A stretch of 49,355 nucleotides of DNA, from NCBI GenBank assembly GCA_016219925.1, contig JACRJU010000010.1:96147-145501 (forward strand), read 5' to 3'. The translations under genes were made by a program, and so were the position numbers. The DNA is from Candidatus Uhrbacteria bacterium (lineage in GTDB: Bacteria; Patescibacteriota; Patescibacteriia; UBA9934; GWF2-40-263). The notes below the pieces were generated by a model, which ran no database searches, was not told where the DNA came from, and was given only the letters and a program-made list of their open reading frames with translations. Below are positions 1 through 49,355 of the stretch, in pieces. Each line of letters starts with the position of its first letter. Within the stretch, counting starts at the first letter, position 1.

Positions 1-742
1 TAAGATTATGGTAGACTCCTTCGGCTGGAACGAACATAAAAGCAAAATTTGAGGTTCCCATTTCCGGTTGAACATATTTGGAAGTTTCATCTATTCTAAG
101 CTTTACGTCTGCCTTAAATAGCTTTTCAAGCTCCTCTCTTTTGTCAGGATCGGTTTCTTGGACAATTCTGTTGTAGTTTTCTAACGAAAATTTTGCGTCA
201 ATAGGTATCAACATTTCTTTGATGAAAATAACCGCGTCCGGAATCAATTTTTGGCCAGAATTTTCATCGACCCCGAGCAAATACTGCATCTGGTATTGGT
301 TTGGCGGTAAAACTTGACCCAACAACGTATCAAGCCAATATTCACCCAGAATCCCTCGCTGTTTTGGGTTTTTTAGAATGTGTTCGAGGCTTTTTAACTG
401 GTCAGAATAGTTGAGAATTTGTTTATTTGTCGAGTCCAACGTGAAGAGACGCTCATTAACATCTTTGAATATTGAAGCGGTCGAGTGAAAATGTTTTTGG
501 AGCGCCGAAGAGGAGTCCGTCATGTTTTTTATGAGCCGATCATGCATCGAATCAAGCTTCTCTTGTACTTCCCTTCTTTGAGAATTCGTAGTATCCTGCA
601 GCTCTCTACGCAGGTCATTCATGAGCTGTATAAGAGCCTCGTTGCCTTGTGATTGTGAGTTTGGTGAGCGTTTTGTTGCCAAATAAACAACGATAAGGAT
701 GAGAACGGTTGTTGCTATAATGAGGACAGTATAAAGAGTCAT
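1..742 (-). CDS. rmuC: DNA recombination protein RmuC family, C-terminus truncated by window edge
   Basis: Reverse-strand translation from ATG at 742: MTLYTVLIIATTVLILIVVYLATKRS..., coiled coil, then ...LKNPKQRGILGEYWLDTLLGQVLPPNQYQMQY...LIPIDAKFSLENYNRI..., RmuC-like. Open at window start, so absent from the ORF track. Confidence 0.85.
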   Translation of the reverse strand, partial: MTLYTVLIIATTVLILIVVYLATKRSPNSQSQGNEALIQLMNDLRRELQDTTNSQRREVQEKLDSMHDRLIKNMTDSSSALQKHFHSTASIFKDVNERLFTLDSTNKQILNYSDQLKSLEHILKNPKQRGILGEYWLDTLLGQVLPPNQYQMQYLLGVDENSGQKLIPDAVIFIKEMLIPIDAKFSLENYNRIVQETDPDKREELEKLFKADVKLRIDETSKYVQPEMGTSNFAFMFVPAEGVYHNL

Positions 743-796
743 ACCCGCGCATTATAGCAGGTATTTGATCTGCGGTTTCATTATTTTACGACTCAT

Positions 797-871
797 GTCC
801 TCGTAGCTCAACGGATAGAGCAACAGCGTCCTAAGCTGGGGATGTAGGTTCAATTCCTGCCGGGGACACCA
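797..871 (+). tRNA. tRNA-Arg (anticodon CCT)
   Basis: Acceptor GTCCTCG/CGGGGAC, D-arm, anticodon loop GTCCTAA, T-arm GGTTCAATTCC, encoded CCA. Confidence 0.9.
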
Positions 872-899
872 TTAAGCTAGTGGCCGGTGCAATACAGAT

Positions 900-1367
900 A
901 TGGATCAAGTGCTTTCATTTATTCGATCACAAGATTTACTAGCCATAGCCTGCTCGTTGAATGAGTCTATTTGGATCGCGAACGTTTATTTTGTAGCGGA
1001 TGATAAAGGAAAAATGTTCTTCATCAGTCCAGAAGGCACAAAGCATTCATTGATGATAAAACAGAATCCTAAAGTGGCATTTAGTACGGCATGGTTTGAT
1101 CCAAACAACCACAAAAATCGAAAAGCCGTGCAGGGATTCGGTATTTGTAGACAGGTTAATGATATCGCGGAAGTTTCTGAAGGATTAAAATTGCTTTGGA
1201 ATAAATTTTCCGACATGCGGGATATTCTGAGCCCTGAGTGGATCGCAAAAAATATTTGGGGCACTAGGCTTTGGACCATTGAAACAGACTATATAAAGTA
1301 CTGGGATGACGAGATTTATGGTGACGACGAGTTTGCAGAGTATAATGTTTCACGTGAAACATTATAA
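900..1367 (+). CDS. Pyridoxamine 5'-phosphate oxidase-like (FMN-binding split barrel) family protein
   Basis: 155 aa; N-terminal pattern LLAIACSLNESIWIANVYFVADDKGKMFFISPEGTKHSLMIKQNPKVAFS typical of the split-barrel fold. Confidence 0.65.
   Translation: MDQVLSFIRSQDLLAIACSLNESIWIANVYFVADDKGKMFFISPEGTKHSLMIKQNPKVAFSTAWFDPNNHKNRKAVQGFGICRQVNDIAEVSEGLKLLWNKFSDMRDILSPEWIAKNIWGTRLWTIETDYIKYWDDEIYGDDEFAEYNVSRETL
1346..1361. promoter_or_regulatory. parS-like ParB-binding site (perfect TGTTTCACGTGAAACA)
   Basis: Exact 16-bp match to the B. subtilis-type parS palindrome, lying inside the 3' end of the 900-1367 CDS (encodes VSRET). Confidence 0.85.
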
Positions 1368-1644
1368 AAGTCTTAGAGACAGCGTTGCTAGGAATGTTCA
1401 CTCAACCGAAGAGCTTGCACCCTTATTGCGAGGGAGATTCAAACCACAGACGCAATTTCGAGTTTGCCATGCTACTGCTGGTTGCCTGCAATTACACTAA
1501 CGAATTGAATCCTATTACCTCCGCTGTGAATTTTACGAATGCAAATGGGGAAATAATTAGTGCACTACCCTTAATAAGTTGATTTGTAGCAACGTCCGTT
1601 CAAAAACAGTGAATAGTAGCTTGAGTTTAGTGATAATAAAATAT

Positions 1645-1720
1645 GGGCCTGTAGCTCAGTTGGTAGAGCGTCGCATTCGCATTGCGAAGGTCAGGGGTTC
1701 GACTCCCCTCAGGTCCACCA
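1645..1720 (+). tRNA. tRNA-Ala (anticodon CGC)
   Basis: Acceptor GGGCCTG/CAGGTCC, anticodon loop TTCGCAT, GGTTCGACTCC T-arm, CCA. Confidence 0.92.
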
Positions 1721-1727
1721 AATTTGT

Positions 1728-1759
1728 AAAAAGGTCCTCATTACATGGTGGCCTTTTTT
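1728..1759 (+). terminator. Rho-independent terminator after tRNA-Ala
   Basis: AAAAAGGTCC...GGTGGCCTTTTTTA stem with T-run. Confidence 0.55.
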
Positions 1760-1763
1760 AATT

Positions 1764-1779
1764 AGTTTCACGTGAAACA
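1764..1779. promoter_or_regulatory. Second parS-like site (AGTTTCACGTGAAACA, 15/16)
   Basis: One mismatch to the parS consensus, about 400 bp from the perfect copy. Confidence 0.75.
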
Positions 1780-1858
1780 TTATACAGTGCAAAATTTTTG
1801 TCATTCATCTACAACATGCAATTTTTGATTACTCCTGTGTACACAAAAATGGAAAAAA

Positions 1859-1867
1859 TGTGGATAA
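1859..1867 (-). promoter_or_regulatory. DnaA-box-like 9-mer (TTATCCACA on minus strand)
   Basis: TGTGGATAA on plus strand, in an AT-rich intergenic tract; a near match TTTTCCACA lies at 1905-1913. Confidence 0.45.
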
Positions 1868-1965
1868 GTCATCAGAAAGTTGTCTTTTAGTATTATTGGA
1901 CATTTTTTCCACAGTTTTTTGTAAAAATTGCCATATTTTTTTGCTAAACTTAGCATAATAATTTG

Positions 1966-1994
1966 TTGACTACTTTTTGTGTTCATGATATACT
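1966..1994 (+). promoter_or_regulatory. Sigma70-type promoter for the surface-protein locus
   Basis: TTGACT - 17 nt - TATACT upstream of AAAGGAGG and ATG at 2014. Confidence 0.7.
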
Positions 1995-2013
1995 ATTTTT
2001 GTAAAGGAGGACT

Positions 2014-2922
2014 ATGCGAAGACTCATGACAACCTTTGCACTTGTGGGGGTTTTTGTATATGCGCAGTTTGCGCAGGCGGCAATGTCCTCCACAAATTAT
2101 CAGATACGGTGGGACGCACTCAGCACCGGTGGTTCGGATACCTCGAGTTCGTCTTCCTATTTTCTTCGTGACTCTGTTTCGGGCTCAGCCACTGGAGACT
2201 CGTCGAGTACCAACTATCAGGTCGAGGCGGGCTATCGGGCAGGGGTATACGATCAAGTCATCAGCTTCGATCTTTACATCCAAAATACGAGCGGACCTCA
2301 TGAGCTTTCTAGCCTTTCAGGCACCACAGCAACCATGGCAACAACGAGTGGGCTTTCAGTTGGTGATTATGTTGCCATTTTACAGAACAGAGGGGCTAGT
2401 CAGGTCAGTGCCTTTGGAAAAATCACGAGCCTGACATCAACAACGGCGGTTTTGGACCGCATGGCCACAAACGGTACGACTCCTACAGTTGATGGCTCGA
2501 ATGATTACCTCTATGCCCTTACAGGTTCAGCTCTTTCGCTTGTTCCGGTCGAGACGACTTCCGTCGCCTCTGGAATCCTGGCTTTTGAAGTCACTGCGGA
2601 CAATAACAACGGTTATGTGATCCAAGCGTATGAGGACGCCAATCCCACTCAAGGATCTTATACCGTTGCAAGTGTCTCGGATGGGGAAGTGACGGCAGGA
2701 AACGAGGAATATGGTGCGCGATCGAGTGATACAAGTCTCGCGGGTTCTTCCTTTGATACACAAGACGCCGCTTTAACGACTTCGGCGCAGGACATCGTTA
2801 CCAAAGGAGCCTTTGCCTACTCTGATCGCTCCTTTCTCACCGTCAAGCTCGGGGTCTCTTCACAGACGCCCTCAGCGACGTATCAAAACTCCATCACAAT
2901 AATCGCTTCTGGAAACTTCTGA
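2014..2922 (+). CDS. Secreted surface protein, Ser/Thr-rich, uncharacterised
   Basis: 302 aa with signal peptide (MRRLMTTFALVGVFVYAQFAQA), SD AAAGGAGG; low-complexity beta-rich sequence. Confidence 0.75.
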   Translation: MRRLMTTFALVGVFVYAQFAQAAMSSTNYQIRWDALSTGGSDTSSSSSYFLRDSVSGSATGDSSSTNYQVEAGYRAGVYDQVISFDLYIQNTSGPHELSSLSGTTATMATTSGLSVGDYVAILQNRGASQVSAFGKITSLTSTTAVLDRMATNGTTPTVDGSNDYLYALTGSALSLVPVETTSVASGILAFEVTADNNNGYVIQAYEDANPTQGSYTVASVSDGEVTAGNEEYGARSSDTSLAGSSFDTQDAALTTSAQDIVTKGAFAYSDRSFLTVKLGVSSQTPSATYQNSITIIASGNF

Positions 2923-2923
2923 T

Positions 2924-3853
2924 ATGCGTTGGCCCTTCCTTATCCTAGTCGTGCTCATCATTTTCATGCCTCGAGTGGTCATAGGGGCTTCTGTTTCACC
3001 TTCTGTCATTGAACTTTCCGGCAAGCGAGGTGAGGTCGTCTCTTCCAAATTAACGATCATCAACTCGCAGTCCGTAGATCAAACCTATTATCTTGGAGTG
3101 ATGTCGTTTGAGCCTGATGAAACCGGGACGCTTCCACATTTTCTTTCTGCGAAAGAGGATCGTTCAGGTTTTACGCGCTGGTTGAATCTTGATAACGAGC
3201 AGGTTGTTGTGAAGGCTCAGTCCAAAGGTGAAGTGCCGTTTGAACTGAACATTCCGGTTGATGTTGCTTCAGGTGGTTATTATGGCGCGTTGACCGTTTC
3301 AGGTTCTCCATCGGACTTGGTGGTGGACAATGGAGCGTCGGTTGAGGCAAAAACAGCCGCGCTGATTTTTCTAACGGTTCAAGGGGAGACAATGGAAAAA
3401 CTTGCGTTACTGGATTTTTTTTCTTCCAATCGATGGTCTTCGGACCTTCATCACTCTTTGACCTACCGTTTGCAAAATCAAGGGAACGTCCATGTCACCC
3501 CGCAAGGTAAAGTGAGCCTCAAAGATGTTTTTGGACGGACGATCGCTTCGGTGGACGCCAATCCTTCACAAGGTCGCATTCTTCCCAACTCGACACGTTC
3601 ATATTCTGTCGAAGCAGAAAGACCTTCGGGATGGATAAATACCCTTCAAGCACAGATGAGATCATTTGCCATCGGACCGGTGACAGCGCAGGTGGCCTTG
3701 TCCTACGGCCAAACCAACCAAGTCATCGAGGCGTCGACATCCTTCTGGTATGTGCCTTGGCAACTTTTAATCAGTGTCATCCTTCTGGCCGCTATCGTGA
3801 TTTGGCTCTTTGAGCAGGCTTCCAAACAACAAAAAAGATCTGAAAAAAACTAA
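2924..3853 (+). CDS. Membrane-anchored extracellular protein, DUF916/WxL-associated-like
   Basis: Signal peptide, SVSPSVIELSGKRGEVVSSKLTIINSQSVDQTYYLG (Ig-like N-terminal domain), C-terminal TM helix (WQLLISVILLAAIVIWLF) and basic tail. Confidence 0.6.
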   Translation: MRWPFLILVVLIIFMPRVVIGASVSPSVIELSGKRGEVVSSKLTIINSQSVDQTYYLGVMSFEPDETGTLPHFLSAKEDRSGFTRWLNLDNEQVVVKAQSKGEVPFELNIPVDVASGGYYGALTVSGSPSDLVVDNGASVEAKTAALIFLTVQGETMEKLALLDFFSSNRWSSDLHHSLTYRLQNQGNVHVTPQGKVSLKDVFGRTIASVDANPSQGRILPNSTRSYSVEAERPSGWINTLQAQMRSFAIGPVTAQVALSYGQTNQVIEASTSFWYVPWQLLISVILLAAIVIWLFEQASKQQKRSEKN

Positions 3854-3859
3854 TCGTGT

Positions 3860-6800
3860 GTGCGCAACATTCTCTTACACAGATGGAATCTCAACCTGAT
3901 TGCCGCTTTCATCATCGCGGCAATGATGTTGGGGTTTCACGCGTCTGGCGCAACAGTCTCAAGTGCGAATGATTATCCAATCACGCTTAAGACAAGCCAG
4001 ACGAGCAACCACCAAGTGATCTTTACAACTCCAACCGGTGTTTCAGAAGGACAAACGATCACCCTGACATTTTCCACATCTTTCGACACCTCTTCTATTA
4101 CCGAGGACGATGTTGATGTGAGTGATGATAGTGTGGATCTCACAACCGCTTCGAACTGTTCTGGTTCAGAGCGAGCTTCGGTGGTGATGGCTTCCGATGT
4201 GTTGACGGTGACGATTTGTGCGGGAGACGGCGGAGCGATTGCGGCATCCAGCCAAGTTGCCATCGAGATCGGCACCAATGCGACCAGTTCCGGAACCGGA
4301 TCCAATAAGATCACCAATCCCACCAGTGTGGGGACAGCATTCATCACGATTGGTGGAACGTTCGGTGACTTCGGATCGATCGCGCTTCCCATGCGTTCGG
4401 GGAGCAATGGAGTAACCGTGACTGCCACCGTTCCTGCGCCACCAAGCACAGGAGGTGGATCGGCGCCATCAACGCCACAGCCGGGAGATACGACTCCGCC
4501 GAGCATCAGCAACATCATAGTGTCTGGGGTGACGGGGGCTACGGCGACGGTTAGTTGGTCAACCAGCGAGCCTGCGGATAGCGCCATTGACTATGGCCTA
4601 ACGGCTTCTTTCGAACTGGGATCTGTCACAGACTCGCAAGCAACAGGAACGCACAGTCTTGGTGTGAGCGGACTTTCAGAAGGGAAGACCTATTCTTTCC
4701 GCGTGCGCTCCAAGGATCCAAGTGGCAACGGAGCGACTTCCGCGACGCAGACGTTTACGACGCTCGATCAGACGGCTCCGACCATTTCAGGGATTACGGT
4801 TGTGGACATCACCAAATCGAGCGCGCGTGTGACATGGTCAACGAACGAGGCTTCAAATAGCCTCATCGAGTACGGTCAAAACGTGACCTACGGTTCAACC
4901 AAATCGGATAGCAGTCTCGTAACCGATCATAGTGTCACGCTGAGCGGGCTTGCCTCGGGCAAGTCGTATCACGTGCGCTTGCGCTCCACGGACGCTTCGT
5001 CCAATACCGCTCTGTCCCAGGATCAGACTTTCGCGACCCTCACGGATGTTCCTCCGGCGAATGTCACAGGATTCACAGTGACGGCAGGGAAAAGCCAACT
5101 GGCACTCGCATGGGTAAACCCCTCTGATACCGATCTTGCCGGAATTCGTGTTTTGGAATGCACGGATACTTTTCCGAAGGATCAAAACGATGTCACAGGA
5201 TGCACGCAGGTTTCCAATGCTCTTGTGAACACTTTGACACGCACCGGACTGACAAAAGACAATATCTATTACTACGGTGTGTTCGTCTTTGATGACGCAG
5301 GGCAGTTTTCTTCTGGAGCGGTTGGCTCAGGTACGCCAACCGGTTCAGAAGCAGAGGTGCCACCTGCACCGCAAAAGCCAGAAGCACTTCCCGAGGCCCC
5401 GCCGGAGGGACCATCGGGACAGTCGGCCACGCCAACAGGTGGAACCGGACAAAGTTCTCCTTCGGGAGAAGAGGGGCAACCTCAAAGCGGTACGGGATCA
5501 TCAAGTGGCGCCACAGTACAGCCGACCTTGTTGGGTGCGGGGAAGGCGAAGCTGGAACGCGAAGACGTGGTGGTCACGGTGTCAGGCGGGAAGATCGTCC
5601 TTTCCATGGGTGCGAAGGGAACGATTGACGTGCTGCCTTCGACACGCATGCGCTTGGCGGTTTCCCAAGATGAGATTTCTGACAATGTGGAGCTCCTGCA
5701 GATCTCCATTGGGTCAGAGGTGTACCTGATGCGCCTTGCAAGTGAGCAAGGCGGAAACGCTCTTTATGTCGCTGATGTGACGACGCCATCAACTCCACAG
5801 CTTTATCTTATGGGGGTGGATGTGACGTACGCCGGCGGAAGTCATGAGTCGGTTTCTTCATACCTGAATGTGGTTCCTTGGGGGATCACCTCACAGGTCA
5901 TCGATGATGAAGAAACACAGGTATCAGGGGTGCAAGTCATTCTTGAGCAGATCGTGAACGGAAATTCTATCGTATGGGATGGGTCCCCATACGATCAGTT
6001 CAATCCAATCACGACGAGTCCAGAAGGAACATTCGGGTGGTATGTTCCCAATGGGGCCTATCGACTACAAACTTCCAAGCAGGATTTTCTGTCGTATCGC
6101 GGGGACGTCCTGGCGATTAGTAATCATATCGTCAATCCCCGTGTGCGTCTGGTTGCGGTTCCAAAAAAAGAGGAGCTACAACCGTTCGCACCGGCACTGA
6201 TCCAAACCGCCGCGACGCTCAAAGCGTCTCTTGAGAAAGTTCTTTCTACACCGGTGGCTCAAACGGTTCAACAAACGCTTCAAACGGTTCGTGAAAACGA
6301 AGCGGTTCAAACAACCGTTGATGTCGCCACGCCAGCCATCGCTGTCACAGCCGGTGCCAGTGTCTTGGTCATGACTGTGGCGTTCGATTTCCTCCCGTTC
6401 CTTCAATATCTGTTTACGGCCCCGGTTTTGCTCTTATGGCGCCGTAAACGAAAAGGGTTTGGCGTTGTCTATAATGCCATTTCCCGAACTCCGGTTGATC
6501 TTGCCGTGGTGCGCCTTTTCCGTGTTGAGGACGAGACCGCGTCCGGACCCGGTCGGCTTGTGAAAAGCCGCGTAACCGATAAAGGCGGGCGATTCTTCTT
6601 TCTGGTTCAACCAGGAATGTATCGTCTGACGGCCACAAAAGTCGGTTTCCGGTTCCCCACGGACTATTTGAAAGAGGCGAAAGATGATGGAGTATTTCTT
6701 GACGTCTACCATGGTGAATTCATCAAGGTGACGGAAAAGGATGCCGTCATTACGCCAAACGTGCCACTTGATCCCGCTCAAGTTGGCGCAACTCAAACAC

Positions 6801-7264
6801 CGAAACGTGTGGTTTGGCAAGGCCGATTGCGCGTCGTGCAACACATTGTTGCGCTTAGCGGCGTCATCGTTTCGATCGCCGTTTCCATCATCAGGCCGAA
6901 CGTGCTTGCGGCCGTGATGATTGCTGTGCAGGTGGTGGTGTACCTGCTCTCGCGACGCCTTGCCAAACCACGAAAACCAAAAAGTTGGGGGATCGTCTAT
7001 GACGAATCGACCCATCGTCCGCTTTCTCATGTGGTGGCTCGTATCTTTGAGCCGAAGTACAACAAATTGCTCGATACGCAAATGACCGATGCCAAAGGGC
7101 GTTATGCTTTCTTACTGGGGCCGAGCGAATATTACGCGGTATTTGAAAAGGGCGGCTACCATTCCACGCAAGTGCGACCCATTGATTTGCGTCATAAGGA
7201 GGGGTCTCAAGATTTTGGCATCGATGTTGAGCTGACGGGGAAAAAGGATGAAACTTCCGTATGA
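3860..7264 (+). CDS. Large multi-domain surface protein: fibronectin type III repeats, TM segments, two carboxypeptidase-regulatory-like domains
   Basis: GTG start; repeated 'DTTPPSISNIIVSGVTGATATVSWSTSEPADSAIDYG' FN3 modules; C-terminal duplicated modules (WGIVYDESTHRPLSHVVARIF... / FGVVYNAISRTPVDLAVVRLF...) separated by hydrophobic segments. Confidence 0.8.
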   Translation: MRNILLHRWNLNLIAAFIIAAMMLGFHASGATVSSANDYPITLKTSQTSNHQVIFTTPTGVSEGQTITLTFSTSFDTSSITEDDVDVSDDSVDLTTASNCSGSERASVVMASDVLTVTICAGDGGAIAASSQVAIEIGTNATSSGTGSNKITNPTSVGTAFITIGGTFGDFGSIALPMRSGSNGVTVTATVPAPPSTGGGSAPSTPQPGDTTPPSISNIIVSGVTGATATVSWSTSEPADSAIDYGLTASFELGSVTDSQATGTHSLGVSGLSEGKTYSFRVRSKDPSGNGATSATQTFTTLDQTAPTISGITVVDITKSSARVTWSTNEASNSLIEYGQNVTYGSTKSDSSLVTDHSVTLSGLASGKSYHVRLRSTDASSNTALSQDQTFATLTDVPPANVTGFTVTAGKSQLALAWVNPSDTDLAGIRVLECTDTFPKDQNDVTGCTQVSNALVNTLTRTGLTKDNIYYYGVFVFDDAGQFSSGAVGSGTPTGSEAEVPPAPQKPEALPEAPPEGPSGQSATPTGGTGQSSPSGEEGQPQSGTGSSSGATVQPTLLGAGKAKLEREDVVVTVSGGKIVLSMGAKGTIDVLPSTRMRLAVSQDEISDNVELLQISIGSEVYLMRLASEQGGNALYVADVTTPSTPQLYLMGVDVTYAGGSHESVSSYLNVVPWGITSQVIDDEETQVSGVQVILEQIVNGNSIVWDGSPYDQFNPITTSPEGTFGWYVPNGAYRLQTSKQDFLSYRGDVLAISNHIVNPRVRLVAVPKKEELQPFAPALIQTAATLKASLEKVLSTPVAQTVQQTLQTVRENEAVQTTVDVATPAIAVTAGASVLVMTVAFDFLPFLQYLFTAPVLLLWRRKRKGFGVVYNAISRTPVDLAVVRLFRVEDETASGPGRLVKSRVTDKGGRFFFLVQPGMYRLTATKVGFRFPTDYLKEAKDDGVFLDVYHGEFIKVTEKDAVITPNVPLDPAQVGATQTPKRVVWQGRLRVVQHIVALSGVIVSIAVSIIRPNVLAAVMIAVQVVVYLLSRRLAKPRKPKSWGIVYDESTHRPLSHVVARIFEPKYNKLLDTQMTDAKGRYAFLLGPSEYYAVFEKGGYHSTQVRPIDLRHKEGSQDFGIDVELTGKKDETSV

Positions 7265-10200
7265 ATAAAACCATCATGCGACAATTCATTGGCGCTCTGA
7301 CCATCGTCTCCATGCTTGCGATGGTCTTTGGCGTGTTCGCATGGCCAGCGCTGGCGGCAAGCGCGCCCAACATCGTGACGTATCAAGGGCGCGTTTTAGA
7401 CGCCAATGGCGTTCCCGTCACCAGTTCAAGTTTATCCATGAAATTTTTCCTTTACACGGCCGCTTCAGGCGGGACCTGTGTCTGGTCGAATTCATCGGGC
7501 ACGTGTAACGCCAATACTCCCGGCTCGACCACAGCCAGATCTGTCACATTAACCAACGGGTTGTTTACAGAAAATTTGGGTGACACCGCTGCGGGAACGC
7601 CTTATGCCGCAATCGCCGATTCGACGTTTGCGGATAATGCCGGAATTTATCTTGAGGTGATTATTGCTGGTGAGACCTTGTCTCCACGCAAACAACTCGT
7701 CGCCGCGCCTTATGCGCTCAACGCCGACACAATCGACGGATTAGATTCAACTCAAATTGGAGGAACATTTGAGACCGGAAGTAATGGAGCTTATGAAGAT
7801 GATGCTGCGGTTATTGTGGGTACCGATGCAGCGTTTTCATATGCGTCAGGAGGGGTAGGGGATTTGCGCGTTGCGGATCAACTTGAAGTCATGAGCGATG
7901 GGTATCTCGATAATAATCTCGTCGTTGGAGCTTCCACATCATCGACTGAGACCATTTCAAATGCCGGCTTTTCTTTGGGAGGGAATGATCTGTTTGTTGC
8001 GGGTGAGGCTGGTATTGAAGGCATCCTTTATAATGACGGCGGGATCACTTCAGCTGGAACCGTTACCGGAGCTGATTTCGCTTGTACAGATTGCTTGGAT
8101 TTTGCCGAGCTGTCGGATACTCTCACACTCGATGCCAGTACATCTATCACGCAAGATGGCACGAAGACATTTACGATTACAAATTCTGGAAGCGGCGACA
8201 CCGTCGTGAATCTTTCCAGCACAGGAAATTTTGTGATTCAAGACGGAGGGTCGCCGTTGTGGACGTTTCAGAGTTCTGGGAAGGTTCTTCTCAACACAAC
8301 AACGGGCGGAATTGCCTATTTCGTTTTTGGAGCTGACCAGACTCGCTATGATGATACAGACGGGAACATGCTTTTTGATGTAACGGACGCAGGGACGACG
8401 GGGAATATTCGCATTACGGGAGATCTCGAAGTGAGAGGTGGGGATCTGACCACTAACCAAACAACCTTTAATTTAGTCAATACAACCGCGACCACGCTCA
8501 ACGTGGGTGGAGCGGCGACCACGGCTTTGAATATCGGTGCGGGGAGTACGGCTTATGCCGGCATTAATATTGGAACGGGGGCTGGAGGAAATACGATCAA
8601 TATTGGAACGAACAACACCGTTGCCGATGACACCAACATAGGGTCTGCCCAAGATCAAACTTCGATCGTCGGCGATGATTGGTCGGTTACCGATGCGGGA
8701 TTAGCTACCTTTGCGGCTAATGTGAATGCAAACGGAGGTCTTGATGTCGATGATGCGTTTGTGGTCTCTGATGGTGGTGGACTGACAACGAGCCAATCCG
8801 CAGATTTTAATGGTGATATTTCCATCGCCGATACCAATATCGCTTTTGACGGAGCTTCAACCACCTTCACCACAACCGGGGCTTTCACTCTGACCCCCAG
8901 TGGCTCCGTACTGCTTGGAGATGGAGGGGATACTTTGCAAATTAATTCGTCCGACTGGGATGTTTCAACCACGGGAGATTTTTCAGGGGTTGGAGCCATC
9001 ACCATGGACGGTGCGTTGGCAGCAAATGGCGGATCTATTACTTCTACAACAACATTGGATGTCAATCCTACCGGTGATTTTTCTGTAACGCTCGCGGCTG
9101 GAGAATCCTTTGTCGTTGATGCTTCGTCAACAGCATCCACCAATACCGATGGAGCTCTTGATCTCAATATCGCCTCAACCACCGCGAATGTCGTTGGCTT
9201 AAGCGTGAGTGCGACTCAAAGCTCCGGAGCGATTGCAGACGCGGAACTATTGGGACAACAAATTATTTTGACGGGAAATGATGCCGATGGGGAAGTGATC
9301 GGACTTGAAATTAGCAGTGCGGCAACGGCTGCCGCGATAGCGGATACGTATTCAGCGTTGTTGCGACTCACGAATGCTGAGAACACCGCGAGTGTTGTCA
9401 CGGATGCGATTCTTGTGACATCCACTTCAGGAACTTCAGGAGACATTGTCGATGCTTTGGACGTTTCAGCGACGACGATCACCAACGCGCTTAACGCTGG
9501 TCAGAATTTTATCGTTTTTGATACCACCCGACAGTTTGGCTCTGCGGCTGGAACGATCACTTGGGAAGACACCTCTGGCAATGACCTGATGACACTCACA
9601 GACAATAGTGACACTGGAGATGTTGTTTTGTCAGGCGATCTGGCTGTAAACGGCGATGACATTACCAGTGATGGAACGCTCACGATTAACCCATCTACGT
9701 ATACACGCATTGGAAATGTCTCAACACCTGGAAACGCCTCAACAGATGATGATCTGTATGCATCAGGGGCGTTTGAAGTTGATGGGACAAGTTATTTTGA
9801 CGGCGTAATAGATGTGGACATGGCTGATGCGACAACAACAACGACGTCTGGCATTTTGGACATGGATATTACAGCTGGCGATGCCGCTGTTTACGGCCAG
9901 CTCCTCACGCTTACGCAAGCCAATGGGGCCACGGCCGCTCGAGAAGCTACAGGCCTTGGCATTCTTCTTGATGCGGAGGATAGCGATGGAAATTTGATTG
10001 GCATGAACATCACCAACCAAGCGGGAACGAGTTCGGGTGTTGCCGGAAATTATGAAGCTTTGTTGCGCCTTACAAATACCGAAGTAATAGCGAGTGTTGT
10101 GACAGATGCTATTCTTATAAATGATACAAGTGGAACTGGAGGAACCATTGTTGATGCCATTGATGTTTCTGACACAGAAATCACCAACGCGCTTAACGCG

Positions 10201-12987
10201 GGTCAGAATTTTATCGTCTTTGATACCACCCGACAGTTTGGCTCTGCGGCTGGAACGATTACTTGGGAAGATACGTCTGGGAATGACCTGATGACACTTT
10301 CAGACAATGGTGACACTGGAGATGTTGTTCTGTCAGGCGATCTGGCCGTAAATGGAGATGACATTACCAGTGATGGAGCGCTTACGATTGACCCAGCTAC
10401 TTATACACGCATTGGAAATGCCTTAACACCTGGAAATGCCTCAACGGATGATGACCTATATGTGTCAGGAGCCTTTGAAGTTGATGGGACAAGTTATTTT
10501 GATGGAATGGTGGATTTCGACAATGCTGGTTCTACGTTTACCTCAACGGGCGGATACGTCGATGCTGACCTTACGGTTGGCGATCAGGGAGTCGGAGGTA
10601 CAGCGGATTTCTTTAACATCTCATTAACGCAAGAGAATGTTGCGGCCGGACGAGATGCCGTCGGAATAAATGTCAATCTTACGGCCAATGACGCGGATGG
10701 TGATATGTTTGGCATCGAGATTGCCGGAGGTCAATCAAGTGTCGCGACCGCAGGTTCTTACGAAGCCCTTTTGAAACTGGTTAACCTAGAAGATCTCGCA
10801 AGCGTTGTCACAGATGCTATTAAGATTCTTTCTATTTCTGGAACGGATGGAGACATCACGGACGGTCTTGATGCTTCCGATGCCAATATCACAAACGCGG
10901 TGAATATTGGAGGAAATGCCATTGCTGGAACGAATTTTAGTGTCGATACATCTGGAAATGTTACGGCAAATCTTGCCACGTCGGCCACGGCAAACGGACC
11001 GTATGCTCTGTGTCACGATACCAATGTGGATGGCATCAATGAAGCCATCAAGGATTGTAACGGTGCTCCGACAGCCGACTATGCTGAGCAATATCCCGTC
11101 ACATCTGGTGTGACCTATGGAGACATCGTTGTCCCAGGAGCGCGCAAGATTACCACGACGAATGGACAAACGATTGTTCAACTCGTGAAGTCGTCGCAAC
11201 CCTATCAAGGTCCTGTTGCGGGGATCGTGTCTGATAATTCCAGTGACTTTACGTCAGCGGGTTACAATGTTCCGGAAAGTGAGAACCCCATGCCTGTTGC
11301 GCTTGTCGGACGCGTGCCAGTCAATGTGACAAATGAAAACGGTTCGATCAAAGTTGGAGATTATCTCACAACTTCTTCAACATCGGGCTTTGCCATGAAA
11401 GCCACGCAGGTCGGTCGTGTCATCGGTATGGCTCTTGATGATTTTGATGGCACGACGGGACAAGTGATGGTTCAGGTAAACAATGGATGGTTTTTGGGTG
11501 ACGTCATCACTCATGAAGGAACTTCGACGCTCATGACAAGCAATGTTGTCATGGCACCGCTTTCAACTGCAACCGCCGCGCAACCAAGCGCAAATTCTTA
11601 TGGATTGTCTTTGCGTGGTTCAGGGTGGGACGGCTCGCAGGCAAAGGCTGTAGAAATGCTCTTGAGCACGAGCGTGGCCAGTGCAAATGACTATCGTCTT
11701 TCTGTTCGCAACACCGCGAACACGGAAGTGGCCTATGTGACCAACACGGGAACTCTACAAATCGCTGGCGATCTTGTTCTTGCTGGAAAAATTTATCCTT
11801 CCGACCGCGGCGTCGTTCAGACAAGCAAGTACATTTATTATGATGGCTCCGAAGGGGCAGGGGGCGACTTCATGCGTACCAATGCGAAAGGATGGTCAAC
11901 GGGTTCGTATGATTTTGCCGAGATGTTCCCATCGGACGAACAGCTCCAACCGGGAGAAGTCGTGGTGTTTGCTGGCGATGGACAAAAAGTGAAGCGGTCT
12001 ATGGGAGCGGATTCTGGAACGATCGCTGGAATCGTTTCGACGCGTCCCGGGTTTTTAGCAGGTGACAACCTCCCCGGAGCCCAACCTATTGCCTTAGCTG
12101 GACGCGTCCCAACACACATCACTTCTGAAAATGGAGCCGTCGCCGTTGGTGATCCTCTGACGCTTGCCACCAAACCGGGATATGCGATGAAAGCGACTCA
12201 TCCCGGTCCTATCGTCGGTTATGCGCTTGAACCGCTTAGCTCTGGAGAGAAGGATATTCTCGTCTTCGTTCAGGCTGGCTATTGGTCAAGCGAGGCTCTT
12301 TCTTCCGCGCCCGGGACGCTCAATCAAGCTTCAAATTTTGCTGGCGCAACAAACAGCAATTACAGCGCGCTCAACATGACCGGCAACATTTATCTAGCTG
12401 GAAATGAAATCTTGAGCGTCGGACGCATTGCGGGCATTGGGGATGCGTGGAAGATTGAGTCGGATGGGACCATGACCACATCTGGCTTGTTCAAGACCGT
12501 CATTACTTCCTATACCAATGAACCCGTAGAAACCATTGCTACAACTTCTCCTGATGTGATGATCACTCTGACGGGGACTGCCACACTTTCGGGTGGTAAG
12601 GCCGAGATTCGATTTGAGGACGTCTCTCCGACGTTTAATGATGTGATTGATGCCGAGGGTCCGGTGCGTGTTGTGGTGACCCCAAGTGGTCCGGTTTCGC
12701 TGTTCGTTTCAGAAAAAGACAACAATCATTTTGTCGTGAAGGCGTTTGCCGGTGAAGACAAAGCGGTTGCATTTGATTGGATGGTCAGCGCCTATCGAAG
12801 AGGATACGCTCCTGCATCTCCGGCGAGTCCGGATGAACCCCCAGTCGATTCTTCGGTTTTAGATGAGGGCGGCGCACAAGCCGAGCAACCATCAGAGCCG
12901 ATTGTCGAACCCGATTCAGGCGACACCACCCCGATCGCGCCTGAAGTGGATCCTTTATCGTCTGTGCAAGAAGCTGTCAGTGAGTAG
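7261..12987 (+). CDS. Giant repetitive surface protein (1908 aa), phage-tail/adhesin-like
   Basis: ATGA overlap with upstream stop; signal peptide; YALNADTIDGLDSTQIG motif as seen in fibre/collagen-like proteins; long repetitive beta-rich region. Confidence 0.8.
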   Translation: MNKTIMRQFIGALTIVSMLAMVFGVFAWPALAASAPNIVTYQGRVLDANGVPVTSSSLSMKFFLYTAASGGTCVWSNSSGTCNANTPGSTTARSVTLTNGLFTENLGDTAAGTPYAAIADSTFADNAGIYLEVIIAGETLSPRKQLVAAPYALNADTIDGLDSTQIGGTFETGSNGAYEDDAAVIVGTDAAFSYASGGVGDLRVADQLEVMSDGYLDNNLVVGASTSSTETISNAGFSLGGNDLFVAGEAGIEGILYNDGGITSAGTVTGADFACTDCLDFAELSDTLTLDASTSITQDGTKTFTITNSGSGDTVVNLSSTGNFVIQDGGSPLWTFQSSGKVLLNTTTGGIAYFVFGADQTRYDDTDGNMLFDVTDAGTTGNIRITGDLEVRGGDLTTNQTTFNLVNTTATTLNVGGAATTALNIGAGSTAYAGINIGTGAGGNTINIGTNNTVADDTNIGSAQDQTSIVGDDWSVTDAGLATFAANVNANGGLDVDDAFVVSDGGGLTTSQSADFNGDISIADTNIAFDGASTTFTTTGAFTLTPSGSVLLGDGGDTLQINSSDWDVSTTGDFSGVGAITMDGALAANGGSITSTTTLDVNPTGDFSVTLAAGESFVVDASSTASTNTDGALDLNIASTTANVVGLSVSATQSSGAIADAELLGQQIILTGNDADGEVIGLEISSAATAAAIADTYSALLRLTNAENTASVVTDAILVTSTSGTSGDIVDALDVSATTITNALNAGQNFIVFDTTRQFGSAAGTITWEDTSGNDLMTLTDNSDTGDVVLSGDLAVNGDDITSDGTLTINPSTYTRIGNVSTPGNASTDDDLYASGAFEVDGTSYFDGVIDVDMADATTTTTSGILDMDITAGDAAVYGQLLTLTQANGATAAREATGLGILLDAEDSDGNLIGMNITNQAGTSSGVAGNYEALLRLTNTEVIASVVTDAILINDTSGTGGTIVDAIDVSDTEITNALNAGQNFIVFDTTRQFGSAAGTITWEDTSGNDLMTLSDNGDTGDVVLSGDLAVNGDDITSDGALTIDPATYTRIGNALTPGNASTDDDLYVSGAFEVDGTSYFDGMVDFDNAGSTFTSTGGYVDADLTVGDQGVGGTADFFNISLTQENVAAGRDAVGINVNLTANDADGDMFGIEIAGGQSSVATAGSYEALLKLVNLEDLASVVTDAIKILSISGTDGDITDGLDASDANITNAVNIGGNAIAGTNFSVDTSGNVTANLATSATANGPYALCHDTNVDGINEAIKDCNGAPTADYAEQYPVTSGVTYGDIVVPGARKITTTNGQTIVQLVKSSQPYQGPVAGIVSDNSSDFTSAGYNVPESENPMPVALVGRVPVNVTNENGSIKVGDYLTTSSTSGFAMKATQVGRVIGMALDDFDGTTGQVMVQVNNGWFLGDVITHEGTSTLMTSNVVMAPLSTATAAQPSANSYGLSLRGSGWDGSQAKAVEMLLSTSVASANDYRLSVRNTANTEVAYVTNTGTLQIAGDLVLAGKIYPSDRGVVQTSKYIYYDGSEGAGGDFMRTNAKGWSTGSYDFAEMFPSDEQLQPGEVVVFAGDGQKVKRSMGADSGTIAGIVSTRPGFLAGDNLPGAQPIALAGRVPTHITSENGAVAVGDPLTLATKPGYAMKATHPGPIVGYALEPLSSGEKDILVFVQAGYWSSEALSSAPGTLNQASNFAGATNSNYSALNMTGNIYLAGNEILSVGRIAGIGDAWKIESDGTMTTSGLFKTVITSYTNEPVETIATTSPDVMITLTGTATLSGGKAEIRFEDVSPTFNDVIDAEGPVRVVVTPSGPVSLFVSEKDNNHFVVKAFAGEDKAVAFDWMVSAYRRGYAPASPASPDEPPVDSSVLDEGGAQAEQPSEPIVEPDSGDTTPIAPEVDPLSSVQEAVSE
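9346..9807 (+). repeat. Intragenic long repeat, copy 1
   Basis: Encodes SALLRLTNAE...QNFIVFDTTRQFGSAAGTITWEDTSGNDLMTL...FEVDGTSYFDG; highly similar to copy 2 at an offset of 702 bp. Confidence 0.85.
10048..10509 (+). repeat. Intragenic long repeat, copy 2
   Basis: Same module as 9346-9807, 702 bp downstream, in frame; a diverged third start occurs near 10755. Confidence 0.85.
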
Positions 12988-13050
12988 ACTTAAACCGGCT
13001 TCTTGCGTTGGCGAAACGTTCTTTTCACAACGCAGAACAATCTCATAGCG

Positions 13051-13081
13051 AAACGGACGGGCTCCCCACACCTGTCCGTTT
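13051..13081 (+). terminator. Stem-loop downstream of surface-protein locus
   Basis: AAACGGAC ... GTCCGTTT inverted repeat; no long T-run. Confidence 0.4.
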
Positions 13082-13112
13082 TGCGTTATACTGAAACGGA
13101 TAATCTTCTCGT

Positions 13113-15455
13113 ATGCTTTCACATCGTCTTCATCGTTGTCTTTCCGCTGTGCGTGCTCTGCTTTTGATCGAGCTCTTCGCCGTTCCACTTTTTTTTCTTC
13201 CCGTGACCGTGGATGTTCTCGATCTGAATAAACAAGCTTTATTTCTCTTGCTCACCTTTTCTGCGGGTCTTACCTGGCTCGCCTGGGTCGTCATGGGAGG
13301 CCGATCTTCCGTACGAGGCTGGCTGATGCATGCGATCCCCTGGGTGGTCGTTATCGGGGTCGCCTTATCCGCTTGGCACTCATCGAGTCCGTTTCTTTCC
13401 TGGATCGGAGGTTCTTCGCAGGAGTTTACAAGCGTAATATCTTTTTTTGGTTTTGCGCTTGTGTGGGCGCTCGTCATTGAAACTTTTAACGATCGCACAT
13501 CACACCGGTTGGTTCATTGTATTTTTCTTATCTCGGCATTGCTCGTGGCCGCCATCACGCTATTGAGCGCGTTTGGGGTTCCGTGGCCTCTGCATTTCGC
13601 GCCGCCTCGCGCTTTCAATCCGATCGGCTCGCCTAGTGATGCGGGAATTTTTCTCGTCATTGCCACGCTGTTTGCCAGTACGCTTTGGATTTCTTTCCGC
13701 CGCGGTGATCCTCTCACTCTCATCAGCCTTCTTTTGATGGGACTTACCTTCGTTTACCTCCTTATTTTTGATGACGGTCTCTTGTGGTTTTTGTTTATCT
13801 TCGGCCATGCGCTTTTGTTTGCTTTTGTTCTGTTTCGTGCCAGCGAGTTTCGTTCGCATGCTCGAATGATCGTGCCGATCGCCCTGATGATTCTTGCCAT
13901 TCCCTTTTGGCTTTGGTTGCCCTCTCCGTTTTCTTTGAAGATCCCTTTGCAAGTCACCCCAAGTTTCAGTACCAGCCAACAGATAGCCAAACGAGCGCTT
14001 GAGGGCTCCCGTGTTTTACTCGGGTCTGGGCCGGGAACTTACAGTTTTCTCTACGCGCGCCACCATAACGCACAAGTGAATCAAACGGATTTTTTCGACA
14101 CGCGTTTTGATAGAGCTTTTTCGCTTTACCTCACCCTACTGCCGACGATCGGATATGTCGGGACGGTTGTTTTTCTACTTTTCCTTATTATTTTAGGCGT
14201 CAAAGCGACGATTTATTTATTGCGTTCACGCGCTCGCGACCAATGGCTCCACGGTTTGCTTATAACCATTCCTTGGGTCACCCTTGTTGTCGCTGGCGGC
14301 TTATTTCCATTCAACTTTACACTCATGTGGCTTTTGTTCGTTCTTGGAGCCCTCCTTTTTACCCAAATTCTTCCGACCTCTGCGCACGAATCAACATCAG
14401 TCGGAATGTCGCGTATCCGCTTGGCTTCATCGGTTGGTCTCACGCTAGGCTCGCTTGTTTTTTTGGTCGGAATTTTCCTGACGGCCCAGCGCTATCTGGC
14501 TGAAGTGGCCTTCGCGCGAGGGGTGCAAGCGGATCGTTCGGGTGCGCCGACGGATCAGGTCGTGAAATGGTTGGATCGCGCGGCAACGCTCAATCGGTTT
14601 GATGATCGGTTCTACCGGGCGCTTTCACAATCGCTCTTGTTACAACTCAAAGATCAACTCAAGGGTATCAATAACCCTTCAGATTTGACTGATGCCTCGC
14701 GGACGTATGTGCAGTCGCTGGTTGCGGCGAGTGTGAATGCGGCCGTGCGGGCTACGGAAGTTTCTCCGGAGAATAGTTTGAACTGGATCGCCCGAGGCAA
14801 TACTTATCGTGAGCTGATCAGTTTTGTGCCCAACGCTTCGACGTTTGCCGTGACGGCATTTGAAAAGACGATAGAACTTGAGCCCGTGAGCCCAGTGAGG
14901 CAGACAGAATTAGGAGCGGTCTACTTAGCCGTTGCGGAAAAGGAGCGTCCGTTCACCGCGTCAAAAGATGCACAAGCGGCTCAGCAAGCCACCGCACTTG
15001 TAAAGGACAATATGACGAAAGCGCAGAAGGCGTTTGATCGCGCCATTGAACTCAAATCCAACTATGCCCCGGCCCATTACCAACTCGGTTTGGTCTATGA
15101 ACGTCAGGGGCGGCTTGATGAAGCGATCGGCAAGATGGAATCGGTAGCGCGGTATAACACACTTGATGTCGGGGTGGCGTTTGAACTGGGACAACTGTAC
15201 TTGAGAAGAAATGGGAAGGGTGATTTGGACCATGCGCGCAATGCATTGAGTTACACGGTGAAGCTTGCGCCCAGTTATAGCAATGCAAGATGGTTTCTCG
15301 CCTCGGTTTATGAACAGCAGGGTCATCGAGATCTGGCTATTGAACAAATCCAAAAAGTCCTTGAGCTCAATCCGAACAATCAACTGGTGAAAGGCAGACT
15401 GGATCGTCTGATTAACGGGCAGGGGAGTGTGCAGGCTCCGGAACCGCTCCCATAG
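13113..15455 (+). CDS. Polytopic membrane protein with O-antigen-ligase-like region and C-terminal TPR repeats
   Basis: 780 aa; about 10 hydrophobic segments followed by TPRs (NYAPAHYQLGLVYERQGRLDEAIGKMESV; NARWFLASVYEQQGHRDLAIEQIQKVLELNPNN). Confidence 0.7.
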   Translation: MLSHRLHRCLSAVRALLLIELFAVPLFFLPVTVDVLDLNKQALFLLLTFSAGLTWLAWVVMGGRSSVRGWLMHAIPWVVVIGVALSAWHSSSPFLSWIGGSSQEFTSVISFFGFALVWALVIETFNDRTSHRLVHCIFLISALLVAAITLLSAFGVPWPLHFAPPRAFNPIGSPSDAGIFLVIATLFASTLWISFRRGDPLTLISLLLMGLTFVYLLIFDDGLLWFLFIFGHALLFAFVLFRASEFRSHARMIVPIALMILAIPFWLWLPSPFSLKIPLQVTPSFSTSQQIAKRALEGSRVLLGSGPGTYSFLYARHHNAQVNQTDFFDTRFDRAFSLYLTLLPTIGYVGTVVFLLFLIILGVKATIYLLRSRARDQWLHGLLITIPWVTLVVAGGLFPFNFTLMWLLFVLGALLFTQILPTSAHESTSVGMSRIRLASSVGLTLGSLVFLVGIFLTAQRYLAEVAFARGVQADRSGAPTDQVVKWLDRAATLNRFDDRFYRALSQSLLLQLKDQLKGINNPSDLTDASRTYVQSLVAASVNAAVRATEVSPENSLNWIARGNTYRELISFVPNASTFAVTAFEKTIELEPVSPVRQTELGAVYLAVAEKERPFTASKDAQAAQQATALVKDNMTKAQKAFDRAIELKSNYAPAHYQLGLVYERQGRLDEAIGKMESVARYNTLDVGVAFELGQLYLRRNGKGDLDHARNALSYTVKLAPSYSNARWFLASVYEQQGHRDLAIEQIQKVLELNPNNQLVKGRLDRLINGQGSVQAPEPLP

Positions 15456-15488
15456 AGTGATAGAGAAATCGTTGAGCACAACTCTTTA

Positions 15489-15571
15489 CCCCCCGAGTCT
15501 GCGACAGCCCCGTCGAATGGACGGGGTCGAGGGGGCATGGATCACTTTATCCCCCGAGCCTGTCGAGGGGG
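15489..15571. repeat. GC-rich nested inverted repeats (CCCCCGAG...CTCGACAGG-type)
   Basis: CCCCCGAGTCTGCGACAG CCCCGTC GAATG GACGGGG TCGAGGGGG followed by CCCCCGAGCCTGTCGAGGGGG; related CCCCTCGACAAGCTCGGGGG at 28998-29017. Confidence 0.6.
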
Positions 15572-15606
15572 CAAATCGTCTGAAAGCCAACTGCTGGCAG
15601 TCAAGC

Positions 15607-15634
15607 TTGACCCGTCAGCGGTTTTTGTTACACT
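15607..15634 (+). promoter_or_regulatory. Candidate sigma70 promoter of a GC-rich small gene
   Basis: TTGACC - 16 nt - TACACT. Confidence 0.5.
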
Positions 15635-15768
15635 AGGCCGCGCAGTCCACGCGAATGCGCTGTATGCGCCAAGAAACCCATGGGTTGTGAAAAGAGGAAG
15701 ACCGTTTTGAAAGGAACGGCAATCCCACCAGACGGCGCTTGCGTCGTCACGCAACTGAAAGGGTGTGC

Positions 15769-15940
15769 CATGAGCGAGTTTTCGCGTGAAACGGTCTTGG
15801 TGGGTTGGGGCGGTTGCCGCGCGCCGATGCGGCCGGTGCCCGTCTTCTTCCCGGGCTTCGAGACGCTGCCGAGTACGGTCAAGCTCGGTTGGCGCTTCCC
15901 GCCGCTCCAGCGTCGATACGCTCCGGCGTCCCTCAACTGA
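15769..15940 (+). CDS. Small GC-rich orphan ORF (about 56 aa), hypothetical
   Basis: Internal ATG of the 15680-15940 ORF: MSEFSRETVLVGWGGCRAPMRPVPVFFPGFETLPSTVKLGWRFPPLQRRYAPASLN; strong C/G third-position bias; AAAGGG upstream. Confidence 0.45.
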
Positions 15941-16011
15941 CCGGACCGACTGCCGCCACCCGCGTGACGCACTGTGGCAGGTTCCCGCCACGCGGGTGGC
16001 TCTCTTCTCTT

Positions 16012-16038
16012 GCGACCTTCGACTGGTCGCTTTTTTTT
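16012..16038 (+). terminator. Rho-independent terminator
   Basis: GCGACC TTCGACT GGTCGC followed by TTTTTTTT; preceded by a GCCACCCGCGTG...CACGCGGGTGGC hairpin. Confidence 0.8.
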
Positions 16039-16103
16039 CTCCGATTGTGCTCTTGAACCCTGTAGGCGCTTCGTGTATTCTTTTAGCGCTCTCTTTCATT
16101 CAA

Positions 16104-16179
16104 GGGCCCTTAGCTCATTTGGTAGAGCGCTTCCATGGCATGGAAGAGGTGACCGGTTCGAGCCCGGTAGGGTCCACCA
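16104..16179 (+). tRNA. tRNA-Ala (anticodon GGC)
   Basis: GGGCCCT/AGGGTCC acceptor, anticodon loop ATGGCAT, GGTTCGAGCCC T-arm, CCA. Confidence 0.92.
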
Positions 16180-16198
16180 AATTTGATTTGATTCTGCA

Positions 16199-16227
16199 TT
16201 GACCCTTTAGTTACTTTTTGTTACTCT
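16199..16227 (+). promoter_or_regulatory. Sigma70-type promoter
   Basis: TTGACC - 17 nt - TACTCT. Confidence 0.5.
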
Positions 16228-16233
16228 TTGAAT

Positions 16234-16305
16234 ATGAACTTACAAGCGCGAGCACAAATGATGATGGAAATGATGACCTCGAAAAACGAAGGCGCTTTTT
16301 CTTAA
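16234..16305 (+). CDS. Candidate Met-rich micro-ORF (23 aa)
   Basis: MNLQARAQMMMEMMTSKNEGAFS; ATG 6 nt after a -10 box, terminator at 16335-16365. Confidence 0.35.
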   Translation: MNLQARAQMMMEMMTSKNEGAFS

Positions 16306-16334
16306 ACCTGAATTTATAGAAATAAACTAAGAGA

Positions 16335-16365
16335 AACGGCCTTCGCAAGAAGGTCGTTTTCTTTT
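16335..16365 (+). terminator. Rho-independent terminator
   Basis: AACGGCCTT CGCAAG AAGGTCGTT TTCTTTT. Confidence 0.75.
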
Positions 16366-16381
16366 AGTCAATCAAGACAAT

Positions 16382-17163
16382 ATGAACATCACAATCATAA
16401 ACGACTGCCGAGACGCAAATGCTGCTGGAAGACAGATAGCTAGAGTAGGTTCGCTTTTGAATAGCCCCGTCTCTTTTGTTGGTGTGACCAACGACATTCA
16501 GGCCGCAGGCAACATTATTGATATTTTGGACGCCATTGAAAAAAATTCTGGCATTATCCTCGTGAATGTCGCTCCCAGAAACGGGAAAGCAAAAAATGGT
16601 CTAATGGAACACCATTTGGTTATTTTTGGTACAAAAAAGTTCTTATACTCGCAAGTATAGATGGTTTCACACTTTCTCTTGTTAAAAAATTCAAACTTAC
16701 AAAAAATGTAACCGTTCTTGATATACCAAAAACTTTCGATCAACTTGTCGCTGGCGGTGCATTAAAAAACAATCTAAAGGATTCAGTCATAAGAACACAG
16801 TTCAGAAGTTTCGATTTTTTGCCTCGTGTTGCGGCGTATTTGTTTATTGGTAACACCTTAAAAGGTGCAAAATTATCTATCGAACATATTCCTGATGCAC
16901 CATCAGCGATTTGGTGGATTGATAATTTTGGAAACTGTAAAACAACTCTCTTGCAAGAAGATATAAGAAGTAAAAATCGTTTTTCGACCAAGTTCAAAGA
17001 ATTATGTTATTTTGAAAGATTGAAAGATGTGCCCGATAAAGTTCCTGCCCTCATTTTGGGAAGTTCCGGGCTTGGCGAAAAACGATTTTTGGAAGTTGTA
17101 GTTCAGGGTGGAAGCGCGGAGAAGATATTTAATATTAATACGGAAGATGCTGTTTTATTTTAA
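16382..17163 (+). pseudogene. Frameshifted conserved gene; possible SAM hydroxide adenosyltransferase (DUF62)-like protein
   Basis: ORF 16382-16660 continues in the -1 frame after the A6 run at 16591-16596 (...GKAK|KWSNGTPFGYFWYKKVLILASIDGFTLSLV...IWWIDNFGNCKTTLL...). Family call is weak. Confidence 0.55.
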
Positions 17164-17171
17164 CTCGTTTC

Positions 17172-17200
17172 TTGACAAATCTATTCAAAATAGGCATACT
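17172..17200 (+). promoter_or_regulatory. Sigma70-type promoter
   Basis: TTGACA - 17 nt - CATACT upstream of the 17261 gene. Confidence 0.65.
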
Positions 17201-17260
17201 TCCGGAGCTTTTGGACAGAGCGTCCATTAGGATGATCACAACGGTTCACAAGGAGGAACC

Positions 17261-18277
17261 ATGGAGCTGCAGTTCACCATCGACCCGGATCCGCGTCTCG
17301 ATTCCAACCAGGTCAGCGTCATGCTGTCCTGGAGGATCGTCGAGGAAGGCGGGCGCATCTCGTTCCAAGACGTCACGTCTTCTCCCCAGGGCCTCTGCCC
17401 GGACATCCAGGGGTTCTTCTTCGACAACAGTCTTCCGCCCGTCGTCGGGGAGTACGAGGCCAGCGTCAACGTCGACAACCGCACGGAGCTGAAGACCCCC
17501 GAGGCGATGTCGGGTCAGGACCGCTGGAAGCTCGAGCTCAAGATCGGACCCGTGCTCAACAACCCGCGCAGCGACCTCGTCAGGTTGCTCCGGCGCTGCC
17601 CGACCGATGACGAGATCGCAGAGGCCGCCGGGCAGATCATCATGTTCGCGCTCTCCGATGGTGCGGACCCGAGCCGCTCCGAGATCGACCAGACCACCCT
17701 GAAGGTCGCCATACCCCCCGCCGACCACATCAAGCCCGGCTTCATCAAGGTCGAGGCCGTCGCGTGTGCGAACTGCGGGATCCGAGGTTCCTCGTTCGAG
17801 GCTTCCAGCCTCAAAGAGGTCTTCGAGCACGTGCTCGAGCGCATGCTCGACAGCCACCCCAACTCGCTCTCGATCGGCGAGTTCGGCCGCGCGTTCGTCA
17901 CGATCGAGGACGGCCGGGTGACCGCGAGGGTCGGCTTCGCCACGCACCACGATCCCGCGTCCGAGCAGGTGAACCAGTGGTTCGCCGATCGGTTCGCGCA
18001 GATCCTGGAGGCCGTCAGCCCGCAGGTCGTCCGGCAGGTGACCTACACGCTCCACTCGGCCCTCTCGCAGCTCCTGGATCGCCAGCGACAGATCGCCGCC
18101 GCGTTCGGCGTGGCGATCGAGGGAGACACCCCGGAGGAACTGCCCGCGGACGCGATGCAGGCCGAACCCGCCGCAAGCGGCGCGGTCGACGACCACGACG
18201 GCACGCCCGACATCGACGGCGCCGACGACCCGGCCTTCGCCGACGCCGCGATCCCGCCGCCCCCGCCCCCGATCTAG
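17261..18277 (+). CDS. GC-rich orphan protein (338 aa), unknown function, C-terminal polyproline
   Basis: AAGGAGG SD; strong GC3 bias; CANCG motif; ends AIPPPPPPI. No recognisable family. Confidence 0.8.
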
Positions 18278-18302
18278 GCGGGCCCATCCACCGAACACCC
18301 TC

Positions 18303-18331
18303 GCAGGTTGAACAAGCCTGCTTTTTCTTTT
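18303..18331 (+). terminator. Terminator of 17261 gene, overlapping the ychF promoter
   Basis: GCAGG...CCTGC followed by TTTTTCTTTT; TTGAAC-17-TATACT promoter uses the same bases. Confidence 0.55.
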
Positions 18332-18344
18332 ATACTCCGCCCGT

Positions 18345-19415
18345 ATGCTCCAAGTTGGAATCGTCGGCCTGCCAAACGTTGGCAAATCAACATTATTCAA
18401 AACGCTCACCAAAAAACAGGTTGACTGCGCGAATTTTCCTTTTTGCACAATCGAGCCAAACGTCGGGGTGGTTGAGGTTCCGGACGACCGTTTGAGACAA
18501 CTCGCGCAAGTGAGTGCTTCGCAAAAAATTATTCCGACCGCCATTGAGTTTGTGGACATCGCTGGACTGGTTAAAGGCGCACACAAAGGCGAAGGGCTTG
18601 GTAATAAGTTTCTTTCAAACATTCGAGAAGTGGACATGATTTTGCATGTCGTGCGAGCATTTGAAGATCATGAGGTTCATCACGTCGAAGGGTCCGTGGA
18701 TCCAGCGCGCGATGTCGAAACGATTGAGATGGAGCTTGCGATGGCCGACCTCGTCGCTGTTGAAAAACGATTGGACAATGTGCGTGGCAAAATGAAAGCC
18801 GGTCGGACGAAGGATCTTGAAACCGAAGAGCAGGCCGTGGCGAAATTGTTTGGCGCTGTGGCTGAAGGAAAAATGGCCAACACGATTGAGCTTTCGGAAG
18901 ACGAAGAAAAAACCATCCGTGATTTACCTCTTCTGACGCGCAAGCCCATTCTCTATGTGGTGAACGTCGCAGACGGTTCGAACCTTTCTGGATGGCAAAG
19001 CCCGCTTGGTTCTGGCCGTCCGGCGTTGCCGATTTCGGTGAAGCTTGAATCCGAGATTATGGAAATGCCGCTCCAAGAGCAACAACTTTTCTTGGATGAA
19101 ATGGGCCTGAAGCAGTCTGGCCTTGATCGGCTCATTACGCGCTGTTATGAGATGTTGTATCTCATCACTTTTTTTACTTCAGGCGAAAAAGAATCACGCG
19201 CATGGACGATCACCCAAGGCACGAAGGCTCCGCAAGCCGCCGGGGTGATTCATACCGATTTTGAAAAAGCCTTTATTCGAGCGGAAGTGATTGATTGGAA
19301 GGATTTTGTGGCACTCGGTGAAGGCGGCGCGCGCGAAGCCGGGAAGTTGCGCGTGGAAGGGAAGGAGTATGTGATGAAAGATGGTGACGTGTGCCATTTT
19401 CGTGTCGGTGTCTAG
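18345..19415 (+). CDS. ychF: Redox-regulated ATPase / GTPase YchF
   Basis: [50 protein letters not shown], classic YchF N-terminus and TGS-domain C-terminus. Confidence 0.97.
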
Positions 19416-19602
19416 CTCACTTCACCCTTAGTGGTTTGGGTGTGGAGAGATCGATGGGACGACTTTTGTTGACTCAACACCGGCTACGCGTCAAAAAAGT
19501 GTCCCATAACGATCTCTTCAACCGTTGGGGTTATCAGAGGTTTGTCCCACGACCATCTTTCGATCTGCGAGAGGTTGGGGTGAGAGAGATCAGCCGTATT
19601 GT

Positions 19603-19677
19603 CTTGCGGTTTGTACCGTGTCTCCGGGCCAGCGGACTCCTCGCCGCTGTTCCCTCCGACACGGCACAAACCGCAAG
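19603..19677. repeat. Long intergenic inverted repeat
   Basis: CTTGCGGTTTGTACCGTGTC / GACACGGCACAAACCGCAAG (20-nt arms, one mismatch) with an inner CAGCGG/CCGCTG stem. Confidence 0.75.
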
Positions 19678-19716
19678 CAGATCAACAGCGAGCAGACGTC
19701 AGTACAACAATCTTGC

Positions 19717-19743
19717 TTTCTGTCATCCTGAGCGAAGCGAAGG
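19717..19743. repeat. Dispersed intergenic repeat motif (TGTCATCCTGAGCGAAGCGAAGGATC)
   Basis: Exact match to a motif commonly seen in intergenic regions of many bacterial genomes; only one copy seen here. Confidence 0.6.
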
Positions 19744-19791
19744 ATCCCTCACAAGGATAAGACAATGTCTGTTCGCTCATAATCTGTTTAT

Positions 19792-20934
19792 ATGCTTTTT
19801 TTCATTCTCGGTTCACATCCAGAATTATCTGTCGGCGAAATCAAAGCTGTGGTTGGCGACAAGCCCGTCATCGCGCAAACGCGGCAGGTGTTCGTGTTGG
19901 ATGAGATCGAGGAACCAGTCGATGCTTTGCAAGAACGTCTAGCCGGAACAATCAAGATCGGGCAGGTGATTGGGGAACTTTCAAAATGGAACGCACAAGA
20001 GGCTGCGGATCTCATCGGAAGTTTTGCATGCGAAGCGGCTGGCAAGAATAAAATTATTTTTGGCATCAGTACGTATGGCCTCATACAAGAGACCAGAACG
20101 CTCGGCAAAATGGTGAAGGAATATCTCAAACAGACGGGTCGGCCGGTGCGATTTGTGACAAGCAAAGAACCGGAACTCTCATCGGTCATCGTGACCGAGA
20201 ATGGTCTGCTTGCTTCAGGCGGCGAATATGTCATCGTCAAACTGTCGGATCGTTTTCTGATCGGTCAAACACAAACCATTCAGGATTATCACGGCTGGTC
20301 GAATCGTGATTTCGGTCGTCCTGCTCGCGACGCTAAGTCCGGTATGCTTCCGCCAAAGCTGGCGCGCATGATGATCAATTTGTCCGGCGTTGCTCCTCAA
20401 GGTCACAGTATTCTTGATCCGTTTTGCGGTTCAGGCACCGTGTTGGCTGAGGCCATGCTTATGGGCTTTGATCAGCTCATCGGTTCGGATATTTCTGCCA
20501 AGGCGGTCGAAGACACGGCTAAAAATATCACTTGGCTTGTGGCGGCCGAGCATCGTTCCGCCCCGTCACTTTTTCTTTATCAAAGCGCCATTGAATCGCT
20601 CACGGCCTCGGTTAAAGAACCTGTGGACGTGATTGTCACCGAGACATTTTTGGGAGACCCTAAGTCGCGGATATTCACTGATCGTGAAGTCACGCAAGCC
20701 TCCGCCCAACTTGGCGCGCTCTATCAAACTTCGGCGCGCGCGTTTGCCTCTTTGCTCAAACCTGAAGGTCGACTCGTTCTGGCCGCCCCAACATTCAAAA
20801 CAAAATCCGGTTTTCAACCCATTGGCATGGATGCCCATTTGATCAAAGGCGGTTTTAAGGTGCTGAAGCGATTTGATTATCACCGCAGTGACCAATACGT
20901 CGGCCGAGAAATTCTCGTCGCCCGCCTTGCTTGA
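19792..20934 (+). CDS. TRM11-like RNA/DNA methyltransferase (THUMP-like N-terminus + UPF0020-type Rossmann domain)
   Basis: GMLPPKLARMMINLSGV...ILDPFCGSGTVLAEAMLMG...GSDISAKAVEDTAKNITW. Confidence 0.75.
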   Translation: MLFFILGSHPELSVGEIKAVVGDKPVIAQTRQVFVLDEIEEPVDALQERLAGTIKIGQVIGELSKWNAQEAADLIGSFACEAAGKNKIIFGISTYGLIQETRTLGKMVKEYLKQTGRPVRFVTSKEPELSSVIVTENGLLASGGEYVIVKLSDRFLIGQTQTIQDYHGWSNRDFGRPARDAKSGMLPPKLARMMINLSGVAPQGHSILDPFCGSGTVLAEAMLMGFDQLIGSDISAKAVEDTAKNITWLVAAEHRSAPSLFLYQSAIESLTASVKEPVDVIVTETFLGDPKSRIFTDREVTQASAQLGALYQTSARAFASLLKPEGRLVLAAPTFKTKSGFQPIGMDAHLIKGGFKVLKRFDYHRSDQYVGREILVARLA

Positions 20935-20999
20935 CCTTTTTCGTTTTATTCCTTAGGATAAGCCCGCTAATTCCTTTATTGTCCATGGCCGCTCAGGCC

Positions 21000-21017
21000 G
21001 TCTGGGACCACCCAGAC
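21000..21017 (+). promoter_or_regulatory. Hairpin in rpsF 5' UTR, candidate S6/S18 leader
   Basis: GTCTGGG ACCA CCCAGAC immediately upstream of rpsF; upstream GGCCGCTCAGGCC repeat. Confidence 0.45.
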
Positions 21018-21025
21018 CAATACCT

Positions 21026-21559
21026 ATGAACGAGTACGAGCTTTTTTACATCGTCTCTTCTCAATACACTGACGCCGAGATTGAGCAGATCAAGGAGCAG
21101 GTGTCTGGAGAGATGACGACGCTTGGTGGAACGATGGTGTCCACCAAAAACCTTGGCAAGATTCGTCTTGCATATCCGATTAAGAAACAACATCACGGGT
21201 CGTACGTCCTAACCTATTTCGATGCCCCTGCCGAAGTGATTGCGACTCTTGATCGCAAACTCACGCTTCGCGATGACCTGTTGCGCCACACCCTGTTGCG
21301 CCGCCGCCCGGGTTCCGAGAAGGAAACCTTTGAGCTGACCTCATATGTTGCGCCGCTTTCAGAAGAAGCTCGACGTGAGCGCCACAAAGATTCCGCCGAA
21401 GAAGGGACCTCGCGTCCTGCGCCGCGCCGCCGCGTGGTCGAGGAAGTCGCACCTCCAACTCCCTCAAGCACCTCTTCAGAAGAAAAGAAGATGAGCATTG
21501 AAGAGTTGGACAAGAAGCTCGATGAACTGTTAGATGCAGACATGACAAAAAACATCTAA
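21026..21559 (+). CDS. rpsF: 30S ribosomal protein S6 with C-terminal extension
   Basis: MNEYELFYIVSSQYTDAEIEQIKEQV...GTMVSTKNLGKIRLAYPIKKQHHGSYVLTYF; followed by ssb and rpsR. Confidence 0.95.
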   Translation: MNEYELFYIVSSQYTDAEIEQIKEQVSGEMTTLGGTMVSTKNLGKIRLAYPIKKQHHGSYVLTYFDAPAEVIATLDRKLTLRDDLLRHTLLRRRPGSEKETFELTSYVAPLSEEARRERHKDSAEEGTSRPAPRRRVVEEVAPPTPSSTSSEEKKMSIEELDKKLDELLDADMTKNI

Positions 21560-21569
21560 CGCTACACCT

Positions 21570-22037
21570 ATGTATTCTCTTAATCGTGCAACCATTCTTG
21601 GAAATCTCACCCGTGATCCCGAAGTGCGCCAAACTCCTAATGGACAAAGTGTATGCACGTTCGGCGTTGCCACCAACCGCACCTGGAATGATGCGGCCGG
21701 AAACAAACAAGAAGCCTCCGAGTTCCATAATGTCGTCGCGTGGGGCAAGTTGGCTGAAATTTGCGGTCAGTATCTTGCCAAGGGCCGGAAGGTCTATGTG
21801 GAAGGCCGTTTGCAGACTCGTGATTGGGAAGGACAGGACGGTATCAAGCGTTATCGCACCGAAATCGTAACAGAAAATTTGATCATTCTTGATCGTGCTG
21901 GCGGAACCTCCGGTGGTTCGTTTGCGGCCGGTTCATCCGCTCGAGCCGGTGGGTTTATTCCTCCTCAAGCGCCTCCTTTGGAAGATCGCGCGGTCAATCC
22001 CGACGATGAAATTAAAGTCGAAGATATTCCATTTTAA
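21570..22037 (+). CDS. ssb: Single-stranded DNA-binding protein
   Basis: MYSLNRATILGNLTRDPEVRQTPNGQSVCTFGVATNRTW...; DDEIKVEDIPF C-terminal tail. Confidence 0.97.
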   Translation: MYSLNRATILGNLTRDPEVRQTPNGQSVCTFGVATNRTWNDAAGNKQEASEFHNVVAWGKLAEICGQYLAKGRKVYVEGRLQTRDWEGQDGIKRYRTEIVTENLIILDRAGGTSGGSFAAGSSARAGGFIPPQAPPLEDRAVNPDDEIKVEDIPF

Positions 22038-22042
22038 ACTCT

Positions 22043-22270
22043 ATGGAAAAACCTCAAAAGGCCAAGAAGAAAAAAAAGTGTTTCTTCTGCGCCAATAACA
22101 ACAAAGCCATTGATTACAAAGACTTGAAGACGATCCGCCGCTACATCTCTTCGTTTGCGAAGATCGTGCCGCGCAAGCGCTCTGGGGTGTGTATGAAGCA
22201 TCAGCGCGAATTGTCTCAAGCGATCAAGCGCGCGCGCATCATGGCGCTGATCCCTTTTGTCCAACGCTAA
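22043..22270 (+). CDS. rpsR: 30S ribosomal protein S18
   Basis: CFFCANNNKAIDYKDLKTIRRYISSFAKIVPRKRSGVCMKHQRELSQAIKRARIMALIPF. Confidence 0.95.
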   Translation: MEKPQKAKKKKKCFFCANNNKAIDYKDLKTIRRYISSFAKIVPRKRSGVCMKHQRELSQAIKRARIMALIPFVQR

Positions 22271-22288
22271 ACATCATTCAAAAGAGGG

Positions 22289-22320
22289 AGACGTGAGGAT
22301 AGTCCTCGCGTCTTTCGTTT
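22289..22320 (+). terminator. Rho-independent terminator after rpsR
   Basis: AGACGTGAGGA TAG TCCTCGCGTCT TTCGTTT. Confidence 0.65.
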
Positions 22321-22337
22321 GAGGGTGAACGATCGGT

Positions 22338-23348
22338 ATGAAAGATTTTTTTAAAATCGCAAAAGAACGCGAAGTCATCAATGACGCGATCCGCTCCTTT
22401 TTGAAGGAGAGGGGTTCTGTTGAAGTCGAGACCCCCGTGGTGGTGCGTTCGCCGGGCATGGAGCCAAACTTGAGTCCGTTTGAAACAATCGTCATTGAGC
22501 CCAACGGCTCAAAACATCCCGCGGCACTGATGACAAGTCCGGAATATGCCATGAAAAAATTGCTCGGCTTGGGTTTTGAAAAAGCCTTTACGCTCACCAA
22601 AGTTTTTCGCAATGGAGAGGAGTTCGGGGGAACGCATAATCCGGAGTTCACCTTGCTTGAATGGTATCAACAGGGCGCGGACTACTGGGCGTGTATGGAC
22701 GAAACAGAGGCCTTGATCCGCCACGTGGCGCAAGCGATGGGACCGCAAGCGTTTGCGCACGTTCCTCAAACGCTTAAACGCTTTCGTGTCCGGGATTTAT
22801 TTGTGGAGCATGCCGGCGTTGATTTAGATAAGGCGGATGTGAAGACACTGACTCAAACCTGTCGAGATTTGGATATTCATTTTGATAAGACTGACACGTT
22901 GAGCGATTTTTTTTATCGTCTCTTTCTTGTCCGTATTGAGCCAGAACTAAAAGATGGGTTTGTGTACGACTATCCCGTTTATCAAGCCGCGCTTTCAGAG
23001 CTCTGCAAAGATGGGAAATACAGCCAACGTTTTGAGCTTTATATTGACGGACTCGAGCTGTGTAATGGGTTTACCGAGCTGACGGATGCGCGCGAACAAC
23101 GCCGCCGATTTGAACAGGAAGCGCTTGAACGTAAAGCCCTCGGCAAAACAGTCCATCCCATTGACGAAACCTTTCTGGAGTTGCTACCATCCGTGCGAAC
23201 TCCGAGCTTTGGCAACGCTTTGGGCGTTGATCGACTGCACATGGTCCTTACCGGACGCAAGAAAATTGAAGAAGTGTTGTTGTTTCCTGCGAGTGAAATA
23301 TTTAATCGTTGTGATGGTAAAAATTATGTCTTCCCCAAACGACATTAA
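22338..23348 (+). CDS. epmA: EF-P--lysine ligase EpmA/GenX-like (class II lysyl-tRNA synthetase paralogue)
   Basis: Class II aaRS catalytic core without anticodon-binding domain: FLKERGSVEVETPVVVRSPGMEPNLSPF...LTKVFRNGEEFGGTHNPEFTLLEWY...ALGVDRLHMVLTG. Confidence 0.9.
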   Translation: MKDFFKIAKEREVINDAIRSFLKERGSVEVETPVVVRSPGMEPNLSPFETIVIEPNGSKHPAALMTSPEYAMKKLLGLGFEKAFTLTKVFRNGEEFGGTHNPEFTLLEWYQQGADYWACMDETEALIRHVAQAMGPQAFAHVPQTLKRFRVRDLFVEHAGVDLDKADVKTLTQTCRDLDIHFDKTDTLSDFFYRLFLVRIEPELKDGFVYDYPVYQAALSELCKDGKYSQRFELYIDGLELCNGFTELTDAREQRRRFEQEALERKALGKTVHPIDETFLELLPSVRTPSFGNALGVDRLHMVLTGRKKIEEVLLFPASEIFNRCDGKNYVFPKRH

Positions 23349-23892
23349 AAAAAGTACGGTCATCAATCAAAATGGCGAGTTGTGGATCGTGATTGATTTT
23401 CAGCGTGTGAGTCCCGGAAAGGGGAGCTCATTTGTCCGTACGCGCATGAAAAATTTGAAGTCGGGGAAAGTGCAAGAGACCAATTTCAAGTCCGCTGAAT
23501 CTTTGACATTCGAGGATGTCCAGTACAAACGTATGCAGTATTTATACAACGACGGGAACCTGTATACGTTTATGGATAACATGACTTACGAACAGTTTTC
23601 CATTGCCAAGGCTGACATGGAGGACAGCTTGCCGTACATGAAAGAAGGGCTGGAAGTGACGGTCGTGCTTCATAACGGTCAGCCGCTCACCATCAATTTG
23701 CCTCAAAAAATTCAATATACGGTTGCGTACACAGAGCCGGCCGTGAAAGGGGACACCGCATCTGGAGGGGTGTTAAAGGAAGCTGAGCTAGACAACGGGC
23801 TTAAAGTAAAAGTGCCAGCATTCATTGCACAAGGCAATGAGGTGCTCGTGAATACAGAGACGGGTCTTTATAGTGAGCGCGTCAATGGATAA
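23326..23892 (+). CDS. efp: Elongation factor P
   Basis: MSSPNDIKKSTVINQNGELWIVIDFQRVSPGKGSSFVRTRMKNLKSGKVQETNFKSAE...; start overlaps the epmA end by 23 bp. Confidence 0.95.
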   Translation: MSSPNDIKKSTVINQNGELWIVIDFQRVSPGKGSSFVRTRMKNLKSGKVQETNFKSAESLTFEDVQYKRMQYLYNDGNLYTFMDNMTYEQFSIAKADMEDSLPYMKEGLEVTVVLHNGQPLTINLPQKIQYTVAYTEPAVKGDTASGGVLKEAELDNGLKVKVPAFIAQGNEVLVNTETGLYSERVNG

Positions 23893-23925
23893 AAAACAGC
23901 TCGGAGATTCCGAGCTGTTTTTTTA
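23891..23925. terminator. Bidirectional terminator between efp and recA
   Basis: AAAAAACAGCTCGGA GAT TCCGAGCTGTTTTTTT. Confidence 0.85.
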
Positions 23926-24966
23926 TTCATGAGCCACCTGTTCCTGCGCCGACCCCCCTTCAATTTTTCCTATAAGAGCCTCGCGGATTTGTTTTTGAAG
24001 TTCCGGTCGTTCTCTAAGTGTCGTTTTGGCATTCTCACGGCCCAACCCGAGTTTTTCTTCTCCGTAGTAATAATTACTGCCGCTCTTTTTGATAATCTCC
24101 AGCTGGGTTCCAAGATCAATCAGATCACCAGTGATGGAGATCCCTTCATTGTACATGATGTCGAATTCGCATGAGCGGAACGGCGGGGCCACTTTATTTT
24201 TGACGATCTTTACTTTTGTTCGGTTCCCGATAATCTGTTCGCCTTGCTTGATCTGCGCACTGCGTCGGATTTCGACACGAATAGATGCATAGAACTTTAA
24301 GGCGTTCCCTCCAGGCGTTGTTTCTGGATTACCAAAGACTACGCCGATCTTCATGCGGATTTGGTTGATGAAGATAACTGTCGTTTTGGATTTGTTGACG
24401 ATCGCCGCAAGTTTGCGCAGAGCTTGGCTCATCAGCCGTGCCTGCAAGCCCATATGTTGATCGCCCATGTCGCCTTCGATTTCAGCTTTAGGTGTCAGAG
24501 CGGCTACGGAGTCGATGACGATCACATCAACAGCGTTTGAACGCACGAGCGTTTCCACAATTTCAAGCGCTTGCTCACCTGTATCTGGTTGAGAAATAAA
24601 CAACTCATCAATATTTACTCCGATTTTTTGAGCATACTCTGGATCAAGAGCGTGTTCGGCGTCTACATAAGCCGCCAAACCTCCTAGTTTCTGCACTTCC
24701 GCAACAACATGTTGAGCCAGCGTTGTTTTTCCAGAGGATTCTGGTCCATAAATTTCAATAATACGGCCTCGAGGCATCCCTCCAACTCCTAAAGCGAGAT
24801 CAAGAGAAAGGCATCCGGTCGTCACCGCCTCCACCTGCATGGTCTTGGCCTCCCCAAGGCGCATGATGGCTCCCTCACCAAAACGTTGCTTGATTTGTGA
24901 GATGGCATCCAAGGCCGCGCGTGACCGTGCGTCCGTCTCGACATCTTTGGTAATTTGTTTAGCCAT
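23923..24966 (-). CDS. recA: Recombinase RecA
   Basis: [26 protein letters not shown]...[32 protein letters not shown]. Confidence 0.98.
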
Positions 24967-25153
24967 ACGCTTTCGCTTTCATTAGGATTAGGTAAGAGGG
25001 ATCGGACTTTAGCCTAGCAGAGTCATTTCATTCTATCAAAAAATACCAAAAAATCAAGGGTTTTGTTGATGTTTGATAACACCAAAATAAAAATATCGCT
25101 CTATGAAGCGATGGGCATGCGTTATAAAAAGTTGGCATCTTATGGCTTGTGGC

Positions 25154-25855
25154 CTATTTATCCACACGCGGGGCTAGGCTCACTTGTCCGTCTTGTTCAA
25201 GTACAACGCGGCGGTACACGATGGACGGTCGAGAATAACGCTTGACGCTCTCGATTTTGATCACATTAAGCCCGCGCTCTAAAGCGACCTCAACATCGAA
25301 GTCCCCGCTTGTCGTCAACAGCACGTCCGATCCATTGATTTTTACTTGAGAATCTTTTTCGACTTCTCCCGTCACTTGAATAGTGGCATCGTGAGTCACG
25401 ATTCCATCGGAAGGCTCCGCAATCACCAAAACAGGAGGGCGCACAATCGAACGCACTTGGAAACCGAGATAAGTGACAATACTCAATGCTCCCAAGACAA
25501 GCGCGGCGGTTTTAAGAAACCGGCTTGCGACCAAAAAACGATGTGCGCGTGCGCGCTGTCTGGGTAGGCGTGCTTGTTTCACAAAGTCGCACGTGCCACG
25601 CTCCTCTTCAAACAAGTTAAGATAATAAGTGTCTTGAGTTCCCAGAGCGTGAAGATACCCCTTTAAAAAATTACGTGTATAGATCGGATCGGGGAGTTTG
25701 TCCCAAGCCCCGGCCTCGAGTAAGCGGATAAGACCTTTGTGGATTTTTGTTTTTTCTTGCATTTCTCCAACCGTAAAATTTGCGGCTTTGCGCAGGGCTT
25801 TGAGCTTGTCGCACAGACGCTCGTGATGGTCGAATTGTCTGATGGTGAAAGACAT
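25154..25855 (-). CDS. RodZ-like helix-turn-helix membrane protein
   Basis: N-terminal HTH (LRKAANFTVGEMQEKTKIHKGLIRLLEAGAWDKLPDPIYTRNFLKGYLHALG), TM helix, Ig-like C-terminal domain. Confidence 0.75.
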   Translation of the reverse strand: MSFTIRQFDHHERLCDKLKALRKAANFTVGEMQEKTKIHKGLIRLLEAGAWDKLPDPIYTRNFLKGYLHALGTQDTYYLNLFEEERGTCDFVKQARLPRQRARAHRFLVASRFLKTAALVLGALSIVTYLGFQVRSIVRPPVLVIAEPSDGIVTHDATIQVTGEVEKDSQVKINGSDVLLTTSGDFDVEVALERGLNVIKIESVKRYSRPSIVYRRVVLEQDGQVSLAPRVDK

Positions 25856-25859
25856 GGCT

Positions 25860-28169
25860 TTATTTTGAAATCCAACTGTCGTCTACGACCTCTTCCCAAT
25901 TGGTTTCTTCCTCATCTTCTTCAGGAGTTTCTTCCTCGGGCTCTTCTGTTTCATCTTCTGTCATCTCGATCCCCGGTTCTTCCTGGCCTCCCCATGCTTC
26001 TTCGTAGTCATCTTGCGCCACCGGCATACCTTCTTTCAAATCTCCGCCTGGCGGCCAATGGCTGATCAAAACTTCGCGTGGCTTTGAACCGTCCTGCGGA
26101 CCGATCACTCCAGCTTGTTCGAGCAGATCCATAATGCGCGCGGCACGCGAGTAGCCGATGCGAAGTCGGCGTTGTAACAAAGACGTGGAGGCCTTGCCAG
26201 CTTCCAGAGCGACACGAATACAGTCCTCAAACATCGGGTCTGAATTTTCCGGATCGTCAAAGACAGTTCCCGCTTTCGTGATTTCTGTGATGGCCAAATT
26301 GTAATCAGGCTCACCGCCTTTTTGACGCAAAAATGAAACAACGCGTTCCAATTCGTTTGAAGATACAAACGCGCCTTGCAAACGCTTGGGCTTTGCGAGC
26401 TCGGCGCTCGTGAACAGCATATCGCCACGCCCGAGCAATTTTTCTGCGCCAGATTGATCGAGAATCGTGCGCGAATCGGTTTGTGAAGCTACGGCAAAAG
26501 CCGCGCGGCCCGGGATGTTGGCTTTGATCAGTCCGGTGATGACATCTACGCTTGGCCGCTGGGTGGCGAGCACAAGATGAATACCCACCGCTCGGGCCAT
26601 CTGCGCAATGCGGACGATTGTCGCTTCCACTTCCCGTCCGCTCGAGCTCATCAGATCGGCCAGCTCATCAATCAGAACAACAATTTTGGGCATCCGCTCT
26701 TCGACTTTTGCGTTGTAGTCATCAATGTTGCGAGCTTGATGTTTGGAGAGCATGTCCAAGCGTCGCTCCATTTCGCGCACCGTCCATTTTAGCGCGTTGA
26801 CCGTATCATCCACACTTGTAATGGGCGGCACCAGAAGGTGAGGGATGCCGGCATACGCGGTCAGCTCGACGCGTTTGGGATCAACCAAGATGAACTTAAG
26901 CTCATCAGGACCATTTTGATAGATGAGAGAGATGATAATGGTGTTAAGGCAGACGCTTTTTCCCGAACCCGTTGCTCCAGCCACAAGCAGGTGGGGGAGT
27001 TTATCAAGCGCGATCATCCACGTGTTTCCGGACACGTCCTTCCCCATCGGGACCGACAACAGACTCGTGCGTTCGCGGTAGGGTTTGGATTCAAACAGAT
27101 CGCGCAGGGTGACGGTTGCGACTTTGGTGTTGGGTACCTCGATGCCTACAAGCGACTTGCCGGGGATGGGGGCTTCCAGACGAATGGGATGGGCGGCCAG
27201 CGCAAGCGCGAGATCATTTTGCAAACTCACGATGCGAGCGATTTTCACCCCTTGAGCTGGCCGCAGGGTATATTGCGTGACCGTGGGACCGACGGATGTT
27301 TCTCCCATTTCCACATCAATGCCAAATTCTCTAAAGGTCTTTTCGATGATCTGTTTATTGCGCTCGATGTCGCCGGATTGCGCTTTGGAGGTTGAACGAT
27401 CAAGCAGAGTGAGCGGCAGGGTAATCTGTCGGCGCTTGGAAGTCGCCAAAAGCGTTTCGGGTTGAGCGTGCGCGACAACAGGTGTTGTATGGAATTCGTG
27501 CTCTTCATGCTCCGGTTCGACGGATTCCTCTTCTTCATCCTCGCCGTCTTGTTCATCTTCCTCTTCTTCGATAGTCTCCTCTGGAGTTCGCGGTTCATGT
27601 CGTCCAAAAAAAGCTAAGAGGTTAGTGAAATAAATGTGAATGCCAAACAAGGAACGCAACGAAGTGTTAAAGATGAGCATGATCGATACAAACAGGACCG
27701 CGAGCGTTACGACGAGCGCTCCCCAATAACCCATGATGTGGGGGAGCATCAAGCCGAGAAATTGTCCAAGCAGACCGCCTGTTGAAGTGAGGTCTTGCGT
27801 GAACGGCTCTGGGCGATTGACGAGCAAGAGGTTAAGTGTGGCATTGAACGAAAGGAAAAAGAAAAACAGTCCGAGATAATTCCATGAAGAAAAGGTGCCG
27901 CGTTCGGGATAGGAGAGCGTGGCGCCGATCATGATGAGGACCAACGGAACGAGGAAACGATCAAAACCGAAAAATTGGGTCAGGCCGGAGTTGATCCACG
28001 TGCCCAAACTTCCAGCGATTTCAAAAAACGACAAGGACATGAGCGCGCTAAGCGCAAAAAGCAACACCACGATGATGCCGCGTTTGGTTTCAGGATTAAG
28101 CTGGATCCACACGGGGGAGGATTCTTTTTCTTCCTCGCGTTTTGTGGAGCGACGTTTTCGACGAGCCAT
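25860..28169 (-). CDS. ftsK: DNA translocase FtsK/SpoIIIE
   Basis: Four N-terminal TM helices; HLLVAGATGSGKSVCLNTIIISLIYQNGPDELKFILVDPKRVELTAY; C-terminal gamma winged helix LLQRRLRIGYSRAARIMDLLEQAGVIGP. Confidence 0.97.
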   Translation of the reverse strand: MARRKRRSTKREEEKESSPVWIQLNPETKRGIIVVLLFALSALMSLSFFEIAGSLGTWINSGLTQFFGFDRFLVPLVLIMIGATLSYPERGTFSSWNYLGLFFFFLSFNATLNLLLVNRPEPFTQDLTSTGGLLGQFLGLMLPHIMGYWGALVVTLAVLFVSIMLIFNTSLRSLFGIHIYFTNLLAFFGRHEPRTPEETIEEEEDEQDGEDEEEESVEPEHEEHEFHTTPVVAHAQPETLLATSKRRQITLPLTLLDRSTSKAQSGDIERNKQIIEKTFREFGIDVEMGETSVGPTVTQYTLRPAQGVKIARIVSLQNDLALALAAHPIRLEAPIPGKSLVGIEVPNTKVATVTLRDLFESKPYRERTSLLSVPMGKDVSGNTWMIALDKLPHLLVAGATGSGKSVCLNTIIISLIYQNGPDELKFILVDPKRVELTAYAGIPHLLVPPITSVDDTVNALKWTVREMERRLDMLSKHQARNIDDYNAKVEERMPKIVVLIDELADLMSSSGREVEATIVRIAQMARAVGIHLVLATQRPSVDVITGLIKANIPGRAAFAVASQTDSRTILDQSGAEKLLGRGDMLFTSAELAKPKRLQGAFVSSNELERVVSFLRQKGGEPDYNLAITEITKAGTVFDDPENSDPMFEDCIRVALEAGKASTSLLQRRLRIGYSRAARIMDLLEQAGVIGPQDGSKPREVLISHWPPGGDLKEGMPVAQDDYEEAWGGQEEPGIEMTEDETEEPEEETPEEDEEETNWEEVVDDSWISK

Positions 28170-28224
28170 GTGAAGCTATTTTATCACAGTTTGTTTTCCA
28201 GGTTTGTCGCAAATGAGGGATAGA

Positions 28225-28253
28225 TTGACAAAATGGTCATTTTGTGATATCTT
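28225..28253 (+). promoter_or_regulatory. Sigma70 promoter with operator-like palindrome in the spacer
   Basis: TTGACA - 17 nt - TATCTT; perfect inverted repeat ACAAAATG GT CATTTTGT at 28228-28245. Confidence 0.75.
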
Positions 28254-28259
28254 GTTTGG

Positions 28260-28375
28260 TCTTGAACATTTGAATTACAGAGCATTCGCGTTTCTGGAGA
28301 GAGTCGCGGATGCACAAAAAAGTCCCATGTTTGGCCTGAATTCGGCTTATTCTCTCCAGACATGGGATTTTTTTC
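28260..28375 (+). ncRNA. Structured leader / attenuator-like RNA upstream of GC-rich operon
   Basis: Hairpin GCATTCGCG/CGCGGATGC (28282-28290/28305-28313); loop TCTGGAGAG (28293-28301) complementary to CTCTCCAGA (28352-28360); terminator TCCCATGT...ACATGGGA + T-run (28323-28374). Confidence 0.65.
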
Positions 28376-28415
28376 TGTACTGGTAATCAACTTCTACACA
28401 AGGAAAGGAGGAGAG

Positions 28416-28709
28416 ATGGTTGAGGTGTTCGTGGCGTTTCGGGGTGGGGTGGCTCACGCCCTGCCCGAATTCGAGGATCAGATGATCGAGACGCTCGGCG
28501 CCGAGCCGGCCGAGACGGTCGTCGGGTGTGAGCCCGCGTTCACGCGCATGGATTCGCACACGACCGCGTACTTGGTCGCTCGCAGCTACGGTGGCTCGAG
28601 CGTCGCGGACGGCTTCAGCCAGCCGTACTCGGAGTCGGAGCGCGACCGCGGCCGCTACCCCAAGCGGTCGTGGAAGCGCTACCGGCGTGAGCAGTACCGC
28701 GCCGCGTAG
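28416..28709 (+). CDS. GC-rich orphan protein (97 aa), hypothetical
   Basis: AAAGGAGG SD; MVEVFVAFRGGVAHALPEFEDQMIETLGAEPAETVVGCEP...; strong GC3 bias; basic C-terminus. Confidence 0.75.
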   Translation: MVEVFVAFRGGVAHALPEFEDQMIETLGAEPAETVVGCEPAFTRMDSHTTAYLVARSYGGSSVADGFSQPYSESERDRGRYPKRSWKRYRREQYRAA

Positions 28710-28770
28710 CGGTTCGTGGGGGGGTCGGTTGAGTCACACCGGCCCCTCCCGTAGCATCTTCATTCAACCC

Positions 28771-28787
28771 GTCGCACTTCGTGCGAC
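28771..28787 (+). promoter_or_regulatory. Perfect hairpin abutting the SD of the 28797 gene
   Basis: GTCGCAC TTC GTGCGAC immediately followed by AAGGAGG. Confidence 0.6.
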
Positions 28788-28796
28788 AAGGAGGAC

Positions 28797-28991
28797 ATGA
28801 TGGCCAAGAAGGCCAGGCGTTCCCAGCCGGTCCCGGCGCCGAAGGAAGACGGCAACGTCATCCACATCGAGCTGGGACCCATGAAGTTTCGCGCCCCCAT
28901 TCTGCCGGGCAGGCGCCACCACACTCGCGAGCGCGACGTGCTCACGGGCAGGCGGCGCAACCCCAAGCACAAGGGGCGTCAGTGCGACTAA
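28797..28991 (+). CDS. Small basic GC-rich orphan protein (64 aa), hypothetical
   Basis: AAGGAGG SD; MMAKKARRSQPVPAPKEDGNVIHIELGPMKFRAPILPGRRHHTRERDVLTGRRRNPKHKGRQCD. Confidence 0.7.
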   Translation: MMAKKARRSQPVPAPKEDGNVIHIELGPMKFRAPILPGRRHHTRERDVLTGRRRNPKHKGRQCD

Positions 28992-29083
28992 CCCAAACCC
29001 CTCGACAAGCTCGGGGGATCAAAAAGGAGGAACTTGAGCTGTCCGACGTCAAGACAGCTCGCTCACTTGGCAGATAACGCTCG

Positions 29084-29338
29084 TTGTCTTCCAAGCTAGG
29101 CGATTCTATCTTTAAAACCGTTTATGGAGGACGAGAACCCCACACGGCGTTTCCCCGATGCAAACAAGGTTTACACTTTCTTTGCACCGAGCGGATGCGT
29201 CGCGCTCTTAATGCCCATGGCTTGCCTGGGCCACTGGAGAGCATTCTCGACCTCCATGAGCGGTTTTTTGATCTTTGCTATCTGGACGCCGGTCTCGATG
29301 ATTACTATCATAGGAAAGCCTATTGTTTGAGAAGGTGA
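29084..29338 (+). CDS. Possible small protein (84 aa), hypothetical; reading frame uncertain
   Basis: ...ALNAHGLPGPLESILDLHERFFDLCYLDAGLDDYYHRKAYCLRR; non-ATG start, no clear SD; competing ORF 29124-29330 encodes a hydrophobic segment. Confidence 0.3.
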   Translation: MSSKLGDSIFKTVYGGREPHTAFPRCKQGLHFLCTERMRRALNAHGLPGPLESILDLHERFFDLCYLDAGLDDYYHRKAYCLRR

Positions 29339-29340
29339 TT

Positions 29341-29394
29341 TGCCGCAAGAGCAGGAGAGAGCTTTTGCGGGAGGTCGTCTTCGTAACAGAAGAC
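29341..29394 (+). promoter_or_regulatory. Tandem hairpins in leader of the 29433 gene
   Basis: CCGCAAGAGC...GCTTTTGCGG and GTCTTC GTAACA GAAGAC. Confidence 0.5.
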
Positions 29395-29432
29395 ATCTGT
29401 CCGTTCCGTCACCGCTTCATCAAGGAGGAGAC

Positions 29433-30881
29433 ATGAAGCAAAACAAAGTCCCTGATCCGGTGGTCGCAAAGCCGGTCGGGCGCGTCATCGTGACGCCATC
29501 ATCTTCAGCGCCGGAGCGCATTGAGTTTCGGCCGGCTCTGGCCAACACAAGTGGCCCTACCGAGGTTCTGCCCGTCACCCGCGACATCGCGGGGCCGGTC
29601 GAACTTCGGCCGCTCATCCCTCCGCGCCAACCTCGCACGGCCCCGCGTCCGAGGCCTCGCCCTGTGCGCGAGGAACCTCGCCACTTGCCTCCGCCTCGTC
29701 TCACCCCCATGGGCGGGACGCTGGCAGACGAACTGCGCGGCAAGATCGAGGAAGCTCGCCTCAAGGGCGACGCTCGCGGTCTGGCTCGAGCGGCAGCGGC
29801 TGGGGCCGCGATCGGTCTGGATGATCCGTTCGCCCAGGCTGTGCGCAAGTCGAGTGACCAAAAGCGTGCCGCGAAGTTCGCTGGCGCGGTGAAAGCCGCT
29901 CGTCAGGCGCTCGCGACCGCGCGCGCGATGAGGTCCGAGCTCTCGATCGAACGTGCGGTCGAGGAGTTGCGTCGCCATCTTGGCGTCGCCAGCAAGCTCG
30001 ACAACAAGCGGCGCGGCAAGGCCACTCTGCTCGAGCTCATCGGCACCAGCGAGGAGGAGCTCGATCTGCTCCCGATCCGCTTCTTCACGACTGTCACGAT
30101 CGTGCCGGTCGACTACGAAGCCCTGTGCCGGGCCCAGAGCGCGCGCGATCCGGACTTCAACGAGAAGACTCCGGTCAGCGCGACCGCCACCTACGAGCTC
30201 CGCCGTTCGCGCGAGTACTCAAGGGGTCATCGGCCCACGGAGCGCTCGACCGCTGTCGGTGAGCGGCAGGTCGTGGTCGTCTCGATCTCCGGCGCGGCTC
30301 CCAACGGACCGATCCGCACGATCGAGCCGGGCGAGCCCATCTCGGGGCCACCACTCCCCAAGATCATCTACCACTCTGGAGAGCAGTTCGGTCCCAAGCC
30401 GTTTCTGCTCATGCCTGATGACCGTCTCGCCTTCACGGGTGAGATCGGTGGCGAAAAGATCAAGCTCATGGGCGAGGGGCAGTTCGCGCTCATGTGTCGC
30501 ATCCCGGAGTGGGATCGTGGGTGGGGGTACTACCCACTCAACTCCGACAACAAGTACGACCCCCACAGGCCGTACCTGTGCACCCCCGAAGGCTCCTTCA
30601 CGACCGTTCTGCCCAACGAAGGTCGGATCGTAATGGAGAAGTACGTCCAGGAGCCGCTGTTCCTCTTCACCCACGAGGTGAGGGCGGAGCGCTACATCTA
30701 CCTGGCTGTGCTCATGAAGGCCGGGAACGTCGTTGTCTACGAGGCGCCTTCGTCTGGCGACGTGGACGTGTCGGAAGGTAATCTCATCGAAATCGCCTGT
30801 GGGTTTACCCCCGCACGCGAGGAAGGTGAGCTTGCAGTCCTCACGACCAAAGCGGACACGGCGCAGCCGGCCATCGTCTGA
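29433..30881 (+). CDS. GC-rich orphan protein (about 482 aa), Pro/Arg-rich N-terminus, unknown function
   Basis: Internal ATG of the 29340 ORF with AAGGAGG SD; MKQNKVPDPVVAKPVGRVIVTPSSSAPERIEFRP...; strong GC3 bias. Confidence 0.8.
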   Translation: MKQNKVPDPVVAKPVGRVIVTPSSSAPERIEFRPALANTSGPTEVLPVTRDIAGPVELRPLIPPRQPRTAPRPRPRPVREEPRHLPPPRLTPMGGTLADELRGKIEEARLKGDARGLARAAAAGAAIGLDDPFAQAVRKSSDQKRAAKFAGAVKAARQALATARAMRSELSIERAVEELRRHLGVASKLDNKRRGKATLLELIGTSEEELDLLPIRFFTTVTIVPVDYEALCRAQSARDPDFNEKTPVSATATYELRRSREYSRGHRPTERSTAVGERQVVVVSISGAAPNGPIRTIEPGEPISGPPLPKIIYHSGEQFGPKPFLLMPDDRLAFTGEIGGEKIKLMGEGQFALMCRIPEWDRGWGYYPLNSDNKYDPHRPYLCTPEGSFTTVLPNEGRIVMEKYVQEPLFLFTHEVRAERYIYLAVLMKAGNVVVYEAPSSGDVDVSEGNLIEIACGFTPAREEGELAVLTTKADTAQPAIV

Positions 30882-30899
30882 GCCCATGCTCACGGGTTC

Positions 30900-30928
30900 G
30901 GGTCCCCCCGCCTTGGGACCCCTTTTCT
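30900..30928 (+). terminator. Terminator after GC-rich operon
   Basis: GGGTCCC CCCGCCTT GGGACCC CTTTTCTT. Confidence 0.7.
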
Positions 30929-30962
30929 TCCACCAATAACCCTAAGGTTTTTGGAGGAAGTC

Positions 30963-31101
30963 AGGGAGAGACCGTTGAAAAACTCGCGATCTTTCGTTTC
31001 ACTGGCACCCAGGCACCTCTTCAACGACCGTTTAAGGTCGTTTTCAGAGGATGCCAGCCCGTTCAACGAAATCTCATCGAGTTTTTCAACGGTCTCAGGG
31101 A
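30963..31101. mobile_element. Candidate MITE-like element: 129-bp hairpin with flanking direct repeats
   Basis: Perfect 19-bp terminal inverted repeats GAGACCGTTGAAAAACTCG (30968-30986) / CGAGTTTTTCAACGGTCTC (31078-31096), imperfect pairing through the interior, AGGGA at 30963-30967 and 31097-31101. Confidence 0.5.
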
Positions 31102-31106
31102 ACCTC

Positions 31107-31134
31107 TTGCCACAACTCAAAAAAAGACTACAAT
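31107..31134 (+). promoter_or_regulatory. Sigma70-type promoter of putative ncRNA
   Basis: TTGCCA - 16 nt - TACAAT; predicted start about 31141. Confidence 0.55.
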
Positions 31135-31140
31135 ATGGTG

Positions 31141-31352
31141 TGCGTTCGCCTGCGGGAGGCTGCGGGGCAGGGTACGATTTTTCCGAATAAAAACAGCGAA
31201 CATCGTTGTGTCCTTACGGATGCGACAAAATCTCTCTCCTCATGTTCTGATGTTTTGACTCGGGACTCTATCGTGGCTCCGCTTCGCAGCCTTTGGCAGG
31301 CGAGCGATTGTGGATAATTTTAGACAATAGACGCCATATGGATGGCGTTTTT
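31141..31352 (+). ncRNA. Putative structured ncRNA, 6S-like architecture
   Basis: Closing stem 31143-31164 with 31285-31306, inner hairpin GTTGTGTCC TTAC GGATGCGAC, intrinsic terminator ACGCCA...TGGCGTTTTT (31331-31352). Confidence 0.5.
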
Positions 31353-31411
31353 GCTTTTTTAAGCGAAAAAACCAATATCTTGACAACTTCCATGGGATGT
31401 CCGTTTGGCTA

Positions 31412-31440
31412 TTGACGGGCTAATTTCCGCATGGTAAGAT
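31412..31440 (+). promoter_or_regulatory. rpoBC promoter candidate
   Basis: TTGACG - 17 nt - TAAGAT. Confidence 0.6.
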
Positions 31441-31648
31441 CCGTCTGCATTTGGTCTTGTTTTTGCTAATTTAAGCAAAACTTGACAGAAACCGTCACCT
31501 CGTTTCCTGCTGAATTGTCAACCAGGTTTCGGCCATCTAAAGAACCTCACCCAATTCTTTGATGGTTCCAGCCTCCCAAAGTTATTAAATGAAAGAACGT
31601 CCTCCCATGGGCGTACTTTTTGTTTCTTCCCACCTTTTATACCCTCCT

Positions 31649-34600
31649 ATGCCCATTTACCGACGCACCCCGGTCAAAACCCGAGAACGCAAAGCATTCG
31701 ACGCGGTTACGGACGCCCTTGAGCTTCCGGATCTTATCGAAGTCCAGCGCCGTTCTTATCGCTGGTTTTTCGATGAAGGAATCCGCGAGTTGTTCCAGGA
31801 GATCACTCCGATCAAGGATTTTATCGGTCGCGACCTCGAGCTCTATTTCGACGATTACTATTTAGATGAGCCAAAGTTTGATGAGAAAACGTCGCGTGCG
31901 AAGAACGTCACTTTTGAGGCCCCGCTTCGCGTCAAGACGCGTTTGGTGAATTTGCGTTCTAAACAAGTAAAAGAGCAGGAGATTTATCTTGGCGATTTGC
32001 CGATCATGACTCCGCGTGGAACGTTTGTGATCAACGGGGTCGAACGCGTTGTCGTTTCTCAGCTCGTGCGATCCGCTGGAGCGTTTTTTACCGCCGAGGT
32101 TTATCGTGGCCGCCGTTATTACGGCGCTAAAATCATTCCGAACCGCGGAGCTTGGCTGGAGTTTGAAACGGATCCAAAAAATGTCATCTGGGTGAAGATT
32201 GATCGCAAGCGCAAAGTGCCTGTCACTGCGCTCATGCGCGCGTTTGGCATTGTGAGTGATGAGGAGATCACCGCTTTGTTTACTGACATCGATACCCACC
32301 CCATCAATCACTACATCGAGTCCACACTCAAAAAAGATGTTTCTACAAATGAGGATGAAGGATTGATCGAGGTATATAAGCGTATTCGTCCGGGTGATCG
32401 CGCGACAGCGGATAACGCTAAGGGGCTTATCCATTCAATGTTTTTCAACTTCGATCGTTATGATTTAGGCAAAGTCGGTCGTTATAAGTTTAACCTGCGA
32501 TTTAATGAGGATACCTCGCCTGACGCGGTTGGTCTTGAAGAAAATCGTATTATCAAAAAAGAAGATTTGGTGAGAATTGTCCGGGAGATCATCTCGCTCA
32601 ACATTGCCCAAGGCGATCCTGACGATGTGGATCACCTCGGCAACCGCCGCGTGCGCGCGGTGGGCGAGCTCATTCAGGGGCGATTCCGCGTCGGACTGGC
32701 GCGCATGGAGCGCATCATCAAAGACCGCATGTCAACCCAGGACATCGACGCGCTGACCCCGGGCCGGCTCATCAACGCCCGTCCGGTTATCGGCGCGGTG
32801 CGTGAATTTTTTATGTCTTCCCAGCTCTCGCAGTTCATGGATCAAACCAATCCACTCGCCGAGCTCGAGCACAAGCGTCGCCTCTCGGCGATGGGGCCGG
32901 GGGGGTTGTCGCGCGAACGCGCCGGATTTGAAGTGCGCGATGTGCATCCCACCCACTATGGCCGCATTTGTCCGATTGCGACTCCAGAAGGCCCAAACAT
33001 TGGGCTTATCGGTCACCTTGCCTCTTACGCCATCATCAACGATTACGGATTTATCGAAACACCGTACCGAAAGATTGAGAAGATCGAAACGAACGGAAAA
33101 GTCCGAGCTCGAGTGACAGATGAGACGGAATACATCAACGCGTTTAAAGAAGAACGATCGGTAACCGTTCCGGCGACGACGAATATTGATGCAGAAGGAT
33201 TTATCGTTGATGAATTTGTCGGGGCGCGAAAATTTGGTGAACCAAAAATTGTTGCCCAATCTGAAGTGGATTACATGGATGTTTCATCCAAACAGATTGT
33301 TTCGATTGGTACCGCTCTTATTCCGTTTTTGGAACATGATGATGCCACGCGCGCGCTCATGGGAACGAACATGCAACGTCAAGCCGTGCCAACCATCAAA
33401 CCAGATGCGCCGATGATCGGGACCGGTGTTGAAAAGCGCGCGGCCAAGGACTCGGGTCACGTGGTGGTTTCAGAACAAGATGGTGTGGTCAGTGCTGTAG
33501 ATTCTAATCACATCAAAGTGGCGGACAGTAAAGGAAATGAGTTCGATTACGAACTCAAAAAGTTTTTGCGATCCAACAACTCGACCGCCATCAACCAGCG
33601 TCCAGTTGTTGATAAAGGTCAGAAGATTAAGAAAGGTGATGTTGTTGCGGACTCTTCCGCGGTGGATCACGGAGAGCTTGCGCTTGGTCAGAACTGTTTG
33701 GTGGGCTTCATGGCTTGGGGTGGATACAACTATGAAGACGCGGTCATTATTTCTGAACGCCTTGTGCATGATGATCGTTTCACCTCCATCCACATTGAGA
33801 ACTACACGATTGACGTGCGGGACACGAAGCTGGGTCCGGAAGTCGTGACTTCAGATATTCCAAACGTCTCCGAAGAAAAGCTCAAACATTTGGACGCCGA
33901 AGGGATTATTCGCATCGGAGCGGAAGTGAAGTCTGGCGACATCTTAGTGGGAAAAATCACTCCTAAAGGAGAAACCGAACTGTCGGCCGAAGAAAAACTT
34001 TTGCGTGCGATTTTCGGCGAGAAGGCTCGCGATGTGCGCGATTCTTCGATGTATCTTGAGCACGGGGAGCATGGAAAGGTGGTAGATATCACGATTTTCT
34101 CGCGCGAAGCTGGCGACAAGCTCTCTCCGGGCGTGATCAAATCCATTCAGGTGACGATCGCGGATTTACGCAAAGTGCAGGTTGGCGACAAGGTGGCTGG
34201 ACGTCATGGAAACAAAGGCGTGATTTCCCGCGTTGTGCCGATGTCGGATATGCCGTTCTTAGAAGACGGCACACCGCTTGATGTAATTCTCACCCCGTTG
34301 GGTGTGGTGTCTCGTATGAACCTCGGGCAGATTTTGGAAGTCCACCTCGGGCTCGCGGCAAATGCGCTTGGCTATAACGTGATGACTCCTGTTCTTAATG
34401 GAGTTGCGGAGACGGCCATTCATGAGGAACTCAAAAAGGCTGGCATGCTTCAATCAGGTCAAACCATGTTGTTTGATGGCCGCACCGGAGAGCATTTTGA
34501 ACACCCGGTGACCGTGGGCTACATGTATATCCTCAAGCTTTCGCACATGGTTGAAGATAAGATGCACCAACGTTCCATTGGTCCGTATTCTCTCATCACC

Positions 34601-34903
34601 CAGCAGCCGCTTGGGGGAAAAGCCCAGTTTGGCGGACAACGATTTGGAGAAATGGAAGTGTGGGCTTTGGAAGCCTACGGCGCGGCTCACACCCTTCAGG
34701 AAATATTGACCATTAAGTCTGATGATGTGCCCGGTCGCTCCAAAGCGTACGAGGCGATCATTAAAGGGGAGCCGATTCGAAAGGTCAACATTCCGGAATC
34801 CTTTAACGTGCTCGTGCGTGAACTCAAGGGACTCTGTTTAGATGTGGAACTGATGAAAGATAACAAAAAGGTCGACCTCCCAGGGGAGAAGCAGAGCAAA
34901 TAA
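31649..34903 (+). CDS. rpoB: DNA-directed RNA polymerase subunit beta
   Basis: RpoB motifs throughout (FIVDEF..., [21 protein letters not shown]); start chosen at [15 protein letters not shown]. Confidence 0.97.
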
Positions 34904-34923
34904 TTTCCGATGTCCAAACGCAT

Positions 34924-37900
34924 ATGTTCAAAAAACAAGATACCCTCAAATCGACCGATTTTGACTCCATTCGCCTGCGCCTCGCCTCTCCAGAGGTGAT
35001 GCGCGCGTGGTCGTTTGGGGAAGTGACCAAACCGGAAACGATCAACTACCGCACCCAGAAGCCGGAAAAAAGTGGATTGTTTGCGGAGGAAATTTTTGGG
35101 CCTTCAAAAGACTGGGAATGTTATTGCGGCAAATACAAAAAAATTCGTTACAAGGGAATCGTCTGCGACAAATGTGGCGTGGAGGTCACCCACTCGATCG
35201 TACGTCGCGAGCGCATGGGCCACATCGAACTAGCCGCCCCGATCACGCACATTTGGTTTTTGCGCGGGGTGCCATCCAAGATCGGCACCGTGCTGGACAT
35301 GTCCATTCAAAATTTGGAAAAGGTTATTTATTTTGCGAGCTTCCTTATCACCCACATCAACCAAGAAGCGAAAGAGCAAACGGTTGAGCAGGTGAAACAA
35401 GAGAAAAAGACCAAGCAGAAAATGATCGAAGGGGAGTTTAAGCGCGACGTGGGTCGTTTGGCAGAGAAGTATCAAGATGACGAAAAGAAAATCAAACAGG
35501 AGACCACCCGACTTGAAGAAATTCGCGATCAAAAGTTTGAAGAGCTTGAAGCGGATTTTGAGCAGGTCACGTTGGATCTCAAAGAGATGGAAGTGCTTTC
35601 GATCATCTCCGAACAAACCTATCACGAATGGTCGCTCAAGTATGGGCACATTTTTGAAGCCGACATTGGGGCCGGCGCGGTAAAAGAAATGCTTGCGCGC
35701 GTCAATGTGGATGAAACAATGAAGCGGCTGGAAGAAGAGCTTGAGAACGCGACCAAGACCAAGCACGATCGCCTCTTGCGCCGGCTCAAACTGCTCAAAT
35801 CTTTGAGCGTCAACAAAATTAAACCAGAGTGGATGGTGCTCAATGTCCTCCCCATCATCCCACCAGATTTGCGCCCCATGGTGCCGCTTGATGGAGGTCG
35901 TTTTGCGACATCGGATTTGAACGACTTGTATCGCCGCGTAATCAACCGCAACAACCGCTTGCGCCGGCTTTATGAACTCAATGCACCGGAGGTGATTTCA
36001 CGCAACGAAAAACGCATGCTTCAAGAAGCTGTGGATGCGCTCATCGACAACAGCGCTCGTCACAGCAAAACCGTGATTGCCGCCACCGGAAAAAAACGCC
36101 AACTCAAGTCGCTCGCTGACCAGCTCAAAGGAAAGCAAGGCCGCTTCCGTCAAAATTTGCTTGGAAAGCGTATCGATTATTCTGGACGTAGCGTGATCGT
36201 GGTAGGCCCGCATTTGCGGCTGGATCAGTGTGGTCTGCCAAAGAAAATGGCCCTTGAACTCTTTAAGCCGTTTGTCATTTCAAAATTGATTGAACGCGAA
36301 TACGTCCACAACATCCGTAGTGCCAATCGTTTCATCGAATCAGACCGTCCGGAGACATGGGACATCTTGGAAGAAATCATTAAAGATGCTTTCGTCCTGC
36401 TTAACCGCGCCCCGACCCTTCACCGTTTGGGTATCCAAGCCTTCCGTCCGACGTTGATCGAAGGGAAAGCCATCCAGATCCATCCGCTCGTTTGTGATGC
36501 CTATAACGCGGACTTTGATGGAGATCAAATGGCTGTTCATGTGCCGCTCACGCAGGAAGCGCGCGCTGAAGCGCGCGAGATTATGCTCGCCACAAAGAAC
36601 TTGCTCAAACCGGCTCATGGTGGTCCGGTGACCACTCCAGGGAAAGACATTGCATGGGGCATTTTCTACCTCACCATGGAACTCACTCCCATGCCAAAAG
36701 AAGAGAAAGGTCTTCCGTGGTTTGCCTGCGAAACGGATGCGCTCTATGCGGTGCATTCCGGTGCCATGAAGTGGCGCGATTGGTGCGGTGTGCGTTTGTC
36801 AGGTGGCGATAAGCTTATCACCACACCGGGACGCGTCATGGTGAACCAGCAGTTCCCCAACGAAGTGCCTTACATGAACCAGACGCTCGGCAAAAAGGAA
36901 TTGTCGAACATCGTGAAATATTATTTGGAACTCAACGGGCCAGAGATGACTTCGGAGTTTTTGGATCGCCTCAAAGAGCTTGGATTTAAGTATTCCACCC
37001 AATCCGGATATTCCTGGGGTATGGGGGCTTTGCCGAATATCACAAGTAAGCACGGGCTCATTGCCGAGGGCGACACGCGCGTGCGTGAGATTGAAGATTA
37101 CTTTTCTCAAGGGCTTCTTACCGCCTCGGAGCGCCATTCTTCTATCATCAAAATTTGGTCGGAAATCAAAGACCGGATTGCCGATGAGGCCAAGAAGAGC
37201 TTGCCTAAGGACAATCCAGCCTACACCATGATCGAGTCCGGGGCGCGCGGCACATGGGGCCAGATGACACAGATGGTCGGAATGAAAGGTCTGGTGGCGA
37301 ACCCGGCTGGAGAAATTATCGAACTGCCCGTGAAGTCGTCATTTAAGGATGGCTATGATGTGCTCGAATTTTTTATCTCATCTCACGGTGTGCGCAAAGG
37401 ACTCACGGATACGGCGCTTCGCACTGCAAACGCGGGGTATCTCACACGCCGTTTGGTAGACGTGGCCCAGGATGTGATTGTGCGCGAGCCGGATTGTGGC
37501 GATGACCAAGGCGTGCTGTTGACCAAACAGGAATCCGATGAGATCGGCGAGCCGTTGTTGATTCGCATTTTGGGACGCACCGCGCTTTCGGATATCAAAA
37601 AACCCGGTGGCCGTAAAGTGATTGTCAAAGCTGGTGAGCTCATAACAGAACAAGATATTCGTGAATTGGAAAGCGCAGGGGAGGATCTGTTGGAAGCTCA
37701 TGTGCGCTCGGTGATGACGTGTCATTTGCGCCGTGGGGTCTGTCAAAAATGTTACGGCTATGACCTGGCCTACAACAAGCTCGCAAAGATCGGCACGGCC
37801 GTTGGGATCATGGCCGCTCAATCCATCGGGGAGCCAGGAACTCAGCTTACGATGCGTACGTTCCATACTGGTGGTGTGGCTGGGAAAGATATTACTCAGG

Positions 37901-38952
37901 GATTACCGCGTGTGGAAGAATTATTTGAGGCGCGCAATCCTAAACAGAAGGCCATCATGTCTGAAGTATCCGGGAAAGTGACGATTGAAATCGCTCAGCG
38001 CGAAATCGTGCAAGCCGGAACAGGAAAACAAATTCTTGATACGCGTGCCGGACAGAAGTCTGTGAAAATCGCCCATCAAGGCATCGAGGAAGAGGTGATC
38101 GTCATTGGAAAAACAGCTAAACTTTTGGTCAAAGATGGTCAGAGTATTAAAGCCGGGCAACCGGTTGCCGAGAAATCGTCCGGGGCGATTGAAACCCCTG
38201 TGTCCGGAACTGTGGTGCTCGGAAAAGCTGGGGTCGTGACCGTGGTTCATGAGACGGAAAAAATTCGAGAATACATTGTGCCACCCGGCTACACGTTGTA
38301 TGTTAAGGATGGTGATGAGGTACAGGCTGGTGATGCCCTGACGGATGGGAATTTGGATCTTCAGGTGCTCTTCAAATGTAAGGGGCAGGATGCGGTTCAG
38401 AAATATCTCTCAAAAGAAATTCAATTCATCTACGCAAGCCAAGGACAAAAGCTCAACAACAAGCACATCGAGATCATCATTCGACAAATGTTTTCTCGCG
38501 TGCGGGTGATGGATCCAGGAGATACAGATTTGCTTCCTGGCGAGGTGATCGAGAAGGCGACGTTTGAGGATGCCAATGACACCGTGGGGAAAAATGGGAA
38601 GCCGGCGCAAGCGGAAGCGTTGTTCCTGGGTATCACGAAGATTTCGCTCTCAACTGATTCATGGCTTTCCTCGGCCTCCTTCCAAGAAACCGCCAAAGTT
38701 TTGATCAATGCGGCCGTCACCGGGAAAGTTGATCAACTCGGTGGTCTTAAAGAGAATGTCATCATTGGTCGACTTATTCCGACGGGAACAGGGTATGAGG
38801 GGATGCAAGAGTCGCTTATCGGTAGGTTTGAGAATCATTCGAATGAACCCGAGCCTCGCGAAAAAGTCGCCAAAGAAGTCGCAGGGGAAATTGAAGAAGC
38901 GTTTGCGGACAACCGTCAGATTGGAGAGGAAGCCGAGAAAACAGAAGAATAA
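34924..38952 (+). CDS. rpoC: DNA-directed RNA polymerase subunit beta'
   Basis: [16 protein letters not shown] catalytic motif; [23 protein letters not shown] zinc ribbon. Confidence 0.98.
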
Positions 38953-38974
38953 AAAATGCCGTCGGTGAGCATCT

Positions 38975-39460
38975 ATGACCGATCACGGATACATTGTTTT
39001 AGGCCTTGACCCAGGTTATGGGCGTATGGGGTTTGGGGTTGTTTTTACGGATGGAAAAACCGTTGAACTCATTGATTACGGAGTGGCAGTAACGGTTTCT
39101 GGTGATGCTTTTGAAAATCGTCTGCTTAGCATCGCCAACGATCTGCACGCGCTGTTTGAACAACACCGTCCCCACATGGTTGCGGTTGAGAAATTATTTT
39201 TTGGGAAGAGTTCATCCAATGCCATGAAAGTTGCTGAAGCCCGCGGGGTCGCGATGCTCATGGCCGCTCAATCAGGAGCCCCCATCGTCGAGTTCACTCC
39301 GGCTCAAATCAAAAAAGCTTTAACGGGCGATGGGAAGGCTCCAAAAGCGGGGATGCAACGGATGGTCAAAGAAACACTGAAACTTCCCGCTCCGCCTAAA
39401 CCCGATGATGCGGCCGACGCGCTTGCAGTTGCAATCGTTGCGGCTCTTAAGAAGTGGTGA
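38975..39460 (+). CDS. ruvC: Crossover junction endodeoxyribonuclease RuvC
   Basis: IVLGLDPGYGRMGFGVV...VAVEKLFFGKSSSNAMKVAEARGVAMLMA...DDAADALAVAI. Confidence 0.96.
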   Translation: MTDHGYIVLGLDPGYGRMGFGVVFTDGKTVELIDYGVAVTVSGDAFENRLLSIANDLHALFEQHRPHMVAVEKLFFGKSSSNAMKVAEARGVAMLMAAQSGAPIVEFTPAQIKKALTGDGKAPKAGMQRMVKETLKLPAPPKPDDAADALAVAIVAALKKW

Positions 39461-39462
39461 AT

Positions 39463-39494
39463 AAAACAGCCCTGACGGTGTCAGAGCTGTTTTA
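39463..39494 (+). terminator. Terminator after ruvC
   Basis: AAAACAGCCCTGAC GGT GTCAGAGCTGTTTT. Confidence 0.7.
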
Positions 39495-39569
39495 TGGAGC
39501 GGGTAGCGGGAGTCGAACCCGCATCACCAGTTTGGAAAACTGGGATAATAACCGCTATACGATACCCGC
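39495..39569 (-). tRNA. tRNA-Gly (anticodon TCC)
   Basis: Minus strand GCGGGTA...TTTCCAA anticodon loop...TACCCGC T CCA. Confidence 0.92.
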
Positions 39570-39625
39570 GCGTTGCGCACATACTGTACACGGACCACGG
39601 GAATCGTTCAAGAGTCTCCCTTTCT

Positions 39626-40882
39626 ATGGCCTTGTGGCATTCTGTTATTGAACATCTTTCCTTGAAACGTTCTCCCAATCGAACCCCACTTTTTTTTCTT
39701 AGTGCAATGCTTCTGTTCTGGACCCTCTATGAGGGGATGATTTCCTATCTGACCCCAATCGCCGTCGAGCATGCGGGGTATTCCAAATCCATGATCGGAG
39801 TGATTCTCGGCTCTTCTTCCATTGCCGGAGCCGTGTTTGATGTGATTGCTTGTCGAGTTTTTCGAACCTCGACTTTTCGAAGAATGTTTTTGATCGTTTT
39901 TGTCTTGTGTTTAAGTTATCCCATTATATTATTTCAAGCTAACACTTTTGTCTGGTTTTTACTTGCCATGGGGGTCTGGGGTATTTATTACGATCTTAAA
40001 GATATCTCCAATCTCGATTTCGTGGCACGCTTTACCCAAAAACATGATCATGCCGGAAGCTTCGGTATCCTCGGATCTTTTCAAGCGGCAGGCTTTTTGC
40101 TCGGTCCACTCATCGCAGGAATTTTCCTCGCACAAGCCTATGACTTCCAACCGTTTGCCATGGCGTTGATCTTTCTTTCTATTGCGTTTGTTTTCTTTCT
40201 GGCTCTTCTATTTGTGACCCGCAAACAGATGAAGATGGTCCATGTCACACCTATCAAACGCATCGGTTTTTCCGCCGAACTTGTGTTGTGGAGTCGGCTT
40301 GGTCGCGTATTGTTTCCGATTTTGTTTTTCGGGATGTTCCTCAACGTGATTGATGCGTTTTTTTGGACGATTGGTCCACTGATTGCGGAGAGTTTTAGTC
40401 ATATCAAAACGTTTTCCGGACTGTTCATGACTGCTTACTCTTTGCCGTCCCTTCTGATCGGTTGGTGGGTTGGTTCAATAACAAAAGTCTTTGGAAAAAA
40501 ACGAACGGCTTTTCTCTCGCTTCTCGTCGGCTCGGCGATTTTAATTCCCATGGCCTTTCTGTCTTCTCCGGTCATGACGATCGGTCTTGTTTTTATTGCC
40601 TCTTTTTTTATTTCATTGTCTTGGCCATCGATCGCCGGTGCCGTAGCGGATTACGTGAGCGAAGCGGATGGATATGCCCGTGAGATCGAAACGCTCAGCG
40701 ACTATGCCTCAAATCTTGGCTATATCGTGGGGCCTATTTTGGCTGGATTTGTTGCTGATCGTTTTAGCAACACCGGGGCGTTTTTTTTCTTAGGGGTCCT
40801 CGGGGTTCTGGTTTCCCTTGCTTTGTTCGTGCTGGTTAAACAGAAAATTAATGTCCTTAAACAACTCCCGAGAGTCTCCTAA
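39626..40882 (+). CDS. Major facilitator superfamily transporter
   Basis: About 12 hydrophobic segments; start trimmed to MALWHSVIEHLSL because the longer ORF runs antisense through tRNA-Gly. Confidence 0.85.
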   Translation: MALWHSVIEHLSLKRSPNRTPLFFLSAMLLFWTLYEGMISYLTPIAVEHAGYSKSMIGVILGSSSIAGAVFDVIACRVFRTSTFRRMFLIVFVLCLSYPIILFQANTFVWFLLAMGVWGIYYDLKDISNLDFVARFTQKHDHAGSFGILGSFQAAGFLLGPLIAGIFLAQAYDFQPFAMALIFLSIAFVFFLALLFVTRKQMKMVHVTPIKRIGFSAELVLWSRLGRVLFPILFFGMFLNVIDAFFWTIGPLIAESFSHIKTFSGLFMTAYSLPSLLIGWWVGSITKVFGKKRTAFLSLLVGSAILIPMAFLSSPVMTIGLVFIASFFISLSWPSIAGAVADYVSEADGYAREIETLSDYASNLGYIVGPILAGFVADRFSNTGAFFFLGVLGVLVSLALFVLVKQKINVLKQLPRVS

Positions 40883-40914
40883 TTTTTCCGTGTTTTGTGT
40901 TATACTCTGTTTAT

Positions 40915-41715
40915 ATGACACGATTTTTTAGCGTTTTGATTACGATAGCTTTTCTTCTTGTTGAAACCATTTCTTTTCCGTTGTCCAGCTTAGCGGCCAC
41001 TCGAACCGTTACATTCGACAACAGGGAATGGAATGTCAAAAGTGGAAATTACGGACCTGGACCGAATTTTTGGACTAATGATCCTAGTGACGTTTACGTT
41101 GATGAAGGAGGGGCTTTACATCTTACCGTGGTGAATCATTCCGGAACGTGGTATTCCTCGGAAGTATGGCTTCCTTCTTCTTTGGGTTACGGAGTATATG
41201 AATTTCAAATCGATTCTGATATTGCCTCTATAGATCCTAACCTCATTGGGGCTCCATTTTTATATCAAGACGATACACATGAATTAGATATCGAATATAC
41301 TCGTTGGAGTGATTCCACTGCGCCGAATACTTGGTACTCTATTCAGCCAGCTTATCTGAAAGGACATCAAACAACATATCGGACAACGACGAATGGTGTT
41401 GGGATCACGGCTCGTATCGAATGGACTTCCGATCATGTCACTTTTTCAACATGGCAAGCAGGAACCATTTTGAATAGTTGGACCTATGCCGGGTCAGATA
41501 ATTTCGTTCCTGGTAACGAGCGACTTCATATCAATTTTTGGCAAAACCAAGGATGGGAACCTCTCAATGGAACCCGTAATGAATTTGTCGTAAAAAATTT
41601 TCGTTTTACACAGGCTTCTTCGTTGTTGATCACGAACCCAACGACAACGACCACGATAGCTCCAACCACGACCAAACAAAAAAAGGTTCTTTCAAAAAAA
41701 CGGCGCTGGCGATAA
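40915..41715 (+). CDS. Secreted glycoside hydrolase family 16-like protein
   Basis: Signal peptide; YGVYEFQIDSD...HELDIEYTRW (GH16-like ExDxE); Thr/Pro-rich basic tail. Confidence 0.75.
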   Translation: MTRFFSVLITIAFLLVETISFPLSSLAATRTVTFDNREWNVKSGNYGPGPNFWTNDPSDVYVDEGGALHLTVVNHSGTWYSSEVWLPSSLGYGVYEFQIDSDIASIDPNLIGAPFLYQDDTHELDIEYTRWSDSTAPNTWYSIQPAYLKGHQTTYRTTTNGVGITARIEWTSDHVTFSTWQAGTILNSWTYAGSDNFVPGNERLHINFWQNQGWEPLNGTRNEFVVKNFRFTQASSLLITNPTTTTTIAPTTTKQKKVLSKKRRWR

Positions 41716-41761
41716 TTCAAAATCCAGACCCATTAAGGATCTGGAGATTTTATGTCTTGAT

Positions 41762-41838
41762 TGGTCGGGATGACAGGACTTGAACCTGCGACCTCCTGGT
41801 CCCAAACCAGGCGCTCTAGCCGACTGAGCTACATCCCG
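41762..41838 (-). tRNA. tRNA-Pro (anticodon TGG)
   Basis: Minus strand CGGGATG...CCTGG TTTGGGA CCAGG...CATCCCG A CCA. Confidence 0.92.
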
Positions 41839-41904
41839 ATGTTCGCCGCGTCAATATATCAGACAAAACCAAGCAGATCAAGCTTTTAGCAACCTTATCG
41901 TATT

Positions 41905-42894
41905 ATGGAGGATTTTAAAAAATTTGTCCGTCTGGCCATCAAACAAGGAGCCTCGGATTTGCACCTTGTCGCTGGGGCTTTGCCGACGCTCCGCGTCCAT
42001 CGCAAGCTCGTCACTTTAAAAAAAGAGCCGCTATCCTTGGATGAGGTGCAGAAGATGGTGACCGCCTTGCTCGGTCAGACTCAACTTAAAGAATTAGGAG
42101 TCTCAGGGGATTTAGATATTGGAGTCAGTGTGGAGGATGTCGGATTGCGCGTGAACATTCATAAACAAATGAATGGTTTGGGGTTGGCGATCCGGGTGAT
42201 TGCTTCGAAGATTCCGACTCCGGAGGAGCTTCAATTTCCTGATTCGCTCAAACAAGTTGCGGATCTCACGGATGGGTTGGTGATCGTCAGTGGTCCAACA
42301 GGTTCTGGAAAATCCACAACCCTTGCCGCAATGATCGAGCAGATGAATCAAAAATCCACCCGTCATATTTTGACCCTTGAGGATCCTATCGAGTATCGAT
42401 TTCATGCGAGTCAGTGTCTGATTGAACAACGTCAGCTCGGAGTCGATTTTCCTTCTTTTGAGAAAGGGCTTCGCCACATTTTACGCCAAGATCCAGACGT
42501 CATTGTAGTGGGGGAGATGCGTGATCCTGAAACGATTGCTTTGGCGCTGACCGCGGCGGAAACAGGGCATCTCGTGCTTTCAACTCTGCATGCGCCTAAT
42601 GCCTCGGAAGCGATCGAGCGGATGGTGAATGTCTTTGAAGGGGCCGTTCAACGACAGATTCTCCTCCAGCTTTCAGCGACTCTGCGGGTTATCGCGGCCC
42701 AGAGGCTATTGCCAGGCAAGGCTGGGGGCATGGTTGCGGCTCGAGAGATTCTTATCTCAACAACAGCCATTCGTAGCGCGATTCAGAGTAATAATCTCTC
42801 GTCCATGAAGTCCGCCATTCAGACCGGAAAGCGCTATGGAATGATCAGCATGGAGCGCGCGATCGAGGACTTACAAAAAGCGGGTGCGATTTAG
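41905..42894 (+). CDS. pilT: Type IV pilus twitching motility ATPase PilT
   Basis: VIVSGPTGSGKSTTLAAMIEQMN; ILTLEDPIEYRF; RQDPDVIVVGEMRDPETIALALTAAETGHLVLSTLHA. Confidence 0.93.
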   Translation: MEDFKKFVRLAIKQGASDLHLVAGALPTLRVHRKLVTLKKEPLSLDEVQKMVTALLGQTQLKELGVSGDLDIGVSVEDVGLRVNIHKQMNGLGLAIRVIASKIPTPEELQFPDSLKQVADLTDGLVIVSGPTGSGKSTTLAAMIEQMNQKSTRHILTLEDPIEYRFHASQCLIEQRQLGVDFPSFEKGLRHILRQDPDVIVVGEMRDPETIALALTAAETGHLVLSTLHAPNASEAIERMVNVFEGAVQRQILLQLSATLRVIAAQRLLPGKAGGMVAAREILISTTAIRSAIQSNNLSSMKSAIQTGKRYGMISMERAIEDLQKAGAI

Positions 42895-42991
42895 CTATAC
42901 ACAGGGTTCTTTTGAAGCGAAAGGATGTTTAGCGGTATACTGGCATAGTCATCCCATCATTCATTCATCGGTTTTTTAACACAACGATTCT

Positions 42992-43519
42992 ATGCAGAAC
43001 TCCAATAAAGGGTTCACACTGATCGAGCTCCTTGTGGTGATTGCCATTATCGGAGTCCTCGTGGCTGTCATTTTTGTGGCTCTTGATCCAGCGACTCGCT
43101 TCAAGCAAGCTCGTGATGCCGTGCGTCAGAGTGCGGTCCAAGAGGTTCTCTCCGCGGTTAAGCTTTATCAGGTAGATAATAATGGCTCGCTTCCAGCAGA
43201 GATCGATGCGTTGACGAACGATCAGGTCTATATGGCCGTGAACGGAGCCACAATGGTCAGCGGGTGCGATGACGATAACGCCAGTTGTACCACAACTGTT
43301 TCATCTGATACGCACTGTGTTGACGTTTCAGGATTATTGACAGGGGGGTACCTCAAGAGTGTTCCCGTAAGTCCGACCGGGGCCGTGACCTGGGATGATG
43401 GAAGTTCTGCCTCGGGAGAGGGAACAGGCTATACCATTTCAAAAGATGCAAACGGACTGGTTACGGTTCGTTCCTGCGAGAATGAAGCTGGCACCACAGA
43501 GATTTCCGCGGCTCGATAA
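42992..43519 (+). CDS. Type IV pilin (major pilin candidate)
   Basis: GFTLIELLVVIAIIGVLVAVIFVALDP prepilin signal. Confidence 0.9.
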   Translation: MQNSNKGFTLIELLVVIAIIGVLVAVIFVALDPATRFKQARDAVRQSAVQEVLSAVKLYQVDNNGSLPAEIDALTNDQVYMAVNGATMVSGCDDDNASCTTTVSSDTHCVDVSGLLTGGYLKSVPVSPTGAVTWDDGSSASGEGTGYTISKDANGLVTVRSCENEAGTTEISAAR

Positions 43520-43524
43520 GAAAA

Positions 43525-43560
43525 AGAAACCGTCTGGCCTTTGGCTGGACGGTTTTTCGT
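43525..43560 (+). terminator. Terminator after pilin gene
   Basis: AACCGTCTGGCC TTT GGCTGGACGGTTTTTC. Confidence 0.75.
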
Positions 43561-43594
43561 TTGAGAGTTTCTTTTTCTGATATAATAAAACCCT

Positions 43595-44902
43595 ATGGCA
43601 ACCACACGCACGAAAAAGAAGGAAGAATCCGTCGGACAAGAGAAACTCACGGAGGCCCCGATGAAAGTTCCGACACGCGAGCACATGGATGAGCACATTA
43701 AGAAAGCCCTGCAGGACAAAACAGGTAAATCAACCGCCAAGCTCTACCTGGAATTGATGATTTTCGCTCACGCTTCTCGTGCTTCGGACATTCATCTAGA
43801 ACCTGGTGATAAGACGGCGATGATTCGTTTGCGTGTTGATGGCATTTTGGGGGATACCTTTACGATTCCCATGACTTTGCATGCGCGGCTGATCGCTCTT
43901 TTGAAGATTCGCGCTCACATGCGCACCGATGAGCATCGAGCCCCGCAAGATGGTCGCGATAAGTTTGAAACTCCGACGGGCAGTGTGGATGTACGCGCCT
44001 CGGTTATGCCGACGATCATTGGCGAGAAGGCGGTCTTACGCTTGCTCTCCAGTGAATCGCACAAGTTGACCCTTGAGCAACTGGGTTTTGAAAAAACAGA
44101 TTACGACAAAATTCTTCGGGCGATTCATCATCCGTGGGGAATGATATTAACGACCGGACCTACCGGATCTGGAAAGACCACAACGATTTATGCCATTTTG
44201 GAAATTCTCAATAAGCGCGCAGTGAATATCTCAACCATCGAAGATCCCGTTGAGTTTTACATCCCCGGGGTCAATCAATCTCAAGTAGATCGGGTCGCTA
44301 AATTGACTTTTGCCAACGGACTTCGATCTTTGCTTCGGCAAGATCCGGACATCATTATGGTGGGAGAGATTCGAGATGAAGAGACGGCGCAGATTGCCGT
44401 GAACGCGGCTTTAACTGGCCACAAACTCCTTTCCACTCTGCACACCAACAATGCTGCGACCACCATCCCACGTCTCATTGACATGGGGGTTGAACCATTC
44501 TTGTTGGCCTCCACCTTAGTCGTTTCTGTATCCCAACGCTTGTTACGCCGAGCCTGTGATGCCTGCCAAATTAAAAAGAGTTTCAAACGAGAAGAACTTT
44601 CAGAAAGTATTGATTTACAGACGTTAGATTTGCTTTTCGGAAAGAAAAAACTTCTCGACCTGATTGATGTTACGGGATGCAAGCACTGTAACGGGACAGG
44701 CTATCTGGGTCGTATTGGTATTTATGAAGTGCTTGAAGTGACGGAGGAGATCCAACGGCTCGTTTTGCAACGAGCCAGTAGTGAGTCCATTCACACCTTG
44801 GCGCTTGAGCAAGGAATGACTTCTCTTGTCGACAACGCTATCCAGAAAGTGCTCTCCAACGAGACCACTATCAGTGAATTCGTTCGTGTCATGCAGGACT
44901 AA
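43595..44902 (+). CDS. pilB: Type IV pilus assembly ATPase PilB/GspE family
   Basis: GPTGSGKTTTIYAILEILNKRAVNISTIEDPVEFYIPGVNQSQV; CDAC...CKHCNGTGYLGRIGIYEVL. Confidence 0.93.
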   Translation: MATTRTKKKEESVGQEKLTEAPMKVPTREHMDEHIKKALQDKTGKSTAKLYLELMIFAHASRASDIHLEPGDKTAMIRLRVDGILGDTFTIPMTLHARLIALLKIRAHMRTDEHRAPQDGRDKFETPTGSVDVRASVMPTIIGEKAVLRLLSSESHKLTLEQLGFEKTDYDKILRAIHHPWGMILTTGPTGSGKTTTIYAILEILNKRAVNISTIEDPVEFYIPGVNQSQVDRVAKLTFANGLRSLLRQDPDIIMVGEIRDEETAQIAVNAALTGHKLLSTLHTNNAATTIPRLIDMGVEPFLLASTLVVSVSQRLLRRACDACQIKKSFKREELSESIDLQTLDLLFGKKKLLDLIDVTGCKHCNGTGYLGRIGIYEVLEVTEEIQRLVLQRASSESIHTLALEQGMTSLVDNAIQKVLSNETTISEFVRVMQD

Positions 44903-44906
44903 TTTT

Positions 44907-45983
44907 ATGGCTTTTCAAAGGCTCCATCAGTTCTGGCAGAGGTTGAACATTCAGCTCTCGGCAAAAGAGCGCCTTGTATTTGCAAAATACCTGGCTGTTT
45001 TGCTTGGCGCTGGACTGCCCATTGATGAGGCGATTAACGTCTTAAAAGAACAATCAAAACGTTCACTCGCGCGCATTTTGGAAGGGCTTTCGGTTCACCT
45101 CAAACAAGGGGATACCCTTGCCGCAGGCTTGGCGGATTTTCCCTATGTTTTCAGCCCGCTGTTTATTAATCTGGTCGCTTCTGGGGAAGCTTCAGGCAAC
45201 TTGCAAGAGAACCTCAAACAACTCGTTGTGCAGATGCAGGAAGAATATGAACTCAACGGGAAAATTCGTGGAGCAATGGTTTACCCTATTGTCATTATCA
45301 CCGTGGCCTTGCTTATCGCGGCGGGTATTTTTATTTTTGTCCTGCCTAATGTCATCGGTCTTTTTGAATCATTGAAAGTGGAGCTTCCTCTCACCACACG
45401 CATCCTCATCGCGATCGCTCAATTTGTGACTCATCATGGAACCGTCACGGCGATAAGCGTTTTTGGGTTTATCATCGCTGTTCTGGTCGCTCGCAAAATC
45501 GCCTGGTTTCGCCCGGCATTTCATCGTTTCGCTCTGCTTATGCCAATTTTTGGTGGGATCGTAAAGAAGGTTAATCTCGCTCGCATGACGCGTTCTCTTG
45601 GAACCATGCTCCACAGCGGCATTCCGATCGATGAAGCCATCAATATCACGCGCTCCACCGTTAACAACATTCATTACCAACGACTTTTTGATGAGCTAAA
45701 AACCGCGATTGAGCTCGGAGGTGAAGTCTCAAGCGTCTTCAAGAAACATCCGCACCTCGTTCCGCCCATGGCTTCGCGGGTGATTTTTGTGGGGGAGCAG
45801 GCTGGATCACTTGATGAGATGCTTATGTACTTGGCGGATTTTTACGAGCAGGAGGTATCGGAGGTCACAAAAAATCTTTCAGATCTGATCGAGCCGTTTC
45901 TTTTGATTTTGATCGGCGTGTTCGTTGGGGGCATCGCTCTTTCTATTATGACGCCGATCTATCAAGTGCTGGGGTCTTTTTAA
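44907..45983 (+). CDS. pilC: Type IV pilus inner-membrane platform protein PilC/GspF
   Basis: Two T2SSF domains: LAVLLGAGLPIDEAINVL... and SLGTMLHSGIPIDEAINITRS...; start trimmed to MAFQRLHQFW. Confidence 0.92.
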   Translation: MAFQRLHQFWQRLNIQLSAKERLVFAKYLAVLLGAGLPIDEAINVLKEQSKRSLARILEGLSVHLKQGDTLAAGLADFPYVFSPLFINLVASGEASGNLQENLKQLVVQMQEEYELNGKIRGAMVYPIVIITVALLIAAGIFIFVLPNVIGLFESLKVELPLTTRILIAIAQFVTHHGTVTAISVFGFIIAVLVARKIAWFRPAFHRFALLMPIFGGIVKKVNLARMTRSLGTMLHSGIPIDEAINITRSTVNNIHYQRLFDELKTAIELGGEVSSVFKKHPHLVPPMASRVIFVGEQAGSLDEMLMYLADFYEQEVSEVTKNLSDLIEPFLLILIGVFVGGIALSIMTPIYQVLGSF

Positions 45984-45987
45984 ATGT

Positions 45988-46488
45988 ATGTGGAATCACC
46001 GACGAGGATTCACTTTGCTCGAACTCGTGATGGTTGTCGGAATTTTTTCTTTGCTCATCACGGTGGCGGCCACATCAGCTTTTTCTTTCTCAAAGAAGTT
46101 GAATATTGGCAGAGCGGATGTTCAACTCGTCGACGTCTTAACCAACGCCACTCTCAAAGCTCGTTCGGGAGATGGGGCGCAGAGCTGGGGAGTCTATTTG
46201 CCGTATAATGAAGCCACACGCGTAGCCGATGAACTCGTCGTGTTTCGTGGCACTTCCTATGCCATGCGCGACAGGGCTTTTGATGAAACATACCCCTACA
46301 CAACTTCTTCTCACTTCGATTCCGCGGTTCTTAGTGGAGCGGGTGTTTCGACTGGAAATGATCATGAAGTTGTGTTTACGGCTTTTACAGGCGCGACATC
46401 TCAATATGGAACTATCACCCTGAATATCTTTGGGGTGGATCAGACAATTCTTGTGACTCCCGAGGGTTTTATCACACGAGAGTTTTAA
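45988..46488 (+). CDS. Prepilin-like minor pilin
   Basis: RGFTLLELVMVVGIFSLLITVAATSAF. Confidence 0.8.
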   Translation: MWNHRRGFTLLELVMVVGIFSLLITVAATSAFSFSKKLNIGRADVQLVDVLTNATLKARSGDGAQSWGVYLPYNEATRVADELVVFRGTSYAMRDRAFDETYPYTTSSHFDSAVLSGAGVSTGNDHEVVFTAFTGATSQYGTITLNIFGVDQTILVTPEGFITREF

Positions 46489-46492
46489 TTTT

Positions 46493-47356
46493 ATGACTTC
46501 ACGCGGCTATACCCTTTTGGAGGCATTGCTCGCGATTGGCCTTGCGGGGCTCATTTTTACGGCCGCCTTTGGACTGTTCTTCACGGGGCAAACTTCCAGC
46601 GCGGAAGCGCTACGAGCCCAACGGGCTCTTTGGGCCGCCCAAGAAGGTCTCGGCGCTGTGGAGTCTATCGCGTTTTCAGATCTTTCTCCTACGCAAAATG
46701 GTTCTGTTCAGTTCAGCGCAGGCCAATGGACCATTTCTGGAACGGGACCGGAATCGCTTAGTGGCGAGTTGACTCGGACGATTCAGGTGAACCAGGTCCT
46801 GCGCGATGGAGCCTGTGCAATCGTCGGAAGCGGAGGGAATGTTGATCCGGACAGTTATCAAGTTCAAAGTCAGGTTGATTGGACGGATGCCAAAGGACGT
46901 ACCCATCAAGTCACACTTCAACGGTTGCGCACGAACTGGCAGGCTCCTGTGGGAAATTGTTTCGTTGGGGGAGATTGTTCGCGTATTGATTGGAATGTGT
47001 CGCAAGCGACATGGTATGGGGGGAAACAGTTGCGTGAGGTTTATATCACAAACTCGTCAGACCAAGAGTTTCATTTAGAAAAAGCAACGTTGACGTGGAC
47101 AAATGGAGCCAAAGTATCGCAAGTTTTTATCGGTTCTGATAAATTTTGGTCCTCATCCGGTCCGGGAACCCCGAGCGGGACCCAGGTGAGCGGGACTCTG
47201 CTCGACGGTCAGAATCTTGACATCGACGAAGGCGAAACGCTTGAGATGCACAAAATTCAATTTGACAGTTCAATGAGTGGGACGCAAGTCGAGATTGTTT
47301 TGCAATGTGAAGATGGCTCCTCAACCGATTCAGGGCTATTCACGCCGGCTTTATGA
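46493..47356 (+). CDS. Prepilin-like minor pilin with C-terminal Ig-like region
   Basis: RGYTLLEALLAIGLAGLIFTAAFGLFF; 287 aa. Confidence 0.75.
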   Translation: MTSRGYTLLEALLAIGLAGLIFTAAFGLFFTGQTSSAEALRAQRALWAAQEGLGAVESIAFSDLSPTQNGSVQFSAGQWTISGTGPESLSGELTRTIQVNQVLRDGACAIVGSGGNVDPDSYQVQSQVDWTDAKGRTHQVTLQRLRTNWQAPVGNCFVGGDCSRIDWNVSQATWYGGKQLREVYITNSSDQEFHLEKATLTWTNGAKVSQVFIGSDKFWSSSGPGTPSGTQVSGTLLDGQNLDIDEGETLEMHKIQFDSSMSGTQVEIVLQCEDGSSTDSGLFTPAL

Positions 47357-47907
47357 TATCCAAAGGATTCAGTCTTCTTGAGACCGTGATTTATATCGCC
47401 ATCCTGGCGCTTGTTTTGCCGATGATGATTTCGGTAACGCTCGGGCTTATCCAAAAAACAGATAAGCTTGATCTTAGGGGAAGACTGATGGAGCGAGCAC
47501 AACTTGTATCCGTCGAGCTGGAACGTGAGCTGACCGAATCACCATCTGTATCAATCAGTACTTCTCTTTTGGATTCTGATGATGGGACGTTGGTTTACGT
47601 GGATCTTAATGGAGTCACGGTGACCATCGATCGCCCGACGGTATCGATTGATTTTCCAGGAGGAGCGCAAAATATCCATCGCTTGCGGTTTACCCGTGCG
47701 GGTTCTTCACCGGAGTGGGTGACGGATGCGGACATGGATGTTGCCGCCTGGCGCCTTTCGGCTGTTCGTGATTCAACAGGAATTTTGACGGGTGTACGCG
47801 TTCAAATGACGTTCCAAATGTTGAATCCTCAAGGTGGCCAAAGTCGCAACGAGGCCTTTACGGGTTCGCAGACGATTCATCTGCAACCACAAACAACAGA
47901 ACTATAG
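47353..47907 (+). CDS. Prepilin-like minor pilin
   Basis: KGFSLLETVIYIAILALVLPMMISV; ATGA overlap with upstream gene. Confidence 0.78.
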   Translation: MISKGFSLLETVIYIAILALVLPMMISVTLGLIQKTDKLDLRGRLMERAQLVSVELERELTESPSVSISTSLLDSDDGTLVYVDLNGVTVTIDRPTVSIDFPGGAQNIHRLRFTRAGSSPEWVTDADMDVAAWRLSAVRDSTGILTGVRVQMTFQMLNPQGGQSRNEAFTGSQTIHLQPQTTEL

Positions 47908-47917
47908 TTCTCACTTT

Positions 47918-48304
47918 ATGACCTTGCGACAAAATCAAGACGGAGCGGTGATGCTTTATACGGTTTTGGTTATTGGCCTTGCGGCCTTGGCTTTTTTGTC
48001 GGCCCTCTCGCGCACGAGCATCGGGGAGTTTTATCAGATTCAACGATCCATCGAATCGCAACAAGGGCTGGCTCAGTTGATGGGATGCGAAGACGAACTG
48101 CTTATTCAACTTCAAGCGGATCCAAATTTTTCAGCCACAACGATTGAGAGTGGGACGGCGACGTGTGATCTTGCGTTATCATCTCCACAACCGAGTACGC
48201 GTTCCGCGAATCTTTCGCTCACTTCAAACAGCTTAACTCGGCAGATTCATCTTGATTTTTCTGTTTCTCCTGTTGTGGTGACAAGCGTTTCGGAGTCTTT
48301 TTAA
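47918..48304 (+). CDS. PilX-like minor pilus component
   Basis: MTLRQNQDGAVMLYTVLVIGLAALAFLSALSRTSIGEFYQIQRSIESQQ; start trimmed to the ATG after the previous stop. Confidence 0.6.
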   Translation: MTLRQNQDGAVMLYTVLVIGLAALAFLSALSRTSIGEFYQIQRSIESQQGLAQLMGCEDELLIQLQADPNFSATTIESGTATCDLALSSPQPSTRSANLSLTSNSLTRQIHLDFSVSPVVVTSVSESF

Positions 48305-48374
48305 GGGCTTGACCCTTGAGGGGATGTTCGGTAAACTATTCCCGTATTTTAGGCCTGTTTGTAGCAAAAAATTC

Positions 48375-48451
48375 GGGCGTGTAGCTCAGGTGGTTAGAGC
48401 GCAACACTGATAATGTTGAGGTCGGAGGTTCGAGTCCTCCCACGCCCACCA
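48375..48451 (+). tRNA. tRNA-Ile (anticodon GAT)
   Basis: GGGCGTG/CACGCCC acceptor, CTGATAA anticodon loop, CCA. Confidence 0.94.
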
Positions 48452-48452
48452 G

Positions 48453-48527
<75 letters not shown>

Positions 48528-48548
48528 CAACTATTACGACTGGATCAC

Positions 48549-48580
48549 AAAAAAAACGCCACAAGGCGTTCTTTTGTTTT
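48549..48580 (+). terminator. Terminator after tRNA-Ile/tRNA-Phe
   Basis: AACGCC ACAA GGCGTT CTTTTGTTTT. Confidence 0.75.
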
Positions 48581-48680
48581 CTCTACTTTGTGATTGCAAC
48601 GTTAGTTCATATTGTCCGATCAAACCGTTTTTGATCTCGACCTAGGATCATGATCCGGCAAAGCCGGATTGATATCCCTA

Positions 48681-49355
48681 AAAGGAGGTGATCCACCCAC
48701 AGCTTCCGCTACGGGTGCCTTGTTACGACTTCATCCTTGTTATCAGTCCTACCTTCCGTCGCCCTACGGCGACGTTCGGGTATTACCAACTCCCTTGATG
48801 TGACGGGCGGTGAGTACAAGACCCGAGAACGTATTCACGGCCGCGTGGCTGATCGGCCGTTACTAGCGATTCCGGCTTCATGAGGTCGAGTTGCAGACCT
48901 CAATCTGAACTGGGACCGGCTTTGTGGGATTGGCTCCGTCTTGCGACTTGGCTGCCCATTGTACCGGCCATTGTAGCGCGCGTGTCGCCCTGGACGTAAG
49001 GGCCATGCTGATTTGACGTCATCCTCACCTTCCTCCCTCTTGCGAGGGCAGTCTCCTGTGACACTTGTAACGCAGGATAAGGGTTGCGCTCGTTACCCCA
49101 CTTAAGGGAACAGTTCACACCACGAGCTGACGACAACCATGCAGCACCTTCACAGTACCCTCGAAGGAGCCCTCCTTTCGGAGGGTTAGCAACTGTGATT
49201 TAAGCCCAGGTAAGGTTCCTCGCTTATCATCGAATTAAACCGCACGCTCCACCGCTTGTGCGGGTCCCCGTCTATTCCTTTGAGTTTTAGTCTTGCGACC
49301 GTACTCCCCAGGCGGAATGCTTAATGCGTTAGCTTGTTTCGTCGGCTCCGAGAGG
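48681..49355 (-). rRNA. rrs: 16S ribosomal RNA, 3' portion (5' part beyond window)
   Basis: Minus strand ends ...GGTGGATCACCTCCTTT (anti-SD); conserved blocks such as GTCGTCAGCTCGTG and AAACTCAAAGGAATAGACGGGG. Confidence 0.97.

Follow-up and report, generated by a model that had tools for sequence, protein, structure and literature searches.

The gap between ftsK (25860-28169, minus strand) and rpoB (plus strand, ending at 34903) raises the question of which RNA is made from it and what that RNA might do. The window, i.e., the whole stretch of 49,355 nt analysed here and to which all positions refer, comes from an 874-kb Patescibacteria genome (G000). Across the order, the two genes are still neighbours in most of the relatives whose loci could be located.

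Promoter, fold, and terminator of RNA1

Between the two genes lies a predicted RNA, termed RNA1, with the following parts.

28225-28253, plus strand: sigma-70-type promoter, TTGACA-17-TATCTT, with TG before the -10 element
Within 28225-28253, plus strand: inverted repeat ACAAAATGGTCATTTTGT in the promoter spacer
28258-28374, plus strand: RNA1, predicted RNA of ~115 nt from the start site to the end of the U-run (MFE, homologs, covariance model R1)
28282-28290, plus strand: 5' arm of hairpin P1, GCATTCGCG (pairing check, covariation)
28291-28304, plus strand: loop L1 of P1, TTTCTGGAGAGAGT / UUUCUGGAGAGAGU, carrying CUGGAGAGA
28296-28303, plus strand: near-invariant octamer GGAGAGAG of L1, unchanged across 16 aligned homologs
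28305-28313, plus strand: 3' arm of P1, CGCGGATGC (pairing check, covariation)
28316-28332, plus strand: 5' arm of the terminator hairpin P2, an A-run and then GUCCCAUGUUU (fold, covariation)
28351-28360, plus strand: 3' strand of the pseudoknot, UCUCUCCAGA, partner of L1 at 28293-28302 (in all 22 homologs, a contiguous match of 6 bp or more, G.U allowed)
28358-28374, plus strand: 3' arm of P2, AGACAUGGGA, and U-run (fold, covariation)

The promoter, which the earlier note on this DNA had overlooked, is near-consensus and strong and implies a start near 28258-28260. Promoters of this type (TTGACAAAA-N7-TTTnTGnTA; 28225-28249 and 15 other places) were found at 16 sites in G000 and at none in a reversed control; their spacers are A/T-rich and often palindromic, GTTC is frequent near the start site, and the genes that they precede are unrelated. 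Since the promoter type is general across G000, the palindrome was rejected as a special operator. A role of RNA1 as the rpoBC leader was also rejected because a separate promoter at 31412 serves rpoB and a further RNA (RNA3, see below) intervenes.

The RNA1 stretch has an MFE of -46.9 kcal/mol (z = -5.5; equally good shuffles, 0/200), and covariance model R1, built with the G000 sequence included, gave E = 2.3e-18 for the G000 copy. P1 has 9 pairs in G000, one of them G.U, and all coordinates and letters given for this hairpin by the earlier note were confirmed, as were its intrinsic terminator and its structured RNA ahead of GC-rich genes. The terminator stem is formed by TCCCATGT (28323-28330) and ACATGGGA (28360-28367), preceded by the A-run and followed by T7 at 28368-28374, and P2 embeds UCUCUCCAG. 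At the sequence level, a promoter and a Rho-independent terminator bracketing ~115 nt correspond to an intrinsically terminated sRNA (~50-250 nt, without a conserved ORF). No Rfam 15 family, be it of riboswitches, leaders, sRNAs, or 6S RNA, reached the gathering score with RNA1, and a relaxed search (E up to 10) gave nothing but chance miRNA and snoRNA matches far below the cut-off, in line with the earlier statement that no known riboswitch class could be recognized.

L1 is complementary to a strand of the terminator hairpin. A 9-bp match between TCTGGAGAG (28293-28301) and CTCTCCAGA (28352-28360) had been described before; its positions are correct, and its length is 10 bp (28293-28302 with 28351-28360). 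This complementarity was reached by 5 of 5000 dinucleotide shuffles and exceeds chance. The final nucleotides of the pseudoknot strand, AGA, are also part of the top of the P2 stem, so that the non-overlapping pseudoknot is GGAGAGA/UCUCUCC with 7 bp, which can coexist with the complete terminator.

Homologs and covariation

A DNA search returned similar stretches adjoining ftsK in relatives, and the regions upstream of ftsK in 30 genomes showed the same arrangement with other stem letters. The GTDB family to which the window belongs is represented by 43 genomes, and in 20 of them, R1 detects one copy of RNA1 at E of 1e-3 or better. Two degenerate copies (G013, G014) lie at the same locus, and by coordinate comparison, all 22 homologs adjoin ftsK and/or rpoB. 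Outside the family, an even sample of 287 class genomes gave no convincing match; the R1 matches obtained there (best E 1.5e-3) and those in G011, G043, and G072 from an order-wide search were dismissed as noise, the placeable ones being off-locus or without the loop match. The exact pattern TCTGGAGAG-N40-70-CTCTCCAGA occurs in at least 118 stretches of the GTDB contigs, mostly from random taxa, and the matches listed include Uhrbacteria contigs and one Parcubacteria-group bin. Where genes have been inserted between ftsK and RNA1 (G022, G002), the promoter and RNA1 shift together; in G032 and G001, insertions split the promoter from RNA1, which stays beside what follows, and this counts against a stand-alone unit. 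Judged from sequence, RNA1 is a real, undescribed, and lineage-specific RNA of one GTDB family among those sampled.

With the arms of the 22 homologs aligned by hand, standard pairs made up 97% of P1 (8 pairs) and 95% of P2 (10 pairs), and double-change cells numbered 76 in P1 (shuffle mean, 17.6) and 65 in P2 (15.6), values never reached in 1000 shuffles. Manual alignment is biased towards structure, and therefore the sequence-only MAFFT alignment of 9 sequences (A2) is important. In A2, the covariation score was 0.373 vs 0.03-0.11 for slid controls (0/500 shuffles), 94% was paired, and both-sided changes were seen at 13 pairs vs 6.1 expected, with the slid controls collapsing. Covariation of the helices, a check named by the earlier note, was thus found for both P1 and P2. 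The letters of P1 and P2 change massively with the pairs kept; GGAGAGAG and its cis partner hardly change.

The complementarity of L1 and the CU strand reaches at least 8 contiguous bp in 19/22 homologs (G.U allowed). In A2, none of its 7 non-overlapping pairs varies, and with the two strands nearly fixed, covariation is absent there; support for the pseudoknot consequently lies in kept complementarity and not in compensatory change. Wobble replacements are present in G025 and a two-sided change in G013. In G014, the complementary strand is instead a CUCUUU in the apical loop of the terminator, which makes the geometry a true kissing one. G007 and G014 have an eroded cis pseudoknot, with 5 and 4 Watson-Crick pairs, respectively. 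Self-closure of L1 as UCU-GGAG-AGA could account for part of the conservation of the loop. The kept complementarity makes it very likely that the loop-terminator pseudoknot exists.

Downstream genes and RNA3

Three open reading frames follow the terminator.

28416-28709, plus strand: first downstream ORF, 97 aa, SD GGAGGAGAG, with a homolog at the same place in G001 of the same genus
28797-28991, plus strand: second ORF (64 aa), a small and basic protein that ends in GRRRNPKH..., with homologs in the same gap of six relatives
29433-30881, plus strand: third ORF, 482 aa, with same-gap homologs in many relatives

No Pfam or NCBIfam match was found for the downstream genes in the window. The first two ORFs share amino acid identities of 0.38 and 0.56 between G000 and G001 with alignment scores far above shuffles; as they are homologous, the downstream operon is probably real. 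Several homologs of the third ORF have an N-terminal CxxC...CxxC. The stretch 28416-30881 (plus strand) appears to be a variable operon of fast-evolving proteins that recurs in altered form between ftsK and rpoB across the family, the types being an acidic GDEELASVATA protein, a basic GRRRNPKH protein, and a protein of ~450 aa often with CxxC pairs. A structured stretch within it, RNA2 (~29113-29270, plus strand; z -6.9), has a long closing stem GUUUAUGGAGGACGAGAA/UUCUCGACCUCCAUGAGC, a U-run, and no Rfam match; similar stretches occur in G001, G006, G024, and G032 and partly in G004, G022, G027, and G035.

Beyond the operon, just upstream of the rpoB promoter and ~2.9 kb downstream of RNA1, lies RNA3.

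31107-31134, plus strand: promoter of RNA3
~31155-31295, plus strand: RNA3, rod-like conserved RNA (fold, compensatory change, class-wide matches)
~31227-31241, plus strand: unpaired AAAAUCUCUCUCCUC of RNA3
~31329-31355, plus strand: terminator of RNA3

RNA3 folds into a rod (z = -5.2) with compensatory change in 26/40 consensus pairs and an unpaired AAUCUCUCUCCUC that is invariant in the alignment, and it has no Rfam family. Matches were obtained in 29/241 sampled class genomes from several families and, at a stricter threshold, almost nowhere else in the phylum. Where placeable, RNA3 usually adjoins ftsK, recA, or rpoB, and in G043 and G046 of the sister family, a promoter divergent from ftsK leads straight to it. 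By these comparative measures, RNA3 is a real RNA and probably the more important RNA of the ftsK-rpoB locus.

In all 18 genomes where both RNAs were read, the L1 octamer GGAGAGAG is the exact complement of CUCUCUCC of RNA3 or the two overlap by at least 8 Watson-Crick pairs; the number of such pairs between L1 and RNA3 rises to 9 in both G014 and G035 and to 12 in G028. The match persists where the cis pseudoknot is weak (G007, G014), with duplex energies of -14.0 to -23.8 kcal/mol for L1-RNA3 vs -5.8 to -15.9 kcal/mol for the cis pairing. The octamer retains its last G even in several homologs with an A opposite it in cis; there, this G is explained not by the cis partner but by RNA3, which always offers C. 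This is a post hoc match of a purine-rich with a pyrimidine-rich tract, such tracts match easily, and its chance is estimated at roughly 0.002 to 0.03. RNA3 hardly varies, so that covariation cannot probe the pairing, and the degenerate homolog G013 apparently misfits it. The complementarity suggests RNA3 as the trans partner of RNA1, with a purine segment set against a CU-rich unpaired segment of another RNA as in sponge or two-faced sRNAs.

RNA3 was also considered as a genome-wide binder of SD sequences and rejected, as three exact GAGGAGAGA-N-ATG sites vs one in the control were counted, from which nothing follows. In G028 (L256, ~380-405 in the gap), the first ORF is preceded by a P1-like hairpin that carries GAGAGGAGAGAG, lacks the terminator, and holds a 12-nt perfect complement to the RNA3 of that genome.

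Function and comparison with known RNAs

RNA1 has about an even chance of being a base-pairing sRNA of the RsaI/RosA type, with its own promoter and terminator, a loop binding RNA3, and leak-through into the variable operon. It would be transcribed from its own promoter and ended at its own intrinsic terminator, the purine loop L1 and the CU strand UCUCUCC hiding each other in the pseudoknot. Acting via base pairing like RsaI or RosA, it would bind the unpaired CUCUCUCC of RNA3 through L1, by which RNA3 would be sponged or switched, and transcripts reading through the terminator would supply the short variable operon behind it. This sRNA reading, ranked first, is supported by the lack of an antiterminator, a hardly displaceable terminator, the non-conserved first genes, G024 (see below), and the joint movement of promoter and RNA1. 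Tentatively, the ftsK-rpoB gap of these reduced Patescibacteria could hold a two-RNA switch made up of RNA1 and RNA3, in which the RNA1 loop would toggle between its own CU strand and RNA3; within such a switch, CUCUCUCC might, with similar reserve, be anti-Shine-Dalgarno-like and RNA3 antagonised by RNA1 in one family.

Ranked second, and clearly the less probable, is regulated attenuation of the variable operon, where the pairing of L1 with the CU strand, or the taking of L1 by RNA3 or another factor, would alter read-through. In most genomes, an ORF with an SD begins roughly 35-65 nt past the terminator and no consensus promoter separates the two, which makes RNA1 look like a leader as well; G005, G012, G017, and G031, which lack RNA1, run the same promoter directly into related genes, and the P1-like hairpin of G028, with GGAGAGAGU and no terminator, stands immediately before an ORF. 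Attenuation is opposed by the finding of one dominant fold and no antiterminator alternative in the 22 homologs, and by the first downstream genes, which differ between genera. G024 keeps RNA1 with no protein gene ahead of RNA3 and rpoB, a gene loss that may be recent. Moreover, the pseudoknot shares no more than the uppermost few pairs with the long P2 stem and can therefore hardly block termination at equilibrium. The earlier note had offered conditional termination or a compact stand-alone ncRNA, and both remain viable.

It is improbable that P1 and P2 are constitutive terminator or insulator hairpins beside ftsK with the loop match as a by-product. Termination in both directions would shield the divergent ftsK unit as well, and P2 forms a strong stem on either strand; however, an insulator needs neither P1 nor the invariant loop, and both are kept in 20 genomes despite massive stem change. 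Least probable of all is a ligand riboswitch of a new class with a metabolite pocket of P1 and pseudoknot acting on the terminator, for although the loop is strongly conserved and the pseudoknot adjoins the terminator as in ZTP and fluoride riboswitches, no Rfam match was found even at E 10, the conserved nucleotides are limited to two simple complementary strings and form no spread pocket, the downstream genes share no pathway, and the RNA is present in only one of the bacterial families sampled. The description as riboswitch-like is accordingly unsupported, there being no antiterminator seen in 22 homologs, a pseudoknot compatible with the terminator, and no common metabolic type among the downstream genes.

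ZTP and fluoride riboswitches carry a pseudoknot next to a terminator. Like these and the preQ1 terminator riboswitches, RNA1 has, ahead of an ORF, an upstream hairpin in contact with one located at the terminator or close to it; unlike them, it has no Rfam match and no competing antiterminator that could be seen, and its pseudoknot and terminator are compatible.

For RsaI, also named RsaOG, a pseudoknot between G-rich and CU-rich regions has been reported, and RsaOG is an Rfam family. In Staphylococcus, a CU-rich unpaired stretch of RsaI pairs with ribosome-binding sites and a G-rich stretch with CU-rich tracts of other sRNAs (PMC8383071, PMC9266662). RNA1 is likewise small with two complementary faces, the purine loop and the CU strand, but its CU strand lies inside the terminator hairpin, it belongs to another phylum, and its targets are putative. 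No sequence or covariance-model match of RNA1 to RsaI/RsaOG was found (Rfam families, E up to 10). RosA of Bacillus subtilis sponges RoxS via G-rich regions complementary to C-rich regions of partner sRNAs (PMC8216469). RNA1 resembles it as a predicted stand-alone RNA with its own promoter and terminator and a G-rich region complementary to a partner; it differs in that its G-rich part is a single loop, accompanied by a CU strand of its own, whereas RosA is ~229 nt with three G-rich regions and no C-rich region, and no homology was apparent by eye. By analogy, RNA1 would at most work like RsaI or RosA, and membership in either family is not claimed.

Among the papers searched in full text, none relevant to structured or small RNAs of Patescibacteria/CPR was found, nor any described RNA of the lineage; RNA1 would add a new candidate to the regulatory RNAs of a branch of life with almost none known. 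With a comparatively validated RNA family at a fixed locus and a more widespread candidate partner, RNA regulation in these hard-to-culture bacteria would become directly testable from metatranscriptomes. Set beside RsaI and RosA, a regulatory loop locked into its own terminator would be a compact variant of the sRNA-sponge theme.
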